The position numbers and the translations under genes are program-made. Shown here piece by piece: positions 1-64,000 of a stretch of 64,000 nucleotides of DNA. The stretch's first letter is position 1. Each line of letters opens with the position of its first letter. The DNA is taken from positions 1 to 64,000 of IMG/VR virus record IMGVR_UViG_3300045684_000009; one strand, given 5' to 3'. Below the pieces are notes generated by a model that saw only the letters and a program-made list of their open reading frames with translations, ran no database searches and was not told the DNA's origin. The DNA comes from a virus.

Positions 1-34
1 CCCCCCCCCCAAACAGCATATTTATAGCAATAAT

Positions 35-159
35 GATGGTCACATGTCACCCCCACACACTCGTATACGCACGTATGTATGTACACATATGTATGAACTA
101 GTATGTTGATGGTCATTTATACTAGGTTGATGGTTGTTAATCATGATGGTTATGATGGT
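35..159 (+). repeat. Five GATGGT direct repeats
   Basis: GATGGT occurs at 35-40, 108-113, 129-134, 145-150 and 154-159, mostly preceded by AT or TT. Irregular spacing argues against a simple microsatellite. Iteron-like binding sites are possible, but nothing here shows a binding protein. Confidence 0.45.
62..95. repeat. Alternating pyrimidine-purine tract (34 bp)
   Basis: Every step in 62-95 is pyrimidine then purine (CG, TA, CA and TG dinucleotides). Such tracts favour Z-DNA or cruciform structure. A second, more GC-rich tract lies at 211-234. Confidence 0.6.
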
Positions 160-210
160 CCGCCCCCAAATCCTGGAATCCTGGACGTTGGTTGACCGAT
201 GTTGGTGGAT

Positions 211-234
211 CATGCACGCACGCGCGCGCACGCG
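211..234. repeat. Alternating pyrimidine-purine tract, CG-rich (24 bp)
   Basis: Positions 211-234 alternate strictly and consist mainly of CG and CA steps, the class most prone to Z-DNA. This is very unlike the A+T-rich DNA around it. Confidence 0.6.
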
Positions 235-336
235 AATACCAGGAATTATTGACATATCCAAACATTATAAGATCTTTAACATATAATTAACTAAACTGTT
301 AAAGAAATGTTAAGATACATTTATCATGCTTTTTTA

Positions 337-368
337 TTTGGTGGACTCAATAAGTATATATATCTTTG
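337..368 (+). promoter_or_regulatory. Candidate Bacteroidota-type promoter
   Basis: TTTG at 337-340 is separated by 20 bp from TATCTTTG at 361-368. This fits the known Bacteroidota sigma consensus TTTG-N19/20-TAnnTTTG. It would give a leader of about 170 nt before the gene at 545. Of the promoter candidates in this window it is the only one with a good -33 element, so it could serve host-RNAP (early) transcription. Confidence 0.45.
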
Positions 369-544
369 AGTATGCTTATAAAGATAGGCACGCGGTTAAA
401 TTGACATAATAAAAGTATTAATACATAGTAAGAACTATTGTATCGTATTACTGAACGTATAAATTATATATATAAGGAAATAAAGTATATAATTGAAGCG
501 ATAGTATAATCACATTATTAAATAACATTAAAATTAAAATTAAC

Positions 545-1366
545 ATGAAAGATTTAATTAAAAGTACAACATTGTCGAAAGCACAACAAAACGATTTAAA
601 TCATGTTTTAAATACTGTAATTACAGATAAAAACATGAGCAGCGAAATAAAGAACGCGCATGGTATCGTTGCAAGTGGCTCTTTTACTATGTTTTTAGCT
701 TGGTTACTTAATACCAAAATTGCTCTATCTTTTGCGCTTACTTGGATAGCAAACGGCAAAAAAATGAAGTACGGTGGTGTCGAGTACACGAATAAAGAGC
801 TTTATTGGAATGCTAAAAACAGTAACGAAAAGCTAAGATTTAGCACCTCAAAATTAAGAGCTTGCTTAAAACTTGCTAAACATTTATTTGGGGTGGACGG
901 TTCGCCCGTTGAAGATATTCAAAACAATATTGAAAACATTGTTACTTGGATTGAAAACGGTTTAATCACTAACTTAGAAAAAGATTTTATAAATCTTTTA
1001 AATGCCGACGGCACACTAAGCGAAGATAAAAACCCACACTTTTTTAAAAGCGAAGCGGAAATTGAAGCGGAAATTGCAGCGCTCGAAAAAAGAACTAAAA
1101 CTTTTAAACCCTTTGAAGATGCAGAAAACGAAGAGTTACAAAGTATAGAGCTTGAAGTGGTGTTAGACAACCCTAGAAGTAAAAAGGAACGCGAAGCAAA
1201 ACAAGCTCAAGCAATTACGGACTATCTTCTATTAAAGGAAGATGAATACACGAAGTTAAAAGACAAGATTAAAGTAGCAAACGACAAATTGAAAGAAAAC
1301 CGTACTGCTTTAAAAGCTTTAAATACTGAAATTGAAGATTTGAAAAGTGTCATAGTTTCAGAATAA
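545..1366 (+). CDS. Hypothetical protein with C-terminal coiled coil
   Basis: A 273-residue protein I do not recognise. Residues about 40-70 hold a hydrophobic stretch ending in WIANGKK that could be a membrane segment or a buried helix. Residues about 170-270 are charged and heptad-like, rich in Glu, Lys and Leu, which suggests a coiled coil. It is the only rightward gene left of the leftward block and is convergent with it. A hairpin follows 15 bp after the stop. No neighbour hints at a role. The reading frame is clean and the product has normal composition, so it is a real gene. Confidence 0.8.
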   Translation: MKDLIKSTTLSKAQQNDLNHVLNTVITDKNMSSEIKNAHGIVASGSFTMFLAWLLNTKIALSFALTWIANGKKMKYGGVEYTNKELYWNAKNSNEKLRFSTSKLRACLKLAKHLFGVDGSPVEDIQNNIENIVTWIENGLITNLEKDFINLLNADGTLSEDKNPHFFKSEAEIEAEIAALEKRTKTFKPFEDAENEELQSIELEVVLDNPRSKKEREAKQAQAITDYLLLKEDEYTKLKDKIKVANDKLKENRTALKALNTEIEDLKSVIVSE

Positions 1367-1380
1367 GTATATTAATCTTT

Positions 1381-1403
1381 GAGGTGTACACTTTGTACAC
1401 CTC
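1381..1403 (+). terminator. Hairpin after the first gene
   Basis: GAGGTGTAC (1381-1389) and GTACACCTC (1395-1403) form a perfect 9-bp stem with a 5-nt loop, 15 bp after the stop codon at 1366. It is followed only by TTT, so it is a weak intrinsic terminator candidate. Confidence 0.6.
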
Positions 1404-1851
1404 TTTAACCCTCTAAAATTAGTACAATGATATTAGCAGTCATATTTATTTACGTGTCTTGTTTACCTCTAATGGATTAAACACATATAATTGATTAATA
1501 TATTCAATACTCAAATTTCTTGAGCGCTCTCAGTTTTGGTGGGGGTGTTCGGAAATTTGGGTTTTTTGTGGGTGTGACCAAAGGGTAATCCCCACACCCA
1601 CCCGATATACACGTATAAAGCCACCAACACATACACAAGACGAAGTAAACCCCCAGACCAAGACAATGGGTGGGGGTAAAATGTAAGTACCTATCTACTT
1701 AAGGGTTGGGTGTAAATTAAACTATCTAAAACCGAGGGTGGGGGGGAATATATACCTAATTATCCTAAACTGACTACATCTTGATAGGCTTTCACCTAAC
1801 AGCTTCTAACTTACGAGTGGTGTGTTGTATCCTTTTTACATAGAAGTGTTG
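1404..1851. other. Convergent intergenic region with G-rich motifs
   Basis: No gene is visible here. The region lies between the 3' ends of the rightward gene and the leftward block. It contains three related G-rich motifs on the + strand, at 1538-1548, 1668-1677 and 1736-1746 (GGTGGGGG core). It also has a 9-bp inverted repeat, GTGGGTGTG (1568-1576) with CACACCCAC (1593-1601), with a 16-nt loop. No clear U-tract terminator for the leftward block was found. Confidence 0.6.
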
Positions 1852-2142
1852 TTACACAGGTTGTGGTGGAGTCTCAGGGGGTTGTTTTGGTATACCTACT
1901 TGTAGCATGAGTTGTTTTAGTTCTTTTTGTGGGTTATTTGTTATTAATCTGCCGAAAAAGAGGGTATCTCCCATACCAATAGCTTCCCACATCAAATGTA
2001 TGATGTTTTTCTTCTTATCGTCTATGTATAAACAATACTTGTATGATTCTGTTAATGGTATGTAGTATTCTTTATCTGTCTTACTATATATCCACCCCAA
2101 ATTTAGTATGTGCGCTTTGGTTAGTTTATTCTTCTTTGCCAT
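1852..2142 (-). CDS. Hypothetical protein, last gene of the leftward block
   Basis: A 96-residue basic protein, not recognised. It begins MAKKNKLTKAHIL, is mixed alpha/beta in look (TDKEYYIPL, YCLYIDD) and ends in a Pro-rich tail (PPETPPQP). It overlaps the end of the upstream gene by 17 nt, which suggests co-translation. It is the most distal gene of the leftward transcription unit. No catalytic motif is visible. Confidence 0.75.
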   Translation of the reverse strand: MAKKNKLTKAHILNLGWIYSKTDKEYYIPLTESYKYCLYIDDKKKNIIHLMWEAIGMGDTLFFGRLITNNPQKELKQLMLQVGIPKQPPETPPQPV

Positions 2143-2488
2143 AATCGGTCTTTATTGTTTCAAGCTCTGCTATTTTACTTTCCAGTTTTTCTTTTTTCTT
2201 GTTTATATTAGCTATTTCTGCTTCAACTTCTGCGGCAATCACTCCACTTGCGTGTTTGAGTATCACCTTATACACTTCATCTAGTAAATCGCCAGTTAAT
2301 TTTAACACTGGTAATGAATTCAATGCTGCCATTGATGCTGAGACATGGGTTGACTGTCTAAAGTTTATTGTCAACTCTGGCCTTAACCTCATATCAAATA
2401 ATTGATATCCACTTTTACTGTTATTTATTGGAGACTTGTAGTTCTTACATTCATTGTACTTGTCTATAAATTCTATATACTGATTCAT
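2126..2488 (-). CDS. Hypothetical protein with C-terminal coiled coil
   Basis: A 120-residue protein of unknown role. Residues about 80-118 form a strongly heptad-like helix (EAEIANINKKKEKLESKIAE), so it probably oligomerises. The start overlaps the stop of the upstream gene by 4 nt, and the end overlaps the next gene by 17 nt. A long antisense frame at 2199-2405 is a shadow. Confidence 0.75.
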   Translation of the reverse strand: MNQYIEFIDKYNECKNYKSPINNSKSGYQLFDMRLRPELTINFRQSTHVSASMAALNSLPVLKLTGDLLDEVYKVILKHASGVIAAEVEAEIANINKKKEKLESKIAELETIKTDYGKEE

Positions 2489-2904
2489 ATTAAATATCTT
2501 TTTTCTACGCCTAATAATGAAAATACACCTACTAATTCAACTAACGACTGTATGTATCCACAAAATACACATTCGTAATTGTAACCTGCTCTTAAATGTG
2601 CGAAATGTACGCGTAGGTCATACGTCACATCATCTATTTGACTCTTTGCTATTTTTACGTGACATCTAGGGAAAGAATATGTTGCTGCGTATTCTTTTCC
2701 TAGATATAACACATCGAATGTATCTGATCTTAATGGTAAGTCTGTATCTGGACATTTCTCAGCAGCCTCAATCTCGTCTAACGGCATTTGAACAAAATGA
2801 GCAAATGTCCAATCACCTCTGCCTGCATAATGCGTTAACCAATCTCTTGAGGTAATCCAGCTCTGTATTGAGGGTTCGAGTCTTAATTCTAGTTTCTTAG
2901 ACAT
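2485..2904 (-). CDS. Hypothetical protein
   Basis: A 139-residue protein, not recognised. Three Cys/His-containing stretches (PRCHVKIAK, HFAHLRAG, CVFCGY) might bind a metal, but no known finger spacing is met. The C-terminus (about 118-136) is hydrophobic. Its ATG overlaps the upstream stop in an 8-nt ATGTCTAA junction, the same form as in the capsid-fragment genes of this block. Confidence 0.72.
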   Translation of the reverse strand: MSKKLELRLEPSIQSWITSRDWLTHYAGRGDWTFAHFVQMPLDEIEAAEKCPDTDLPLRSDTFDVLYLGKEYAATYSFPRCHVKIAKSQIDDVTYDLRVHFAHLRAGYNYECVFCGYIQSLVELVGVFSLLGVEKRYLI

Positions 2905-3241
2905 GATAATGTATGTTTACGTTAGTTGCGTTTAAATACGCCACACAAGTGTCCAATGCGTCAACAGCGTTTTTACCACTCACGTTTAGCACGCTCCAAT
3001 TACATATTAGTTCTAAACTATAATTATTAGGGTATATGTATATTGTGTAATCGGTGTAAATCCCCTCTCTAACTATTATAGTGTGGTCTTTTGACGGTTC
3101 TGCATACCAAAGATCAAACTCATCTTCGGGCATGCTTTTAAGTTCCTCACAATTCTTAACATTCCATTTAACCAAATCTTTACGATCATAGTCTATGTCA
3201 CATTCACCAAGTAATACTATTTTACGTACTGACTTATCCAT
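2897..3241 (-). CDS. Hypothetical protein
   Basis: A 114-residue acidic protein, not recognised. The pattern suggests alternating beta strands (IVLLGECDIDYD, HTIIVREGIYTDYTIYIYPN). It ends in a His-containing tail and overlaps the next gene by 8 nt. There is a short 16-nt gap to the upstream gene. No function can be assigned. Confidence 0.72.
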   Translation of the reverse strand: MDKSVRKIVLLGECDIDYDRKDLVKWNVKNCEELKSMPEDEFDLWYAEPSKDHTIIVREGIYTDYTIYIYPNNYSLELICNWSVLNVSGKNAVDALDTCVAYLNATNVNIHYHV

Positions 3242-3257
3242 TCTTCAATGTTTTTTA

Positions 3258-3497
3258 TTATCTATACATTTTTGGTAAATAGTGAATAACAATTTTCATA
3301 GGTTCTACATTGTAACTCATAAGATTGACACTTTCGTCACATAATAAATCTCGACCTATTGATTGCAACATGTATGCTTTAGCGTCATCGTTAAAGTCTG
3401 AGAATGATAAAGCCTCTTTTTTCATAGTATCCAATTCTTTTAATTTATTTTGCATTTCTAGGTAATCGTCTAGAGATATTGTTACTTGTCCTTCCAT
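3258..3497 (-). CDS. Hypothetical small protein
   Basis: A 79-residue protein. Residues 5-35 (VTISLDDYLEMQNKLKELD) look like an N-terminal strand followed by an amphipathic helix, a layout seen in small phage regulators and structural adaptors; this is not enough to name it. It sits 2 bp after the upstream gene. Confidence 0.68.
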   Translation of the reverse strand: MEGQVTISLDDYLEMQNKLKELDTMKKEALSFSDFNDDAKAYMLQSIGRDLLCDESVNLMSYNVEPMKIVIHYLPKMYR

Positions 3498-3499
3498 AA

Positions 3500-3682
3500 T
3501 TATCTATTTTTTGTAGGTGTACGTATTGCAGGAGCTTCTACTGTTGTTGGTGGTGGGGTTATCGATATTAGATTAGGTCGTTTCTTACCGTTTACTATAT
3601 ATACAATTTTCCCGTTGTCATAGGTACTTCTGTATTTTGGGTAGTAAAATTTCTCACCAGTCTTTGCGTCTTTAAAGTTCAT
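3500..3682 (-). CDS. Hypothetical small protein
   Basis: A 60-residue basic protein. The N-terminal part (about 1-40) reads like a small beta domain (GEKFYYPKY, GKIVYIVNGKKRP). The rest is a Pro/Thr-rich tail. It overlaps the upstream gene by 11 nt. Role unknown. Confidence 0.65.
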   Translation of the reverse strand: MNFKDAKTGEKFYYPKYRSTYDNGKIVYIVNGKKRPNLISITPPPTTVEAPAIRTPTKNR

Positions 3683-4100
3683 TCTTTATATGTTTTACTA
3701 TTTTTAATCTTGCTTTATTAATCTTCTCGTCCTTAAAACTCATATCGCCCAAATGTTTAGCCATATATTCTTCGTATAATTTATTACTCAAATGTTTAAC
3801 TTTACCTAGATTTAACATTACATTAAATGTTCTTCCACATCCCACCACAGGATGTCTCGCTGCTATATTAAATCGATTACAACCATCAATATACTTTACT
3901 TGCTCGTTTTGGAATTTATATTTAAACTTAGATGGGTCATTAGGCATTATAATACCTTTACAATGAGGACTTCGAGTACATACACTCCCTACACCTATTA
4001 TAATGTGATTAAACACTGCTTCATCAATTCCCGAGATATAACACTTATAGAATTTATCGTCAAATACTATAATGTCTCCTTCTTTTATTTTATTGTTCAT
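3672..4100 (-). CDS. Hypothetical protein with Cys/His residues
   Basis: A 142-residue basic protein. It contains CTRSPHCKG (about 41-49), a Cys at the DGC motif and a Cys at VGCGR; these could form a zinc site, but the spacing fits no family I can name. The C-terminal 40 residues are a Lys-rich helix. It overlaps both neighbours by about 11 nt. Role unknown. Confidence 0.7.
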   Translation of the reverse strand: MNNKIKEGDIIVFDDKFYKCYISGIDEAVFNHIIIGVGSVCTRSPHCKGIIMPNDPSKFKYKFQNEQVKYIDGCNRFNIAARHPVVGCGRTFNVMLNLGKVKHLSNKLYEEYMAKHLGDMSFKDEKINKARLKIVKHIKNEL

Positions 4101-4314
4101 TCTCTATTTGTTTTACTAATTCGTTTCGAGTATCTAATAACATCTTTAATACTTTAGCTCTTTTTTCTGTTTGGTCGCAGTCGCAGTTGCAGGGGAACAT
4201 TCCTTCTGCATTGTCGTCACATTGACACAGAGCACATACCCCACATTGGTAAATTGTGTCGATAAATTCTTTTACTTCATCTACAGAGAACATTCTCTTT
4301 TCTCTTTTTTTCAT
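4090..4314 (-). CDS. Small cysteine-rich protein
   Basis: A 74-residue protein starting MKKREKRMF at 4314; an in-frame ATG at 4332 is possible but lies inside the upstream gene. Residues about 27-50 hold eight cysteines (CGVCALCQCDDN, then PCNCDCD), likely a zinc or iron-sulfur site. A helical Lys/Glu-rich C-terminus follows. No family is recognised. Confidence 0.7.
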   Translation of the reverse strand: MKKREKRMFSVDEVKEFIDTIYQCGVCALCQCDDNAEGMFPCNCDCDQTEKRAKVLKMLLDTRNELVKQIENEQ

Positions 4315-4316
4315 AA

Positions 4317-5090
4317 TTATGTATTTATGCAATCATAAGGACCTAACTGTCCTCCTTTTGATTTATTTAAACAATTGTATAAAGGATTATCTTTATAAAA
4401 CTTTATCATCTTTGTTTCCAAACTACAGGCATTGTTAACTTCTAAATATGGAGTCAGTTGAATAAATTGCCCTAATCTTTTTATTTTAGATATTTCAGGT
4501 CTACGATGTCGTCTCTTATCAATGTTGTAGGTTATACCTACGTATCTTTTATTAACGTGTTTTATTAGGTAGACACATCTTTTAAACCTATTTCCTACTT
4601 TTTTCATGTGCGAACATACTTCATCTAAAATACCTCGTCGAGACGCTGCAATATATGCAGCTCCATTTTTTAACTTAAATTCTGTTCTAGTATTATATTT
4701 TAAAGCTTCTTGTTGTATCATTTGATTTGTCCATTTAACAATACCAACCATGTGTGCGCATGCTTTTTCATATATTCCAAACTTTACAGCAGCAGCAACT
4801 GCCCCGCCAAATCTCTTCTTAAATTCAGTCCTAGTCTTACATTTTCTAGCCTCTTTTAATATTTCATCTTTTGTCCAATCAGAATGGTAATGGGGAGACA
4901 TGTGATGACAAACATCATTAAGTATACCTAACCGAATTGCCGCACTATATGCAGACCTATAATTTCTTTGAAATTCATATCTAGATTGACATCTAGAAGC
5001 AACTTCTCGTATAAGGTGTGGTAACCATTTAACTCTAGCGTCCCCATTATCGTACATCGTCTGTATCGCTTGTATTGCTTTTTGTTTCAT
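4317..5090 (-). CDS. GIY-YIG homing-type endonuclease with three helical repeats
   Basis: A 257-residue DNA-cleaving enzyme. Residues 22-64, 72-114 and 120-162 are three copies of a ~43-residue unit (W...EA.KC.TRTEFK...AAY.AA..GI...C.HM). This unit is familiar from phage homing endonucleases, where it is presumed to bind DNA. Residues about 172-245 form a GIY-YIG domain: VYLI (173-176), YVGIT (183-187), Arg-rich helix, catalytic Glu225 in SLETKMIKFYK and Asn239. It stands free rather than inside an intron and starts at the stop of its downstream-strand neighbour (5090). It is probably a selfish gene or serves phage-phage competition; the domain call is firm, the target unknown. Confidence 0.88.
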   Translation of the reverse strand: MKQKAIQAIQTMYDNGDARVKWLPHLIREVASRCQSRYEFQRNYRSAYSAAIRLGILNDVCHHMSPHYHSDWTKDEILKEARKCKTRTEFKKRFGGAVAAAVKFGIYEKACAHMVGIVKWTNQMIQQEALKYNTRTEFKLKNGAAYIAASRRGILDEVCSHMKKVGNRFKRCVYLIKHVNKRYVGITYNIDKRRHRRPEISKIKRLGQFIQLTPYLEVNNACSLETKMIKFYKDNPLYNCLNKSKGGQLGPYDCINT

Positions 5091-5452
5091 TATTCTTTTA
5101 ATTTAGTAGTGTGTGGGAAGTAATAATCATACGAACCTTTGTCAAAGTGTTTTAATAGTTGGGGTACATAACTAAACTTTAATCTAAAGTAGTCTCCTAT
5201 TATTCCTTTTTCTATAGAACCTTGTTCCGCCCCCAAATAAGCTTTATTGACTTCTTTTCTAGTGTACATCTCTTTACCGTCATAATACTTACATTGAGTA
5301 GCTGAGAAATATTGTGGACTTACTTCGCAAGTACCTATAAGGCTTAAATTCTCTCGTTGCGGTTGTTCAACTCTGTAATAATGTTTCTCTGTAAACTTAC
5401 CATTGTCGTCACTACCTTTGTATTCGTATATGTAATGTTTATTCTTCTTCAT
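5090..5452 (-). CDS. Hypothetical protein
   Basis: A 120-residue Tyr-rich protein, not recognised. Aromatic, strand-like segments dominate (HYIYEYKG, EKHYYRVEQ, YDYYFPH). The stop shares one base with the start of the GIY-YIG gene. It overlaps the upstream gene by 14 nt. No motif supports a function. Confidence 0.7.
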   Translation of the reverse strand: MKKNKHYIYEYKGSDDNGKFTEKHYYRVEQPQRENLSLIGTCEVSPQYFSATQCKYYDGKEMYTRKEVNKAYLGAEQGSIEKGIIGDYFRLKFSYVPQLLKHFDKGSYDYYFPHTTKLKE

Positions 5453-5627
5453 CTATATACCGCTTGATTACTAAACCTTCATCTTTTAACTTCCCAACCA
5501 TAGATGATACGTAGTATTTACCATCTTTATCCCAATCCCCCACAAATGTAGGAAAATAATCTAACAAAGTGTCGGACTCTAATAGTCGCATGTACTCTAT
5601 TTTATATTGATCTTTAGTCTTCGTCAT
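5439..5627 (-). CDS. Hypothetical small protein
   Basis: A 62-residue charged protein (MTKTKDQYKIEYMRLLESD) with a possible helix-turn-helix-like C-terminal half (YYVSSMVGKLKDEGLVIKRY), reminiscent of the recognition part of a winged helix. This is weak evidence for DNA binding. It begins 2 bp after the last capsid-fragment gene ends. Confidence 0.65.
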   Translation of the reverse strand: MTKTKDQYKIEYMRLLESDTLLDYFPTFVGDWDKDGKYYVSSMVGKLKDEGLVIKRYIDEEE

Positions 5628-5629
5628 GG

Positions 5630-5881
5630 CTACTTCATATCTACGTATACGGTCTCAATGTGGTCAGTCGCTGTACCCATGTCGTGGTCACCTCTTATTA
5701 CAGTTGCAAATCTTATACTCTTTACTTCCTCTCCTGTTTCTGTTTCGACTGCCGCTTTTATAAGTTCAATTACGTCTTTTTCTGTAAGTTCTATTTTTTT
5801 ATTTATCTTCATTAGTCTGTGTTTTGGTACAATTAATCCAAATTTATATTTATGTTTCCAAGAGTACCCCCAGTTATCCAT
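5630..5881 (-). CDS. Capsid-fragment protein E (MCP C-terminus plus novel domain)
   Basis: An 83-residue protein. Residues 4-18 (WGYSWKHKYKFGLIV) closely match MCP residues 491-504 (WGYDWFHRCKFGLV), the extreme C-terminus of this phage's major capsid protein. After that the protein diverges into about 55 residues with a helix then strands (LTEKDVIELIKAAVETE, then IRFATVIRGDHD), which are absent from the MCP. The ATG at 5881 overlaps the stop of fragment D in an 8-nt ATGGATAA junction. It is the last of five collinear capsid-like pieces. It may be a decoy or assembly modulator, or a relic. The gene call is firm, the MCP relationship strong, the role unknown. Confidence 0.8.
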   Translation of the reverse strand: MDNWGYSWKHKYKFGLIVPKHRLMKINKKIELTEKDVIELIKAAVETETGEEVKSIRFATVIRGDHDMGTATDHIETVYVDMK

Positions 5882-6263
5882 CTAAATTCATTGTTGGATG
5901 AAATTCAAATAATAACTCTCCTGCCACAAATACATAACACCTAAACGATGCTGTCGGTATGTGTGTACCTGGAAGTAAAACAGAGTGAATCATCATATTG
6001 TCAAGCTGAGGATTGTAGTTAACATCAATAACAGTATTAGTTACTAAATGACGATAACCTTGGTTATATGGTTCTTCAATCCAAGAGGTGTTAGAATTCT
6101 CCATATTATCCTGTATAAGCTTAAGACCACCTTGTCCAGTTACTATGTATAAATGTAATGGTGACGGTATCTTATCGAACACCTCTGCTCTCACATGTTC
6201 TATCATGAACGATAATGCATCATTCATTTTAGTGGCGTTGTATTTAATTATTCGTTTATTCAT
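5874..6263 (-). CDS. Capsid-fragment protein D (MCP residues ~311-455)
   Basis: A 129-residue protein starting MNKRIIKYNATKM at 6263 (a GTG at 6269 is an alternative). It aligns by eye with MCP 309-455: YNATKMNDALSFMIEHVRAEVFD with the MCP stretch from YNPRANG to WFD, then VTGQGGLKLIQD with LYTGQAGLKLFHD (344-356), then a C-terminal match of SVLLPGTHIP..F.CYVFV to TVTYPNSHYPVSSYEFYAF. The MCP segment about 360-405 is mostly lost. Its start continues the MCP alignment exactly where fragment C stops, with an ATGAATAA stop-start overlap. The capsid ancestry is very likely, but no function is shown. Confidence 0.82.
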   Translation of the reverse strand: MNKRIIKYNATKMNDALSFMIEHVRAEVFDKIPSPLHLYIVTGQGGLKLIQDNMENSNTSWIEEPYNQGYRHLVTNTVIDVNYNPQLDNMMIHSVLLPGTHIPTASFRCYVFVAGELLFEFHPTMNLDG

Positions 6264-6501
6264 CTTCACATATTTGATCTATATATCCCAAAGGAGATAT
6301 TCCAGGACCTAATGTTATAATATTTTTAAACTTATCATCTGTTATGATCGAATCGCTTGGGTGTACTGCGCCACCAAAAGGTAAGTCAGCTTCCTTTATA
6401 CCATTGTTCCAATCTGCGTTCCTATTTGCATGCTCTGAGATAGGTTCTACAAGAAATAATCTACCTCCTTTCTTTACATAAAATGTTCCGTACTTACTCA
6501 T
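6256..6501 (-). CDS. Capsid-fragment protein C (MCP residues ~270-308)
   Basis: An 81-residue protein starting MSKYGTFYVKKGG at 6501. The frame is open back to 6567, but the ATG at 6501 overlaps the upstream stop as ATGAGTAA, like its neighbours. The clearest MCP match is IITLGPGISPLGYIDQICE with MCP RITTGPGLFEFLEESN (294-309). The first 50 residues match only loosely. In context it sits between fragments B and D in MCP order. On its own this assignment would be weak; the order of the set supports it. Confidence 0.68.
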   Translation of the reverse strand: MSKYGTFYVKKGGRLFLVEPISEHANRNADWNNGIKEADLPFGGAVHPSDSIITDDKFKNIITLGPGISPLGYIDQICEDE

Positions 6502-6730
6502 ATTTTTCATTTTTAAATCTACAATCATGTTCGTAGCCCTGAATCCACCCCTTCCCAATTGAGCCAAAAGTTAACTTATATATCCAACGTTTCCACCACC
6601 TATGTATTACAGGCTTGGGGTTACTCAATACTACAATGTTTTCGTTAAGTATATCATTAGTATTAAACCAATCACAATTCAACCTTAGTATAAAATGTCC
6701 TTTTTTATCCACAGTAATCAATTTCTCCAC
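6494..6730 (-). CDS. Capsid-fragment protein B (MCP residues ~118-168)
   Basis: A 78-residue protein beginning at GTG 6730, or at GTG 6712, which overlaps the upstream stop as GTGGATAA. GHFILRLNCDWFNTNDIL matches MCP QITFLIRLDVDWFGPYDVL (118-136). The following strand (IVVLSNPKPV) matches MCP CQVVVESEPKFV (144-155). It duplicates part of the MCP region also present in the SET fusion, but is less similar to that copy (which has SFKSKKF in place of RLDVDWF). The C-terminal 25 residues (from GKGWIQGYE) are unmatched. It could be half of a degenerate second capsid gene or a free domain; role unknown. Confidence 0.72.
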   Translation of the reverse strand: MEKLITVDKKGHFILRLNCDWFNTNDILNENIVVLSNPKPVIHRWWKRWIYKLTFGSIGKGWIQGYEHDCRFKNEKYE

Positions 6731-7430
6731 CGCATAATGCTTTGTGGTAGTTTATTAATAATTCCTCTCCTTCTTCTATTCGTCTTGTGGTGGCGAACAC
6801 AGCAAAACAACCTTTATCAATTAACATAATATTATCATCCTCAGAGTGATTGACCCACCCTCCCAAAGAAGTCCTGATTAAACCTCCAGGATGATACTGC
6901 TCTATATAATCACCTTGACCATGTATCATCTCAGTACAGTATAGATTAATGTGAGACGGTCCTATTACAAAGTCCTTATCCAAACCTATTGTAGCGAATA
7001 CACCGTTGCCATGTATTGATGAACTTTTAAGTACTAACCCGTGGTGTAACGGAGAGAATGTGTAATTTGGTGGTAACTCCTTTTGCGCACTTGTTTCCTT
7101 AGACTTAGATTCAGGAGGAGGTATCAGTTCACCAATCAATTCCCAATATAAATCTTCTTTTAAATATTCAACAGGAATAGCTTCTACCAAGCAATCATCA
7201 TTGAGCATTACAACTTCGTGTCGAAACCCTTCATCACCAACTTCTATTGGGTAATCTTGCACAATCACTCGACAATACTTATTCACAACAGGTGCTATCA
7301 CATCGTTAGGTTTAAACTTCTTACTCTTAAAACTAATTAAAAAGCTGACTCCATCCTTTCCATAAGCTTGTTGGTCAGGATTGGGGTTAGTTGAAATTAG
7401 TGCACGCTTGTTATTTTTCATCATCTCCAT
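6705..7430 (-). CDS. MCP-domain / SET methyltransferase fusion (capsid fragment A)
   Basis: About 241 residues from ATG 7430 (TTG 7436 also open); residue numbers below count from the TTG. Residues 9-104 match MCP 98-192: KRALISTNPNPDQQAYG with RRALSLGNPNDEDACYG, NDVIAPVVNKYCRVIVQ with YDVLAPLDNKRCQVVVE, and PVEYLKEDLYWELI with PVEYLKESNYFIKL. A Pro/Ser-rich linker (105-125) leads into a SET domain at 131-231. SET landmarks are IHGNGVFAT, GGWVNHSEDDN (the NHS..pN pseudoknot motif) and FATTRRIEEGEELLINY with a C-terminal active-site Tyr. SET proteins transfer methyl from S-adenosylmethionine to lysine. The fusion suggests methylation directed to capsid or capsid-interacting proteins; that is inference. 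It overlaps the thioredoxin gene by about 20 nt. Confidence 0.88.
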   Translation of the reverse strand: MEMMKNNKRALISTNPNPDQQAYGKDGVSFLISFKSKKFKPNDVIAPVVNKYCRVIVQDYPIEVGDEGFRHEVVMLNDDCLVEAIPVEYLKEDLYWELIGELIPPPESKSKETSAQKELPPNYTFSPLHHGLVLKSSSIHGNGVFATIGLDKDFVIGPSHINLYCTEMIHGQGDYIEQYHPGGLIRTSLGGWVNHSEDDNIMLIDKGCFAVFATTRRIEEGEELLINYHKALCGGEIDYCG

Positions 7431-7713
7431 TTTCAAAAAACTGCTTTAATCTAATCATGTCTAATCCTATAAAGTCAGCAACTATCTTTTTATCTTCTTC
7501 GTTATAAACAACGAATCTAGGAACTGATCTAACTCTAACTTTTTCAGCGACAGCTTTGTAAGGGTAATCATCTGCGTCTGTGTCTACAAACTCATAAAGA
7601 TCGATAGAAGGGTCGTAGGTATCTTCTATGAATTTTTTAGCTCTCTTACATGGCCCGCACCACGTCGTACTAAACTGTATTAATTTATTCTTCTTCTCCA
7701 TATTGTTCTTCAT
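7411..7713 (-). CDS. Thioredoxin-like protein
   Basis: A 100-residue thioredoxin fold protein; a second ATG at 7701 gives 96 residues and is equally plausible. The redox centre WCGPC sits at 14-18 of the shorter form, preceded by LIQFSTT, and the conserved cis-proline is in RSVPRF (Pro61). Length and motif spacing match free thioredoxins, acting in the cytoplasm to reduce disulfides. Phages use such proteins for nucleotide reduction or as polymerase processivity factors. Here it lies between a ClpP-like protease and the SET fusion. Reduction of the many cysteines in this phage's virion proteins is another possibility. Confidence 0.9.
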   Translation of the reverse strand: MKNNMEKKNKLIQFSTTWCGPCKRAKKFIEDTYDPSIDLYEFVDTDADDYPYKAVAEKVRVRSVPRFVVYNEEDKKIVADFIGLDMIRLKQFFENGDDEK

Positions 7714-7861
7714 ATTGTTTCTTAATCAAAGCCTTTTGATTAGCTATCATCTGTTTTCGTTTAGCTATTTCGACATTCTTTAATTCTTTGAAGATGTTAT
7801 ATCTTTTATTTCTAGCTTGAATGTCTTTAACTTTTGTCTTTCTTCCTTTACTTTTTGGCAT
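7685..7861 (-). CDS. Small basic protein
   Basis: A 58-residue frame, MPKSKGRKTKVKD to QYGEEE, filling the gap between the ClpP-like and thioredoxin genes. It overlaps the former by 14 nt and the latter by up to 29 nt. It is strongly basic at the N-terminus and helical throughout (KRYNIFKELKNVEIAKRKQM), with an acidic end. It may bind nucleic acid or a protein partner. Coverage of an otherwise empty gap and coupled overlaps support it as a gene. Confidence 0.72.
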   Translation of the reverse strand: MPKSKGRKTKVKDIQARNKRYNIFKELKNVEIAKRKQMIANQKALIKKQYEEQYGEEE

Positions 7862-8366
7862 CTTTATAAAATATGTTTGGTTTTTTAAAATACTTCTTAA
7901 TATCAGTATAGCAAAATTCTACATCTTTACCTTTCTTAAATTCTTTCACTTTTTTCTTAGGTATATATCTATTTAAGAACTTAGATAATAGCTTATTAGT
8001 TTTTGCATCTATAACTTCCATATTGTCGTAAGATTTATTCTTTCGTTGACTGACTATCTGTCTACCTATTTTATGGAACATTATATAGTCTAATAACTCC
8101 TCTCTGATGACTATCTTACACTCTAAATGTTTGAACACTAAAATTGCAGCAGCAGAACAATTCTGGAATGTAGGAAATACATCGATTTTATCTTTTCTAG
8201 AGTTAATATAATCTGCTAATACATGCATAAATGGTATCTCGCCGCCAGGTGAAGAAAAGTATAAATTAATATACTGCCAATTAGCCATTTCATCAATTAG
8301 TACCGCTACTGTTTCGTTAGTAATAGTTTCATCAAAAATTATAGTGTGTACATAAGTCTCATTCAT
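7848..8366 (-). CDS. ClpP-like serine protease
   Basis: A 172-residue protein with the ClpP/crotonase fold. INLYFSSPGGEI (33-44) is the oxyanion-loop strand (SPGG). CSAAAIL carries the presumed nucleophile Ser71, where ClpP has S-M-A. DYIMFHKIG carries the presumed His98. The C-terminal 40 residues are Lys-rich and unlike bacterial ClpP. Phage ClpP-like enzymes act either as head-maturation proteases or on host proteins. Its place in the leftward block, far from the capsid genes, favours the second, but a late role is not excluded. No ATPase partner is next to it. Confidence 0.85.
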   Translation of the reverse strand: MNETYVHTIIFDETITNETVAVLIDEMANWQYINLYFSSPGGEIPFMHVLADYINSRKDKIDVFPTFQNCSAAAILVFKHLECKIVIREELLDYIMFHKIGRQIVSQRKNKSYDNMEVIDAKTNKLLSKFLNRYIPKKKVKEFKKGKDVEFCYTDIKKYFKKPNIFYKDAKK

Positions 8367-8387
8367 CTACTTTAATTTAATTCATTA

Positions 8388-9131
8388 TTAATCTCTAAAC
8401 CCAAAGTTCTCATATAATTCAGATGTCGCATCTGATTTCCAAAACTCTTCAGTATCAACATTCATTATTGTAACATACCCATCGTATCCAGCTCCTGAAT
8501 CTATATTCCAAACATTCTTTCTTTTTTCAGGATATGAATACGATTGAGAATGTCCTATGAACACTTTATTATAAGGATTATCAGGATAAGCATTTGAACC
8601 TGCTTTATTCCAAAACTCTCTATTCCAATATAAATCTGACCCCCCATCCATTTGGAAAGATAAACTGTTTTCAATCTTATGTTGTTGATTCTTCCACCCA
8701 GCATGCACATAAGCGTTATTATCGTCGTCTATGTAATATTTTATAAGACTGTTTAAGAATGCGCTAAATATTGGTGGAGGGTATCCTCCGAACACTCTAT
8801 GATGTCCTACGAGGTTAGTACCTATACCCATAGATTCTAAAGTACTTTTACCGCCTTGATGATACCAAATATCTTCAATATTTATCCAATTCTCACTTAT
8901 AGCATCTAAAGCCCACGCATCGTGATTTCCTAATATACCTATCCAATTAGGTAAATTCATAAGATACTCCATGACAGGTAAGACCTCTATATGTGCGCCA
9001 CCATCTATGTAGTCACCTATAGTTATCAAACGATCTTGTGCAGGATCAAAAGGCGATCGCTCAATTGCTTGAACCATCCCTTTATAATTTCCATGAAGAT
9101 CTCCCATTACATATGTATCTCTAAAATTCAT
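8388..9131 (-). CDS. PPP-family metallophosphatase
   Basis: A 247-residue serine/threonine-type phosphatase related to the lambda/bacterial PrpA group. Metal-binding motifs: GDLHGN (10-15), GDYIDGG (39-45, with Gly where GDxVDRG has Arg), GNHD (68-71), YVHAGW (His143) and IGHSQ (His194). NIDSGAGYDG (209-218) closes the core. Two metal ions in the active site are expected. Likely cytoplasmic and able to dephosphorylate proteins or nucleotides. It lies 2 bp from a VWA protein gene. The lost Arg may alter phosphate binding. Confidence 0.88.
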   Translation of the reverse strand: MNFRDTYVMGDLHGNYKGMVQAIERSPFDPAQDRLITIGDYIDGGAHIEVLPVMEYLMNLPNWIGILGNHDAWALDAISENWINIEDIWYHQGGKSTLESMGIGTNLVGHHRVFGGYPPPIFSAFLNSLIKYYIDDDNNAYVHAGWKNQQHKIENSLSFQMDGGSDLYWNREFWNKAGSNAYPDNPYNKVFIGHSQSYSYPEKRKNVWNIDSGAGYDGYVTIMNVDTEEFWKSDATSELYENFGFRD

Positions 9132-9133
9132 TA

Positions 9134-9748
9134 TTAACTTTGGTTTATATTATTCTCCGTTTCAAACTCGTCTATAGACGTTAACGTATCTGCATTTACT
9201 GCACTTCTATACGACGTATTAGTTGCGTTTACTGAATAAACTATTGAACCATATTCTGCAGCACTATCGTTAAAGCTTTTAGTCATCCCTCTAGATACTC
9301 CAAAAGATTGAGCTGTTTTAATTGACTCTTCATCTGCGCCCACAAAAGACACTAGCCAGTCGTTCTTTCTAAGTTTCTTAATAATTTTCTTTACATCTTT
9401 AAATGTGTATTTTTTGGAAGAGTTCTCCTCACCGTCTGTAAATATGTTTACAACACCTCCGTCAAAACCTTTAGGTAGTGAGTTAACACCTTCGCAGATT
9501 GCATCATACAATGCAGTTCCTGAACCTGATATTCTTAATGTTTCGAAATTAGTAATACTACTACCCCCAACAAATTTACCACCATCTCTTACAGACGAGT
9601 CAAAGAATATTACTTGAGTGTAATTACCATCTCCCGCATTTTTTACATCGTTCAATGCTGAGTTTAAACCTGCTTTAGCTGCATCAATCTTTTCACCCGA
9701 CATCGATGGGGAAGTGTCTACTATAAATAAATTGCAAATCTTTTTCAT
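9134..9748 (-). CDS. VWA-domain protein (TerY-like)
   Basis: A 204-residue von Willebrand factor A domain with a complete MIDAS metal site: DTSPS (Asp11, Ser13, Ser15), Thr79 in GTALYDA and Asp105 in IFTDGEEN. SGEKIDAAKAGLNSAL resembles TerY-type bacterial VWA proteins, which pair with phosphatases. There is no signal peptide, so it is cytoplasmic. It sits directly upstream of the metallophosphatase gene, suggesting a joint complex. The C-terminus (about 165-204) is Ser/Asn-rich and may be flexible. Function unproven. Confidence 0.88.
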   Translation of the reverse strand: MKKICNLFIVDTSPSMSGEKIDAAKAGLNSALNDVKNAGDGNYTQVIFFDSSVRDGGKFVGGSSITNFETLRISGSGTALYDAICEGVNSLPKGFDGGVVNIFTDGEENSSKKYTFKDVKKIIKKLRKNDWLVSFVGADEESIKTAQSFGVSRGMTKSFNDSAAEYGSIVYSVNATNTSYRSAVNADTLTSIDEFETENNINQS

Positions 9749-9775
9749 ATTTTATATTGTTTAAGTTAATAATTG

Positions 9776-9848
9776 AAGCGGGGGAGGGACTCGAACCCTC
9801 GATCTCAAGGTTATGAGCCTTGTGAGTTACCATCTTCTCCACCCCGCT
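9776..9848 (-). tRNA. tRNA-Met (anticodon CAT)
   Basis: A full cloverleaf on the minus strand: acceptor AGCGGGG/CCCCGCT, D arm with GATGGTAA, anticodon stem CAAGG/CCTTG around loop CTCATAA, variable AGATC, T stem GAGGG/CCCTC with loop TTCGAGT. CCA is not encoded. A CAT anticodon reads Met, or Ile if the C is lysidine-modified; elongator Met is the simplest call. The 5' end overlaps the TAG stop of the upstream gene by two bases, so it is probably cut from the polycistronic early transcript. Confidence 0.93.
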
Positions 9849-10590
9849 ATACGTATCTTAATTTAGTTTCTTTAATAAAGTTTTCAATTATATTTTTTAA
9901 ATCTTTAGGTTTCGGATCATCACCTAAATGTTTATATCCGTTAGCCAATTTAAAAGACCAATAATCTAAGTTACTACTATTCCAATAAAACTTATTTAAT
10001 AACCTTTCTGTCATGTCCTGTTTTATAGGATGCAGTTTCTTATTTATTTTAGTCTTTATTTTCCCATCATCTGTAATCCACCGCAAACCTGCGTAAGGGT
10101 AATTCTCTCTGACATAATCTACTTCTATTAACCCTTCTTGACACACGAACACATAATAATTTGGACAATAATATTTAGGACTCCCATCTTCCTTTAAAAG
10201 ATATTGACCTTTTGATTCGTAAACCTTTCTGAAGAACTCATGTTTCTTCCCCTTCACTGATTGCTCTTTAGCTACATCAGTCGAGTGGCATTTTATTTCG
10301 TCTTCATACGTAAGACCATTCTTCATCATGAACCAATCACTTTCCCAAAATTTAGAAGAATCATCTGAAAATAAGTATTTATTTCTACAACAATATTTAT
10401 GTGTTTTTGCGTAGTTGTTGTAGAGAACATATTGTATCTTCTTCTCTGTCCACCCTTTCGAATATTTATCATTTGGTACTCTGGTAATACCAGTAACTAC
10501 ACTATCTACATTTATCAATTTATCTTTCTTTTTGGTAGACTTTTTTCTTCTAGACTTCCTTCTAGTTTTTCTTCGTCTTCGTATTGTCAT
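9847..10590 (-). CDS. Possible PD-(D/E)XK nuclease with basic N-terminus
   Basis: A 247-residue protein. The first 25 residues are almost all Arg/Lys (RRRRKTRRKSRRKKSTKKK), which suggests nucleic-acid binding. TYEDEIKCHST (about 94-104) has an E-x-K pattern, and YYVFVCQEGLIEVDYVRENYPYAGL resembles the strand-helix region of phage PD-(D/E)XK proteins. The nuclease label is tentative. The stop codon runs into the tRNA-Met gene and the start overlaps the upstream gene by 29 nt. Confidence 0.6.
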   Translation of the reverse strand: MTIRRRRKTRRKSRRKKSTKKKDKLINVDSVVTGITRVPNDKYSKGWTEKKIQYVLYNNYAKTHKYCCRNKYLFSDDSSKFWESDWFMMKNGLTYEDEIKCHSTDVAKEQSVKGKKHEFFRKVYESKGQYLLKEDGSPKYYCPNYYVFVCQEGLIEVDYVRENYPYAGLRWITDDGKIKTKINKKLHPIKQDMTERLLNKFYWNSSNLDYWSFKLANGYKHLGDDPKPKDLKNIIENFIKETKLRYV

Positions 10591-10888
10591 CTATTGTCAG
10601 TCCATATTTATCTAAAAAACTATCAACTTGACTGTTTGCAAACTCGTCATCAAACTGAAACTCAATTTTAAACTGCTCGAACAACCAATCTTTATATACA
10701 CTTCTTTGTGCGGTGGTCCAAGTAAATATTTCATACCATTCCAACACACCCTCTATATCTACTCCACCAAGCTCTTTCATATCAAGGGCGTCCTCATATT
10801 GAGTGAGTTGTTCGTAATTAAAATCGTTATCCGAAACCTCAAACATGCGATTAATGAACCTCTTTAATAATACTTCTTCTTCATTCAT
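10562..10888 (-). CDS. Hypothetical acidic protein
   Basis: A 108-residue acidic helical protein starting MNEEEVLLKRFINRMF at ATG 10888 (a TTG at 10894 would add two residues). It is rich in Asp, Glu and aromatics (LEWYEIFTWTTAQRSVYKDW). Nothing identifies it. The ATG overlaps the stop of the GIY-YIG gene as ATGAATGA. It precedes the possible nuclease, and its acidity could suit an inhibitor or partner of that basic protein; this is a guess. Confidence 0.7.
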   Translation of the reverse strand: MNEEEVLLKRFINRMFEVSDNDFNYEQLTQYEDALDMKELGGVDIEGVLEWYEIFTWTTAQRSVYKDWLFEQFKIEFQFDDEFANSQVDSFLDKYGLTIDDNTKTKKN

Positions 10889-11327
10889 TGTCAAATATTT
10901 TTCTATAGTATTTTCCGTTTATGTTATCATTATATGATTCCAACTCTATAACTTCTTTACAAAATTGGTATTTAGTTTCGAAATATGTTAGTTGAGACTT
11001 TGTAGGACAAAACATTAGTATTTCTTTTTCTATCGGTTTCCCGTCTCTGATGTCTGATAAAAGCTCTTTACAAGAACCATTATATGTCGCCCAATCGCTT
11101 TCTTTTTCAGTATACTTGAATTTGGAAAGCCTTTTATCTGTTAACTCATTTAATTCTTTTTTAGTTAATTTCTTCTTTCTTCTGTATATTAACTGCTTCT
11201 TACCTATGTAAAACTTACCACTTTCTGTGTTTGTTATTTTGTAGACAAATCCAAAAGAATTTGGTGGTATATCAACCATTGAGTTAATTACTCTTCCTCC
11301 GAATTTCCAACTATTCTTTTCTTGCAT
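10881..11327 (-). CDS. GIY-YIG nuclease
   Basis: A 148-residue enzyme. GFVYKITN (26-33) and KFYIGKKQ (38-45) give the GIY and YIG strands. A Lys/Arg-rich helix, SDWATYNGSCKELL (77-90) and YFETKYQF with catalytic Glu117 follow, then YNDNINGKYY. Matches the family of compact phage GIY-YIG nucleases with the W.tY.GSs.eL motif. Unlike the protein at 4317-5090, it lacks DNA-binding repeats. A role in phage DNA processing or host DNA breakdown is likely. Confidence 0.85.
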   Translation of the reverse strand: MQEKNSWKFGGRVINSMVDIPPNSFGFVYKITNTESGKFYIGKKQLIYRRKKKLTKKELNELTDKRLSKFKYTEKESDWATYNGSCKELLSDIRDGKPIEKEILMFCPTKSQLTYFETKYQFCKEVIELESYNDNINGKYYRKIFDNE

Positions 11328-11551
11328 TCTGCCATTCTTTTTAATAACCTAACTTCATATTTTCCTAAATTAGCGTATGATGATATGATTTCATATAAAC
11401 CTTTTAATAAAACCATGTCACAGGTATCTTCATTGAAATTACCGAATTCGTCTGTCCTAATCCAAATTTCAAACTCACCAAGATCCATACCTTCTATGAA
11501 AGAATTTGGATTGTCTAGTATGCTTTTATAATAATCATGTTCATCTTCCAT
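11288..11551 (-). CDS. Hypothetical acidic protein
   Basis: An 87-residue acidic protein starting MEDEHDYYKSILDNPN at ATG 11551; GTG 11557 is a second option overlapping the upstream stop. It overlaps the GIY-YIG gene by 40 nt. The pattern suggests helix, strand, helix. Not recognised. Confidence 0.68.
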   Translation of the reverse strand: MEDEHDYYKSILDNPNSFIEGMDLGEFEIWIRTDEFGNFNEDTCDMVLLKGLYEIISSYANLGKYEVRLLKRMAECKKRIVGNSEEE

Positions 11552-11553
11552 AG

Positions 11554-11808
11554 TCACTCTTCTTCATCTTTAGAACGATGAGGGTCAATCAACTTACAAG
11601 CCTCTTCGTATGTATATCCGTACACCATCATTAAGTCATATGCCAAGTTTTGGTCGTAAAGAAGTTTAGAATAGTGCCACTCAATTTCGCTAATTATCAT
11701 ATTAGGGTTTTCTTTTCTGAACTTCTTTAAATCCTTGTGTTCTTGGGAGGCAGATCTTTTTCTGCCTCCATTTGGATTCATAAACCTATCAAAACCTTTC
11801 TTAGACAC
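11554..11808 (-). CDS. Hypothetical basic protein
   Basis: An 84-residue protein with a basic N-terminal arm (MNPNGGRKRSASQEHKDLKK) and a helical C-terminal half (WHYSKLLYDQNLAYDLMMVY). It overlaps the exonuclease gene by 8 nt. Size and charge would suit an exonuclease accessory factor, but that rests only on position. Confidence 0.68.
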   Translation of the reverse strand: MSKKGFDRFMNPNGGRKRSASQEHKDLKKFRKENPNMIISEIEWHYSKLLYDQNLAYDLMMVYGYTYEEACKLIDPHRSKDEEE

Positions 11809-12763
11809 TTTTCATAAATTTAAAATATTCAGAATTACTAATCTTAAACTGAGCACCTGTATCTTGACATTTCATAACTCTTTGTATAGTACCTGCTCCT
11901 GTACTTATTGTAGTAAGTAACTTCACATTATCTGACCCCGTATAAGGTGAAGTCCATCTAGCTTCTCCTGTCATTGCACCTAAGTGTACTGGTAATTTAA
12001 AGTACTTTCTTAAATGTACAAATAAATCTTCTGTAGCTACTATATCTCCTATATTATAGTCCACCATTTTCTGTAGATATTCCTTCTGTTCTTTAGCAGT
12101 TCCATCCTCAACCATGTCCCACATCAATATACCCTCGTGATTTAACTTATTAGACAAACCAAAATACTTGGTCATAAAATCCATAGAATATGATGGTAAT
12201 CTAAATGCAGATTTAGCTTGCCTCATTAAATCAAATGATTTGACATATACGTTTACGTCTAACCCGTATTTTGCTGCTCGAGCATTGATCCATCTGTTAT
12301 CGAAACTATTATTGTTTACACCGATAATTAAGTCTGCTTTGTTATATTCTTTTAAGAACTCTTTTAATAACTTCTTATCTGAATGTTTAGAGTCCCACAC
12401 CAACGTTTTGACATTGTCTTCTCCAAACCACTTCCAAGCTACAGATATGATGCTAGGTTCTTTCTTCATATCTTTATGAGATAAAAACTGCTTACCTGTC
12501 CAGAACCTTTTAAACTCAGCTCTACTTGTTTCTAAATCATATATCAACAATCTAGGTGTGTCACCGTTATGTGTTTTTTTAAGGTGTTGAAAGTTCTTAC
12601 TAATCCACCTTCGGAAATGGTCCAAGTCTGTAGCTCCATACTCGTAATCGTCGCCTAACACTTCAGCAGCAATTCGTGTAAAGTTCATACCGTTAGATTC
12701 TTTTGATTTCATCAACTTTTCGATGTCAGAAGAATATTTAGACCATTTTGATTTATTACTCAT
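11801..12763 (-). CDS. DnaQ-like 3'-5' exonuclease (RNase H fold)
   Basis: A 320-residue protein. Residues 71-250 carry the exonuclease motifs of the polymerase-B-type/YprB group: YDLET (Asp76, Glu78), VNNNSFDNRW (Asp155) and YNIGDIVATEDLF (Asp240). The N-terminal 60 residues (FTRIAAEVLGDDY, then DLDHFRRWI) look like a helix-turn-helix DNA-binding segment. The 60-residue C-terminus is unassigned. No polymerase domain is present. It follows RNase HI by 2 bp. A role in replication, proofreading or nucleotide recovery is likely. Confidence 0.87.
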   Translation of the reverse strand: MSNKSKWSKYSSDIEKLMKSKESNGMNFTRIAAEVLGDDYEYGATDLDHFRRWISKNFQHLKKTHNGDTPRLLIYDLETSRAEFKRFWTGKQFLSHKDMKKEPSIISVAWKWFGEDNVKTLVWDSKHSDKKLLKEFLKEYNKADLIIGVNNNSFDNRWINARAAKYGLDVNVYVKSFDLMRQAKSAFRLPSYSMDFMTKYFGLSNKLNHEGILMWDMVEDGTAKEQKEYLQKMVDYNIGDIVATEDLFVHLRKYFKLPVHLGAMTGEARWTSPYTGSDNVKLLTTISTGAGTIQRVMKCQDTGAQFKISNSEYFKFMKSV

Positions 12764-12765
12764 AT

Positions 12766-13230
12766 TTATTTAGTTTTCGATATAATATTTGGTTTTTTCC
12801 AAGTTCCAATGGCAAGCGAATCTACATGTTCATTCCAATAATTACCATTGTGCGCTCTAACATGTTTTACTTTAAATTCATGTTTTTTATGATTCTTGTA
12901 AATACATTGCCAGTAGTCTACATGTGCCACAGTGGTCTTTTTAGTTGTTTTCCAATCATTCTTCACCCAATTATGCATCCAACTGTTAATGCCATTTACT
13001 CCGTACTTAGAGTCACTAAATATCTTTATCTGTTGTCTAGGTTGTATATTCTCAGCAGTCCAAGACATCGCATTACACAGTGCTCTTATTTCTTCATTCT
13101 GAGAAGTTGTGGAGGAACAATACCCTTTATCTTCTTTTATTATATTTTCATCAGCATCTAATACAACATATGCCCATCCACCTTCTTCTTGAGCTTTTCT
13201 ACAACTTCCATCAGTATATACTTTAATCAT
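12766..13230 (-). CDS. rnhA: Ribonuclease HI
   Basis: A 154-residue enzyme of normal RNase HI length. The acidic active site is complete: YTDGSC (Asp7), QNEEIRALC (Glu46/47), IFSDSKYGV (Asp73) and HVDSLA (Asp137). KHVRAHNGNYWNEHVD provides the conserved His127. It degrades RNA in RNA-DNA hybrids, for instance replication primers or R-loops. The protein is cytoplasmic and second in the leftward block, after a hairpin-bearing 55-bp gap. Confidence 0.93.
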   Translation of the reverse strand: MIKVYTDGSCRKAQEEGGWAYVVLDADENIIKEDKGYCSSTTSQNEEIRALCNAMSWTAENIQPRQQIKIFSDSKYGVNGINSWMHNWVKNDWKTTKKTTVAHVDYWQCIYKNHKKHEFKVKHVRAHNGNYWNEHVDSLAIGTWKKPNIISKTK

Positions 13231-13248
13231 TCTCTTCTTTTTTGTAAA

Positions 13249-13274
13249 GGTGGTAGATTGTCAAGTCTACCACC
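13249..13274 (-). promoter_or_regulatory. Stem-loop between nuclease and RNase HI genes
   Basis: GGTGGTAGA (13249-13257) and TCTACCACC (13266-13274) form a perfect 9-bp stem in the only sizeable gap inside the leftward block. In the leftward RNA no U-run follows, so it is more likely an mRNA processing or stability element than a terminator. Confidence 0.5.
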
Positions 13275-13285
13275 CTGTCCAACCT

Positions 13286-14167
13286 TTAACTATTCAACTC
13301 ATCAACTATATTAATCATTTCCTTAACTTCATCTCTTAAGTATTCAAATGTATACTGTTTAGCAGTGTTAACATCGTAATCTGTATAATGAGTTATAGAT
13401 AAGTTTCTAACTGTATATCCTGCTAACTCTAACAAGTAACAATACATACTTTGCTGTAGTTGATACTTTACCAATTTAGAAGCACTGAGGTGTTGGAATG
13501 GTTCGTTAAACTTATAATACGACTCTTTCTTGCCCAACTTCTTATTAGTCTTATGATCGTCTACATCTACATATCTCACACCATCTATTGTCTCAATAAA
13601 CGCTAAATCAATCTGACCAACTACATAAATATTATCGAACTTCCCCCAAACCAACAACTCAACATAACAACCATCTTCCAAATCATATAAATCATCTACT
13701 ATATTCTCGTTATCGAACGTCTTATCTACGATTATTACTTTTACTTCTTTCTGAGTGTGAGGGTTGATGGCCAGCTTACTTTTGTATAATTCATCCTCAA
13801 TCTCTTTGTGGAACTTTGTACCTAGTATTCCAGCATCTTTCCACTCTTGTTTAACTTCATTTTTAGCTTCAAAAAACTCATCAGGGTTCACGTAGTAACT
13901 TAACTTATCGAAAAAAGTTCTTGGTGGCTTCATTATGAAAGGCATCTTCCATAAGTATATGGATTTCAAATAATCCTTCTTTAAGGCTTTAAGTTGATCT
14001 TCTCCTAATACTTTCTTAAAAGCACCATTTGTATGCCAATAGGGTTCATCCATAGGTTCAGAAAACTGACTTATCAGAGTCGTAACAGATATCCCCTGGC
14101 TCTGTTCTATCCAATAAGTGTGATCTTCTTCTTTAAATATTATACTGGGTGTCCCCTTTTTTATCAT
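13286..14167 (-). CDS. RecB/Cas4-like PD-(D/E)XK nuclease
   Basis: A 293-residue nuclease. GTKFHKEIED (116-125) is the RecB/Cas4 'G..vH' helix. GQIDLAF gives Asp187. VDVDDHKTNKK gives the D-x-K catalytic strand (Asp204 and Lys206, with Asp where many relatives have Glu). YQLQQSMYCYLLE (236-247) is the QxxxY motif IV. No cysteine cluster is seen, so there is no Cas4 iron-sulfur site. It is the first gene of the leftward block and its ATG lies 3 bp from the promoter-like TATATTTG box. It may process phage DNA ends or degrade host DNA. Confidence 0.87.
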   Translation of the reverse strand: MIKKGTPSIIFKEEDHTYWIEQSQGISVTTLISQFSEPMDEPYWHTNGAFKKVLGEDQLKALKKDYLKSIYLWKMPFIMKPPRTFFDKLSYYVNPDEFFEAKNEVKQEWKDAGILGTKFHKEIEDELYKSKLAINPHTQKEVKVIIVDKTFDNENIVDDLYDLEDGCYVELLVWGKFDNIYVVGQIDLAFIETIDGVRYVDVDDHKTNKKLGKKESYYKFNEPFQHLSASKLVKYQLQQSMYCYLLELAGYTVRNLSITHYTDYDVNTAKQYTFEYLRDEVKEMINIVDELNS

Positions 14168-14170
14168 TCA

Positions 14171-14178
14171 CAAATATA
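14171..14178 (-). promoter_or_regulatory. Leftward TATATTTG promoter box
   Basis: Read on the minus strand, TATATTTG ends 3 bp before the ATG at 14167. A run ATTATTT lies 5 bp upstream of it. There is no TTTG -33 element. It would give a nearly or fully leaderless mRNA. Confidence 0.55.
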
Positions 14179-14423
14179 CTAAAAAATAATCTATTTTAGG
14201 GTAAATCAACACCCAATAACGTTTATTTAACACTAACCGTTAAAGTTCGGTTAAATGTTTCTAATTCACCCAATAATTAAAATAAATTCATTACCTTTAC
14301 GGACTATAAGGTTATAACAAATAATATATAACACATCAAGCTTCTCTCATTATATAAAATGTTGTTCTCCGCAGCTATTATATAATGAATTATAACTTGG
14401 TTATGTTATAACAATATATGTTA

Positions 14424-14446
14424 AAAGTAAATAAGTTATTTACTTT
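14424..14446. promoter_or_regulatory. Perfect palindrome, operator candidate
   Basis: Arms AAAGTAAATAA (14424-14434) and TTATTTACTTT (14436-14446) flank a single G at 14435, a perfect 11-bp dyad. It ends 24 bp before the rightward TATATTTG box, where an activator or repressor dimer would sit. Confidence 0.55.
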
Positions 14447-14470
14447 GGGTAAAAACAATTATTATTTAAA

Positions 14471-14478
14471 TATATTTG
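14471..14478 (+). promoter_or_regulatory. Rightward TATATTTG promoter box
   Basis: TATATTTG ends 10 bp before the ATG at 14489 and is preceded by ATTATTT with a 3-bp gap. A TTTG at 14444-14447 lies 23 bp upstream, slightly too far for a standard -33 element. It probably starts the rightward block. Confidence 0.6.
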
Positions 14479-14488
14479 CACTTACGTA

Positions 14489-14893
14489 ATGAATATAGAG
14501 AAAGTGAATGAAAATACATTATTAGCTAATTACGCTGATGATTTTGAAGAGTTGAACGATTTTATTAAGTTATTAATCGATGTGTTCTCTGCTGCAAGAT
14601 TGTCTAGAGACAATTGGCTTACAGAAAGAGAGAAGGATTTTTTTACTGCATTGGTTGTTTCATATCATTCAGGAATAAAGAATCATATTGACCAAGGGTC
14701 TGACGATATTTATAATAAATTCTTCGGATCTCATAAGAAAAAAGAAAGAAGTATTTGGTTAAACAACCTTCAAAAGAAAAAGTGGGTTACTTACAATCGA
14801 GATGGATTTGATATAAATCCGTTTTTTAAAGTTACAAACTTGATGGAAGATGCCAATGTTGTTATTAATTTAGATTTTACATATAAATCGTGA
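14489..14893 (+). CDS. Hypothetical protein, first gene of the rightward block
   Basis: A 134-residue mainly helical protein, not recognised. Residues about 75-105 (YNKFFGSHKKKERSIWLNNL, then KKKWVTY) are basic and could bind DNA. The next gene begins with GTG inside its stop (GTGA). By position, ahead of an HU/IHF-like gene and packaging genes, a DNA-binding or small-terminase-like role is possible but unproved. Confidence 0.75.
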   Translation: MNIEKVNENTLLANYADDFEELNDFIKLLIDVFSAARLSRDNWLTEREKDFFTALVVSYHSGIKNHIDQGSDDIYNKFFGSHKKKERSIWLNNLQKKKWVTYNRDGFDINPFFKVTNLMEDANVVINLDFTYKS

Positions 14894-15309
14894 TAGGTAA
14901 TAAGTTCTTTAAAAGACATGAGAAGGTGTTTAATAAGCTTTCAGTAAAGCACAGTGTTACAATACCGCAGATAAAAGAGATGTTAGAATTCTTTTTTAAG
15001 GATTTAAAAGAATCGATAGAGTCTCCAATGATGCCATCTATAAAGATAAAAGGACTGGGGTCATTTGTACCATCACTAGGACGAATAAAAGAAAGGTTTA
15101 GAATGAAATTTATTCATTTTAGATTGGGAAACATAAGTAGAGAAAATATATCTGAATTTATAAGGTTTCATTGGCCAGCGTATAATAGATTAAAAGAAGA
15201 ACATAATAAGAAGAATACTTGGAGTTTTTGGAAAAAAGTCAATAAAGATGAGTATCCTGAAAGCTTTTATAAACTAAAAGATGAGCAAGCAAGAAACGAA
15301 ACAGACTGA
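14890..15309 (+). CDS. HU/IHF-like DNA-binding protein (probable)
   Basis: A 139-residue protein starting with GTG that overlaps the upstream stop. Residues about 25-60 (IPQIKEMLEFFFKDLKESIE, then IKIKGLGSFVPS) follow the HU/IHF plan of two helices then the 'v.I.GfGsF' strand. The usual DNA-bending arm is replaced by a basic segment (GRIKERFRMKFIHF) and a longer C-terminal tail. HU/IHF homologues are reported among crAss-like phage core genes. It may bend DNA during packaging or late transcription. Confidence 0.62.
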   Translation: MIGNKFFKRHEKVFNKLSVKHSVTIPQIKEMLEFFFKDLKESIESPMMPSIKIKGLGSFVPSLGRIKERFRMKFIHFRLGNISRENISEFIRFHWPAYNRLKEEHNKKNTWSFWKKVNKDEYPESFYKLKDEQARNETD

Positions 15310-15664
15310 GTATAAGCAATACATTGGTCGAATTATATCTCCTGAAAATAGGAATAGAATAAAAGGTGAACTACAGGCGTATTTTATCAACACTATTGCC
15401 AAACAAGAGAAGTACGGGGAATTAAGCAATGAAGGAATATTAACAGCAGCCAACACATACGCTAATCATTTTGTAGGAAGGGAGCGAAAGCATTTTGCTG
15501 CATATTTGGAGGGTAAGTCTTTTTATGACTACAAAGGTGCTACATATCCTGTATTGACCGATACTTCTAAACCTGTATTCTTCTCGGATATGAGTGAACT
15601 TTATGGGTTAGATGTTAACAATTTAGAAGAAATAGTTCCTTACGAAAAAGATGAAGAAGAATGA
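15281..15664 (+). CDS. Hypothetical protein
   Basis: A 127-residue protein that overlaps the previous gene by 29 nt and the next by 4 nt. It is helical at the N-terminus (GELQAYFINTIAKQEKYGEL), with an acidic end (YEKDEEE). The family is not recognised. Confidence 0.74.
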   Translation: MSKQETKQTEYKQYIGRIISPENRNRIKGELQAYFINTIAKQEKYGELSNEGILTAANTYANHFVGRERKHFAAYLEGKSFYDYKGATYPVLTDTSKPVFFSDMSELYGLDVNNLEEIVPYEKDEEE

Positions 15665-16017
15665 AAGATGACAGAATAGATGATGCTTTTGGGCGAAGTG
15701 TTGGTAAAATATTAAAGGTTGAAACCGAGAAGTTAAATGTTGTCGAACCTTTAGAAATTAGATCGATAGAAGAGTTGAAAGCTTGGGGTACAATATTGTT
15801 ATCATTAAAAGATGGACTACCCCTACCAAACAATCCGATAATAAACATTAAAAGACTAGAGAGAATAGAAAAGGAAACAGGTGCAGATTATTCTAAATTA
15901 AAAGAGTGCTGCTCTGGGTCAAATGAGATAAGAGATTCGAAAGACCTTAAACCTTATTTCTTTGCTATTTTAGATAGAATACATAAGTTAGGTAAATTAA
16001 ACGTAAAAGTAAGATAA
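15661..16017 (+). CDS. Hypothetical protein
   Basis: A 118-residue protein starting ATGA in the stop of the upstream gene. LEIRSIEELKAWGTILLSLK and a double-Cys CCSGS are the only notable features. Role unknown; it belongs to the short-gene cluster ahead of the terminase. Confidence 0.74.
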   Translation: MKDDRIDDAFGRSVGKILKVETEKLNVVEPLEIRSIEELKAWGTILLSLKDGLPLPNNPIINIKRLERIEKETGADYSKLKECCSGSNEIRDSKDLKPYFFAILDRIHKLGKLNVKVR

Positions 16018-16022
16018 GTAAT

Positions 16023-16544
16023 ATGAGTGAGACAAGTACAATGACAGACATGCAGCGACTTTGGGATGAACAATATCCTGAGTTTATAAAAGATCATAGT
16101 TATTTTGTGGATTATGAAGGGTGGCGACCAAAAGAGAATCATGCAGTAGTTCGATTTTTTGTTCTTAGAAAGAAGACAACAATAATCGTTAAAGATAATA
16201 TGTCCGACACCTTGGGTAAGGAAATAGCGATTCCTACAAACTTTGCTATGGTTATTTTGTCAGATATTGACGGTGTGAACGTAGGAGACATTGTAGAGTT
16301 CCCATTTACGGAAACTGCAGGTACGGTCGAGAATCCAAAGATGAAGGCTTACATAGAGTCTGCGGGCGTTAAGGGGGCTACTCCTGTACTACCATTAGAC
16401 CAAAGAGAAAGAATCGGGGCGTTAGAATATAATCATAAAAGAAAAATGGTCATGAAACCAGGGAATGTGTTTCCACAAGGTGATGACTTTTATACTTTTT
16501 CATTCAGTAAGGCAGAGATGCTTTTAGTAAACACACCGAAGTAA
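16023..16544 (+). CDS. Hypothetical beta-rich protein, possibly GroES-like
   Basis: A 173-residue protein. Residues about 38-100 are a run of strands (AVVRFFVLRKKTTIIVKDN, then FAMVILSDIDGVNVGDIVEF) with spacing like the GroES co-chaperonin barrel ('V..G D.V.f'). A phage co-chaperonin would fit capsid folding. The match is by eye and weak; an unrelated OB-like barrel is equally possible. The next gene starts at its stop. Confidence 0.5.
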   Translation: MSETSTMTDMQRLWDEQYPEFIKDHSYFVDYEGWRPKENHAVVRFFVLRKKTTIIVKDNMSDTLGKEIAIPTNFAMVILSDIDGVNVGDIVEFPFTETAGTVENPKMKAYIESAGVKGATPVLPLDQRERIGALEYNHKRKMVMKPGNVFPQGDDFYTFSFSKAEMLLVNTPK

Positions 16545-16927
16545 TGGGTTTTTGGGGCATACTTAAAAACATAAGAAAGCGGGGTTTAAAAGATGTAACA
16601 AATCCTGTAAAGATATCTAACTTCTTAGATTTTAAAGATATAAAAGAAAACGGATTAACCCTTTCTTATGACGAAATAGTACCATACTGTGAACAATTAG
16701 TTTTTAGGATGTATAACGCAGGGTGTAAACCTTGTATGGATAGAGGAGCATGCACACATTGTGAATGTGAACAACCAGGCTCTGCAATTACACCTAATCA
16801 CGAATGCGACCAAAGTTACTACCCTCCTATGTTTTTTGAAACAGATGGAGATGGAAATACGAAACTATCCATTAATAAGTGGAACGATTATAAAAAAGAG
16901 AAAGGAATAAATTTTAAAACATTTTAA
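16544..16927 (+). CDS. Small cysteine-cluster protein
   Basis: A 127-residue protein. Residues about 60-90 hold seven cysteines (GCKPCMDRGACTHCECEQPG, then HECDQ), consistent with a zinc or iron-sulfur site. It starts on the last base of the upstream stop. Role unknown. Confidence 0.72.
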   Translation: MGFWGILKNIRKRGLKDVTNPVKISNFLDFKDIKENGLTLSYDEIVPYCEQLVFRMYNAGCKPCMDRGACTHCECEQPGSAITPNHECDQSYYPPMFFETDGDGNTKLSINKWNDYKKEKGINFKTF

Positions 16928-16943
16928 GAAAGAAAGCTTAGTT

Positions 16944-17288
16944 ATGAATTATTTTGATAAAACAACATTTGATTTAGGAGATGTTAGATCTGACGAAGTT
17001 GTAGATTTTGAATTTAAATTTGTAAAAGAACACGCACCTATTGAGTATTGTCATACAGGTTGTTCGTGTACTAAACTTGATGAATTCCCTGTTGACTCTG
17101 TAAAAGGTACAGTTGATGTATCAGCTACAGGATATAAGGCAAGAAATAATCAAGTGTATAGAGTTATTAATGTGATGTTCGACGATGGGTTGCCTGAATA
17201 CGTTGCAAACGACGTAGGTAAAGCGATTAGGAATCCTAAAAAGTTGACTGAGAAATTGGTAATTATAGGAAACGTTATAGATAAATAA
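16944..17288 (+). CDS. DUF1573-like Ig-fold protein
   Basis: A 114-residue protein. FDLGDVRSDEVVDFEFKF, then CHTGCSCTKL (36-45), then GTVDVSATGY and NVMFDDG follow the DUF1573 plan (F.fG.v..g..v...F.f.N, SCGCT, G....i.v.f). This family is common in Bacteroidota and their phages and forms an immunoglobulin-like sandwich. No signal peptide is present, which would normally accompany the host versions. It may be a virion decoration or chaperone. A hairpin terminator follows. Confidence 0.7.
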   Translation: MNYFDKTTFDLGDVRSDEVVDFEFKFVKEHAPIEYCHTGCSCTKLDEFPVDSVKGTVDVSATGYKARNNQVYRVINVMFDDGLPEYVANDVGKAIRNPKKLTEKLVIIGNVIDK

Positions 17289-17312
17289 ATCCCACCCTTT
17301 TAACCTTACCTC

Positions 17313-17354
17313 GATGTTGGGAGATATCCTCAATCTTCCAACATCACATTTTTT
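17313..17354 (+). terminator. Intrinsic terminator
   Basis: GATGTTGG+GAGAT (17313-17325) pairs with ATCTT+CCAACATC (17333-17345), 13 bp with one G-U pair and a 7-nt loop. T6 follows at 17349-17354. A strong candidate. Confidence 0.82.
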
Positions 17355-17359
17355 ATATA

Positions 17360-17602
17360 ATGAGTGAAGACATAAGTAAAATAATACGATTAATCGAAGA
17401 TTCGTATTTAGAATATAATGTAGGCGATGTAGTCTACTCTTCCATCGATAGTAAATTCGGAACTGGTAAAGTTTTAAATTGGCGATTGTTTGGAGAAGAT
17501 AGGTCGGTTGAATACTTAGTAAGTTTTGGACCAGGTACTTCGTTGTACCTCTGTCCTTTAGAAATATCTAAAGAAAAACCAGTAGATAATTCTCTTTTTT
17601 AA
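17360..17602 (+). CDS. Hypothetical small protein, SH3-like barrel
   Basis: An 80-residue protein. YNVGDVVYSSIDSKFGTGKV followed by VEYLVSFG resembles small SH3/Tudor-like or CarD-type barrels that begin 'vGd.V.....G.G.V'. Such domains bind RNA polymerase or nucleic acid, but the match is only to the fold pattern. Confidence 0.66.
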   Translation: MSEDISKIIRLIEDSYLEYNVGDVVYSSIDSKFGTGKVLNWRLFGEDRSVEYLVSFGPGTSLYLCPLEISKEKPVDNSLF

Positions 17603-17617
17603 TTAACACAATATAAC

Positions 17618-17911
17618 ATGAAGATACTGATAAGAAGGTCTAAACCTAAATCAACAGAACACGGTTTAGAATATTCAGATGAACCTACTTACTTATCTTT
17701 CTGTAAGCAGTTTAAGAAAACTAGAATTGATAATGGTTGCGCATGTAATGGCGTTGTATCTGAAAACAAATGTCATTTAACAACTGTACCTTTAAAGAAG
17801 TACATACACCCAAGTTTGAAGAATAAAATACCATGTTACACTGGTGATTATTTCGAAGAAAAGGTTAACAATAAAGTTACACTTTCGTGTAATGAATGTC
17901 CAAAGTGTTAA
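17618..17911 (+). CDS. Small cysteine-containing protein
   Basis: A 97-residue basic protein with CACNGVVSENKC (about 42-53) and CNECPKC at the very end, probably a zinc site. A terminator follows 22 bp downstream. Role unknown. Confidence 0.7.
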   Translation: MKILIRRSKPKSTEHGLEYSDEPTYLSFCKQFKKTRIDNGCACNGVVSENKCHLTTVPLKKYIHPSLKNKIPCYTGDYFEEKVNNKVTLSCNECPKC

Positions 17912-17932
17912 ATATTTATAATGAAGTTTTTG

Positions 17933-17958
17933 CGCCTATAGAGATATAGGCGTTTTTT
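17933..17958 (+). terminator. Intrinsic terminator
   Basis: CGCCTATA (17933-17940), loop GAGA, TATAGGCG (17945-17952), then T6 (17953-17958). Textbook form, 20 bp before the next gene. Confidence 0.87.
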
Positions 17959-17977
17959 ATATGCAACAAGTAAGTAA

Positions 17978-18529
17978 ATGAGTAAGTTAAAATTAAGTGA
18001 CATATATTGTCATGTTCGGCAACCAAGGTATCCTAAGAACTTTTGGAAACTTAATCAAGAGTTGTCTAATATAGAACCTTTCTCTACGTTTAAGAAAACA
18101 AGAGATAGTGCTAGTATTATGTTAGCCATCTTTATGGTATACGATCCTAAGTCACAACTTGTGAACTCAGGTTTGTCATTGGAGGACATGAAGAAAGATA
18201 TTGCTGTAAACTTTTTAGAAAAACCTAAATTTGTTTGGTCGGACTACTCTGAGATTATTAATGCGTACAACGATATATCAAAAACTAAAATAGAAAAAGA
18301 ACTTGACAGTTGGTACGAACAACTACAGGAAAGAAAAGAATATTTAGACACATTAGATTGGAACGAAGACCCAGATTTAAAAGAAGGAATGCTGTTAGAC
18401 ACTGATAAGCATTTCGAGAAGTATCAAAACATAGTAAGTGCACTGAAAGAAGAGAGACAGGAGAGATTAATGAAAGGTGGTTATTTACCTTCTTTATTGG
18501 AACTGTGGGCGTTAGAACACGAAGAGTAA
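17978..18529 (+). CDS. Hypothetical protein upstream of TerL; small-terminase candidate
   Basis: A 183-residue mainly helical protein. LSDIYCHVRQPRYPKNFWKL opens it, a Met/Ala-rich helix follows (ASIMLAIFMVYDP), and a long charged helix occupies about 95-160. Its TAA shares a base with the TerL ATG (TAATG). Position directly before the large terminase suits a small terminase subunit or other packaging partner. No DNA-binding motif is clear, so the name is only a candidate. Confidence 0.6.
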   Translation: MSKLKLSDIYCHVRQPRYPKNFWKLNQELSNIEPFSTFKKTRDSASIMLAIFMVYDPKSQLVNSGLSLEDMKKDIAVNFLEKPKFVWSDYSEIINAYNDISKTKIEKELDSWYEQLQERKEYLDTLDWNEDPDLKEGMLLDTDKHFEKYQNIVSALKEERQERLMKGGYLPSLLELWALEHEE

Positions 18530-20955
18530 TGAAAGGTAATTGGGAAATACAAACTAAGAGTAATAGTATAGATGGTGCATCGATGGTTAAGTTCGATCAC
18601 TCTATTAGGAAGTTGAAAGTAGGTGATTATGTGGATTACGATTTGTTTCCATATGACATAAAGAATAGATCTAAGTTTTTAATGCATGAGAATCACCCTA
18701 AAAGTCTAAACCCCAGTTCGTTTACTTATAAAAAGTATTGGGAAGATTTTACTATAAAGTGTCTTGAAGGGATGTGGGTGTACGACGAAGGTACTTGGGT
18801 TTACATGATGCCTGAGCTTTTTTATTATATAAACTACACTAAGATAACGGGTAATGCGGATGGTGACGAAGAAGACAGGTCATTTATATCCCCCGATTTA
18901 TCTTCAACTGAGTGGGTTATATTTTCATACATATATGCAGGAGACAGATTTAGTGGTTTCGAGTTAGATGATAAATACACTTGTCACAGGTATGTTGAAT
19001 CAATGTATAACGGTAATGAAATTAATAAATATGATTTAGCAAAAGTAAAAGATACTATTTATCAAAAGAATGGTCAATTGAAAGTGTTTGTAGACCCTTG
19101 GGAATATTTGACTAGATTCTATTTAATAGATAATCCAAGAGGTAATTTAGGAGCACCTTTATATAAAAATCAATTCGAAGATTCATGTATAACGGGTTCG
19201 AGGGGTGTAGCAAAGAGTTATTGTATATATGGTGGTAAATTCCCGCACTCTTGGTCGTTCGGTACAGTAAGAACTAAAGATAAAATACATGAGTGCTGTA
19301 GTAAGAACTTATTTGCAATGGGTTGCGGGCAAAAAGATCCACTAAACAGGTCATTAAAGATAATAAAGGCTTTTTATGATGCGCAACCAGGTCAATATTC
19401 ATTCCCAGACCCTAAAAGACCTAAACATAGAGGGCCGCTTTATAAACGAGTTCAAGGTAATTGGGAGGCGGGTTCAGAGATTGAACATGTAATTAAAGAA
19501 AAGAATGATTCCAAGGCTCTGGTAGGTTCGTCGTTACAAATGAACGTTATAACACCAGATAGGAAAAGAATAGCGGCTGGTGACCGTTTTTTAGGTTTAA
19601 TGTTTGAAGAGGGAGGTTTCTTATCATACCTTCCTGAAGTGTGGGCTGCTAATAGAAACTCGATGGAAGTTAGTGGTGTCAAAGTAGGTAGAGCGTTTGT
19701 TACAGGTACTTCGGGTGATTTGGTGGGTGTAGAGGGTATTAAGAAGCTTATGGAAAATCCGAGAGCTTATAAGATAACTCCTATACCTAATTATTGGAAG
19801 AATCCTGACAAAGAAATAGGTTTGTTTTTGTCAAACTTATACGCGTATCGTAAGTATAAAGACCCACAAGGTAATAGTGATTTAATTGAGGCGTTAAAAC
19901 ATATAGCTGGTAATCGAATAAGGAATTCTGAAACTATGGATTCTCAACAGTTCGATGATTTCATATTATATGAACCTATACACCCAGACGAGATGTTGAG
20001 ACCCAATAAGCGGTCAATACTTCCAGGAAAACAGGCGCAAGAAAGATTAAGTGATATAGATGCTTTTGGATATTACGACTTGAATGCTACAGTTGGTACA
20101 TTTAAGTTTGATAATTCTCAGAAGTACGGTGTAGATTTTGTAAAAGACAATAGTTTAACACCTATTCACGATTACAACATAGATAGGAATAGAATAAAGC
20201 TAGAAGGTGCTGCAGTTGTTTATGAGCACCCAGACGGATACATTCCCGAAAACTTATATTGGGTTATATTTGACCCAGTATCTAAACCAGGCAGGGGTGA
20301 GAGTTTAGATGCATCTTTAAACTCAATTATAGTTTATAAATGGATGTATACAGGACAAAGTAATACGTTAGAAGATAGTATTGTGGCGGAATGGATAGGA
20401 AGGTTAGATAGTTTAGAAGATACTTATGAAATAGTTGTGAAAATGGCTAAGTACTTTAACGCTAAGATATTCCCAGAAACAAATACACCAGGTTTTGTAG
20501 CTTGGTGTAATACTAATTCGTACTCTCACATGTTGCAGAGTGAGGCGGTGATAGCTATAAAAGAGCTGTACCCGAACTACAAACAAAAACTAGGAAAAGT
20601 AGGATTTTCAATATATGGTGAAAAGCTAAAACCTTGGTTGTTATTACGACTGAGACAATGGCTCTTAACCAAAAGAGGATTAGATGAGGACACTGGTGCG
20701 TTCGATTGTTACAATATAGACACCATATTATCTAAACGACTATTAAATGAAATAGTTAATTTTAATGAGGGGGGTAACTTTGACCATATTTCGTCAATGT
20801 TAGGTCTCATGCTTTTAAGAACTCAATTAACAGGCGAACCTCCTAACATAGAGGACGAATCTGTAAGCAATTTAAACATTGGTCAACCGAAGTTTAAAGA
20901 GTTAAAATCTCGGAGAAAGAGAAGGAGTTCTTTTGAGGAAACTTCATACATGTAA
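18529..20955 (+). CDS. terL: Terminase large subunit
   Basis: An 808-residue packaging motor from ATG 18529 (an ATG at 18505 lies inside the upstream gene). The ATPase has Walker A GSRGVAKS (~223-230) and Walker B-like FLGLMFEEGG (~354-363) with the catalytic Glu. The C-terminal RNase H-like nuclease begins with YWVIFDPVSKPG (Asp~582), and FNAKIFPETN supplies a second acidic residue. It cuts concatemers and pumps DNA through the portal encoded next door. It is longer than most TerL proteins (500-650), as in crAss-like phages, with an extra N-terminal ~200 residues. Confidence 0.9.
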   Translation: MKGNWEIQTKSNSIDGASMVKFDHSIRKLKVGDYVDYDLFPYDIKNRSKFLMHENHPKSLNPSSFTYKKYWEDFTIKCLEGMWVYDEGTWVYMMPELFYYINYTKITGNADGDEEDRSFISPDLSSTEWVIFSYIYAGDRFSGFELDDKYTCHRYVESMYNGNEINKYDLAKVKDTIYQKNGQLKVFVDPWEYLTRFYLIDNPRGNLGAPLYKNQFEDSCITGSRGVAKSYCIYGGKFPHSWSFGTVRTKDKIHECCSKNLFAMGCGQKDPLNRSLKIIKAFYDAQPGQYSFPDPKRPKHRGPLYKRVQGNWEAGSEIEHVIKEKNDSKALVGSSLQMNVITPDRKRIAAGDRFLGLMFEEGGFLSYLPEVWAANRNSMEVSGVKVGRAFVTGTSGDLVGVEGIKKLMENPRAYKITPIPNYWKNPDKEIGLFLSNLYAYRKYKDPQGNSDLIEALKHIAGNRIRNSETMDSQQFDDFILYEPIHPDEMLRPNKRSILPGKQAQERLSDIDAFGYYDLNATVGTFKFDNSQKYGVDFVKDNSLTPIHDYNIDRNRIKLEGAAVVYEHPDGYIPENLYWVIFDPVSKPGRGESLDASLNSIIVYKWMYTGQSNTLEDSIVAEWIGRLDSLEDTYEIVVKMAKYFNAKIFPETNTPGFVAWCNTNSYSHMLQSEAVIAIKELYPNYKQKLGKVGFSIYGEKLKPWLLLRLRQWLLTKRGLDEDTGAFDCYNIDTILSKRLLNEIVNFNEGGNFDHISSMLGLMLLRTQLTGEPPNIEDESVSNLNIGQPKFKELKSRRKRRSSFEETSYM

Positions 20956-20965
20956 AGTTTAAACA

Positions 20966-23470
20966 ATGGGTATTTTCAGAAGTCAATATAATTACGACAA
21001 GGATGGATATAAAGCCAGACTTACTAGAAAACAGAAAGAAAAATCTAATTTTTCTGCGATGTTGGACAGGATGGATTGGTACGATATAGGGCAGTTCAGT
21101 GATTTTAGAGATAAGAATAGAATAAAGAAATTCAACATAAATTATGGATTAATGGAAGGCATCTTGGATGTTGAACTCTATGATGATCCATTGTGTTTCG
21201 AAGTGGGCGGTCAAGAAGTAAGTTTCGATTATCAATCTGTGTCTCATTATCCTTTAATATCTCAGGTCGCTAAAACCGTAATAGGTGAAGAATCTAGTAA
21301 GGTGTTTAAACCTATGATTAAAGATAACACACCAGAAAAGCAAACATATTTTAAGAAAGAAGCTGCAAGTAGAATAGACTCATATCTTTCTGCACTTTTA
21401 AATCAGAGTAGACAGACCATAACTCAAAACTTATTAAAACAGTCGGGGATTGAAGACCCTTACAGTCTCAGCCCTGAGCAACAAATGGAGCTACAAAAAG
21501 AAGTAGAGAACCAGATGTTAAAAGAGAGTCCAGAGTCTATAGTAGATTTTATGAAGTATGATTTCCAAACTCCTACGGCGAAGCAAGCTCAAAAGATGTT
21601 GGATTACCTTGTAGAATATCATGACATCAAGTTTAAGAACACTTTAGGATTCAAACATGCTGTATGTACTGCAGAAGAATATTATTATGAAGGTGCTAGA
21701 AACGGTGAGTTAGTATTCGAAGAAGTGTCCCCTATGTACTTTAATTGGGGTGGTTCTTTAGGTGTAGAGTGGTCACAACACGGAACGTGGGCTAAAAGAG
21801 AGAAGTGGTTGACGTATCAAGATGTCACACAGAGACACGCTATGCATTTAAGTGAAAGAGACTTAAAAGACTTAGACTTTTATCATGAACCTTTTGGTGG
21901 GTTTTCTGGGCAGGATATATTTGATACTCCTTACCACAGAAAGATGCAATACGAGTATGGGAAAAATCCAGAGTGGCAAAAGAAATACGGAGACATAAAT
22001 ATAAAGACTAAAGAAGGACAGAGACAAATGCTCGACATGTATTCTGAAGTGTACGATCGCGATTTGTTTGGACATAAAGATGAAAGTAGCATAATAGGTT
22101 CTCAAACTTTTGGAATTAGAGAAGCACACATAGTGTGGCGAGACAAACGAATATTAAAGAAAGTAAAAAGAATAGTAAACGACGAATTAAAGACATTTTA
22201 CTTAGATGAGTTCTATGAAGACAGACCAGAAGACTTTGAAGTAGAAAAGATATGGGTTGATGAGATTTGGGAGGGGTATAAGTTAGGAACATATGAAGCA
22301 AAATATGTGAACGTAAGACCTATACCTTATCAATATAAATCTTTAGATAACCCTTTCGATGTTGACTTACCTTATTACGGTAAGAGATATAATGTGAACA
22401 ACGACATAACAAAGAATGTATCTTTGGTAGATTTAGGTAAGACATTTAATAAAGATTTCGATATAACTATGTCTAGTTTAAAACACGACATGGCTACCAA
22501 TCACGGTAAGAAATTATTAATTACATTAAACGCTAAACCTGAAGAATACAGCATGCAAGAGTGGATGGATTTGATTAGAAATAGTCCTTTCATCCCTGTA
22601 GATTTCTCTAAGAAAGGTTTGAATCAGTTAGATTTCCAATTTTCGAAAGAAGTTGATTTGAGCAAGATGTCTGACATAGCTGGTAAGATTAACATGTTAC
22701 AACTATTTAGAGATGGCGTGGCGTGGTCTATGTATTTCAGTAACTCGAGACTCGGTTCTCAAGGCCAGTACGCAAATACTACAAACATACAAAGCAGTCA
22801 AGAGGCGTCTTACAATCAAACGGCTCTATTTAGTGAACAACATAGGTTGGTTATGGAAAAAGCTCTCCAAGCGTTCCTAAACTATGCTAGATTCTATTAT
22901 AAGGATAACTTAGATAAAGCTAAAGTATTCTTAGATGATGTGTCGTTAGCCGAGTTAGCTACAGGTCCGTACACTTCGTATAATAGAATGGGAGTTAGTT
23001 TAAGTAATTCTGCAGCAGAAATACAAAAGTTATCAATATTGAAACAACAAGCTTTAACATTGATTCAGAACGGTAGCAATCCTGAAAGTGTATTGAAGAT
23101 GATATTAGCAGATTCTGAAACAGAAGTTCAAGAGTTAATTAGAAAAGAATCTAAGAATATAGAGATGCAAAGAGCAGAAAATATTAAAATTCAACAAGAT
23201 CAATTTAATGCGACTATGCAACAGCAACAACAAGCCGCCGCAGAGAAACTTCAGATGGAATATAAGATGCACCAAGAGAAGCTTCAAAACAATACGCAGA
23301 ATACTATAATCGATAGTCAGAAGTTTGCTAACCAACAAGATATTGATAAAAATGGTCAAAACGATCTTTTAACTGGTAAACTTGTTGAAATAGATTCTAA
23401 ACTTAAGATGCATAATGACAAAATGCTCTTAGAGAAGGAAAAGTTAGAACTTCAACGTAAATTAAAATAA
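20966..23470 (+). CDS. Portal protein
   Basis: An 834-residue protein 10 bp after terL, where the portal is expected. It would form the dodecameric DNA channel at one capsid vertex. Evidence is position, size and pattern: a mixed N-terminal wing, central segments such as DMATNHGKKLLITLNAKPEE, a helix-rich stem with Asn/Gln stretches, and a C-terminal Gln-rich coiled coil (about 725-834: QDQFNATMQQQQQAAAEKLQ onward). Such a barrel-like tail is known in crAss-like portals. No sequence motif is diagnostic. A promoter-bearing gap follows. Confidence 0.82.
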   Translation: MGIFRSQYNYDKDGYKARLTRKQKEKSNFSAMLDRMDWYDIGQFSDFRDKNRIKKFNINYGLMEGILDVELYDDPLCFEVGGQEVSFDYQSVSHYPLISQVAKTVIGEESSKVFKPMIKDNTPEKQTYFKKEAASRIDSYLSALLNQSRQTITQNLLKQSGIEDPYSLSPEQQMELQKEVENQMLKESPESIVDFMKYDFQTPTAKQAQKMLDYLVEYHDIKFKNTLGFKHAVCTAEEYYYEGARNGELVFEEVSPMYFNWGGSLGVEWSQHGTWAKREKWLTYQDVTQRHAMHLSERDLKDLDFYHEPFGGFSGQDIFDTPYHRKMQYEYGKNPEWQKKYGDINIKTKEGQRQMLDMYSEVYDRDLFGHKDESSIIGSQTFGIREAHIVWRDKRILKKVKRIVNDELKTFYLDEFYEDRPEDFEVEKIWVDEIWEGYKLGTYEAKYVNVRPIPYQYKSLDNPFDVDLPYYGKRYNVNNDITKNVSLVDLGKTFNKDFDITMSSLKHDMATNHGKKLLITLNAKPEEYSMQEWMDLIRNSPFIPVDFSKKGLNQLDFQFSKEVDLSKMSDIAGKINMLQLFRDGVAWSMYFSNSRLGSQGQYANTTNIQSSQEASYNQTALFSEQHRLVMEKALQAFLNYARFYYKDNLDKAKVFLDDVSLAELATGPYTSYNRMGVSLSNSAAEIQKLSILKQQALTLIQNGSNPESVLKMILADSETEVQELIRKESKNIEMQRAENIKIQQDQFNATMQQQQQAAAEKLQMEYKMHQEKLQNNTQNTIIDSQKFANQQDIDKNGQNDLLTGKLVEIDSKLKMHNDKMLLEKEKLELQRKLK

Positions 23471-23541
23471 GAAAATATCAAATAAGCATTTTTAAATTTA
23501 GAACTAGACAATTATATCGTTTAAAATAAATATATATAGTA

Positions 23542-23549
23542 TATATTTG
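23542..23549 (+). promoter_or_regulatory. Rightward TATATTTG promoter box
   Basis: TATATTTG in the 112-bp gap between portal and scaffold genes, 33 bp before the ATG at 23583. There is no TTTG at the -33 position (GTTTA instead). It probably boosts scaffold and capsid expression. Confidence 0.55.
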
Positions 23550-23582
23550 TCGAGTATTTTTAGCAAGTAAATAAAGTAAGTT

Positions 23583-24884
23583 ATGAGTAATAAGAGCACT
23601 GACCCTTTCGCTGCAGTTACTGTAGTAGATCAAGTTCGAGAAAGCGAAGAAACTAAAATCACAGGTTTGAGAGATTCGGATGGTAAGATAGACCTATTCG
23701 GAAAAGAACCTATTCAAGAAATCGATTCAGTAAAAGAAGTCGAAGACGTTGATAACGATACCGACGATGTTGATGATGAAGAAGTAATTGTAGGTGACGT
23801 TTTTGAAGAAAAAAACACAGATGAAGAAGAAGAGGAGGATTTTGAGGAAGAGAAAGAAGAAGATAATGACGAAGATGATGATTCCGAAGAAGGACAAGCT
23901 GAAGACGGCGAACATGAAGACGAAGAAGTAGATGATGTCAATTTACACTATCACATCGCTAAAGAATTAAAACGCGATGGTTTTGTTTCTGATGATTTCG
24001 AAATAGACGAAGAGACGACATTACACGATGTGTACTCTCATTTAAAAGACAATTTACAAGAGTCTGTAGTTGAAGAACTACAAACACAAGCATATAATCA
24101 ACTAATAGAGTTGGGATATAATGACCAAGATTTAAAGTTTGCAAAGCTTATCAGAAGTGGTGTGGACATGAATATGTTGTCAGATATATCTAGATACGAA
24201 TCTTTATCTAATATTAAACCCGATGAAGCTCCTCAAGATGCGTTAGAGTCGCTTATTCAAGAATATTACAAGGATAGGAAGTGGAACGCTGATGAAATTA
24301 GTGAGAAGTTGGAGGATTTAAAATTAGATGATAACATGCTAGATGTGGCGGAGAAAGCTAAGAAGTATTTCAAATCTAAATACGCCACTACACTAGAAAA
24401 CCACGAAGCTACTGCAGCACAACAACGCGCACATCAAGAGGCTTTACAAAAGCAAAGACTTCAATATGTAGAAGAGTTGTTAGATAAAGGTGACTTGTTA
24501 GGTGAAAAGATAACAAACAAAGCTTCTTTTAAAAAGGCATTGTATCAACAAACACATGTAGCAGAGATAGGAGGTAAAGAATATCCTGTTTCAGAATACC
24601 AATTGTTTGCATTAAACTTTCAGAATGACCCTTCTGTGGCATTGTGGGCGTTTAACCAATGGAAAAATAAAGGAGAGAACAATAAGACAGTTAAAAAAGA
24701 AGCCAAAGCTGAAGCTGAGACTGAATTATTCACAGGTTTGAAGAAGATATATACGAAAAGTAAAGGAAAGACCGTAACTAGAGGTCCATCCAAATCTAAA
24801 AAAACAAAAACTAGTAAAAGTACTGATAAGCCAAGAACTGAAACAGGTAGACTAATTCGTCAACTTAGAGGTGGTGGGGCTTAA
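23583..24884 (+). CDS. Acidic scaffold-like protein
   Basis: A 433-residue protein. Residues about 45-120 are almost entirely Asp/Glu (EEKNTDEEEEEDFEEEKEED and more). The middle is helical, the Gln/Ala-rich helix at 275-300 (QQRAHQEALQKQRLQ) is coiled-coil-like, and the C-terminus is Lys/Arg/Ser-rich (SKSKKTKTSKSTDKPR). An acidic, helical protein with a basic C-terminus between portal and MCP is the classic layout of a capsid scaffold, the basic end docking to the shell. No protease motif is seen. Confidence 0.75.
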   Translation: MSNKSTDPFAAVTVVDQVRESEETKITGLRDSDGKIDLFGKEPIQEIDSVKEVEDVDNDTDDVDDEEVIVGDVFEEKNTDEEEEEDFEEEKEEDNDEDDDSEEGQAEDGEHEDEEVDDVNLHYHIAKELKRDGFVSDDFEIDEETTLHDVYSHLKDNLQESVVEELQTQAYNQLIELGYNDQDLKFAKLIRSGVDMNMLSDISRYESLSNIKPDEAPQDALESLIQEYYKDRKWNADEISEKLEDLKLDDNMLDVAEKAKKYFKSKYATTLENHEATAAQQRAHQEALQKQRLQYVEELLDKGDLLGEKITNKASFKKALYQQTHVAEIGGKEYPVSEYQLFALNFQNDPSVALWAFNQWKNKGENNKTVKKEAKAEAETELFTGLKKIYTKSKGKTVTRGPSKSKKTKTSKSTDKPRTETGRLIRQLRGGGA

Positions 24885-24921
24885 GATAAATTAATAAATT
24901 AAGAAACTTAACAATTACAAA

Positions 24922-26484
24922 ATGATAGGTAGACATCCTTTCCCTAGTAAATTTATAATCAACGAAGAACAAGCAGGAGCAGAAAAATACTACTCTAAGA
25001 AATTCGATCATGAAGATTTACTTTTAGCATTTGGCGATCACATAAATGATTATACTGACTTAACTCAGTATGCGAAGAATTTATACAATACGTATAGTGT
25101 TACTTTATCCGACACGCACACTCTTTCTCCTTTCTATGATATGTTAGTGGGAACAGGTGGTCGTATTGATACACACGATAACTTCCTTAGATGGAGGATT
25201 TATTCAAAACCAGATAGGCGAGCATTGTCATTAGGTAATCCTAATGATGAAGATGCTTGTTATGGTGCTGACCAGATTACATTCTTGATAAGACTTGACG
25301 TAGATTGGTTTGGTCCATACGATGTTCTTGCACCTCTAGATAATAAGAGATGTCAAGTTGTTGTTGAATCTGAACCTAAATTTGTTGGTGGTGCTTACGA
25401 GTACGAAGTAACATTGTTAGAGAATCCAGAGAATGCAGCTACTTTCCCTGTAGAATATTTGAAAGAAAGTAACTACTTTATTAAACTTATCTCTTTAGGA
25501 TCTGATATAGGTTCAAACGAGAAAGGTACATTACAATTCGGTTTCGATTATTCGTATATCGAGTTTGAAACTACTATGACGACTGCCCAATGGGGATTCG
25601 AGGTAGATAAAGAAGCTCATGAGAAATGGGGTAACCTTGAGATCGCAAGATGCAATGATGACGGTAGACCTGTACCAGGTTCTGCTAAAATCACAAACTT
25701 CCTTGAGATTGAAGGTATGGCTCAGATTGATTATGAAAAAGAGCTTTGGTTAGCGTATGGTACTCAGACTGATTACCGAACTGCTAAATCGACAGGAAAT
25801 AGAATTACAACAGGTCCAGGTTTGTTTGAATTCTTAGAAGAGTCGAATGTTATACCTTACAACCCTAGAGCAAACGGTATTGACAGAATGATTAATGAAA
25901 TCGATGCCATATGGTTCGATAGAATTGCACCAGGAAAGAGAAAATTAGTTCTCTATACAGGTCAAGCTGGGTTGAAGTTATTCCATGATTGGATTGAAGA
26001 GAAATATGGAAATACTGTTGTTGTTACTCCTCACGATTTCGTATTGGGAGAAGGAGCACCAATTAATAACGCTAACGGGAAAGAATATTCTTACGGCGGA
26101 CAGTATTTGTTTACAAAATATAAATTACCAGTGTTTGGTGAAATTAGTGTAGCTCACTGGGAGTTCTTGGATAATACAAGAATTAACACAGTTACATATC
26201 CTAACTCACATTACCCTGTAAGTTCTTACGAATTCTATGCATTTGACATTGGATTTGGAGAGCCTAACGTTAAACTTCTTTATGATTCTAAAGAAGAGAA
26301 TACGTGGATTATGCCAGGATTGTGGTCACCGTTTGGTCCTACGACTTCTAAAAACCCTGTTTACAAACAACCATCAGGAGATAATCCGAAGTGGGGATAT
26401 GATTGGTTTCATAGATGTAAATTCGGATTAGTGATGATGGATCCAAAACGAGCGTTAGTATTTAAACCGAACATTACACAGTAA
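24922..26484 (+). CDS. Major capsid protein
   Basis: A 520-residue HK97-type shell protein by position (after scaffold, followed by its own strong terminator) and size. Landmarks reused below: GRIDTHDNFLRW (80-91), RRALSLGNPNDED (99-111), IRLDVDWFGPYDVL (123-136), FPVEYLKESN (175-184), RITTGPGLFEF (294-304), KLVLYTGQAGLKLF (341-354), INTVTYPNSHYP (421-432) and WGYDWFHRCKFGL (491-503). The N-terminus (1-35) is probably the arm. Pieces of this protein recur in the leftward genes at 5630-7430, including a SET fusion. I see no obvious protease cleavage site. Confidence 0.87.
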   Translation: MIGRHPFPSKFIINEEQAGAEKYYSKKFDHEDLLLAFGDHINDYTDLTQYAKNLYNTYSVTLSDTHTLSPFYDMLVGTGGRIDTHDNFLRWRIYSKPDRRALSLGNPNDEDACYGADQITFLIRLDVDWFGPYDVLAPLDNKRCQVVVESEPKFVGGAYEYEVTLLENPENAATFPVEYLKESNYFIKLISLGSDIGSNEKGTLQFGFDYSYIEFETTMTTAQWGFEVDKEAHEKWGNLEIARCNDDGRPVPGSAKITNFLEIEGMAQIDYEKELWLAYGTQTDYRTAKSTGNRITTGPGLFEFLEESNVIPYNPRANGIDRMINEIDAIWFDRIAPGKRKLVLYTGQAGLKLFHDWIEEKYGNTVVVTPHDFVLGEGAPINNANGKEYSYGGQYLFTKYKLPVFGEISVAHWEFLDNTRINTVTYPNSHYPVSSYEFYAFDIGFGEPNVKLLYDSKEENTWIMPGLWSPFGPTTSKNPVYKQPSGDNPKWGYDWFHRCKFGLVMMDPKRALVFKPNITQ

Positions 26485-26533
26485 GAAATAGGTGGCTTCA
26501 CCTTCGGGCGTCGCTATTCTTAGGAACGGTTTT

Positions 26534-26566
26534 GAACGTTGTACCTTAAACAACGTTCGCTTTTTT
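26534..26566 (+). terminator. Intrinsic terminator after the capsid gene
   Basis: GAACGTTGT (26534-26542), 7-nt loop, ACAACGTTC (26550-26558), then GC and T6 (26561-26566). Strong; it lies 50 bp after the MCP stop and isolates the capsid transcript. Confidence 0.87.
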
Positions 26567-26597
26567 AAGTAAGTAAGATAAAAAAATATAGAAAGGT

Positions 26598-27614
26598 ATG
26601 TCAAGTACACCAGATATTAGAATACTACAAAGACTGTCAGAAGGTTTAGGTAGTATAAAAGGTATTAGAGGTTCTGTTAGAGAATATGGAACGAATTCAG
26701 TAAATAGACAAGAAGACGGTGTAGATTTGGGAGGTTTTAAATCCAGGTCTTTACACGGAGCTAAACAATATTTACAACTTTGGTGGTCTAAATTAGATGA
26801 CGCATGGTATTGGGGGTCTACAGATCAAGAGCTTCAAGAGATGGTTACTAAATTAAGACTAAAAGGTAATAAGGGTTCACCCGAAGCAGGTAAAATTATT
26901 ACTTCTGCTGATAGGTACGATTTCGATGACCCATTTTTTAACAATGAATTCTGGTATGGCAGACGATGGATGGAGGGCGGTAGAGTCGTATTCAACATCG
27001 TAAAACCCGAAGATAATGTTTTTTATTTAGCTTATAAAGCTAACAGAGATGTCATTGATAGGTCTAATGAAGATCAAAACAGTGTATTTACTGCAGGTGC
27101 TCGATTTGAGTTAATTTCTCCTAGAATTGCTGCGGCTAAAAAAGCCACAGAATATAAAACAGAAGCAGATGCTACTGTTGCATTAGTCAGTATGACTTTT
27201 GAGAAAAGAAAACTTATTGCTGAGATTATGCAGTTAAGCAAAGTTGATTGGAAACAGATTGATCCTGACAGATTGTTGGTCAACATGATGGATGAAATAG
27301 TCAAGGAAGGTGATAAAGCAGTGAAAAGATATGGAGGTAAAACTTCATTAGCATATTTTAATGCCCTCGTTTCTTTAGATGACGCTTCTCTATACTTGAG
27401 ACATAAAGTCGTTCAAGCTAAGAAGAAAGGGATTTTAAGAAATAAAGGAAATCACTGGCAGTTTAATACTGGCACGTCAAACTTACCTGACAAAATAAAC
27501 GTCGCAATAAATGATGCAGCTCTTGTTAAATTCTTCGAAGACGATGTTAACTCTGATTACTATGTGGAGTTAGTTCACCAACTAGAACAGCGAGAGAAGT
27601 CAAAAACTAAATAA
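26598..27614 (+). CDS. Virion protein of unknown role (post-MCP)
   Basis: A 338-residue protein just downstream of the MCP terminator. It begins with a Gly/Arg/Ser-rich flexible region (LGSIKGIRGSVREYG). Trp-rich segments follow (LQLWWSKLDDAWYWG). The second half is helical with a Lys-rich end. It shares a TAATG stop-start with the ring-like gene. It could be a capsid decoration or head-completion protein; the family is not recognised. Confidence 0.74.
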   Translation: MSSTPDIRILQRLSEGLGSIKGIRGSVREYGTNSVNRQEDGVDLGGFKSRSLHGAKQYLQLWWSKLDDAWYWGSTDQELQEMVTKLRLKGNKGSPEAGKIITSADRYDFDDPFFNNEFWYGRRWMEGGRVVFNIVKPEDNVFYLAYKANRDVIDRSNEDQNSVFTAGARFELISPRIAAAKKATEYKTEADATVALVSMTFEKRKLIAEIMQLSKVDWKQIDPDRLLVNMMDEIVKEGDKAVKRYGGKTSLAYFNALVSLDDASLYLRHKVVQAKKKGILRNKGNHWQFNTGTSNLPDKINVAINDAALVKFFEDDVNSDYYVELVHQLEQREKSKTK

Positions 27615-28345
27615 TGGTTTCTGTTGAAAAACTTGTAAATGATTTTTATAGAAAATTGAATGCAGTAAACTCAGGAAAGAGCAAATTCTACAATATCGTA
27701 GATGTAATGTCCTTTCTTAATGAGGCTTACCAAATTTGGTTTGAAAATAAAGTCTTCTCTTTAGAAACTAACGAAAGAGTTAGGAACGATTTGAGGGGTT
27801 TTGAAATTAAGAAACACGAATTGTCTTGTGAAAAAGTCGATGAGAATTGCTGTAAAATTGTGTATCCTGATAACTTTTATCAGAGATTAAATCAACTAGC
27901 AATTGCTTGTAACGAAGATTGTTGTCCTGATATTGAGAAGAGTATCGTAATAAGGATTGTACAATCAGATGATTTACAAGATGCCAGAAAGAATCCTTTT
28001 AGGAAATCTGATTTTAAATGGGAACAGTTAATAGCAGAAGATGGGGGTGACGGATTATACATCTATCACGATTGTTCTATGGATATTAAAACTGTTTACA
28101 TCGATTACTATCGGAAACCTATAATGATGGAAGCTGGTCATTTAGTGGAATGTGCGGGCGGATACGTGAAGTATGATAATTCATTCATTAACTTTAAAAA
28201 AGACTTTGAAGTATCTGAAACATTTGCAGATAGACAAGTGTCAGATATAGCCGTAGTTCTTGCCTCTAGAGATTCAGGAGATTACCAAGGTTATCAAACT
28301 AAATTACAACAAATATTACAACTAGATAAGTTGTACAAGATATAA
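27614..28345 (+). CDS. Ring/head-tail adaptor-like protein
   Basis: A 243-residue protein. The N-terminal helical part (NDFYRKLNAVNSGKSKFYNI, then NEAYQIWFEN) followed by a beta-sandwich-like middle (CKIVYPDNFYQRLNQLAI) and a helical end is the layout of crAss-like ring proteins and gp10/gp11-type tail adaptors, which extend the portal. It contains seven cysteines (SCEKVDENCCK, CNEDCCPD). The assignment is by pattern and position. Confidence 0.62.
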   Translation: MVSVEKLVNDFYRKLNAVNSGKSKFYNIVDVMSFLNEAYQIWFENKVFSLETNERVRNDLRGFEIKKHELSCEKVDENCCKIVYPDNFYQRLNQLAIACNEDCCPDIEKSIVIRIVQSDDLQDARKNPFRKSDFKWEQLIAEDGGDGLYIYHDCSMDIKTVYIDYYRKPIMMEAGHLVECAGGYVKYDNSFINFKKDFEVSETFADRQVSDIAVVLASRDSGDYQGYQTKLQQILQLDKLYKI

Positions 28346-28356
28346 ACTTTATAAAA

Positions 28357-29985
28357 ATGAGCATTGGAAAAATTGAAAGGCATATAGTGCCTAAACATGA
28401 TTACCCTATGGTGGCGAAAGATTTGCCATTATTTACTTGTCCTTCAGGAAACTGCAAAGGTAAGAAATTATTCTATAACGTAGCGCCAGGTCAATTGGTG
28501 GCATACACTTATCCAGGTCCAGGTCTAGTGCCGATTTCTGTAGATAATACTAATGTAGCCACCACTTCCACTGACATATATTTAGGTATAGGTTGGGATT
28601 CTAACGGTGATGGGTTGTCAGATGATATCCGTTTAATTGCGGGTGAACATTTATCTTTGTGCCAAGTTGAAGCATTAACAGTAGGTAAACCTGATTGCGG
28701 TTCTCCAGGAATTAAAGCAGCGTCTATCGATTGTGTGAAGTGTGACGAAACTTACACAGCTAAAGTAACAATTGACGATAACAGGTCTCGTTCATGGGGG
28801 CCTATCTTTAAGACTGGGTTAGAATTTACAGCTACGTATACGCCAGAATGTGGTGGATGTACAGACTGTCCTGCTGATGCCAACTGTAAAGATGTTATTT
28901 GTGGAATAGTTGACGCATTAAACGGTGAGTTAGATTTAAAATTAGATGGTATAGGTTATCCAGATTGGAAAGATTCTAATCTACCAAGACCGTATAAAGC
29001 GGTTAGAGGTCACGATAATTGGTATACATACTGTATAACACCTGATGCGGCTGGTAGTGATTGTGAAAATTGCAACCAAATAGACGCATTGACTACGTTC
29101 ACTTTGAAGGCGGGAGACTTAGATGAAGTAATTACAGACGTTAGCGATCTTGTAGATCCTACCAACGCTGCAAAAACAATTGTAGCACAGTTGGATCATT
29201 TGGTTCAAAGAATTGAATGTGCATTTAACGATGAGTTAGGAGCTAACACTGGTTTTGCATATATTACTAAAGGAGCTACGGCTTGTTGTCCTTTACAGTT
29301 ACACGTTGTGACTTGTGATGATAAATTCGAAATAGATGGGCTTACTCCTTGTGATGATGCTATTGATCCTGCCACTTTATTGAACTTTGTTCCAGTTAAT
29401 AACTGCGTAGATTGTGGTGAAGGCGATCCTGCAGCTTATACGCCTGCTTGTTGGTTTGCTATTATAGCTCAACCTCAACGACCTAAATGTGATGACTGTT
29501 ATTTAGACAAGTCTTACAATTGGTATGGTGTGGATATTAAAGTAGAATTCTTAAAAGATGCATACGGACATAGACCTATAACTAAAACGGCAACATTCTT
29601 AGAAGCTAGATCACCTAGAAACTTTGGTTCTCAAATCCAATGGTTAGAATATAAATTTGGATTCGGACCTGCAGGTAGAGGTAGAAGACATAGAGCATCT
29701 AATTATAGAAAAGGTTTCTTAAATAAATGGGATGACACTTCTAGAATCAAGAACGCAGTAACAGCAAAATGTGAGGCGTTATATTGCTCTTATACGTTAG
29801 AGTACACTAGATGGCAAAGAAGCCAATTCGGTCCTAGTCAATATGCTACGGATTTCGAATCAGGCATTCACGTTCAAACAGAGCATACTGTAACTCTTGC
29901 AAGTTTAGAACTGTTTTTAACTGCATTAGTAGAGGCGAACAATGGTCTTTGTAGAGTAGTTAATGGGGTTAATTGTATAGCTTAA
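28357..29985 (+). CDS. Cysteine-rich virion protein
   Basis: A 542-residue protein with about 30 cysteines, many as C..C pairs (CPSGNCKGKK, CGGCTDCPADANC, CENCNQ, CDDCYLD). Residues about 395-490 resemble a structural core (FLEARSPRNFGSQIQWLEYK, then GRGRRHRASNYRKGFLNKWD) and the C-terminus is a helix. High expression is expected as it ends in a terminator. It may be an auxiliary capsid or tail-barrel protein, held by metal ions or disulfides. Family not recognised. Confidence 0.72.
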   Translation: MSIGKIERHIVPKHDYPMVAKDLPLFTCPSGNCKGKKLFYNVAPGQLVAYTYPGPGLVPISVDNTNVATTSTDIYLGIGWDSNGDGLSDDIRLIAGEHLSLCQVEALTVGKPDCGSPGIKAASIDCVKCDETYTAKVTIDDNRSRSWGPIFKTGLEFTATYTPECGGCTDCPADANCKDVICGIVDALNGELDLKLDGIGYPDWKDSNLPRPYKAVRGHDNWYTYCITPDAAGSDCENCNQIDALTTFTLKAGDLDEVITDVSDLVDPTNAAKTIVAQLDHLVQRIECAFNDELGANTGFAYITKGATACCPLQLHVVTCDDKFEIDGLTPCDDAIDPATLLNFVPVNNCVDCGEGDPAAYTPACWFAIIAQPQRPKCDDCYLDKSYNWYGVDIKVEFLKDAYGHRPITKTATFLEARSPRNFGSQIQWLEYKFGFGPAGRGRRHRASNYRKGFLNKWDDTSRIKNAVTAKCEALYCSYTLEYTRWQRSQFGPSQYATDFESGIHVQTEHTVTLASLELFLTALVEANNGLCRVVNGVNCIA

Positions 29986-30011
29986 TAATTAATTAAAAAA
30001 TGATAATATGT

Positions 30012-30044
30012 AGAAGGGTGCAAACAGCCCCTTCTCATATTTTT
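30012..30044 (+). terminator. Intrinsic terminator
   Basis: AGAAGGG (30012-30018), 10-nt loop, CCCTTCT (30029-30035), then T5 (30040-30044), 27 bp after the previous stop. It sits inside the open frame that begins at 30000, which argues for the later start of the next gene. Confidence 0.75.
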
Positions 30045-30062
30045 AATATAAATAGACGAACA

Positions 30063-30284
30063 ATGTCAGAAAAATTAAAAGTAAAAGCGTCTGCGCGTGA
30101 TAAGATGATTGTTGCGGACGTACTAAGTGATAACTGTGAATGTTATAGCTTCAAATGTTGCCCAATACCTCACATGAAACTTGATGAGATTAACGGTACA
30201 GGTGATGACTATATTTGGAATGATGGCGGTGCTTTCGTATTCGGTACAGAAGCTGAAATGAAAGCTGCGGCTGCAGCACTCTAA
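30063..30284 (+). CDS. Small hypothetical protein
   Basis: A 73-residue protein from ATG 30063 (MSEKLKVKAS). A longer frame from 30000 would run through the terminator hairpin, so the shorter form is preferred. It contains CECYSFKCC (about 22-30) and ends in a Lys/Ala helix. Role unknown; probably a small virion or decoration protein. Confidence 0.68.
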   Translation: MSEKLKVKASARDKMIVADVLSDNCECYSFKCCPIPHMKLDEINGTGDDYIWNDGGAFVFGTEAEMKAAAAAL

Positions 30285-30304
30285 GTAAAAATTACAATTA
30301 CTTC

Positions 30305-30327
30305 TAGGCAATATGCCTATTATTTTA
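30305..30327 (+). terminator. Short hairpin, weak terminator
   Basis: TAGGCA (30305-30310), ATA, TGCCTA (30314-30319), then TTATTTTA. A 6-bp stem 20 bp after the stop; a weak intrinsic terminator, directly followed by a promoter box. Confidence 0.5.
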
Positions 30328-30328
30328 C

Positions 30329-30336
30329 TATATTTG
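30329..30336 (+). promoter_or_regulatory. Rightward TATATTTG promoter box
   Basis: TATATTTG ends only 4 bp before the ATG at 30341 and is preceded by ATTATTT with a 3-bp gap, as at 14471. No -33 TTTG. It implies a leaderless or near-leaderless transcript for the tail/adhesin genes. Confidence 0.55.
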
Positions 30337-30340
30337 CAAA

Positions 30341-30850
30341 ATGAATTGTAGCTGTATTAAAAAGACAGCGCAAGCTTTCGAATTTCATTTGAAAAGTCTT
30401 GACTGTAAAACTCTTATATTTACTGATCTCAGTAATTGGATGACTGAAGAACCATATGTAGTTCCTTCGGTTCAAGATATAGAGATAACTTTACCAGAAG
30501 GACAGAAGATTCTAACCGAATTTCGAGGCGAATCAATTACTAAGTATACTGCAGAAGGTTTTGGAATAGGTAAGTGTTTCCCTGACGGGATATACTGTTT
30601 CAAAGTTGAAACCTGCGGAGATTCATATACCCGACATAAAGCCATAACGTGTACTCTATATTGTCAGTTAGACACGTTAATATCTAAGGCAGACACTGAT
30701 GAAAATTGGAATGTAATAAACGAGATTTCTAACTTAATTATTTCAATTGAAAAAGCTGCTGAACTAGGTAAGCATAAACAGGCTAACGACTTATATAAAA
30801 TAGCTAATAAGAAACTATCTAGATTGGAATGCAGTTGCCCTTGCAATTAA
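30341..30850 (+). CDS. Hypothetical virion-module protein
   Basis: A 169-residue protein. The N-terminal two thirds look like a beta sandwich (FEFHLKSLDCKTLIFTDLSN, then PDGIYCFKVETCGD), the last 55 residues are helical and the end is Cys-rich (LECSCPCN). A sandwich plus helix suggests a tail or fibre adaptor to the Cys-rich protein that follows 1 bp later. Not recognised. Confidence 0.7.
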   Translation: MNCSCIKKTAQAFEFHLKSLDCKTLIFTDLSNWMTEEPYVVPSVQDIEITLPEGQKILTEFRGESITKYTAEGFGIGKCFPDGIYCFKVETCGDSYTRHKAITCTLYCQLDTLISKADTDENWNVINEISNLIISIEKAAELGKHKQANDLYKIANKKLSRLECSCPCN

Positions 30851-30851
30851 T

Positions 30852-33731
30852 ATGCCAATACCAAACTTAATACCTCAACCCAATTCAACTGACCCGTGTT
30901 ACTGTATATCTACATGTACCACTCCTTGTAATCCTGCTAAATGCTCAGACCCTAATGGGTGTCTTGTTCTAGGAAATATCCTAGTAAAGCAATGCGACTC
31001 TGTTTACCCTTGCGGTGAGCAGGGATTTGTCGATTTTAGCTGTTTCTGTATTCCTTGCGAAGAAGAAGTTGAATTTACGATAATAGACTCACCTGATAGT
31101 GTAGTCATCGACTCAATAACCCACGAAGGTTTAACGTTCACTACTACCAATACCGCCACAGGTTGCGAAAAAGCTGAAATATGCTTTAGAGCTGTTTGTA
31201 GGGGTGAAGAAGAGTGCGATGATAAATCCGATATAGGTTCAGTAACCGTCTACTTTAAATCTAGATGTGAAAACTGTGACGGGGCTTGTAATGAGTGTAC
31301 AGGGGATTGTGTATCCACAGAAGGAGAAGAATATAATACTCCAACTATTCACCCAGAAACTGCACCAGAAGCACCAACAAATAGTGAACTAATAATTCAC
31401 CCAGACAGTGCGTGTGTAGACGATATAACTTATGCTATATTAAGTTACGATGACCAAATACTGACAAATGTCACTATAGATGTTAACGGTGTTATATCAT
31501 ATGAAGCTGTGTGCTCTGACCTATTGATAAATGGTATATCTACTCAAGTGGTTTATTCAGCTACAGCTTGTGATGCCATTGTAGAAGGTACAAGTCTTAT
31601 ATCTATAAACTTATGTGCAGATTGTACAGAAGGTGTATGTGACCCTTGTACTGGTAAATGTGTACATGCAGAAGATAAAAATGTTGGATTAATGCACACA
31701 GAATATACATGTGAGTCTACAGCTAATACATTTGATCTATCAAACCCGATAGCAGATGATTATTATGTGGTAGATTACGACTCTGAAGTATTTACAAACG
31801 TATCTATTGCACCTTTAACAGGTATAATAACGTTTGATATTACAGATGATGCTGATCCAGGACGAACATATAGAATAAAATATAGAATTGTAAGTGGAAA
31901 AACATACGATGACGCATACTTTTATGTACCAATTTGTGACTTTTCTTATGTTACGTGTGGTACTAATGAAGAATTAGATATGTGTACAGGAGCTTGTATA
32001 GACATGTGTCCTATAGTAACTCCTACTCAGAAAGAAGACGACTGTGTCATTATAGGTGGTACACCTGCGTCTACAGTTGTTTCTAACTTAACAGAAGAAT
32101 GCGATGTTGTGGGAGACCCATTAGACTTGTGTGCTCCTTTATTGGTAGCATTAGCAGGTAAACCTGAACTTTGTTTGGCTTGTAGAGAGACAAACGGAGC
32201 ACCTGAAGTATATTGTACTTGTACAGGAAATGAAGAATGTTTTGAAATTGATGGAGCATACCAATGTTGTGAAGAAACAACTTGGACTCCTGCGATTGAC
32301 CCTTCATTGGTTTGCGATACAGTGTCTATTACAGAAACATCTAATTGCGGAACGACAAGAATGACATTTGGAACTAAGAGTTCTACAGAATATACCCTGT
32401 TACAAATCGCAGAAGACGTTTGTTCAGGAGAAGTTATTTATGAACAAAACGAATGTGGAGACGCTAGAGTGTCTGCTATTGTAGGTACTAAAGATTGTAC
32501 AGAACAATGTGATTGCGAGGATACAGTTTGGACACCTGACGTAGACGTTATGTGTTTAGGCGAGTCGTATTATCAAACATCTAATTGCGGAAACAAACGA
32601 ACTGCAGTCGGTACATATGAGCCACAATGTCCACCACTTGATAACTTCTTTGAAGGAGTCGAAGTATTAGATTACTGTGGTAATTCGTGTGGAGAAGGTA
32701 CTAAATGTGTACCAGGCGGAGACACTCTTTGTGAAAATGAAGCAGCATGTAATAATGGACAAATAGGACCATGTATATTCCCTAACTCAGGTGAATGTTT
32801 GGATTGTGACGGTTTAACTACTTGTGCAGGAAACGAAATATGTGTTGGTGGAGATTGTGTACAAAATACTGAAGATTGTACTGACGATTGTTATGAAGAA
32901 AATGGTTTATCAGAACCGTGTGTTACATTGATAGCAAATGATTGTGATCTCCCTGCTGCTGTAACTTGTGGAGACCCATTAACTTCAGCTAGTGGATGTC
33001 ATGAATGTATGGGAACAGGAACAATGGCTGATGCCCTTCAAGTAGAAGACCCAGGTGATAAACCTTGTGGAGAAGATTTACTTGACCCTTGTGGAAATGT
33101 AATAACCGTTGGCGGTGGAACAGGTCCAAACCCTAGTGGTTTAAATCCTGCAGATTTCGCTTGTGGAGATGACGTTGTAGATGGTTGTGGTAATGTGATT
33201 ATTGTAGGTGGAGGTACTGACGGTGTTGGTGACGCTTGTGATGATTTAGATGATTGTACCGAAGGTTCAACTATCCAATCTGATTGTAATTGTGGTGGAG
33301 GAACACCAATAGCTCCTGATGATACTTGTGCAGCTACAACTTGTATAGATGAAACTTGTTTAGATGATTGTGGAAATGTAATTGACGGAACACAAGAACC
33401 TGTGATAGGTGATTTGACTGGTGCAGGAGATGCGCAAGTAACACCTTTAATATTTGGTACATTCCCTAACGGTACATACAATTTAGACTTAACTGCGAGA
33501 TTAACATGTAAATGTGATGCGGTCACTTTCCCAATAACTACTACCAACTTACAGATACTTGACGACCCTAGTAATTTTATAGGAACAGGCGTAGTAAGAA
33601 TGACAATAGATGGTGTAGGTGGTTTAGAGATAGTAGTTACAGGACCATTAGTTTCTGGTGATTTAGTGTTCTCTATAGATGTAGAATGCGGAGGTGTGAT
33701 AACCACTGTGTATTTCCAAATTAGCATATAA
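30852..33731 (+). CDS. Cysteine-rich repeat protein, adhesin-like
   Basis: A 959-residue protein built from Cys-rich modules. Unit types include CDPCTGKCVH-like turns, DTVWTPDVD..C (two copies, each with a NCG...R.A.GT strand) and CAGNEICVGGDCVQ, which resembles EGF- or Dickkopf-type knots and also occurs in the protein at 41529. C-terminal residues about 855-955 form a beta domain (ADAQVTPLIFGTFPNGTYNL-like strands). It is Asp-rich, as in calcium-binding repeats. It is likely a surface-exposed virion fibre or adhesin, though no receptor is known. A 252-codon antisense frame here is a shadow. Confidence 0.75.
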   Translation: MPIPNLIPQPNSTDPCYCISTCTTPCNPAKCSDPNGCLVLGNILVKQCDSVYPCGEQGFVDFSCFCIPCEEEVEFTIIDSPDSVVIDSITHEGLTFTTTNTATGCEKAEICFRAVCRGEEECDDKSDIGSVTVYFKSRCENCDGACNECTGDCVSTEGEEYNTPTIHPETAPEAPTNSELIIHPDSACVDDITYAILSYDDQILTNVTIDVNGVISYEAVCSDLLINGISTQVVYSATACDAIVEGTSLISINLCADCTEGVCDPCTGKCVHAEDKNVGLMHTEYTCESTANTFDLSNPIADDYYVVDYDSEVFTNVSIAPLTGIITFDITDDADPGRTYRIKYRIVSGKTYDDAYFYVPICDFSYVTCGTNEELDMCTGACIDMCPIVTPTQKEDDCVIIGGTPASTVVSNLTEECDVVGDPLDLCAPLLVALAGKPELCLACRETNGAPEVYCTCTGNEECFEIDGAYQCCEETTWTPAIDPSLVCDTVSITETSNCGTTRMTFGTKSSTEYTLLQIAEDVCSGEVIYEQNECGDARVSAIVGTKDCTEQCDCEDTVWTPDVDVMCLGESYYQTSNCGNKRTAVGTYEPQCPPLDNFFEGVEVLDYCGNSCGEGTKCVPGGDTLCENEAACNNGQIGPCIFPNSGECLDCDGLTTCAGNEICVGGDCVQNTEDCTDDCYEENGLSEPCVTLIANDCDLPAAVTCGDPLTSASGCHECMGTGTMADALQVEDPGDKPCGEDLLDPCGNVITVGGGTGPNPSGLNPADFACGDDVVDGCGNVIIVGGGTDGVGDACDDLDDCTEGSTIQSDCNCGGGTPIAPDDTCAATTCIDETCLDDCGNVIDGTQEPVIGDLTGAGDAQVTPLIFGTFPNGTYNLDLTARLTCKCDAVTFPITTTNLQILDDPSNFIGTGVVRMTIDGVGGLEIVVTGPLVSGDLVFSIDVECGGVITTVYFQISI

Positions 33732-33746
33732 TAAAAATAATATAAA

Positions 33747-35633
33747 ATGAGTGATTGTAAATCATTTGACTTAGTAAAAAACGGACAAGTTTTCACGTTT
33801 GAATATGACTTTAAAGTTCCTGAAAATGTGATACTTGAGGATGCGGAGCTAACAGCCTCCGTACCCTCTGGGTTATCGTTGGTGGGGGCTTACTACTTCA
33901 TAGCGGGCAAACCTTCTGACACAATGACTGCTACAGTAAACGGTGCTGTGGTTTCTTTTGGTAATCTAAAAGAAGGATGTTACGTAGTTAGAGTTAAATA
34001 CTCAGTTACAAATAAGAATGCAGTAGTTTGTCCTATTAATTTTAATAGTGAATTTACGTATATTAATTGTGGAGCAGCTCCTCAAATATTCACTTCATAC
34101 GCTTGTTGTAATTCGTGTTTGGATATTTTAGATTGCTCAGATGCTGTTGCAATATTTTATGATAACACTTATAATGTAACACCTACTGGTAGTGATAGTA
34201 CAGGAGAGAGGGGTTTTTTAAACTACCCTTTCAAAACTATACACGGAGCGAATACTGACTTAGCTGTAGAGGATGGTGACCACTTTATTATTAATAAAGG
34301 TGAATATTATCCAGTTATTGTTGCGAGTGGTAGTAATAGAAAAGATGTATTAGGCGGTGACGCTAATAATGTATCTTATCATATTGTGCCAGGAACAATA
34401 ATAAGCACTTCAGGAAATGTTACTTACGGGCTATTTACAGATGTAGATGAGCAAGCAGTGTTGACTCCTGTTAATCCTTCTTTCTATAAAGTGGAAGCGC
34501 CTTATACAGAGTTGTCATCGGGCGTAACAGAGGATTTACCTATACTGATAGGTATGTATCATGAAGACTCTGAATTTTCAGGAACTTTTGGAACATTAAG
34601 CCAAGAGTATGCTGGAAGAAGTTGGTTTGTACAAACTAGTTCACAACATTTTGATCTAAAAGCGGATAGATTCATAGGTGGTTCTGGAGATGTTGTTGTC
34701 TCTTTCAGCTCTGTACCTGGATATGTTGCAGATGGTAGATATAACAATGTTGAAGTAGATTATATTGAGACTAGGGGCGATAGCAGTGTAAGTAGAGGGG
34801 CTTTAAGAACTCAATTTACCAAAACAGATAATATTCAAAATTCTACATTCAAAATAAATGTAGGAACATTACATCAGAAAAGCGCAACATCCACTGTTCA
34901 GGGTTCAATCTTGATAAGTGATAGTGCGATAGGTACAGGAAGTGTTATTGATATAGATGTAGACAAAATTATAGATGAAACTCCTGCAACGGCTTTTGGA
35001 GATACATCAGGTCCAGACAGTGATGGAATAGGTAGTATACTTATAGCAGGACTTGATACAGTAGATGCTGACCCATTGGGTGGTATAGAATACACTAATA
35101 TAAGAGTTGGAAATATAACAACAAATAAGTGTCTAATTTATTTCCCTTCTATCTCGGTCAACCCTGGTGAACATATAGAAAATATAAATAAGATTATAAA
35201 CTTAGACGTAAGTGGTGTCACAACTGATGGAAACTGTGTTAAGTTCACAGGTAGCGGTACATCTAATAGGAAGTTGACAAACACCAAAATACTTATTACA
35301 GGAGATATGATGTCAGAAGGTGCTAAATGTATAAACCTATCAGACATAGATTTAGACGTTGATTCTGAAATCAGATTCAAAAACTGTAGATTTGAAACTC
35401 AATCCATAGGAGACCCCGTAGTAATAATTGATAACGTAATAGGTGCAGGGGCTGATAATATCATTTTTGAGAATTGTATATTTATAAATGACGGGGTTAC
35501 TGAAACATTTGAAGCTACGGATGCCATCCCTCATAATATAAAAATTATAAATTGTTATGCTAATTCATTAGCAATTGATGCTAACGTTACAGAGCAGGTT
35601 GAAGCAGTGGTGAGAGACACTAACGTAATATAA
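33747..35633 (+). CDS. Tail-spike-like beta-helix protein
   Basis: A 628-residue protein. Residues 1-135 form a Cys-containing sandwich domain (FTFEYDFKVPENVILEDAEL). Residues about 140-620 read as a right-handed parallel beta helix: a start motif FLNYPFKTIHGANTDLAVED, then GDHFIINKGEYYPV and repeating short strands with Asn/Gly turns (INLDVSGVTTDGNCVKFTGS). Such folds serve as receptor-binding or glycan-degrading tail spikes. Catalytic residues cannot be located by eye. Confidence 0.75.
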   Translation: MSDCKSFDLVKNGQVFTFEYDFKVPENVILEDAELTASVPSGLSLVGAYYFIAGKPSDTMTATVNGAVVSFGNLKEGCYVVRVKYSVTNKNAVVCPINFNSEFTYINCGAAPQIFTSYACCNSCLDILDCSDAVAIFYDNTYNVTPTGSDSTGERGFLNYPFKTIHGANTDLAVEDGDHFIINKGEYYPVIVASGSNRKDVLGGDANNVSYHIVPGTIISTSGNVTYGLFTDVDEQAVLTPVNPSFYKVEAPYTELSSGVTEDLPILIGMYHEDSEFSGTFGTLSQEYAGRSWFVQTSSQHFDLKADRFIGGSGDVVVSFSSVPGYVADGRYNNVEVDYIETRGDSSVSRGALRTQFTKTDNIQNSTFKINVGTLHQKSATSTVQGSILISDSAIGTGSVIDIDVDKIIDETPATAFGDTSGPDSDGIGSILIAGLDTVDADPLGGIEYTNIRVGNITTNKCLIYFPSISVNPGEHIENINKIINLDVSGVTTDGNCVKFTGSGTSNRKLTNTKILITGDMMSEGAKCINLSDIDLDVDSEIRFKNCRFETQSIGDPVVIIDNVIGAGADNIIFENCIFINDGVTETFEATDAIPHNIKIINCYANSLAIDANVTEQVEAVVRDTNVI

Positions 35634-35653
35634 TTAACCTAAAACAATAATAA

Positions 35654-36046
35654 ATGGGACATCCTATAAAAACTCCTTTAAACGGGAGTGAAAGTATACA
35701 ATTAATAAATGAAGTAGGCGGTAACAAACAGATCACTACTCAAGATATAGCTGACTTAGCTACAGGACCAACAATTGTTGAAGATTTAGAAAACAATGAA
35801 AGTATTGTTATAGAGAGAGCTAGAATACAAACTGGAGTCTTTAATTTAGCAGATGGAGGAACTCTACTCTTTCCTTATGCTTTTAAAACTGGTGGAACAA
35901 TTAGTTTTTTTGGTACTTCTGAAACTGCAGGAGCTATAGTAAGTGTAAACGCTATGACTACTAATGGGACAATTTTAGATCATAAATTACACGATGGAAC
36001 TCCAGTCACTGGCCAAATAAGCTGGCTTGCTATAGGTTTAGAATAA
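35654..36046 (+). CDS. Small tail-fibre / tip protein
   Basis: A 130-residue protein. The N-terminus (MGHPIKTPLNGSESIQLINE) and QITTQDIADLA are typical of phage fibre attachment pieces. The remainder is strand-rich and Gly/Thr-rich. It is the first of five short-spaced fibre-type genes. Probably trimeric. Confidence 0.68.
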   Translation: MGHPIKTPLNGSESIQLINEVGGNKQITTQDIADLATGPTIVEDLENNESIVIERARIQTGVFNLADGGTLLFPYAFKTGGTISFFGTSETAGAIVSVNAMTTNGTILDHKLHDGTPVTGQISWLAIGLE

Positions 36047-36105
36047 TTAAGATTTTAACAACTACCAATAAAACATGGGAGGACATCTAATAAAATCAAA
36101 TATAA

Positions 36106-37209
36106 GTGAAGAATTTAAAACCTACAAGCTCTAAATCCAATAACAATGGAGAATCACATGAAGAAAAGAAGCCCAATGTGATAAAGGATTTAGCTGCCAC
36201 AGGTCTTAAAGCTAAAAAGAAGAAGAAAGAAGTTAAATCAGTGTTTGTTGAACCTTCTCCTAAACCAGTTAAACCAAAAGCTGATTCTAAACCTGTTTCG
36301 ATTAAAGACATGTATGTTACAGGAGTTGACGGTGTAGAAAAGGTAGAGTGTGATAAACCTGTTTTTAAAAATAGTGAGCATAAACCTGCGGAGAGGAAAA
36401 GAATACATAAAGTTACTGATAATAACTTTACAGATAGTGCAAAGACGAAGTTAGATGGGATTGAAGATGGTGCTCAAGTAAATGTGCAAAGCGATTGGGC
36501 GGCGGATGAAGGTCCTTCCAGTATTTTAAATCAACCAAACATAATATCGAATCATAAAGATTTAATATTAGATGATGGAACTAACCCTCACAAAACAACA
36601 AAAACTGATGTAGGGTTATCTAATGTAGATAATACATCTGACAAAGATAAACCTTTAAGTTTAGAGGCAATAAAAGCATTAGAAGAGAAAGAAAATGCAT
36701 TCTATAAAAGTAGTGCGTTTAATAAAGACTTTGGGAAAACTGAAGGTACTGTATCTGAAGGAAACCATCGACATGATGGTATTTATGAAATTGCAGATGG
36801 TAGTATTTTAAAAAAGAAAGATATAGGTGTAACTGTTCAAGAATACAATTCTGATACGGTTATAGACGCAAATTACGTTGCAACAGAAAATAATTTTACA
36901 ACTTATTATAAAACAAAAATAATAAGTTTAATAAATAGCGTACAATCTTTATATAATTCTTTAGTATCGACTTTTTTAGGATTGACTGATACTCCGAATA
37001 ATTATACAGGGGAGGGGGGTAAAATTGTTGCAGTAAAAGGGGACGAGACAGGTGTTGAATTTATAACACCAACTGCAGGAGTCACCAACCATAGTGCGTT
37101 AATATTAGATGATGGAAATAATCCACATAACACAGATACGGCTGATATACCTGCTACAACTTTATCTGATGATTTTTTAGCAATATATATATTGGCAAAA
37201 AATACTTAA
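36106..37209 (+). CDS. Tail-fibre protein
   Basis: A 367-residue protein from GTG 36106; its frame is closed just upstream by TAA. The N-terminus is Lys/Ser/Pro-rich and disordered. Residues about 105-200 carry fibre repeats: NNFTDSAKTKLDGIEDGAQV, QSDWAADEGPSSILNQP and NPHKTTKTDVGLSNVDNTSD; a second NPHNTDTAD unit lies near the end. These are standard trimeric fibre-shaft units. A 19-codon frame ATG 36075 (MGGHLIKSNISEEF) resembles the start of the previous gene and overlaps its start in another frame. Confidence 0.78.
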   Translation: MKNLKPTSSKSNNNGESHEEKKPNVIKDLAATGLKAKKKKKEVKSVFVEPSPKPVKPKADSKPVSIKDMYVTGVDGVEKVECDKPVFKNSEHKPAERKRIHKVTDNNFTDSAKTKLDGIEDGAQVNVQSDWAADEGPSSILNQPNIISNHKDLILDDGTNPHKTTKTDVGLSNVDNTSDKDKPLSLEAIKALEEKENAFYKSSAFNKDFGKTEGTVSEGNHRHDGIYEIADGSILKKKDIGVTVQEYNSDTVIDANYVATENNFTTYYKTKIISLINSVQSLYNSLVSTFLGLTDTPNNYTGEGGKIVAVKGDETGVEFITPTAGVTNHSALILDDGNNPHNTDTADIPATTLSDDFLAIYILAKNT

Positions 37210-37219
37210 TAAATAAATA

Positions 37220-38065
37220 ATGAGTTTACAATCAAGATTAACCTCTGCATTTCAAGCAATAGGTGATGACATACAAGCCTTACTGGCCCAGGACGGTACT
37301 TTAACTGGGTTAAATACCGCAGATCAAACTAGTCTAGTAAACGCGATTAACGAAGTACACGATGACGAAGCGACTGCCATTCATGATAATGTGGCGGGAG
37401 AAATATCAGCAATTACTGAAAAAATTACGCCAGTTTCAGGAGACCATATACTAATTGAAGACTCCGCAGCAGCTAATGTTAAAAAGAGAGTTCAAATTGG
37501 CAATTTACCTGCGGCTTCAGAAGTTAATGATTTAACAGCATCAGTAACTTGGGCTAATGTTCCAGATGCCAATATCACACAATCAAGCGTTACTCAACAT
37601 CAAGCCGCGTTAACAATTACAGAATCACAAATTAGTGATTTAATACATAGAGATGCGGATGCTATTCATGGCAATGAAAATGGAGAAATTGCGGCTATTA
37701 CTGCCAAGGCAACGCCAGTAGACGGAGATTTTCTAATTATAGAAGATTCAGCAGCAACCAACGCAAAGAAAAGTATAACGATTGGCGATCTACCTTACTT
37801 GAGTCAAGCAGAAGTAGACGCGCGTGTGCAGTTAGTTGTTGATTCAGCGCCAGCGGCATTGGACACATTAAACGAATTGGCTGCAGCATTAGGGGATGAT
37901 GCAAACTTTAGCACAACGATAGCAAATCAAATGGCTAAACGTGTCGCAGTTGATGCGGTGCAAACATTTACAGTAGGGGAAAAATTACAAGGGTGTACTA
38001 ATATAGGAGTAGGAGACCCAGAACACGATTTCGTAACTGATTATACGACAGCCAGGGATAGTTAA
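37220..38065 (+). CDS. Tail-fibre protein with internal duplication
   Basis: A 281-residue protein. A ~45-residue unit occurs twice, GEISAITEKITPVSGDHILI (about 60-79) and GEIAAITAKATPVDGDFLII (about 157-176), each followed by EDSAA.N.KK...IG.LP. The C-terminal helix AEVDARVQLVVDSAPAALDT, then NELAAALGDD, is common in phage fibre proteins. Its base composition looks a little more GC-rich than its neighbours, hinting at recent exchange. Confidence 0.75.
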   Translation: MSLQSRLTSAFQAIGDDIQALLAQDGTLTGLNTADQTSLVNAINEVHDDEATAIHDNVAGEISAITEKITPVSGDHILIEDSAAANVKKRVQIGNLPAASEVNDLTASVTWANVPDANITQSSVTQHQAALTITESQISDLIHRDADAIHGNENGEIAAITAKATPVDGDFLIIEDSAATNAKKSITIGDLPYLSQAEVDARVQLVVDSAPAALDTLNELAAALGDDANFSTTIANQMAKRVAVDAVQTFTVGEKLQGCTNIGVGDPEHDFVTDYTTARDS

Positions 38066-38068
38066 TAT

Positions 38069-39997
38069 ATGGCTTTAAAAGACAAAATAGTATTATTAGC
38101 TCAGGAGATAGCGGCGGACGTTAAGACATTATTAGCACACGCTGCCAATACTTCAAACCCACATTCAGTAGATAAAACTGATGTAGGTTTAGGTAATGTT
38201 CCAAATGTGGATGCGACAGATGTAGACAATCACAGTAGTGGAACTACTAATAAAGTGTATACGGCTGCCGAACAGACTAAAGTGGGATTTATCAGCGTAA
38301 CGCAGGCAGTAGACCTGGATGCAATGGAATCTGACATAGCTACTAATACAGCTAAAGTAGGAGTAACCACTGAGATATCAGATGTAGTTGAAGATTTAAC
38401 ACCACAATTAGGTGGAGATTTAGATCCAAATGGATTTGGAATAGGAGCTACTAGAGAGCTTTTAACTTTTGTCGAAGATGCTTCTGCAGTAAATCATTTA
38501 GAAATAGAAAATGAAGCTACAGGAGGTGGACCAATATTAAGAGCAACGGGTGATGACGCAGATGTAGACCTTACTTTAGAGACCAAAGGTGATGGTAGAA
38601 TAAATTTAGCTGACCATGTTTATGTAAAGGATTCAAGGGCTATAACAGCAGCAGATTCATCTGCATTAAATATTGATGCAGATTGGACAGGAGTTGGTGG
38701 GAGTTTTTATCGTAAAGGAGTTTTTTTAGATCTTAATTCTACTGGGTCAAATGCAAATGTTCTTGGACTAGATTTTAATTATAATGTAACAGGAACAAAC
38801 AGTAAAGGGGAGTTTATACGAGGGGTTGCAAGTAATAATGGTAGATTGGGATCAACAATGGTTGATTTATCTACTACAAATACTGAAATACTTTTCACAT
38901 CCTATAGTACATACTTTAACAAACAAGTCCAAAATTGGACAGGAATTACAAATAGCGATAGGTATAACCAAAAAGTGTACGGGTTATATAATGAGATAAA
39001 TGTAGATACAGCTTGGAACTCTGCGGCCAACGTAAATAAGCCTGAGTTCTATGGTTTGTGGAGTCAGATAGACACTCCTAGTTCTACTAACACAACTGAG
39101 TATGGTTTGTACCTAAATTCAGTAAATGGAGGGACAGATGATTTTGGAGTATATTCTTTAGGAAATGGTGCTAACATTTTTGAGGGTAATGTAGGTATAG
39201 GCAGGTTAACCGCAAGCTACCCATTGCACGTACAAGGATGGATAGTTAATGCTCAAGATGGTATACGAACTAGAACAGGAACTGCAGCAGAGCCTGCTCA
39301 TGGGTTTATTGATGATATTGATATGGGTATGTACCGTATTACTACGAATACAATAGGGTTCAGTACAGGAGCTGCTGAAAGAATGAGTATCAATGGATCA
39401 GGGGATGTAAAGGTATCTACAGGAAATTTAGGTATAGGGAGAGATCCTACAGAAACCTTAGATGTATACGCCAGTAGTCATGCTACATTAAAATTAGAAT
39501 CTGATACAGGGGATGCTATATTAACCTTAAATTCTAATAATGGTAGTGGAGACCAACCTGAAATATGGTTCAGAAGAAATTCAGGAGCAACAATGACGTT
39601 TAGAACGTTAGCTGCTTCAGATGACACAGAATTAACTACTTTTTCAAATACTCAAGAGTTACAACTACAAACTAGTGGAGGATTAACTAGTATGGGAGGA
39701 GGAGTTGCTTACACAACTACTACAAGTGCAGCAGGAAATTACACAGTTTTAGTAACTGATAAAGTAATATTTAAATCAGGAATAACTGGCGGAGGAGATA
39801 CAGTAACATTACCTAGTGGAGCTGCCACTGGACAAGTGTTTATAATAAAAGATAGTGGAGGAAACGCAAGTACAGATTCTATAACTATAGCTACTGCAGG
39901 TGCAGAAACTATAGATGGCGTTAGTACATACTCTATAAGACAAGATTATCAAAGTGTTACTGTTATTTTCGATGGTACAAATTATAATATAATATAA
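38069..39997 (+). CDS. Tail-fibre protein (distal)
   Basis: A 642-residue fibre. The N-terminus (KIVLLAQEIAADVKTLLAHA) parallels that of the preceding gene. SNPHSVDKTDVGLGNVPNVD is a shaft unit. DVDLTLETKGDGRINLADHV and repeated G..GIGR..P...L.V.G strands (GNLGIGRDPTETLDVYASSH) are typical of Bacteroidota phage and cell-surface fibres. The C-terminus (FIIKDSGGNASTDSITIATA, then YQSVTVIFDGTNYNII) is a knob seen in many tail fibres. The last base of its stop begins the next gene. Confidence 0.78.
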   Translation: MALKDKIVLLAQEIAADVKTLLAHAANTSNPHSVDKTDVGLGNVPNVDATDVDNHSSGTTNKVYTAAEQTKVGFISVTQAVDLDAMESDIATNTAKVGVTTEISDVVEDLTPQLGGDLDPNGFGIGATRELLTFVEDASAVNHLEIENEATGGGPILRATGDDADVDLTLETKGDGRINLADHVYVKDSRAITAADSSALNIDADWTGVGGSFYRKGVFLDLNSTGSNANVLGLDFNYNVTGTNSKGEFIRGVASNNGRLGSTMVDLSTTNTEILFTSYSTYFNKQVQNWTGITNSDRYNQKVYGLYNEINVDTAWNSAANVNKPEFYGLWSQIDTPSSTNTTEYGLYLNSVNGGTDDFGVYSLGNGANIFEGNVGIGRLTASYPLHVQGWIVNAQDGIRTRTGTAAEPAHGFIDDIDMGMYRITTNTIGFSTGAAERMSINGSGDVKVSTGNLGIGRDPTETLDVYASSHATLKLESDTGDAILTLNSNNGSGDQPEIWFRRNSGATMTFRTLAASDDTELTTFSNTQELQLQTSGGLTSMGGGVAYTTTTSAAGNYTVLVTDKVIFKSGITGGGDTVTLPSGAATGQVFIIKDSGGNASTDSITIATAGAETIDGVSTYSIRQDYQSVTVIFDGTNYNII

Positions 39998-40554
39998 TGA
40001 CATATATACCAGTAAATAACACAGGATATGGTGTATCTTGGAATGCAGACCAAAGTGCAGCAAGTAAAGATGCTGTTTATGATAAAATAGAAAGCTTAGG
40101 CGGTGGAACACCTATTTTCCAAGGGTTAATGACTACTGAGGTCACAACAAATTTAACGAGTTGGACAGATGTAGATTCTTATAATGTGTCGGAAACTATT
40201 GAAGATGCGACATATTTTACTTTCAATGAAACAACGGGCGTTTTAACATTGGAAGAAATAGGAACTTACCTTATAACGGGGTTTTCTTCTATGCAATCAG
40301 AAAGTTCAAGTAATAGTAATGCGATCGGATCAGTTAGGGCGGTTGAGGGTACAACGGCGATTCCATACGCACACGCTGGAATAACATTTAATAGAGATTT
40401 AACAGGTCAAGATATTACGACAGAATTTTCAAATTTCATTTTTGAAACAACGGCGATAGATACAGATATTAAATTACAAGTTAAAATAGAGGGGCCAGGG
40501 GCGTCATTTGTAAAATTGATATTTGTAAGGTTTTCAGTTACTAAAATAGCGTAA
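39997..40554 (+). CDS. C1q/TNF-like jelly-roll fibre-tip protein
   Basis: A 185-residue protein. Residues 1-40 are a short fibre-type stalk (SAASKDAVYDKIESL). Residues about 55-183 follow the C1q-like plan: YFTFNETTGVLTLEEIGTYL, then a series of strands and an aromatic end LIFVRFSVTKI. Such trimeric jelly rolls serve as receptor-binding tips. It directly follows the long fibre and likely caps it. Confidence 0.66.
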   Translation: MTYIPVNNTGYGVSWNADQSAASKDAVYDKIESLGGGTPIFQGLMTTEVTTNLTSWTDVDSYNVSETIEDATYFTFNETTGVLTLEEIGTYLITGFSSMQSESSSNSNAIGSVRAVEGTTAIPYAHAGITFNRDLTGQDITTEFSNFIFETTAIDTDIKLQVKIEGPGASFVKLIFVRFSVTKIA

Positions 40555-40594
40555 GCTAAAAAGAATACGGTTAAACACATACTAAAACTAAAAA

Positions 40595-41521
40595 ATGTCT
40601 TGTAAGACAAAACTTATATCAGAAGAGTACGAATTTACTTCAAAAGAGGAAAACAACCCTTGTTTTTGTGGAAGATCAAACTGTAAAGATGTATGTTATT
40701 CTTTTGATTACAAAGAGTTAGATGACTTGCAATATTCTATAAAGAATACAGTTTGTAAATTAGGCAGAAAAAAGATAGATAACTTATTTTGGGGGTACGG
40801 TTGTGAAGAAGATATAGATGTAAAAGTAGGTAAACTTAGAATACTAGATCAAGTAGTAGAAAGATACAAGACTGGTATATATTATGAAACGGCTGGTTGT
40901 TTATGCGCGTCTCAATTTCAAGATATAAAAGAACAAGTTATAGATTTGGTAGATGTGATTCCATGTGATATTGATTGTCGATTGGATTTAGGAATATCTG
41001 ATGAAAACTTGGCTCAACATATAATGGATGGTAACACTTGTATATCTTATGATAGATATGAGAAGTTTGCTAAACAATTGTGTCAAGATTTAAATATAAC
41101 ACTGACTAGTACTAAAGAGATTTGCGATTTAACATTATCGTTATCTGCAGATATAATAAGTTGTGACGTTTTGTTTGCAATAAAAGTGTATAAACAAATG
41201 TGCGACCTAGGTTACAGCGTCTCTAGAAATATAGATGAGTGTAAACTTGATTGGACGCTATTGCTAGAAAAAACTGATTGTAATTTAGATTTTGATTTAT
41301 ACAAAGAGTTAATAGATTGTAATTTAAGTTACGATATAATAAAAGAAATATATAGTTGCGGCTTGGAGTTAGAAGTTATTAACAATAACCCCGAACTAGT
41401 AACACCAATAGGTCGATATAAACTTTTTAATCTCGCTGAGAATAAATATGAAATATTGACAAAATACGGATTAGAAACAATATTAAAAGAAGAGGATTTA
41501 ACCTCTGATTACTGTAAATAG
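40595..41521 (+). CDS. Cysteine-rich hypothetical virion protein
   Basis: A 308-residue protein with about 26 cysteines. A loose repeat (C.L...L...I..C......YK..CDL) covers residues 150-265, helical rather than knot-like. The N-terminus contains NPCFCGRSNCKDVCYS. It ends with a compact GRYKLFNLAENKYEILTKYG segment. Position between the fibres and the giant adhesin suggests an adaptor. Family not recognised. Confidence 0.68.
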   Translation: MSCKTKLISEEYEFTSKEENNPCFCGRSNCKDVCYSFDYKELDDLQYSIKNTVCKLGRKKIDNLFWGYGCEEDIDVKVGKLRILDQVVERYKTGIYYETAGCLCASQFQDIKEQVIDLVDVIPCDIDCRLDLGISDENLAQHIMDGNTCISYDRYEKFAKQLCQDLNITLTSTKEICDLTLSLSADIISCDVLFAIKVYKQMCDLGYSVSRNIDECKLDWTLLLEKTDCNLDFDLYKELIDCNLSYDIIKEIYSCGLELEVINNNPELVTPIGRYKLFNLAENKYEILTKYGLETILKEEDLTSDYCK

Positions 41522-41528
41522 ATAAATT

Positions 41529-44500
41529 ATGTCAGGAGTACCAGTTACTTTGAAGATACAAAATGTAAAAAACGGGGACACCCCTTGTAAGAATCCTATT
41601 GTTGAAGTGGTATGTCAGCAAGGGAATTTGGCATTTCCATGTTCTAGAAAAGTTAAACCAAATGGGGAACTAGAAATAGTTATACCTACTGAAGCTTTTG
41701 AGCAAGGAGACTCTTGTGTTACATTAGCGGTCAAATGCGAAGAGTGTGACAGATGCCCTGCTAAAGAAGTAGAGGTATGTTTTTGCGACTCAGACACCGA
41801 TTGTAAAGACTGTCAATTATGTATTGATGGTATTTGTATAGACCAATGCCCTGAAGAATTTTGTATAAACGGCGTTTGTGCAGAGTGTGCTTCTGATGAA
41901 GATTGTCCTGAAGGTTTTGTTTGTCTTAACGGTAGATGTGTATGTCAATCTGGACTTATAGATGACAGAGGACATTGTGTTGATTGTTTAGGCGATGAAG
42001 ATTGTGGTCTTTGTGAAGTGTGTATTGGTGGAGACTGTGTACCTAAAGATTGTGGAGACCAAAAATGTGATCCAGATACAGGAGACTGTGTAGATTGCTT
42101 GACTTCAGAAGATTGTGGACCAAACCAAATATGTATAGACGGAGAGTGTGTATGTAAGGAAGGTTTTAGACCAGACCCTGTAACAGGTGAATGTGTAGCA
42201 GACTGTTTCAAAGATTCAGATTGTGGACCATGTGAAATTTGTGTAGGTGGACAATGTCAATCTAGATGTGAAGAAGGTGAGAAGTGTATAGACGATAAGT
42301 GTGTACCTTGGCCATGTAACGATGTAGCTTGTGATGATGGTGCAGATTGTGGTGTAGGTTGCGGTTGTGTAAATGGTGAATGTGTACCGTGTGCTTTATT
42401 AGGTTGTGCATCCCCGACAGAGTTTGGAGGTTGTGAAGCTGCTAATGTTTTAGGTTGCGAATGTAACGCTGCAGGAGATTGTGTTGGTGTAACTGACCCT
42501 TGTGCTAATTACGCTTGTTCTCAAGATTGTGGAAACAGACCTGATTGCGAATGTGTTGGCGGAAAGTGCGTATCTAAAAACTGTAAGTCTGATTTTAAAT
42601 TAAATAAAGAAGGTTGTTCATTAAAGGCTACTTTGTCTAGTAACGAATGTTGCCCATGTGGACCTCATACTATAAATAATAGAATAGACAACGCTACAAG
42701 ATTGTCTAGCCAAATTGATGTAATAGAAGGTACTCTTTTCATAAGAAAAGGTATACAAGCTAAAGTAACTAAAGAGCCTACGGGCGCAAGTGGTTTAATT
42801 TTGGATTCTATTCCATTAGTGGATGACTCGGTTGCATATTCTGTGGCGGGGAATGAAGAACCTATTTCAGGAAAAATAGGAATATATATAACATACGAAT
42901 TAGAAACTCCAACAGGGTCTATAATCGAAGATGATACTTACGGACCTGAATCAGACAATCCGTTAGTACAATTAGATGTTTTGTCTTCTTCGGAGGTTTT
43001 GTGGACGTTGAATAATACAGTAGGTTATGTACCTGTAGGTTCAGTTATAAATGGAAACACTGTAAAATCTGCAAATGTAACATTTAGAGTATACGAAACT
43101 ATTGTATTCTTAAGTGGTTGCAAATATGAACCACAATATCTATTCAGATATAAAGTGGACAGTCCTGCATACTTTGATGTAGCTACTACTCCTATTTCAG
43201 AAGATGTATTCTTCCATAGGTCAACTCTATTAGTGACTGACAATTGTGCTAACCCAACATTCTTTTGGTTTAGAGGTCATGAGTCTGTAGATGGTGTACA
43301 GTTTGACCAACTACCTTTCAGAGTAACATATGTTAGTAAAGATTCAACTTCTGACTTTGTAGACATAATCGATTCAACTGAAATAAATCAATTACATAAT
43401 GTAAACAACAATATAGACGACCACTCTGAATTGTGGTCAGGACATTATTATAAAGTAACTACGAATTGTGGTTGTGGGTCTAAAACAGTAAACTTAGAAT
43501 CTTGCGGAAGTGAGCCAGGCATTGCTGTATTTTGTGATCCTACAGAAGCTAAAGTAGATTGGCAGTGTGGTTCAGTCACGTTTGCTAAAGACTTTGTAAC
43601 TGGATGTCCAATTAACTTCAATTTAGGTAATGACTTAGATTCTCAAAATACACCATTCCCTTATGCGTCAGGTGACCCTGACAGTTCTAATCAATCTGAC
43701 ATCCACGAAGATGCTCAAGTGTATTGGGCTATATATGCTAACGGTATTGATATTATACCTGACAGTATTCAAAGGGCAAAGAGTGGGTCAAACGTTGATT
43801 CTAATGGAAATCCTATACAAGTTATTTACAAAGAAAACGACGAGTACGAATTTGATAATTTAAGCTCGATAGTTATTAAGTGGGGTAGATGCTTAGAGAA
43901 AGACTCTAATGGTAACTGTATTACGTTCCAACCTTATAAGTGTGACGAGTGTAATATTACTTTAGTTAGTAACGTACCTCCAATTTCGACACCAGGTTAC
44001 GATATTGAATGTATAGACGATGGTGGAGCAAGAAGTTGGTTAGTTACCTTCAAGAGTTTACAAAACTATCCTGACTTAGCTAGTATCGTATTTAACGGAG
44101 TTGAAAAACCTATTGGTAATTCAACAGAAGCTGCTTTTTCAGTAGGTGTTCCTCAGTCTTATGACGTTACGTTTAAATTTAATGAGAAATGTCAAGCTAC
44201 TGAAGAGGTGGTAGTTACTGCCAATTGCGATTGTCCTGATGTATTTATTACTTCGGGTGTTGATTGCGATAACGACACTACTAGTATTAATTTAGTACTT
44301 AGTAATTCATTGAATTATTCAGGAACATATACTTTTACAAATTCAAGCGGTGAGGTTGTGGAAGTTGAAGGTGATACTGTATCATATTTAGACACATATG
44401 TAAGTGGATATACTTATACTGTTAGATTTACTAACGCATTTTGTGATAAGTCTAATTCATCAACGCCATTCTTAAGAGGAAGTTCTGTTATAGAGTCTCT

Positions 44501-46589
44501 TCAAGATTCTGAAATCAATGTTTGCGGAAATAACGCAGGTGATATTGTTTACAATACTCCTAATTTGACAGGTGACGTTGTTTATTCAGTGGACGGTGGT
44601 GCGGATTTATTCGAATCAGTATCGTCTGGTTCTGTGAATATAACAATACCTACGGGTGCTCAAACTGTTGTAATAAAAGGTAACTCTTTAGCTAACGCAG
44701 AAGGAGACCAATGTGTAACGTTAACACCTAGTACTTTTAACATCAACTATTTAGATGAACTTGTATCAGGTGCGTTAACGGTATCTGATAATGATATATG
44801 TGAAGGAGAGTCTGTTACACTTACGATAACGGGAGCATCTCCAAGCACATCTGCTATCATAGATGAGATAGCACAAACAATTGAAATAAATGGAAGCGGA
44901 GTGGGTACTTTAGTACTTACACCTGTAGAGGGTGTTCAAACATACACTTATTCTGCACTTCAAGGTGGAGAATGTGATGATTTAGTTGTAGGTCAATCTG
45001 TTTCTGTAACCGTTAATGCGGGTATAGTTGTGGAATCTATAACTACGAATTGTTCTGCTGATTTATCTACATATACTGTAACAGTGGACTTAGGTTCAAA
45101 TGCTGACTCAGTAACTGTAAATGGAAACGCAGTAACACCAGGTTTTGGTTCGATATATAATTGGGACGTACCTTCGGGGAATGTTGCTACTATTATTATA
45201 ACTACTGGAACGTGTGTAATAACTGAAGAGATTTCTGAAGATTGCGAATGTGGGGATGTACCTCAACCAACTGTGTCTCAAACTTCGGTTGATTATTGTT
45301 CAGGAGCAAACCCTGCAGTGAATGTTACATCACCTAGTGGTTCTTTATATAACATCGTAACTACAAATGGTACTGTTACACCACCTATAGACCCTGACAC
45401 TTATGTTGGTGGAGTTTCTATAACGGGAGGTTCAAGTACTACTTTAGATGCAGATGGTTTCCCAGGATGGTATGCTGCGTGGTTAGTAGCCGACGATGGT
45501 TCAGATTGTACTTCAGAACCTGTGTATGTTGAATTTACTGAAATAACACCACCAACAGTTAATATATTAGGTCCATCAACTGTATGTAACAACGAGACAG
45601 GTTCAGTGTCTGCCGTAGTTTCAAATGGTTCAGGAACTTACTCATATGAGTGGTCAACTAATCAAGGTTCGGTAACAGGAAGTAGTTCTAGTGTGAACTT
45701 TGATCCTCAATCTACAATAGGTACAATGACTATCACTGTAATAATTACAGATTTAATAACTGATTGTACAAACACTGCCAATATCAATATTACTCTTGAG
45801 GATTGTACTACTCCTTGTGATGAAGTAACTTTGGAGTTAGGCGATGTTTCTCAAGATTGTCTAAACTATACTGTTGAATGGCCTATATTAGGTGGAATTG
45901 CTCCTTATACAATAGGTTCAGTTACAGGAGGTGTGATAAATGGAAACAACGGTACGAATATAACTTATCCAGCTTGTACTGCAGGTAACTGTATCAGCAT
46001 AGTGGGTGGTGACGTTTTAACTATAGATTTTGCAGAGGCTGAATTAGGTGAAGTATTTGATGGAGGAAGAGTGACAATAGTTGACGATAACGGTTGTGAA
46101 CGAACATTCGTAGTAAATTTCGGAGGATGTTCAATACCTGACTGTGATGTAACATTATCAGGTTCAGGACCGTCAGGGTTGATATTTACAAGTACAGAGT
46201 ATAATGGTGAGGATATATTAATCAATACATTTAACAATTCTCAAGAACTTGTAAATAGTGAACGTTTTGTTATTAAAGTGACTAATGACGGAACAACTAC
46301 TACGTTAGTTGATACAGGGTATACTTATCAGATATATAACGCAGGTGAGTGTCAAGAGGATAATGGTTACCCAATTGTAGATTTAAGTGCTACACCTGTG
46401 GGTACAATTATAAACGGATTATTACCTACGGTTGCCGCAGGTGTCGATGTTGAATTTGAAAGTACGGTGAACACCGAATTGTTGATAACTTACACTACTG
46501 CACCAGGGGATGTGATTACGATCGAGCGTAATGATCCAGGCTGTTCAGGTTTAACTGGGGGGTTTGTATTGAAAGTGACGTGTCCTTAA
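41529..46589 (+). CDS. Giant adhesin-like protein: Cys-knot repeats plus Ig/PKD-like repeats
   Basis: A 1686-residue protein. Residues 1-85 form an Ig-like domain. Residues about 85-360 are a run of Cys-rich modules (CSDEDCPEGFVCLNGRC-type: acidic loop, C....C..G.C). Residues about 370-840 are strand-rich and unassigned. From about 870 on come Ig/PKD-like repeats resembling flavobacterial SprB and T9SS-secreted adhesins, e.g. VNILGPSTVCNNETGSVSAV, then YSYEWSTNQGSV. No T9SS C-terminal signal or signal peptide is visible, so it is probably assembled on the virion as a long fibre. The bacterial-style repeats suggest capture from a host. Confidence 0.75.
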   Translation: MSGVPVTLKIQNVKNGDTPCKNPIVEVVCQQGNLAFPCSRKVKPNGELEIVIPTEAFEQGDSCVTLAVKCEECDRCPAKEVEVCFCDSDTDCKDCQLCIDGICIDQCPEEFCINGVCAECASDEDCPEGFVCLNGRCVCQSGLIDDRGHCVDCLGDEDCGLCEVCIGGDCVPKDCGDQKCDPDTGDCVDCLTSEDCGPNQICIDGECVCKEGFRPDPVTGECVADCFKDSDCGPCEICVGGQCQSRCEEGEKCIDDKCVPWPCNDVACDDGADCGVGCGCVNGECVPCALLGCASPTEFGGCEAANVLGCECNAAGDCVGVTDPCANYACSQDCGNRPDCECVGGKCVSKNCKSDFKLNKEGCSLKATLSSNECCPCGPHTINNRIDNATRLSSQIDVIEGTLFIRKGIQAKVTKEPTGASGLILDSIPLVDDSVAYSVAGNEEPISGKIGIYITYELETPTGSIIEDDTYGPESDNPLVQLDVLSSSEVLWTLNNTVGYVPVGSVINGNTVKSANVTFRVYETIVFLSGCKYEPQYLFRYKVDSPAYFDVATTPISEDVFFHRSTLLVTDNCANPTFFWFRGHESVDGVQFDQLPFRVTYVSKDSTSDFVDIIDSTEINQLHNVNNNIDDHSELWSGHYYKVTTNCGCGSKTVNLESCGSEPGIAVFCDPTEAKVDWQCGSVTFAKDFVTGCPINFNLGNDLDSQNTPFPYASGDPDSSNQSDIHEDAQVYWAIYANGIDIIPDSIQRAKSGSNVDSNGNPIQVIYKENDEYEFDNLSSIVIKWGRCLEKDSNGNCITFQPYKCDECNITLVSNVPPISTPGYDIECIDDGGARSWLVTFKSLQNYPDLASIVFNGVEKPIGNSTEAAFSVGVPQSYDVTFKFNEKCQATEEVVVTANCDCPDVFITSGVDCDNDTTSINLVLSNSLNYSGTYTFTNSSGEVVEVEGDTVSYLDTYVSGYTYTVRFTNAFCDKSNSSTPFLRGSSVIESLQDSEINVCGNNAGDIVYNTPNLTGDVVYSVDGGADLFESVSSGSVNITIPTGAQTVVIKGNSLANAEGDQCVTLTPSTFNINYLDELVSGALTVSDNDICEGESVTLTITGASPSTSAIIDEIAQTIEINGSGVGTLVLTPVEGVQTYTYSALQGGECDDLVVGQSVSVTVNAGIVVESITTNCSADLSTYTVTVDLGSNADSVTVNGNAVTPGFGSIYNWDVPSGNVATIIITTGTCVITEEISEDCECGDVPQPTVSQTSVDYCSGANPAVNVTSPSGSLYNIVTTNGTVTPPIDPDTYVGGVSITGGSSTTLDADGFPGWYAAWLVADDGSDCTSEPVYVEFTEITPPTVNILGPSTVCNNETGSVSAVVSNGSGTYSYEWSTNQGSVTGSSSSVNFDPQSTIGTMTITVIITDLITDCTNTANINITLEDCTTPCDEVTLELGDVSQDCLNYTVEWPILGGIAPYTIGSVTGGVINGNNGTNITYPACTAGNCISIVGGDVLTIDFAEAELGEVFDGGRVTIVDDNGCERTFVVNFGGCSIPDCDVTLSGSGPSGLIFTSTEYNGEDILINTFNNSQELVNSERFVIKVTNDGTTTTLVDTGYTYQIYNAGECQEDNGYPIVDLSATPVGTIINGLLPTVAAGVDVEFESTVNTELLITYTTAPGDVITIERNDPGCSGLTGGFVLKVTCP

Positions 46590-46614
46590 TAGAAATTTAG
46601 AAATATAGTAATAA

Positions 46615-48702
46615 ATGGAAAACTGTACAAACTGTGGGTCTAATTGTTTTGAAAAACCTAATAACTGCATATATCATGCAGGTAAATCAGAAGGTGTTGT
46701 AAAACAAGGAAGTTCACAAGCTATAGTAAATGAAGAACTAGGAAAAGAGCTTAATCGAGTCGCCAATAAGGTGGACTCGTGCTCTTTCTGTTCAGGTGGT
46801 ACATCAAACTCTAGTAGTTCTGATGTTTCTACGAATTCCGTTGTAAACTCTAATCCAATTAGATGCAATGTGGCGGGCAGTTTTTCTGAAACAGCTAAGA
46901 TAAAAGTTGAAACTATACCTGACGCTAATGGTGTCGGTGTAGTATATGATTTAACAGATGCATTACCTGAAGGTAAAGTGATATCATCTAGAACGTGTGT
47001 TGAGGGAAAAGTAGGTGGAGAAGATAGAATACTAACGGAGTCCGATAGTCTACGTTCTTCTTTTTCATTAAAACCTAATCAGTTTCCTGCAACTCTAGAC
47101 GTTAGCACTCGAGTGATGACAGATAGTGGGGAAAAGGTGATAACAGGACGAACTCCTTTGGATTCCAATGGAAAAGCAGATACACCTATTGTAGAAATTA
47201 AATCAATTGGTAGAGATGCTACTAACTTTCAATCTGATGTAAATAAAGTATTTGATGATAAACTTTGTTCTCTAGAGTCTAAAGTAGATTCTGTATATAG
47301 TTCAAGTTTATTTGCGGAGATAGAAGCCTTAAAACTTCAAGTAGCCTCATTACAAACTACATTAGCTAATGTATCGAATCTTAAAGTAACATACCAAGAC
47401 AACTGTGACGATTGTGGTGGTGGAACAACTACAAGCACATTAGGTGCAGCACTTACGAGTATTAACCAAAAGGCTTGTACAAACGCTGCAGGAGTGCTTG
47501 AGAACCGTTCTACGGGTACTTCTCTTACTGATCGATATAATAGTATACCTGTAACCTTAAATGCGTTATCGGGAGCTTACACAACACCTGGCGGTACAAT
47601 TACGTATCCTAATACAACAGGTGGTGGCGGCGGTGGTGGAAGTACAGATGGTAATGGCGGTGATGATGGAGGTACAACTCCTACAACCATTACTTGTCCG
47701 ATAACTATCACATACTATAATAGAAAGAATTGTGGTGGAAATATTTTATCTGAAGTACAGAGTGCATTAACTGCTGAAATAGGAACTATCGACCCTAATT
47801 TTACATTAGTGTGGAAGTCTGACAGATCTGGTACAATATCTACACCTAGCGTGTGTCCTGGAATGAATTTTACAGTAACTTGTGGGGAAAATACATCACC
47901 GCTAATTAGTGCGTTACAAACTACTGTCCCTACTGCTGTACAATCAGCTAGAGACTTTGTTGCATCTAATTGTGAATGTGATGTGGATACTCAAGATACA
48001 GACTGTGGAAACTTCGAAGACTTATATGAAATCATATGTATAGCTCCAGATAAAGTGAGCGTAGTACCTACTTCTGCAGGTTATGTAGTTAGTTGGGGTG
48101 GTAATAAAACAGGTAATCCCTCTTATACTCAGCAGTCAGAGTTTGGTAATCCAGACACTATAGGTTTCAATGACGGACATGGTGATACTATATATTTAGC
48201 ATTTAGAGTGATTAGATTGTCTGATAGCACTGTATGTGGAGAAGGAACTGATGAATTGAATCAAGTTGAATTCTTTGCAAACTGTACAAGTGGTGACGGT
48301 GGCGGCGGTGAAAATGGTTGTATCTATCAGAATATACCTTACGTGGGTAACTTTAATCTATCAAATGGTATTGTAACAATGATATCAGAAGATGGTGGAG
48401 ACATTGCTATAACTGGTAGTGGATTTACGGATTTAATACAAAGTGGTGTACCTACAGAAGTTCCGACTTGGAATCCTACTGTAAGTGCTACAGCTTATGA
48501 TCCTGATAATTGTTTCGCACCTTATTTCTTTGAGATTCATCCTAATGACTTATCTACTGATCTAGTACCAGGCGAAGAACCAGACTGTTGTGCACCAGGA
48601 GAGTCGTGTTGTCAGTACAGTAATGGCTCGTATGATTGTGATGACCCAGCTACATGCGCTGCGGGAGGCGGACAAGCAGCTTCAGATGGAGATTGTTGTT
48701 AA
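46615..48702 (+). CDS. Cysteine-containing fibre-like protein
   Basis: A 695-residue protein. The N-terminus has two Cys-rich bits (NCTNCGSNCFEKPNNC, CSFCSGG). A central coiled coil lies at about 220-260 (FAEIEALKLQVASLQTTLAN), then CDDCGGG, a collagen-free fibre-like segment, a poly-Gly linker (TTGGGGGGGSTDG) and three beta domains with paired cysteines. It ends CCAPGESCCQYSNGSYDCDD, again a knot-like end. Likely a trimeric virion appendage; function unknown. Confidence 0.7.
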   Translation: MENCTNCGSNCFEKPNNCIYHAGKSEGVVKQGSSQAIVNEELGKELNRVANKVDSCSFCSGGTSNSSSSDVSTNSVVNSNPIRCNVAGSFSETAKIKVETIPDANGVGVVYDLTDALPEGKVISSRTCVEGKVGGEDRILTESDSLRSSFSLKPNQFPATLDVSTRVMTDSGEKVITGRTPLDSNGKADTPIVEIKSIGRDATNFQSDVNKVFDDKLCSLESKVDSVYSSSLFAEIEALKLQVASLQTTLANVSNLKVTYQDNCDDCGGGTTTSTLGAALTSINQKACTNAAGVLENRSTGTSLTDRYNSIPVTLNALSGAYTTPGGTITYPNTTGGGGGGGSTDGNGGDDGGTTPTTITCPITITYYNRKNCGGNILSEVQSALTAEIGTIDPNFTLVWKSDRSGTISTPSVCPGMNFTVTCGENTSPLISALQTTVPTAVQSARDFVASNCECDVDTQDTDCGNFEDLYEIICIAPDKVSVVPTSAGYVVSWGGNKTGNPSYTQQSEFGNPDTIGFNDGHGDTIYLAFRVIRLSDSTVCGEGTDELNQVEFFANCTSGDGGGGENGCIYQNIPYVGNFNLSNGIVTMISEDGGDIAITGSGFTDLIQSGVPTEVPTWNPTVSATAYDPDNCFAPYFFEIHPNDLSTDLVPGEEPDCCAPGESCCQYSNGSYDCDDPATCAAGGGQAASDGDCC

Positions 48703-48720
48703 CATAAAAAATAACAAAAG

Positions 48721-49101
48721 ATGGAAGATAAATATACTATAAAACAGGTAGCAGATAAAATTGAAACTGCGTTATTACTAGACACTACAATATCTAGAAC
48801 TAAATGTTGGATGACATTTTTAACTGTAGAAGAATTAAACAGTGCAGATATAGAGGATATGGCTGTAGAGCTAGTGAATAATATACACGAACATGTTGAC
48901 ACTCAATATCCTGACGCTAAGAGCGTAGAATATGCAGAACTACCAGTTTGGATAAAAGAATACGACTCAGAAAACTCTTCGAGGCGAATTATAAGAGAAA
49001 ATGAAGAGATTGGACACGAGTTTTATTATACAATACAAGATGCAGGAGACAACGTGTGGTCGTTTCAAGTTTGTGTAAATGCAGTAATAACTTTACCATA
49101 A
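48721..49101 (+). CDS. Hypothetical protein
   Basis: A 126-residue acidic protein with an N-terminal helix pair (MEDKYTIKQVADKIETALLL) and a C-terminal beta part (GDNVWSFQVCVNAVITLP). Its stop is directly followed by the lipoprotein protease start. Not recognised; it could be a chaperone or inhibitor for the protease, which is only a guess. Confidence 0.7.
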   Translation: MEDKYTIKQVADKIETALLLDTTISRTKCWMTFLTVEELNSADIEDMAVELVNNIHEHVDTQYPDAKSVEYAELPVWIKEYDSENSSRRIIRENEEIGHEFYYTIQDAGDNVWSFQVCVNAVITLP

Positions 49102-49899
49102 ATGAAATATATTATAATATTTATGATAATGCTGTTCACTTTTGGTTGTACAAAAGATGATAGAGTGTTTCATAGAACTCCTGTAGTTCTTCCACAAGTG
49201 TCGAGTGAATATAGAGAGTGTTTGATACGGTATAAGAATTCATATTATGACAACAGTGATCTTGTGAATATTCGAATTAGAATAATAAACATACATGACG
49301 CAGGTATATCTTCTCTAGTGTCAACTAAGGCATCTTATACAAAAACGGTTGAAGACAGTTTAAATGCTAATTTTTACGAAGCGGGGTTTAAATTTTATGT
49401 AGCTAGTGAAGAACACAAATACACTGGTGAGACTATAAGTAGTTTTGCATTAAACGGGAATAAGTACAACAAATTAGGTGTCATAACTATTCTTGTATAT
49501 CATACTGAGCAAAGATTATATAATGGTATAGCTATGGGTGCACCGAGTACTTTAATAGGTGTACACGCTTCTAGGATGGGTTCTAAGACTTTACCACACG
49601 AAATGGGTCATGCCCTTGGTTTATTTCACACATTTGAACCAGATTCTTCAGACGGCAGTGGTGCAACGCTTGGTGACGGTATTTGTGATACACCAGCTTA
49701 TAATTTGATGGATTTATCAATCAACGATGACTGCGAACATGACGGTGGTACAATGTACACAGAAGAAGAATTAGAAATTATAATCCCAAACTATTTATCT
49801 TATACGGGTGAATGTAGAGAAAATCTAACACCCGTTCAAATACTTGTAACTAGGTGGTATATAACAAACGCTCCAATACTTACAGCATGCGTATATTAA
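49102..49899 (+). CDS. Surface-lipoprotein M43-like zinc metalloprotease
   Basis: A 265-residue secreted protease. The N-terminus is a lipoprotein signal (KYIIIFMIMLFTFGC, lipid Cys16). Directly after comes C-T-K-D-D-R, which fits the Bacteroidota lipoprotein export signal C-X-K-(D/E)2-X that sends lipoproteins to the cell surface. The catalytic motif HEMGHALGLFH (166-176) has three His ligands and Glu167. GDGICDTP (191-198) and NYLSYTGECREN with downstream TPVQ match cytophagalysin/pappalysin. The Met-turn Met is replaced by Leu232. An enzyme on the infected cell surface could strip receptors or block superinfection. It lies in an otherwise structural gene cluster. Confidence 0.85.
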   Translation: MKYIIIFMIMLFTFGCTKDDRVFHRTPVVLPQVSSEYRECLIRYKNSYYDNSDLVNIRIRIINIHDAGISSLVSTKASYTKTVEDSLNANFYEAGFKFYVASEEHKYTGETISSFALNGNKYNKLGVITILVYHTEQRLYNGIAMGAPSTLIGVHASRMGSKTLPHEMGHALGLFHTFEPDSSDGSGATLGDGICDTPAYNLMDLSINDDCEHDGGTMYTEEELEIIIPNYLSYTGECRENLTPVQILVTRWYITNAPILTACVY

Positions 49900-50486
49900 T
49901 TTATATTTTATGTTTATTTGTTTTAGTAAGTTGTGCCGATAAACAAGCAGTAGATACTGTAGAGTTTGAGGATATGGCTTTCGATTATGCGGTGAACGGA
50001 TTTGACTCTAATGAAGAATTAGATGAAAGTTTGTTGATGCTGTATGATATGGCAAATAAATTACCAATAGATTATATATTTATACATTGTGCCGCAACAC
50101 CAGAAGGATTTGACGCTGATGCTGCGTTTTTTGAAAGAGTGTGGGAGAGTAGAGGTTGGAGGAATCCAGGATACCACATTATAATTCGATTAGACGGCTC
50201 TATTATATGGGCAGGAGATATAGAATGCGACGGTTTGTCATGGGATAATATAAGAAATGGAGTGAAAGGTAAGAACACTAGGTCGTTCCATATATCGTAT
50301 GTGGGTGGTGTAGATAAATATAGACGACCAAAAGATACAAGAACTCCTGAACAAAAACAAACTTTAAAGAATTCAGTAGACATACTTAAAATGTTATATC
50401 CAGATGCTGAAGTGTTAGGTCATAGAGACGCACCAGGTGTGAATAAAGCATGCCCTAGTTTCTCAGTAAAAGATGAATACAATTAG
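49887..50486 (+). CDS. Lipoprotein N-acetylmuramoyl-L-alanine amidase (T7 lysozyme-like)
   Basis: A 199-residue amidase from ATG 49887, whose hydrophobic start MRILIYILCLFVLVSC is a clean lipoprotein signal (lipobox LVSC). The frame is open from 49854, but that start would bury the signal. The fold matches T7 lysozyme/Amidase_2: IHCAATPEG (His67), GYHIIIRLDGSI, SFHISYVGG and GHRDAPGVNKACPSF (His179, Cys189 zinc ligands). It cleaves the amide between MurNAc and the stem peptide. Lipid anchoring puts it in the periplasm or outer membrane, so export, not a holin, could deliver it. It overlaps the protease gene by 13 nt. Confidence 0.9.
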   Translation: MRILIYILCLFVLVSCADKQAVDTVEFEDMAFDYAVNGFDSNEELDESLLMLYDMANKLPIDYIFIHCAATPEGFDADAAFFERVWESRGWRNPGYHIIIRLDGSIIWAGDIECDGLSWDNIRNGVKGKNTRSFHISYVGGVDKYRRPKDTRTPEQKQTLKNSVDILKMLYPDAEVLGHRDAPGVNKACPSFSVKDEYN

Positions 50487-50501
50487 TAAAAACTAATTTT
50501 A
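50481..50501 (+). terminator. A+T-rich hairpin at the amidase stop
   Basis: AATTAGT (50481-50487), loop AAAA, ACTAATT (50492-50498), then TTT. The hairpin includes the amidase TAG. A weak terminator candidate in front of a promoter box. Confidence 0.5.
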
Positions 50502-50529
50502 CTAGAGGTAAATATTAATTTAAAATTCG

Positions 50530-50537
50530 TATATTTG
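50530..50537 (+). promoter_or_regulatory. Rightward TATATTTG promoter box
   Basis: TATATTTG in the 153-bp gap before the ring/muzzle genes, about 100 bp ahead of the ATG at 50640. No -33 TTTG. It probably starts the tail-assembly transcript. Confidence 0.52.
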
Positions 50538-50639
50538 TTCTATTATTTTAACAAATAAACTTAATACATGTATAGAAGAGGAGGTATTGGGTGTGAATAA
50601 TAATAATAAACATATCTGTATAGGATATAAACTTAGAAA

Positions 50640-51362
50640 ATGGCTGATATTCGTAGTTATAGGGACTCAGTTGAGTACTTCAAACATGTACCTTTAGATT
50701 CATCGGGCTACCAGTCTGACGACTTGGGGTGGAGCGATAGAGTGATAGTAGAGCACCTATTAGATGTAAGAACTTCTGAGATAAAACAAAGACAACTAGT
50801 AGGTATACCTATCGATAAACACAACGAACAGACATTACCTTGTATTGAATTAGAAGAAGTAGACGCTGTAGATTGTCCTTGTCCACCTCCATCGGGGTGT
50901 ATTTGGTTAAAATCTAATGATATATTACCTAGAATGATATCTTTAACTTCCGTAAGTTCTATAGACGGAAGTATAAACTTTAACCCTGTGGATTGGACCA
51001 AGTTAAAGTATAAAGTTAATAGTAGAATTAAGTCCAATCAAAAAAAGAAATATTACACCACTAGAGACACAGGCGAAGGTACATATTTGTACATATTAAA
51101 CGATGATTTTCTTAAAGCGGTATCTCTTACTGCAATATTCGAAGACCCGTACTGTGCGTTTTCATTCCCTAAATGTGGAGAACAAAATATAGAAGCGTTG
51201 TGTAATCCTTGGAATGTTGACATCAAAACAGATAGGTCAATATTCGAGGCAATTATAAGAAAAGCGTGGCAAATATTGCTTTCCATAAGGTCTGCGGCTG
51301 GATCAGACACATATAATGATTCTCAAGACAATACTAAAAATGTGATTCAGCCTAAATTCTAA
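50640..51362 (+). CDS. Ring/tail adaptor-like protein
   Basis: A 240-residue protein. Central beta part (GSINFNPVDWTKLKYKVNSR), then LNDDFLKAVSLTAIFEDP, then a C-terminal helix (AIIRKAWQILLSIRSAAGSD) that is Asn/Asp-rich at its end. A crAss-like ring or tail-adaptor role is likely from its place ahead of two more such genes and the muzzle. Cys in CPCPPPSGC. Confidence 0.6.
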   Translation: MADIRSYRDSVEYFKHVPLDSSGYQSDDLGWSDRVIVEHLLDVRTSEIKQRQLVGIPIDKHNEQTLPCIELEEVDAVDCPCPPPSGCIWLKSNDILPRMISLTSVSSIDGSINFNPVDWTKLKYKVNSRIKSNQKKKYYTTRDTGEGTYLYILNDDFLKAVSLTAIFEDPYCAFSFPKCGEQNIEALCNPWNVDIKTDRSIFEAIIRKAWQILLSIRSAAGSDTYNDSQDNTKNVIQPKF

Positions 51363-51365
51363 AAC

Positions 51366-51830
51366 ATGGCTACCAATCCCGTAAAAAGTAGATACACTTT
51401 CACTCAGAAAGACTTCTATAAGAATTACAAAAAGAAATCAAACAACCCTGTAACATGGAAACAATATACAGGGTTTATTAGCGATTTCTTTGCTGAAATG
51501 CTTCGACAAGTTATATACGATCGTACTGACTTTAGATTCCCAATCAACTTAGGTTATATAACTTTAACTTCTAGGAAAATACCTATCAAACATAGGCATA
51601 TTAACATGCCGCATTTGAAAAAAACAGGTGAGAAAAAGCGTATACTTAGTTTAGAGACAGACGGTAGGTTTTATTCGTTAAAGTGGCGGACGTTTAGATG
51701 CAATCTGAAGAATAAAAGTTTATACCTACTTAAAACACCTCAGACTTCATGGACACGTAAGAATGCTAAGACTTCAATAAAGGAGTATATAAACACCACT
51801 CTTACTACTAACCAAAAACTATTACCATAG
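51366..51830 (+). CDS. Tail-module protein of unknown role, possibly HU/IHF-like
   Basis: A 154-residue basic protein. WKQYTGFISDFFAEMLRQVI then FRFPINLGYITLTSRKIPI recalls helix-plus-strand HU/IHF architecture ('lG.i.l.sRk'). A basic tail follows (HRHINMPHLKKTGEKKR). A second HU/IHF-like gene would be in line with some crAss-like phages, but a tail-completion protein is equally possible. Its TAG is shared with the GTG start of the next gene. Confidence 0.55.
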   Translation: MATNPVKSRYTFTQKDFYKNYKKKSNNPVTWKQYTGFISDFFAEMLRQVIYDRTDFRFPINLGYITLTSRKIPIKHRHINMPHLKKTGEKKRILSLETDGRFYSLKWRTFRCNLKNKSLYLLKTPQTSWTRKNAKTSIKEYINTTLTTNQKLLP

Positions 51831-52891
51831 TGAGTAAACCTAACCAAAGATATATATCATTATCCACCGCAATTTCGGATTGGATAGAAGATTATCAGTT
51901 TGATGAACCAATCGAAGAAGAGATTCTTACGAAATGGATTACTGATATACTTCGACAAATGCAGGTAGAAAACTTGCTAAACAATAAAATAACAATATTA
52001 GATGTAGATGGTTATAAAGCTGTACTTCCTGAAGACTTAAGAATGGTTTGTGAAGTTGCTTATAGATTAGAACCCCCAAAATGCGGTCCTAAAGAGAGAC
52101 TTGATAAAGTTACTCAATGGGTGCAGGGGACTGATGAAGGTTGTGAGTTAGAGATTAACGTGAATTGTCCTGATTGTCACAAAACAGGATGTAAAGAAGT
52201 TGGGCAAAACTATGTTGAAGTTAATGTAGACAAGCTGTGGGAGTTACAAAATCCTCACATGTTCAGTCAATATTCTTCTAAATTTGCAACTGTATCTAGA
52301 TTTGGATATGGTAAAAGTACATACACCCCCGATTTCAAATTACTAAAGTATGGGGGAGGTAATCCTTGGAATAATTCTAAATTACATTTATCTGATTGTG
52401 CAAATGTGCACTGTCATGATTGTGAGCACACTTATGATTTTAATACTAACAACATCGAGGTAAGTTTTAAGAAAGGTGAGGTGTTAATAAGTTACATGGC
52501 TGTAGCTCTTGATGAAAAAGGTGATATGTTAATCCTTGATGATTCGGATGTATTAGAAGCGGTATCTGATTATGTATTATATAAATACATGAGAAAGATG
52601 TATTTTAAAGAAGTAAAGAGTAGAGGGAATAAAGATTCTAACTTCTACAGGGCGTATAAAGACTCTGAACAGTCTCATTATAGGTCTTTAGCTAGAGCTA
52701 GGTCTAAACTCACTATCCCTTCTTATTTGGATTGGATAGACTTCTTAAAATCTAATAAATACCACAAAATAGATAATGCTTATAGTAATATATTAGATGG
52801 TAAGAGTTATCAAAGTAGGTCTGGTAAACATTATGGAAGAACTACGGCAGGGTTAACTAATAGAAACGTGTATAAAGATAAAAGAAACTAA
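51830..52891 (+). CDS. Ring/tail adaptor-like protein
   Basis: A 353-residue protein starting with GTG overlapping the previous stop. Helical N-terminus (ISLSTAISDWIEDYQFDEPI), a beta part (KITILDVDGYKAVLPEDLRM) and a long helical C-terminus; the pattern is that of tail tubular/ring proteins (gp11-type), as in the gene at 27614. Cys pairs occur (CPDCHKTGCKE, CHDCEHTY). It ends in a TAATG-type junction to the muzzle gene. Confidence 0.62.
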   Translation: MSKPNQRYISLSTAISDWIEDYQFDEPIEEEILTKWITDILRQMQVENLLNNKITILDVDGYKAVLPEDLRMVCEVAYRLEPPKCGPKERLDKVTQWVQGTDEGCELEINVNCPDCHKTGCKEVGQNYVEVNVDKLWELQNPHMFSQYSSKFATVSRFGYGKSTYTPDFKLLKYGGGNPWNNSKLHLSDCANVHCHDCEHTYDFNTNNIEVSFKKGEVLISYMAVALDEKGDMLILDDSDVLEAVSDYVLYKYMRKMYFKEVKSRGNKDSNFYRAYKDSEQSHYRSLARARSKLTIPSYLDWIDFLKSNKYHKIDNAYSNILDGKSYQSRSGKHYGRTTAGLTNRNVYKDKRN

Positions 52892-55800
52892 TGGGTTCAC
52901 CCAAACTAACTAGAAATGGATTTACAGGTAGCATGGTACAAGATAGTGCTCCTTGGATGGCGTCTCCTGAATCGTGGGAGTACGCTTTAAATGCTTTACA
53001 CAAGAGTAGAGACTCTAAAGGTTTTGGGTTAGTTAACGAAGAATCAAATGAACTTTGTGCTAGTTTCGGAGGTAGAATAGTTGGAGCAACATTTATTGAT
53101 GAAAGAAATCAAACTCTTATATTTACTGAAAATGATGAACTTTGGTTGTTAGGTAATGACACTTGTAAAAGTAAATTCGTAGTAAGTGCAGGTGAATTTG
53201 GATGTGAGTGGAATTTAGGAGCGTGTGAGTATCACTATGCTGAACTAAAACCACAAAATGCGTGTAATGAGTTGCATGCATATTTCAGTTCAAAGTGTGA
53301 GTATTTTGTAGTCAACATCGATGAGATGTTAGACAGTGCTAGAAAAGAAGCTATAAAAGCTAATTTCAAAGAAATTGAAGACGCTAACAGTTGTGAATAC
53401 AGTTGTGAGTATTTTAAGCTTTTCAAATGTGTATGTACTCCAAAGTTGAGTCCGATAGTAAGACAAAAAGGTGGTCATAGGTTGCAAGCTGGTGCTTACC
53501 AGTTCGCTGTACAACTAGAAGATAATCACGGTAATACAAGTAATTGGAGTTTTATATCTGAACCTACTTATGTATCAGGACCAGATAATATCGCGGGGGA
53601 GCTTTCTTCAGACGCTATATCTGTAAATATAAGTTGCTTAGACTGTAGATACGATAAAGTACGTATAGCTGTTATTAGTAATGTAGGTAACGTACAAGAT
53701 GTTACAATATTACCGTCCCAACACTATAACTCAAAAGGTATTGAGTTCATATATTATGGGCAACAAGGTAAGACTGTAGATTTAGATGAAATAACTACCA
53801 AGCATAAGAAATATTTAAGAGGTCAGGATTTAGTACAAGAAGACGGTAGACTTTGGTTGTATAACATTAGACAAGAGAGAAATCTTCACTACCAACCTAG
53901 AGCTTGGGGTATTAATGTTGAAATACAACCGTACGAAGTTACTGCAGAACAGCAAGCTAAATATCAATACCGATCGTTAATGAGAGGTGAGAGATATATG
54001 TTTGGTATTGTTTGGCAATATTGTGACGGTACGTCTTCTGTAGTATTCCCACTCTCACCTACAGGTGGCGGTGGAGCAGAAGGTTATGGAAACGGACAAG
54101 AACAATTTAGAAGTATAGACGATGACCCTACACCACCTAGTCAACCAGATCCTGAGAATCCAGATATTGGAGATGGGGGAGCATCTGAGAATGGTGGCGG
54201 TATAGGTTCTACATTTAATATATCAGCGTTCGAATTTATAGAACCTGAATATTGTAGAAAGAAAGGACATCAAACTCGTACAGAAGGACAAGATGGAAAT
54301 GTGCAGGAGTACCCCAATAGTGGAACTACTCCTATACCCGATAGTGATATAAACAATCAGATCATTGAGATGGAGATTTACGAACAAGTGCAAGCTTGGG
54401 CTACCGATCTTAAAGATTACGAAGATTCTACTAAATGTGATGATTGTAAAGAGTGTTATTGCCCTGATTTTGAAAGGGATGAAGATGGTAACCCTATATT
54501 CCCAGAAGACTGTTGTACAGGATGTTGTGAGGGTGGAGATTGTTCAGGTTGTTTTGAGGACACCGAAGCTGTAAATAGTGATGGTCCTAGATTTGAAGAA
54601 GTAGTAGACACTTGGTTAGATAATGTTAGTGAATTAGCTAACGAGAAAATGATAAAACCTGATGAGGTCGATTCTAGATGTCCAGATATACCTGAGACAG
54701 ATGCTCACCCTACATCAAGTCTTAAAGCTGCAGCAGAGCAGTTGATAAGAATAGGTGTTAATGAAGCTGAGTATTTTGAACCATTGAAGGGTAGACTAAT
54801 AGGTGCAACTAAAAGTCAAACAACACCTTCAGGTGCTCAAGAAACAGTTATATCAGCTCGAGTTACTGGCGAAGACGGATCGTATAGTGGCGACGATGGT
54901 ACTGTAAGAGGTCATCAATATACTGACTGTAACGGTCATAACCTCACAGAAGAGTCACCTAGAGCGTTGTCTCCTATGAGTTTTATACCTTATTTTACAG
55001 CAGACACTATATATCCTGATACAATCGATTGCGGTGGTAATCCTCTGTGGGGTTCTAAAGCTAACAGTAATGTAGAATTATTTGAAGTACCTGGTGAAGA
55101 TGTCTTACCTTGTTTTAGAGGTTTTCAAGACAGTGCAGTCGGGCCTTGGACAAAAGATGGTGATGAACTATCTAATGGTTACGTAATATTACTAGGGTTA
55201 AAGGTTTCAGGTATTCCTATTCCTGACCCTGAAGAATTACCTAAACCGTTGTGTCCTACTCAACCATATAGAATAGTAATGATCCCTCGCGATCATATAA
55301 ATAAAAGAGTGGCGGCTAAGGGATTGGCAACTTCTACATTTATAGGAAATGTAAGGGGAGCTGCTCACGCTGTACCTAGACATGGTGTTAATTCAATGGA
55401 GACTATAGATGCTCACATTGACGATAATGGTTCAAGATTGGGTAGTGGAAATGCGCCTGGTTATAACTTCCATTCATTAGATACATCTATGCAAAGTATA
55501 ATGTTAGATGTTGATACCGTAGTTGCTGAAAGGTTTAGGTCTGGTAACGGGTCAAGACATGGTTTATACGCCATAGGTCGAGACCCTGAAGATTCTTATA
55601 ACGGTAGTAGAGTAGATCAAAGGGGTGCTCGTACATCGATTAATTTAAATATGTCAACTGCAGCAGGAGCAGAACAAAATGTAAACGGTATAACGTATGC
55701 ACCTGCAAACAGTGTTGTAACAAATCCTTTAGGTATAACTTATCCACTCTTAAACATGATGAGGGAGTCGAGTGTGTATTTTGAGCCTGGAGGAAGTCTA

Positions 55801-58173
55801 CCTGGGTTACCTTATAATTTAGGTAAAGGTGGTGGACAAGCGGATGTATCTTTCGTGGGAGACGGGATGCAGCATGCAGTTCCTGTAACTCACGCATCAG
55901 CTTGGTATGTTTCATTACGTAGAAACGTTCCAAATCAATATGGGGATATTGCTGGTGCTAGGTTTATAGATACGGGACTTGTAGCAGGGAAGAATAATAG
56001 AAATCAAATCGCAGGTATTTGTGGTGATATATTTATAGGACCACATAGTTTTAAAAGAACGGGATATGTATCGAATAAAGTAGGGGACTTTCACGATACA
56101 GCAAGAGGTCCACGTACAGTGTGTGACCCACCTGATGATAAGATATTTCAACAACTCGGTCAATGGTTTCATACGAAGTTACCAATAGACAGAGACTTAA
56201 CTGATGCAAAGAATTATTGTAGTTTACATCGAGGTAAGGATTGGCAAGACTCTAGAGCTGCGGATGGTCCAGAAGAGGAATATTACTATCCAAGAACTCA
56301 ATCCACTCTAATAACATATTGGGGTGAATTTGAAGTCAATCCGTATAAAAGGGCTACAGGGAAAGGAGACCCTCAACAAACGGGTGAAGTTTATTACCCT
56401 AAATTGAAAGGTCTCCACCTCGATTCTAACGCACCTACCCAACAACCTTGGGAAGACAGTTGGATGAATAGGTTTTATTGTAGAGTACAACAACCTTCTT
56501 TAAGAGCGAAAGCACTTAAAGTTTTGATTCGCACCGCTTTAGATATAATACTTCCAGCGATAGGTGTATCTCAAGTTATAAATATGGAGGGTGTACCTGA
56601 TATTACAGGTGGGTTCTTCGTAGCACCTATTTTGATTGCATTGTGGTGGTTCGCTAATCGAGTACTATTTAGAGAAGATAGAATCGATAACATGTTAGGT
56701 ATTCCTAGATGTAAGACAGATTCCGAGGGTGGTGAAATGGAAGATTGCGTAACGGGATTTGAGGATAATTACTACTCATATTCTATGGATTTCAATAAGC
56801 AGAATGATGAGAATATATGGTTCAGTATGAATGACCTGTATAACACTTGTGATTGTGATGATTGTGAATTAGGACAAACAACCAACGAAGTGTTCTATTC
56901 TAATAAACAATTATTAGGAAGTGATATAGATGCTTATAGAAACTTTCAATCAGAAGCTTTTGTAGAAATACCAGCGCATGCAGGGCAACTTAAGAAGATG
57001 TTCAAGTTTAATGGTCAATTCTTTGCCCACACAACCGAAGGTCTTCATATTATAAAGTATCAACCTAAGAATATAGATAACGCAAGTGGGTTTTCATATT
57101 TAGGTGGTGACTTGTTAATCAGACCTTTCCAATTATTAGAAGGAGTTCCTGAAGGTTTTGCGGGGATATCAGACCCTAACAGTGCTATATTAACTAAGTT
57201 TGGTTATTTCTTTGTAGATAATGAAGCTAGAAAAGTATATCACTATAATGGTACGGGTATACCTAAAGATATTACTACACAAGGTATGGAGTTATTCTTT
57301 AAGCAAAGTTTAGACTTCTGTGATAAAGTATCATGTAGAGATGAGAAAACACCAGGTGGTATGTATTATTCACTAGGTTACGACCCTAGATATGATCGAA
57401 TATTACTCACTAAGAAGGACGGAAGTGGTTGTAATAGTTTTACTATATCGTATTCTCCTGAGATTAATCAAGGAAAAGGTGGATGGGTTAGTTTCCATTC
57501 ATACATGCCTCAAGCTTATTTGTGGGATAGACATGATATGTATTCTATAGTTGGAAGTGAAGTTTGGAAACATAACGTTGCAGGAAGTTATCAAACTTTC
57601 TATGGCGATTATAATCCTCACTTAATCCAGTTTACCGCTATACCTTCAGCTAAAGGTCTTCAAATGAAACCTTTTACATATGAGAGAACTACGTTAAGAA
57701 CTGAAGTTGAGAAAGCATCAGGTGGTGACTATATAAGAGATATAGATGACACATTTAACAAGATGGCAATGTTCAATCATACACAAGGTACAGGTACAGT
57801 ATGGTTAGAAAGAATAGGTGATAACTTTGGAGATGATGAAAATCAAAGAAATAAGTTAATGGAAAAAGAAGCGTCAATACGTGCGCAGAAGAACCATAGA
57901 GAGTGGGATATAAACCAAGCTCAAGATTATAAGTTAATAGACTGTAGAAGAGACCCTTCTGTGGTGAGGGATTGTGAGTGTCAAGCTATTCCTAATATAA
58001 ACGAAAACGTATACGATTGTAAAGTACCAATTACTAACAATCACTTTAGAAATAAGAATTTAAGCGACGATCATTTGACATATAGGTTTATTAAAGATGA
58101 TAATAAATCAGATCAGAGAATCAAGACTATTTACGTAGAAACTTATGGCAACTCAACGGAAAAAGAAGATTAA
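52891..58173 (+). CDS. Muzzle-like tail protein
   Basis: A 1760-residue protein, the largest here. The N-terminus (SPKLTRNGFTGSMVQDSAPW, then GRIVGATFIDERNQTLIFTE) and beta-propeller-like strands at the C-terminal third (FKFNGQFFAHTTEGLHIIKY, DPRYDRILLTKKDGSGC) match the scheme of crAss-like muzzle and gp12-type tail-tube proteins. Residues about 405-460 are Gly/Pro-rich linker. Residues about 510-553 hold ten cysteines in pairs. Residues 1210-1255 include two hydrophobic segments (LDIILPAIGVSQVI, FFVAPILIALWWFA) that may insert in the membrane. It would form the tail nozzle that opens on infection. Confidence 0.72.
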   Translation: MGSPKLTRNGFTGSMVQDSAPWMASPESWEYALNALHKSRDSKGFGLVNEESNELCASFGGRIVGATFIDERNQTLIFTENDELWLLGNDTCKSKFVVSAGEFGCEWNLGACEYHYAELKPQNACNELHAYFSSKCEYFVVNIDEMLDSARKEAIKANFKEIEDANSCEYSCEYFKLFKCVCTPKLSPIVRQKGGHRLQAGAYQFAVQLEDNHGNTSNWSFISEPTYVSGPDNIAGELSSDAISVNISCLDCRYDKVRIAVISNVGNVQDVTILPSQHYNSKGIEFIYYGQQGKTVDLDEITTKHKKYLRGQDLVQEDGRLWLYNIRQERNLHYQPRAWGINVEIQPYEVTAEQQAKYQYRSLMRGERYMFGIVWQYCDGTSSVVFPLSPTGGGGAEGYGNGQEQFRSIDDDPTPPSQPDPENPDIGDGGASENGGGIGSTFNISAFEFIEPEYCRKKGHQTRTEGQDGNVQEYPNSGTTPIPDSDINNQIIEMEIYEQVQAWATDLKDYEDSTKCDDCKECYCPDFERDEDGNPIFPEDCCTGCCEGGDCSGCFEDTEAVNSDGPRFEEVVDTWLDNVSELANEKMIKPDEVDSRCPDIPETDAHPTSSLKAAAEQLIRIGVNEAEYFEPLKGRLIGATKSQTTPSGAQETVISARVTGEDGSYSGDDGTVRGHQYTDCNGHNLTEESPRALSPMSFIPYFTADTIYPDTIDCGGNPLWGSKANSNVELFEVPGEDVLPCFRGFQDSAVGPWTKDGDELSNGYVILLGLKVSGIPIPDPEELPKPLCPTQPYRIVMIPRDHINKRVAAKGLATSTFIGNVRGAAHAVPRHGVNSMETIDAHIDDNGSRLGSGNAPGYNFHSLDTSMQSIMLDVDTVVAERFRSGNGSRHGLYAIGRDPEDSYNGSRVDQRGARTSINLNMSTAAGAEQNVNGITYAPANSVVTNPLGITYPLLNMMRESSVYFEPGGSLPGLPYNLGKGGGQADVSFVGDGMQHAVPVTHASAWYVSLRRNVPNQYGDIAGARFIDTGLVAGKNNRNQIAGICGDIFIGPHSFKRTGYVSNKVGDFHDTARGPRTVCDPPDDKIFQQLGQWFHTKLPIDRDLTDAKNYCSLHRGKDWQDSRAADGPEEEYYYPRTQSTLITYWGEFEVNPYKRATGKGDPQQTGEVYYPKLKGLHLDSNAPTQQPWEDSWMNRFYCRVQQPSLRAKALKVLIRTALDIILPAIGVSQVINMEGVPDITGGFFVAPILIALWWFANRVLFREDRIDNMLGIPRCKTDSEGGEMEDCVTGFEDNYYSYSMDFNKQNDENIWFSMNDLYNTCDCDDCELGQTTNEVFYSNKQLLGSDIDAYRNFQSEAFVEIPAHAGQLKKMFKFNGQFFAHTTEGLHIIKYQPKNIDNASGFSYLGGDLLIRPFQLLEGVPEGFAGISDPNSAILTKFGYFFVDNEARKVYHYNGTGIPKDITTQGMELFFKQSLDFCDKVSCRDEKTPGGMYYSLGYDPRYDRILLTKKDGSGCNSFTISYSPEINQGKGGWVSFHSYMPQAYLWDRHDMYSIVGSEVWKHNVAGSYQTFYGDYNPHLIQFTAIPSAKGLQMKPFTYERTTLRTEVEKASGGDYIRDIDDTFNKMAMFNHTQGTGTVWLERIGDNFGDDENQRNKLMEKEASIRAQKNHREWDINQAQDYKLIDCRRDPSVVRDCECQAIPNINENVYDCKVPITNNHFRNKNLSDDHLTYRFIKDDNKSDQRIKTIYVETYGNSTEKED

Positions 58174-61100
58174 AAAATACCAAAAGGGGAGTAATGTATA
58201 TAGCTCTAAAGGTCAACCTAACATTGTACCTAACACAGATGGTATATATGTTTTAGGACATGAACCTCTCAAATATCCTCCAAACACTACTCCTGATAAA
58301 GTTGCATTGGCTAACTTAGAGAGTTTTAGTCTTAATGGTTATCATGATTTAGGTATGTTTGACCAACCTAGTATTGCCAAATGGATAAGTAGTCTTCCTC
58401 CAGAAGAACGGTATCTTTTCGAAAAAGACAGAAAAGGATATATAGCAAAGAACTTCGATAATTTTAAAAAGTCACTACCTTCTTCAGAAAAACAACCAGA
58501 CCCTACATTTAGAAACGAGTTTAACAGAGGAAAAGGTGCGCTTGAAAAGTTATACGGGAAAGCGAATTATATTCCAGTTAGCGATAATGGTCTTGAAGAT
58601 AGGTTATCTGAAATACCTGAAGGAGCTAATGTGATGTTTATGGACCATTCAGGTAGTCACTTGTTTGGAGTTCCTAGACAAGATTTCTACTCAATGTTAA
58701 GTAAAAAGAATCCAAAAACATGTATAGGTGGTTCTTGTTCTCTTGGACATTTTATTCCAGACAATGTTCAAGAAAAAATAGGACACGGTACTATTATAAA
58801 CGATGCTTTTTTTCAATCTCAATTTCCAAATACAAATGTTATTTTGGACAAGACTAAATGGGACGGATTTAAACCTGAATTGAGTGGTATAAATTCAATT
58901 ATAGGGGTGGATGCTAAAACCCCCCAATATATATATCAACAAGGCGGACAAATGAAAAACAAGAAACAACAAGGTGGATTTGGCGACATATTCACGCAGA
59001 ACCCTAACATGTTCGGCTCATTTACACAAGATTTATTAAATGATAATAAAGGTCTTGACTTTGCTGCTAACATGCCTGAGTTTAACATAGGAGGTAGCGA
59101 CCTACTAGGTGATGTTAAATTACCCGCACAATTGGGTATATTAGCGAATCAATTCTTAGGAATTAATGAACTATCCAACGACGGTAGAGAAGCTGCTTTT
59201 AATAATAGATTATCTTCACCTGATTATCTTAGACAATTTACAGTGTCTCCTTCAATAGGGCCATTGAATTATTTACAAGGTGGCGGACCAGCTTCACCTA
59301 TTAATTCGAGGTCTAGCGTAACAGATCAAGCAGGTTATCTCACCTCAAACTTAAACAATTTTACACCACAGAAGGTAATACAAGGAAGCGGTGGACAAAC
59401 TAATATAACAACAAACGGAATGGCTTTTCCAATATTTGCAAACGGTGTACCCTTACAACCAAACTCAGGTAACTACATCTTCAACGGAAATGAGGTGTTA
59501 GAAACACCTATGAGACAAGGAGGAGAAGTACCTAAGATGTTCTTGGGTGGTCTTTGGGATGGTATCAAGAGTGTAGGTAAAGGTGTAGCTGATGCAGCGT
59601 TAACTCCTTTTGGTGGTGGTAACTTAATAGAATCAGGGTTCGATAAGATTCCTGTACTATCTGATGCGCTAGGTTTCTTTGGAGACAGTACATTAGGTGC
59701 GTTTGATGGCGCTACCAATTTATTTGGATTTGATATACTTAAAGACGGAGCATTCAACACTGGGTTAGGTAAAAGTGTTTACTCTAATGCTGATAATTTA
59801 GCATCTATGGCTGCTCCAGCAGTAGGTGGTGCTTTGTTTGGTCCATTGGGTTCTCAAGGCGCTTCTGCTCTGCAAAGCTTAGGTCATGGTATAACTGGCG
59901 GACCTCAAACATCGGCTAACCAAGGTTATGCAGGTACACCTGGTTTTAATCCTAACACTGGTGGAATGGGAAATGTGATGGGTGGATTAAGTCAATTAAT
60001 ACCATTACTTCAAATGTTTACTAAACTACAAGGTTATAAAGAAGGTGGTTCTGTATTTAGAGGTAGACAAACAGACTTAGCAATGCCTTTAACTAAATTT
60101 AATCAAGCGGGTAACATAGGTCTTGGTGGTTTAATTGGTGCGTTCCCAGAAGGAGTACCTATCCAAACTGAGAAGTTTGATAAAATACCTGAACAGATTA
60201 TATTCGGAAATGCGATGATAGCAAATGTTAACGCTCACGACTCTCACGAAGATATGGTGAAAGATGGTAATTCCGACATGGTGACAGACATGTTACCTGA
60301 AGGTGCTTATGTGACTTCTGCATATGGTGGTATAAAGATACGAAAGAAAAAGGCTGAAGATTTTGTGGTGGGTATTAAAATACACCCATATCATGAGAAT
60401 CAAAAAGGTTTACTACCTGAAAGAATGACGGTAGCTGATGTATTCCCTAAAAAAGTGGATGAGTTAACTCCTGCAGAATTATCAAACGAAATTAAGAAGA
60501 AGTTTGAAGTTAGAGATCGTGTAGATATATTTGGTAACGCTACTAATGAGATAAACTTAGAAAGTAGAAAACCTTATCTTCAATTCTTAATTCAAGAATC
60601 AGAAGAACAAAAGATGAAAAAAGAAATGGCGTCTCAGAAAAGAAAAGCAACTAACGCTATTAATAAAGTAGCGAAAGAAATAGGAGTAGACAAGGCTGAA
60701 TTAAAAGCAGCATTTGGGTTTAGAAAAGGTGGAAAGGTAGTTAAGAAGGATGTAGTTAAAGCTCAGAATGGAGTATATGCTACCCCTTATTCTGGATTAC
60801 AACCTTTATCTACTAACCTTTATAGTTTACCAAGTCCTCAGTTTTCAGTTCCTGAAACTGCACCTTACGCTCATGTGAATGGTCCGTCTCAGGGGTTCTC
60901 TATAAATAACTTATTAGGACAAGTTGAACAATCGCTTCCTTTTGTAGGACAAAGCTTAGGTATAGTAGGTAATACTAGAGATTTTCTAAGAGCACCTGGT
61001 GTTGAAAATACAATAAATAATATTCAGGGAGGTTTGTTCAATCAGAACTCTCAATTAAACCAAGCCAACTTACTTGGAAATATTGGAGCGATAATTGCTC

Positions 61101-61642
61101 AAAACCCTGACATACAATTTACAGATAGACCTTTGGGTGCGTTTGATACAGCACTCGGTAACGTGCGAACAGCTAGACAGACTTTACCTAATCAAGTGTT
61201 CTCAAGAAGTTTGAGACAGTTAGGTGATATATCTGGTTTATTAGATAGGGGCGTATCGATGAACGGAATTCAGTCTTTATATAATAGAGCAATTCAAACG
61301 GGATCAGATGCCGCATTGAGTACTAATTTAAACTTGTTAGGTCAAGAGAACAACTTATTGTTAGGAAAACAAGCAGGAGTTGCGGGTAACGTTGCAGGAC
61401 AAGATAACAAAGCCAACGTAGGTACAACAAATAGAAATAATCAATTGGCGGGTATAGGTACTCAATTTGGACAGTATACTAACAACCAAGGTAACTTAAA
61501 TAGTGCTTTAGCTAATTCTCAAATAAGAGCGATGTTAGCCAAAGAACAACAGCAGTCTTCTGCTATTCAAAGTGGAGCACAAAATCTATTTAACTTAGGA
61601 AACATAGACGCACTAAGTTCTATACTTGGAATGTTTAGTTAA
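58145..61642 (+). CDS. Large virion cargo/ejection-like protein
   Basis: A 1165-residue protein overlapping the muzzle gene by 29 nt in another frame. The N-terminal motif KKIKKYQKGS reappears near 265 as YIYQQGGQMKNKKQQGG, so residues about 15-260 look like an inserted segment. The rest is low-complexity, rich in Gly, Gln, Asn and Ala (GVADAALTPFGGGNL; GPLGSQGASALQSLGHG), with a Lys-rich helical region (~820-880) and a Gln/Asn-rich C-terminus. Low-complexity proteins next to the muzzle are ejected cargo proteins in crAss-like phages, so that is the likely role. Confidence 0.65.
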   Translation: MATQRKKKIKKYQKGSNVYSSKGQPNIVPNTDGIYVLGHEPLKYPPNTTPDKVALANLESFSLNGYHDLGMFDQPSIAKWISSLPPEERYLFEKDRKGYIAKNFDNFKKSLPSSEKQPDPTFRNEFNRGKGALEKLYGKANYIPVSDNGLEDRLSEIPEGANVMFMDHSGSHLFGVPRQDFYSMLSKKNPKTCIGGSCSLGHFIPDNVQEKIGHGTIINDAFFQSQFPNTNVILDKTKWDGFKPELSGINSIIGVDAKTPQYIYQQGGQMKNKKQQGGFGDIFTQNPNMFGSFTQDLLNDNKGLDFAANMPEFNIGGSDLLGDVKLPAQLGILANQFLGINELSNDGREAAFNNRLSSPDYLRQFTVSPSIGPLNYLQGGGPASPINSRSSVTDQAGYLTSNLNNFTPQKVIQGSGGQTNITTNGMAFPIFANGVPLQPNSGNYIFNGNEVLETPMRQGGEVPKMFLGGLWDGIKSVGKGVADAALTPFGGGNLIESGFDKIPVLSDALGFFGDSTLGAFDGATNLFGFDILKDGAFNTGLGKSVYSNADNLASMAAPAVGGALFGPLGSQGASALQSLGHGITGGPQTSANQGYAGTPGFNPNTGGMGNVMGGLSQLIPLLQMFTKLQGYKEGGSVFRGRQTDLAMPLTKFNQAGNIGLGGLIGAFPEGVPIQTEKFDKIPEQIIFGNAMIANVNAHDSHEDMVKDGNSDMVTDMLPEGAYVTSAYGGIKIRKKKAEDFVVGIKIHPYHENQKGLLPERMTVADVFPKKVDELTPAELSNEIKKKFEVRDRVDIFGNATNEINLESRKPYLQFLIQESEEQKMKKEMASQKRKATNAINKVAKEIGVDKAELKAAFGFRKGGKVVKKDVVKAQNGVYATPYSGLQPLSTNLYSLPSPQFSVPETAPYAHVNGPSQGFSINNLLGQVEQSLPFVGQSLGIVGNTRDFLRAPGVENTINNIQGGLFNQNSQLNQANLLGNIGAIIAQNPDIQFTDRPLGAFDTALGNVRTARQTLPNQVFSRSLRQLGDISGLLDRGVSMNGIQSLYNRAIQTGSDAALSTNLNLLGQENNLLLGKQAGVAGNVAGQDNKANVGTTNRNNQLAGIGTQFGQYTNNQGNLNSALANSQIRAMLAKEQQQSSAIQSGAQNLFNLGNIDALSSILGMFS

Positions 61643-61660
61643 TAAGAAAGTAAGCAAATT

Positions 61661-64000
61661 ATGATAGACTTTAAAGATTACGTAAATTATCCTTTACAAC
61701 TCTTCCAAAATGGAGGTTTAACAACCTTCAATATTGGAAACGAAGCACCCACCAACGGGTTAGCTGCGCAGATGGCGGCTAACATTCCAATAGCACCCAT
61801 CGTACAAAATCCTTTAGATATCTCTAGTTCATTTAGAGATAGAACATTGGATTTACAAGAAGATGCTTTTTCGTATAGAAAGACTAAAGACATCATGGAC
61901 TTTACTTCTAAGCTATATGATAAAGTGGGAAAAGGTGTAGCTACGTCTACAAGTGACGCTACAGGTTTGTATCTCCCTATATATGGAGAAGATGAAGCCC
62001 AGTTTAACAAGACGTATGGTGAGATGCAGTCTAACATGACGAATGCTATGTTTTCAGGTGACACACAGACAGCAATAAAATTGTTTAATGAGTTAAATCA
62101 ACTACCCAAAAGTAGGAACTTTAGAGTGGCGGGTGAAAATAGTGCGATATTAAATTCCATAACCAACTTTAAACCTGAGTTAAAGACTGGTCAAGCATTC
62201 GATACTCAAGGAGCTTTAAGTTTTTCTAAGAAAGCTGAAGATTGGTTAAGACAAGATGATAATAAGTACAGGTCGTTGACTGATTTTATGCGACAAGAAG
62301 GAGTTAGTAATTTAGAAGACTTCGTGTATAATGAGAATGAGGCTGTAAAAGAAATAGACACATATATAAAAGCAGATGCTGACTTCGAATATAGACAATT
62401 AATGGCTGAGTCCATTGGTGGTAATCCTGCATTAGCTGAATTAAGAGAGAGGTTAGTAGACGGTGGAGACATATCTTCACAAGATTTAGCTAAATTCCTT
62501 ATGTCAAATGGAACTACAAAGCAACATATTGCTAACACAATTGGTGGTGGAGAAAAAGGTTTAACTAAATACATCGATCAAAGAAGACAAAACACTACTA
62601 TAAATGAAAAACAACTCAACAAAGTCATAGATGTAGCTACAGAACTTAATCCTCAACTATATGAAGTGGAGGTTGATGGTAAGAAGTATGAGGTGAAGTT
62701 GGATGCGTTAGGTCGAATAGTAGAAGATAGGGTGGAGACAATAGGTAATATTGAGCAAGCCGAAGCCGAGTTTGGTTTTGACACTCAATTAGCTACTCAG
62801 AAAAACGAAGCGGCGGTTCAGTTAGAAAAAGAGAAGACAACTAGAAAAGCTACAAAACAAACATACGAAGCTAATAGAACTTCTTCAAGTAAAAATACAT
62901 ATGAAACTATAAATAATTCTGGACTAGTTGATAATGAGCTAGATGCCGATTCAATGTCTAAAGATATGTTGAATGCGTATGAGGATGGGAAAGAGATGGA
63001 TGTATTGTTTGCTGAAATAGTAGAGACATATGAAATAGAGGGCGACGAAGCTAAAAAAGAATTAGCAGACACTATAGAAAAGACTTATAGAAACTATAAA
63101 TCTAATGGTCTTGAGGCGGGTATTAATAAAATAGAACCTATTAAAGAATCAACAAGTACCGACTTTATAAAACCTTCGGGAAATGAGATATTAGATATGG
63201 GTGAATTGTTCCATAAAATTGAAAGCCCTAATAAAGGTTTTGGAGCTACCAATGATGAAACAACAGCTTTAGGTAATTGGCAATTCTTATACACTGACTT
63301 CAGAGACCAAATATCGGCAGCTATAGACGATAGAGGTTTGGAGTGGGAAGGTATACAACTTACAGATGAAGAGGAGGATTACTTCAGAACTAATAACATA
63401 TGGGGTTCGGCTAAACGACGTAAGGCTAATAATCTTACAGAGGATGATAAGAAGAAAGCTGCGGCGTTTTTAAGAAGCCCAGAAGCTCAAAAAGACTTAT
63501 GGGGAAGTAATTACGAAGAATATAAATCAAACTTACCACAATTAAGAGAGTTAGACACTGAAGGTAAATACAGTGATGCTCAACTTATGTATATGTTACA
63601 TCACCAAGGTACATTAAAGTCAGCTAGTGAATTTATCAAAACAGGTAAATCTCCTATAACGGCTGCAGGTAGAAATATAACTAATGAATTAAATAGAGCA
63701 TTATCTAAGATGGCTAAGGTTTCTAGTAATAGTGGTTTTACAGGGTTTATAGATGAGGACGGTATGAGTAGAGGTTCTAGTGATACCGTAACTCCACAAA
63801 CAGAGTTTGATCCTAGCATATATTACGATATAGATTCGAAAACAACTCTTACAGAACCAACCTCTGTTGACCAAGGTTCTACAACAGAACCTGTAGATTC
63901 TACATCTGAAGTTGCACAAAGTCAACCACAATCTCGATTGGAGAAAGTATTAACAGATACTCAAGAAGAAAGAACTCAGGTATTTGGAGAACTGGCTACA
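61661..64000 (+). CDS. Large cargo-like protein with transglycosylase-like domain (partial)
   Basis: An open frame of 780 codons from ATG 61661 to the window edge, so the C-terminus is missing. It starts MIDFKDYVNYPLQLFQNG. The central part is acidic and helical (~330-450). Residues about 516-545 read GELFHKIESPNKGFGATNDE, then TALGNWQFLYTDF, which resembles a lysozyme/SLT transglycosylase core (Glu521; G.WQF), and LMYMLHHQGTLKSA (~642-655) resembles its 'hhQG' helix. It would be an ejected protein that locally opens peptidoglycan. The tail end is Ser/Thr/Glu-rich. The gene is real; the domain call is moderate. Confidence 0.7.
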   Translation, partial: MIDFKDYVNYPLQLFQNGGLTTFNIGNEAPTNGLAAQMAANIPIAPIVQNPLDISSSFRDRTLDLQEDAFSYRKTKDIMDFTSKLYDKVGKGVATSTSDATGLYLPIYGEDEAQFNKTYGEMQSNMTNAMFSGDTQTAIKLFNELNQLPKSRNFRVAGENSAILNSITNFKPELKTGQAFDTQGALSFSKKAEDWLRQDDNKYRSLTDFMRQEGVSNLEDFVYNENEAVKEIDTYIKADADFEYRQLMAESIGGNPALAELRERLVDGGDISSQDLAKFLMSNGTTKQHIANTIGGGEKGLTKYIDQRRQNTTINEKQLNKVIDVATELNPQLYEVEVDGKKYEVKLDALGRIVEDRVETIGNIEQAEAEFGFDTQLATQKNEAAVQLEKEKTTRKATKQTYEANRTSSSKNTYETINNSGLVDNELDADSMSKDMLNAYEDGKEMDVLFAEIVETYEIEGDEAKKELADTIEKTYRNYKSNGLEAGINKIEPIKESTSTDFIKPSGNEILDMGELFHKIESPNKGFGATNDETTALGNWQFLYTDFRDQISAAIDDRGLEWEGIQLTDEEEDYFRTNNIWGSAKRRKANNLTEDDKKKAAAFLRSPEAQKDLWGSNYEEYKSNLPQLRELDTEGKYSDAQLMYMLHHQGTLKSASEFIKTGKSPITAAGRNITNELNRALSKMAKVSSNSGFTGFIDEDGMSRGSSDTVTPQTEFDPSIYYDIDSKTTLTEPTSVDQGSTTEPVDSTSEVAQSQPQSRLEKVLTDTQEERTQVFGELAT

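Follow-up and report, generated by a model that had tools for sequence, protein, structure and literature searches.

Why does a phage with an intact gene for its major capsid protein (MCP) carry, on the opposite strand, a packed row of small genes, several of which resemble parts of that same protein? The locus lies in a 133,828 bp virus record, bases 1-64000 of which were analysed as one stretch of 64,000 nucleotides (the window; coordinates refer to the window unless the whole record is named). An earlier note on this DNA had read five consecutive minus-strand genes, here called A to E, as pieces of the phage's own MCP, one of them fused to a SET methyltransferase.

The terminase, portal and MCP of the record matched the crAss-like families phrog_6681, phrog_6547 and Crass_capsid, and, because its MCP shares only about 24% identity with known Crassvirales, the phage is assigned to a distant crAss-like lineage. 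With its own terminase, portal and MCP, the record does not have the make-up of a satellite or prophage that exploits a helper. The intact MCP (520 aa; Crass_capsid PF23898) is encoded at 24922..26484 on the plus strand, which carries the virion genes. The A-E array is on the minus strand, where its operon mates are thioredoxin, ClpP-like, phosphatase and DNA-polymerase exonuclease genes. The junctions A/B, B/C, C/D and D/E can each be read as an 8-bp start-stop overlap, tight packing of this kind being a general feature of the genome. The ClpP-like protein (7848-8366, minus), recognised by a weak Pfam match to CLP_protease and a phrog ATP-dependent protease match, is encoded just upstream of the array and apart from the virion genes. 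A tRNA-Met (cat) gene is located at 9775-9848 (minus), between the ORFs 9134-9748 and 9847-10590. Elsewhere the record yielded a single further paralogous pair, 101090-101719 (plus) of the whole record and 38069-39997 (plus) of the window, with C-terminal parts 34% identical; this pair is in a tail-fibre-like protein with a weak match to a depolymerase C-terminal domain.

When the MCP was compared with all 532 ORFs (at least 40 aa) of the whole record, the best matches after the MCP itself were A (E-value 8e-16), D (1.8e-7), E (0.003) and B (0.037), in that order and all inside 1.8 kb. The aligned stretches were MCP 96-185 for A (42% identity), 310-444 for D, 491-513 for E and 121-153 for B. 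In 1000 composition shuffles per piece, the observed score was never reached for A, B, D or E, and was reached 247 times for C. Profile searches placed A (3e-30, I-domain profile) and D (8e-24, D-segment profile) on the MCP, with both profiles containing the pieces themselves; a profile built of MCPs alone returned A at 4.6e-10 and D at 1.7e-4. The profile placement suggested in the earlier note thus held for A and D. Genes E and B are tied to the MCP by pairwise score only, and C showed no homology to it. Judged by these comparisons, A, D and E are three real MCP-paralogous pieces in a packed minus-strand operon. Of the five pieces originally proposed, these three are solid, B is doubtful, and C was excluded by the searches and shuffles. 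The MCP order claimed for B to E accordingly holds for D and E, which together with A lie collinear to the MCP and are separated by gaps. Segments 1-95, ~193-305 and ~448-490 of the MCP are missing from the array; a complete single-chain HK97 protein (N-arm, E-loop with I-domain, spine helix, P- and A-domains) is thus not encoded by the array, and the pieces are spread over three ORFs.

Gene B (6494..6730, minus; start GTG at 6712 or 6730) encodes a small protein that had been placed on MCP ~118-168. Its likeness to the MCP was confined to one 27-residue stretch around FILRLNCDWFNTNDIL, an I-domain-like strand motif; motifs of this kind also occur in a small ORF elsewhere in the record (73416-73709) and in an ORF of record MT835470. 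Since the same motif occurs in other small ORFs, B was not accepted as an MCP piece: the motif is there, its MCP origin is uncertain, and on sequence grounds B may equally well be a small beta-barrel module or an MCP relic. The ORF 73416-73709 (whole record, minus; 97 aa) shares the 7-mer IRLDVDW with the MCP I-domain and gave a weak I-domain profile match (5e-4), which suggests that it may form, together with B, a family of small I-domain-like barrels.

Gene C (6256..6501, minus; real start at 6501) encodes a small protein of 81 aa that is, by alignment and shuffles, not derived from the MCP. It had been read as MCP ~270-308 continuing into D without loss of alignment. A better homologue was found in the gut phage record MT835470, where an ORF of 104 aa lies close to the DNA polymerase gene, and the 'TLGPG' behind the MCP reading belongs to C's own family, in which 'TLGPGISPL' corresponds to 'TLEPGVSPL' of the MT835470 member; the C/D join is therefore not real. 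The human gut phage record that carries this homologue also encodes a very divergent crAss-type MCP (MT835470.1, 82738-83571; profile E-value 1e-17).

Gene A (6705..7424, minus; likely start ATG at 7424 or 7421) combines an MCP I-domain, a linker and a SET domain of the lysine-methyltransferase type. In the MCP of crAss001 (gp32), the insertion (I) domain comprises residues 79-180 and forms a beta-barrel in the E-loop, situated on the capsid surface in a three-fold assembly with an auxiliary protein (PMC10172136). With a close relative of gp32 as the ruler, residues 79-180 map onto residues 98-194 of the phage's own MCP, and A hence begins almost exactly at one domain boundary and its homology, which covers MCP 96-186 in the alignment and by profile extends to about 192, ends near the other. 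The N-terminal part (7125..7424, minus), delimited by alignment, profiles and the published I-domain limits, is homologous to MCP ~96-190 with 42% identity to the own MCP, and retains 6 of the 8 highly conserved I-domain positions. The C-terminal part (6708..7076, minus) scored above the Pfam SET threshold and contains the motifs SIHGNG, RTSLGGWVNHSxxxN and GEELLINY, that is, a SET fold with the GxG, NHSxxxN and GEExxxxY signatures, also indicated by structure match. A SET profile searched against PDB found true SET enzymes, with MLL1 at 8e-11 and PBCV-1 vSET at 4e-8. In the AlphaFold2 model of A the I-domain was confident (blocks mostly 81-93), the linker at 102-120 disordered, and the SET core confident for the most part, apart from one loose, low-confidence insert of 27 residues. 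In Foldseek the model matched SET enzymes including vSET as well as the crAss001 MCP; the input alignments were rich in MCP and SET sequences, and the models therefore lean toward those folds. From alignment and motifs, A is read as the whole I-domain of the MCP plus a SET domain predicted to be catalytically complete. The fusion announced in the earlier note as MCP 98-192 with SET is thus real, with its capsid part redefined as a complete domain.

Gene D (5874..6263, minus) encodes a 129-aa HK97-fold segment homologous to MCP ~306-447, without ~30 internal residues, and corresponds to about 300-434 of crAss001 gp32; its earlier placement on MCP ~309-455 was borne out by search, profile, tree and shuffles. 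Given how the elements of the HK97 fold follow one another, D most likely represents the A-domain. Its model is a mixed helix-strand fold of moderate confidence (pLDDT 72, pTM 0.67). The first-ranked Foldseek match was a designed protein, and most of the better matches after it were HK97-fold phage capsids, with TM about 0.4-0.55 and individually weak E-values. D retains 9 of 17 strongly conserved positions. In gene E (5630..5881, minus), the MCP-like part, the C-terminal strand, comprises the first ~23 residues only, by pairwise match. Residues 24-76 match phrog_13043, a common small phage domain, so that the first half of the earlier reading (MCP ~489-504) stands in slightly shifted form and the supposedly new domain is of a widespread type.

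Comparable arrangements were sought in other phages. In 28 other records searched, almost all of them crAss-like, no SET domain was found, and no second copy of the I-domain or D-segment at comparable score; the single weak extra I-domain match was the motif ORF of MT835470. The 80 closest phage SET relatives have no I-domain, and few residues precede their SET domain. Viral and genome contigs were also scanned for relatives of A, D, MCP and TerL; a scan either confirmed none or turned up nothing beyond MCPs of about 21-33% identity. The fusion of a capsid domain to SET was not found elsewhere among the records and SET relatives searched, nor was the same array found in other phages by searches that may leave out records very near this genome, for which reason the lack of relatives is weak evidence. 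In one record (G016) a crAss-like MCP is interrupted by about 0.8 kb (25089-25915) behind profile position 452, with the C-terminal 49 positions resuming downstream; the insert is possibly an intron, and this split MCP is a different thing from the A/D/E array.

The origin of the copy was approached by trees of A and D with the own MCP and 57 other crAss-like MCPs. A and D were each sister to the own MCP, with SH-aLRT values of 96 and 98, on long branches of 4.2 (A) and 6.4 (D) changes per site. Identity to the own MCP was 39% for A and 32% for D, and to the 57 other MCPs at most 24% and 20%, respectively. Because the trees place A and D beside the own MCP, the copy is taken to have arisen in this lineage, and, as the order of A, D and E equals that of the MCP, the simplest history would be one duplication, after which MCP ~193-305 and ~448-490 were lost and SET, B and C were acquired. 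At the level of domains, the array very probably descends from a duplicated own-lineage MCP that was reduced to separate units. That the pieces were instead taken from the capsid gene of another phage is highly improbable: phage genes do move readily, and an endonuclease-like gene of the GIY-YIG type is located 540 bp downstream of the array, but the sister position of both A and D to the own MCP against 57 others speaks against a foreign donor; one close to this lineage stays conceivable, since the searched records may leave out near ones.

The GIY-YIG (homing-endonuclease-like) gene at 4317..5090 (minus) might itself have been the agent of the duplication. Two GIY-YIG endonuclease-like genes are present in the window (4317-5090 and 10881-11327, both minus), and the family of the former is multi-copy in Vibrio jumbo phages. 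In 6 of the 8 other crAss-like records searched for it, a GIY-YIG gene and the MCP gene lie no more than about 1 kb apart, which makes co-conversion of MCP DNA with an endonuclease plausible. As the gene at 4317-5090 belongs to a different subfamily from these MCP-adjacent genes, its having moved MCP DNA to the array is considered possible and no more.

Whether the descendants of this copy are functional or decaying is a separate matter. The in-frame codon scores of A (0.32) and D (0.30) equal those of neighbouring genes, the MCP-like start of E (24 codons) being too short for such a score. No stop occurs within A, D or E, and neither stops and frameshifts nor loss of coding signal, as a pseudogene would have, mark A and D. 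Under neutral drift to the observed divergence, about 4 stops would be expected in A and about 8 in D; the frame of A stayed free of stops in only 1% of the simulated runs, and that of D in 0 of 3000. Together with the codon usage, the open frames weaken the plain alternative of the earlier note, a decaying duplicate capsid gene invaded by a SET gene. In its full form this alternative holds that a duplicated MCP is decaying in the replication operon, that it took in a small SET gene along with further small genes, and that in-frame leftovers remain as ORFs without capsid-domain function, of which SET alone may be useful. The collinear but gapped arrangement of A, D and E is what deletions and insertions leave, and the missing segments between the pieces fit earlier decay; the very long branches of A and D would also result from relaxed constraint, D is short of ~30 internal residues and retains only about half of its strongly conserved positions, and the array was found in no relative (in searches that may leave out very near records). 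The gene-like codon use, the absence of stops, the compact start-stop overlaps and the coincidence of the surviving part of A with a structural domain speak against it. This last point, the almost exact match of A's piece to a known structural domain, favours a docking domain over random decay. Stop-free frames do not date selection, since most of the divergence may have built up in a capsid gene that was still whole and was broken up only recently. Because the stop-codon argument is silent on when selection acted, plain decay is retained as a serious rival of minority probability, and A as a docking methyltransferase is rated about equally.

The explanation we favour, with about an even chance of being right, is that the duplicated MCP was broken into domains and that A was co-opted as a capsid-addressed methyltransferase. 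It starts from what the sequence shows: homology to the MCP, the limits of the domains, SET motifs that are intact, frames that are open and use gene-like codons, and an origin in the own lineage. A copy of the own-lineage MCP gene would have entered the minus-strand operon of replication genes and been reduced to separately translated units, of which A holds the surface I-domain, D an A-domain-like segment and E the C-terminal strand; ordinary small genes would have come to lie between these units or to be fused to them. The I-domain would have been joined to a small stand-alone phage SET methyltransferase. As the I-domain of crAss001 sits outside the shell in three-fold contact with an auxiliary capsid protein, the loose I-domain of A may serve as an address tag. 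By way of its flexible linker, A would dock either on the auxiliary protein or on the I-domains of the capsid, and its SET domain might methylate lysines on the capsid or on capsid-bound proteins, or A might ride with the particle. We infer docking, catalysis, substrate and role for A tentatively; PDB searches with the three genes downstream of the MCP gave no auxiliary-protein homologue, and the docking partner is therefore a candidate only. D and E would probably be weak binders of capsid subunits, or on their way out. Of the roles put forward in the earlier note, interference with rival phages, guidance of the phage's own shell and methylation of the MCP are all candidates. A wider version is more speculative still: an outward capsid domain, excised and fused to a lysine methyltransferase, would yield an enzyme addressed to own or rival capsids or borne by the particle, with D and E belonging to the same device.

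The array lies with replication-type genes and is thus probably expressed before the late MCP. Such timing would also suit a role of the loose capsid domains as decoys or dominant-negatives, which occupy MCP-sensing host defences without triggering them, or poison the capsid assembly of co-infecting related phages. The bacterial defence CapRel-SJ46 can be directly triggered by newly made MCP (PMC9712102), and the pieces resemble the MCP of this very lineage. Yet dominant-negative pieces made before the own capsid would threaten the phage's own assembly too, and the SET fusion is not explained, which makes this role unlikely. If the favoured reading, a capsid-addressed methyltransferase, is true, a phage can put domains of its capsid to new use as address tags, and the locus illustrates one way in which nature might reuse the HK97 fold domain by domain.

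Among known systems, the closest to the array is the Crassvirales MCP itself (PF23898; crAss001 gp32, PDB 7qof), with the N-terminus of A equal to its I-domain, D to an HK97-core segment and the start of E to the C-terminal strand; here these parts are split over three ORFs on the other strand and cannot be a whole capsid protein. P4 Sid, PICI CpmAB and PLE TcaP are small satellite or prophage genes thought to act on capsid assembly. To our knowledge, proteins of this type, including Tab, are scaffolds or inhibitors and not MCP paralogues, are satellite- or prophage-encoded, and have no SET domain. Tab is a capsid-interference protein of the satellite/prophage group (PMC10884400). The array resembles these systems as a set of small genes that may act on capsid assembly, and differs in containing MCP paralogues and a SET domain, in a phage with its own terminase, portal and MCP. 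Ty1 p22 and Fv1 are endogenous capsid fragments that restrict relatives. They share with the array the encoding of partial capsid-gene copies apart from the capsid; these are retroelements with demonstrated restriction, whereas any such effect of the array is putative. SET proteins are widespread in phages, one scan matching at least 530 loci, and the literature searches found no paper on their substrates and nothing relevant on MCP methylation or MCP fragments. Stand-alone phage SET proteins of about 100 aa, such as gp27 of Pelagibacter phage Kolga and PSSM7_204 of Prochlorococcus phage P-SSM7, belong to the same SET subfamily as A, with about 28-43% identity and all motifs; the SET domain of A differs from them in being preceded by a linker and the I-domain of a capsid protein. 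This physical link gives SET a concrete candidate substrate, the capsid or the auxiliary protein, and the question becomes testable. The vSET protein of chlorella virus PBCV-1 (A612L) is likewise a small viral SET enzyme matched by the phage SET profile, and differs in belonging to a eukaryotic virus, in its histone substrate and in having no capsid domain. The virion contains this enzyme, which methylates histone H3 of the host (PMC7019647); this provides a precedent for a virion-borne SET enzyme.
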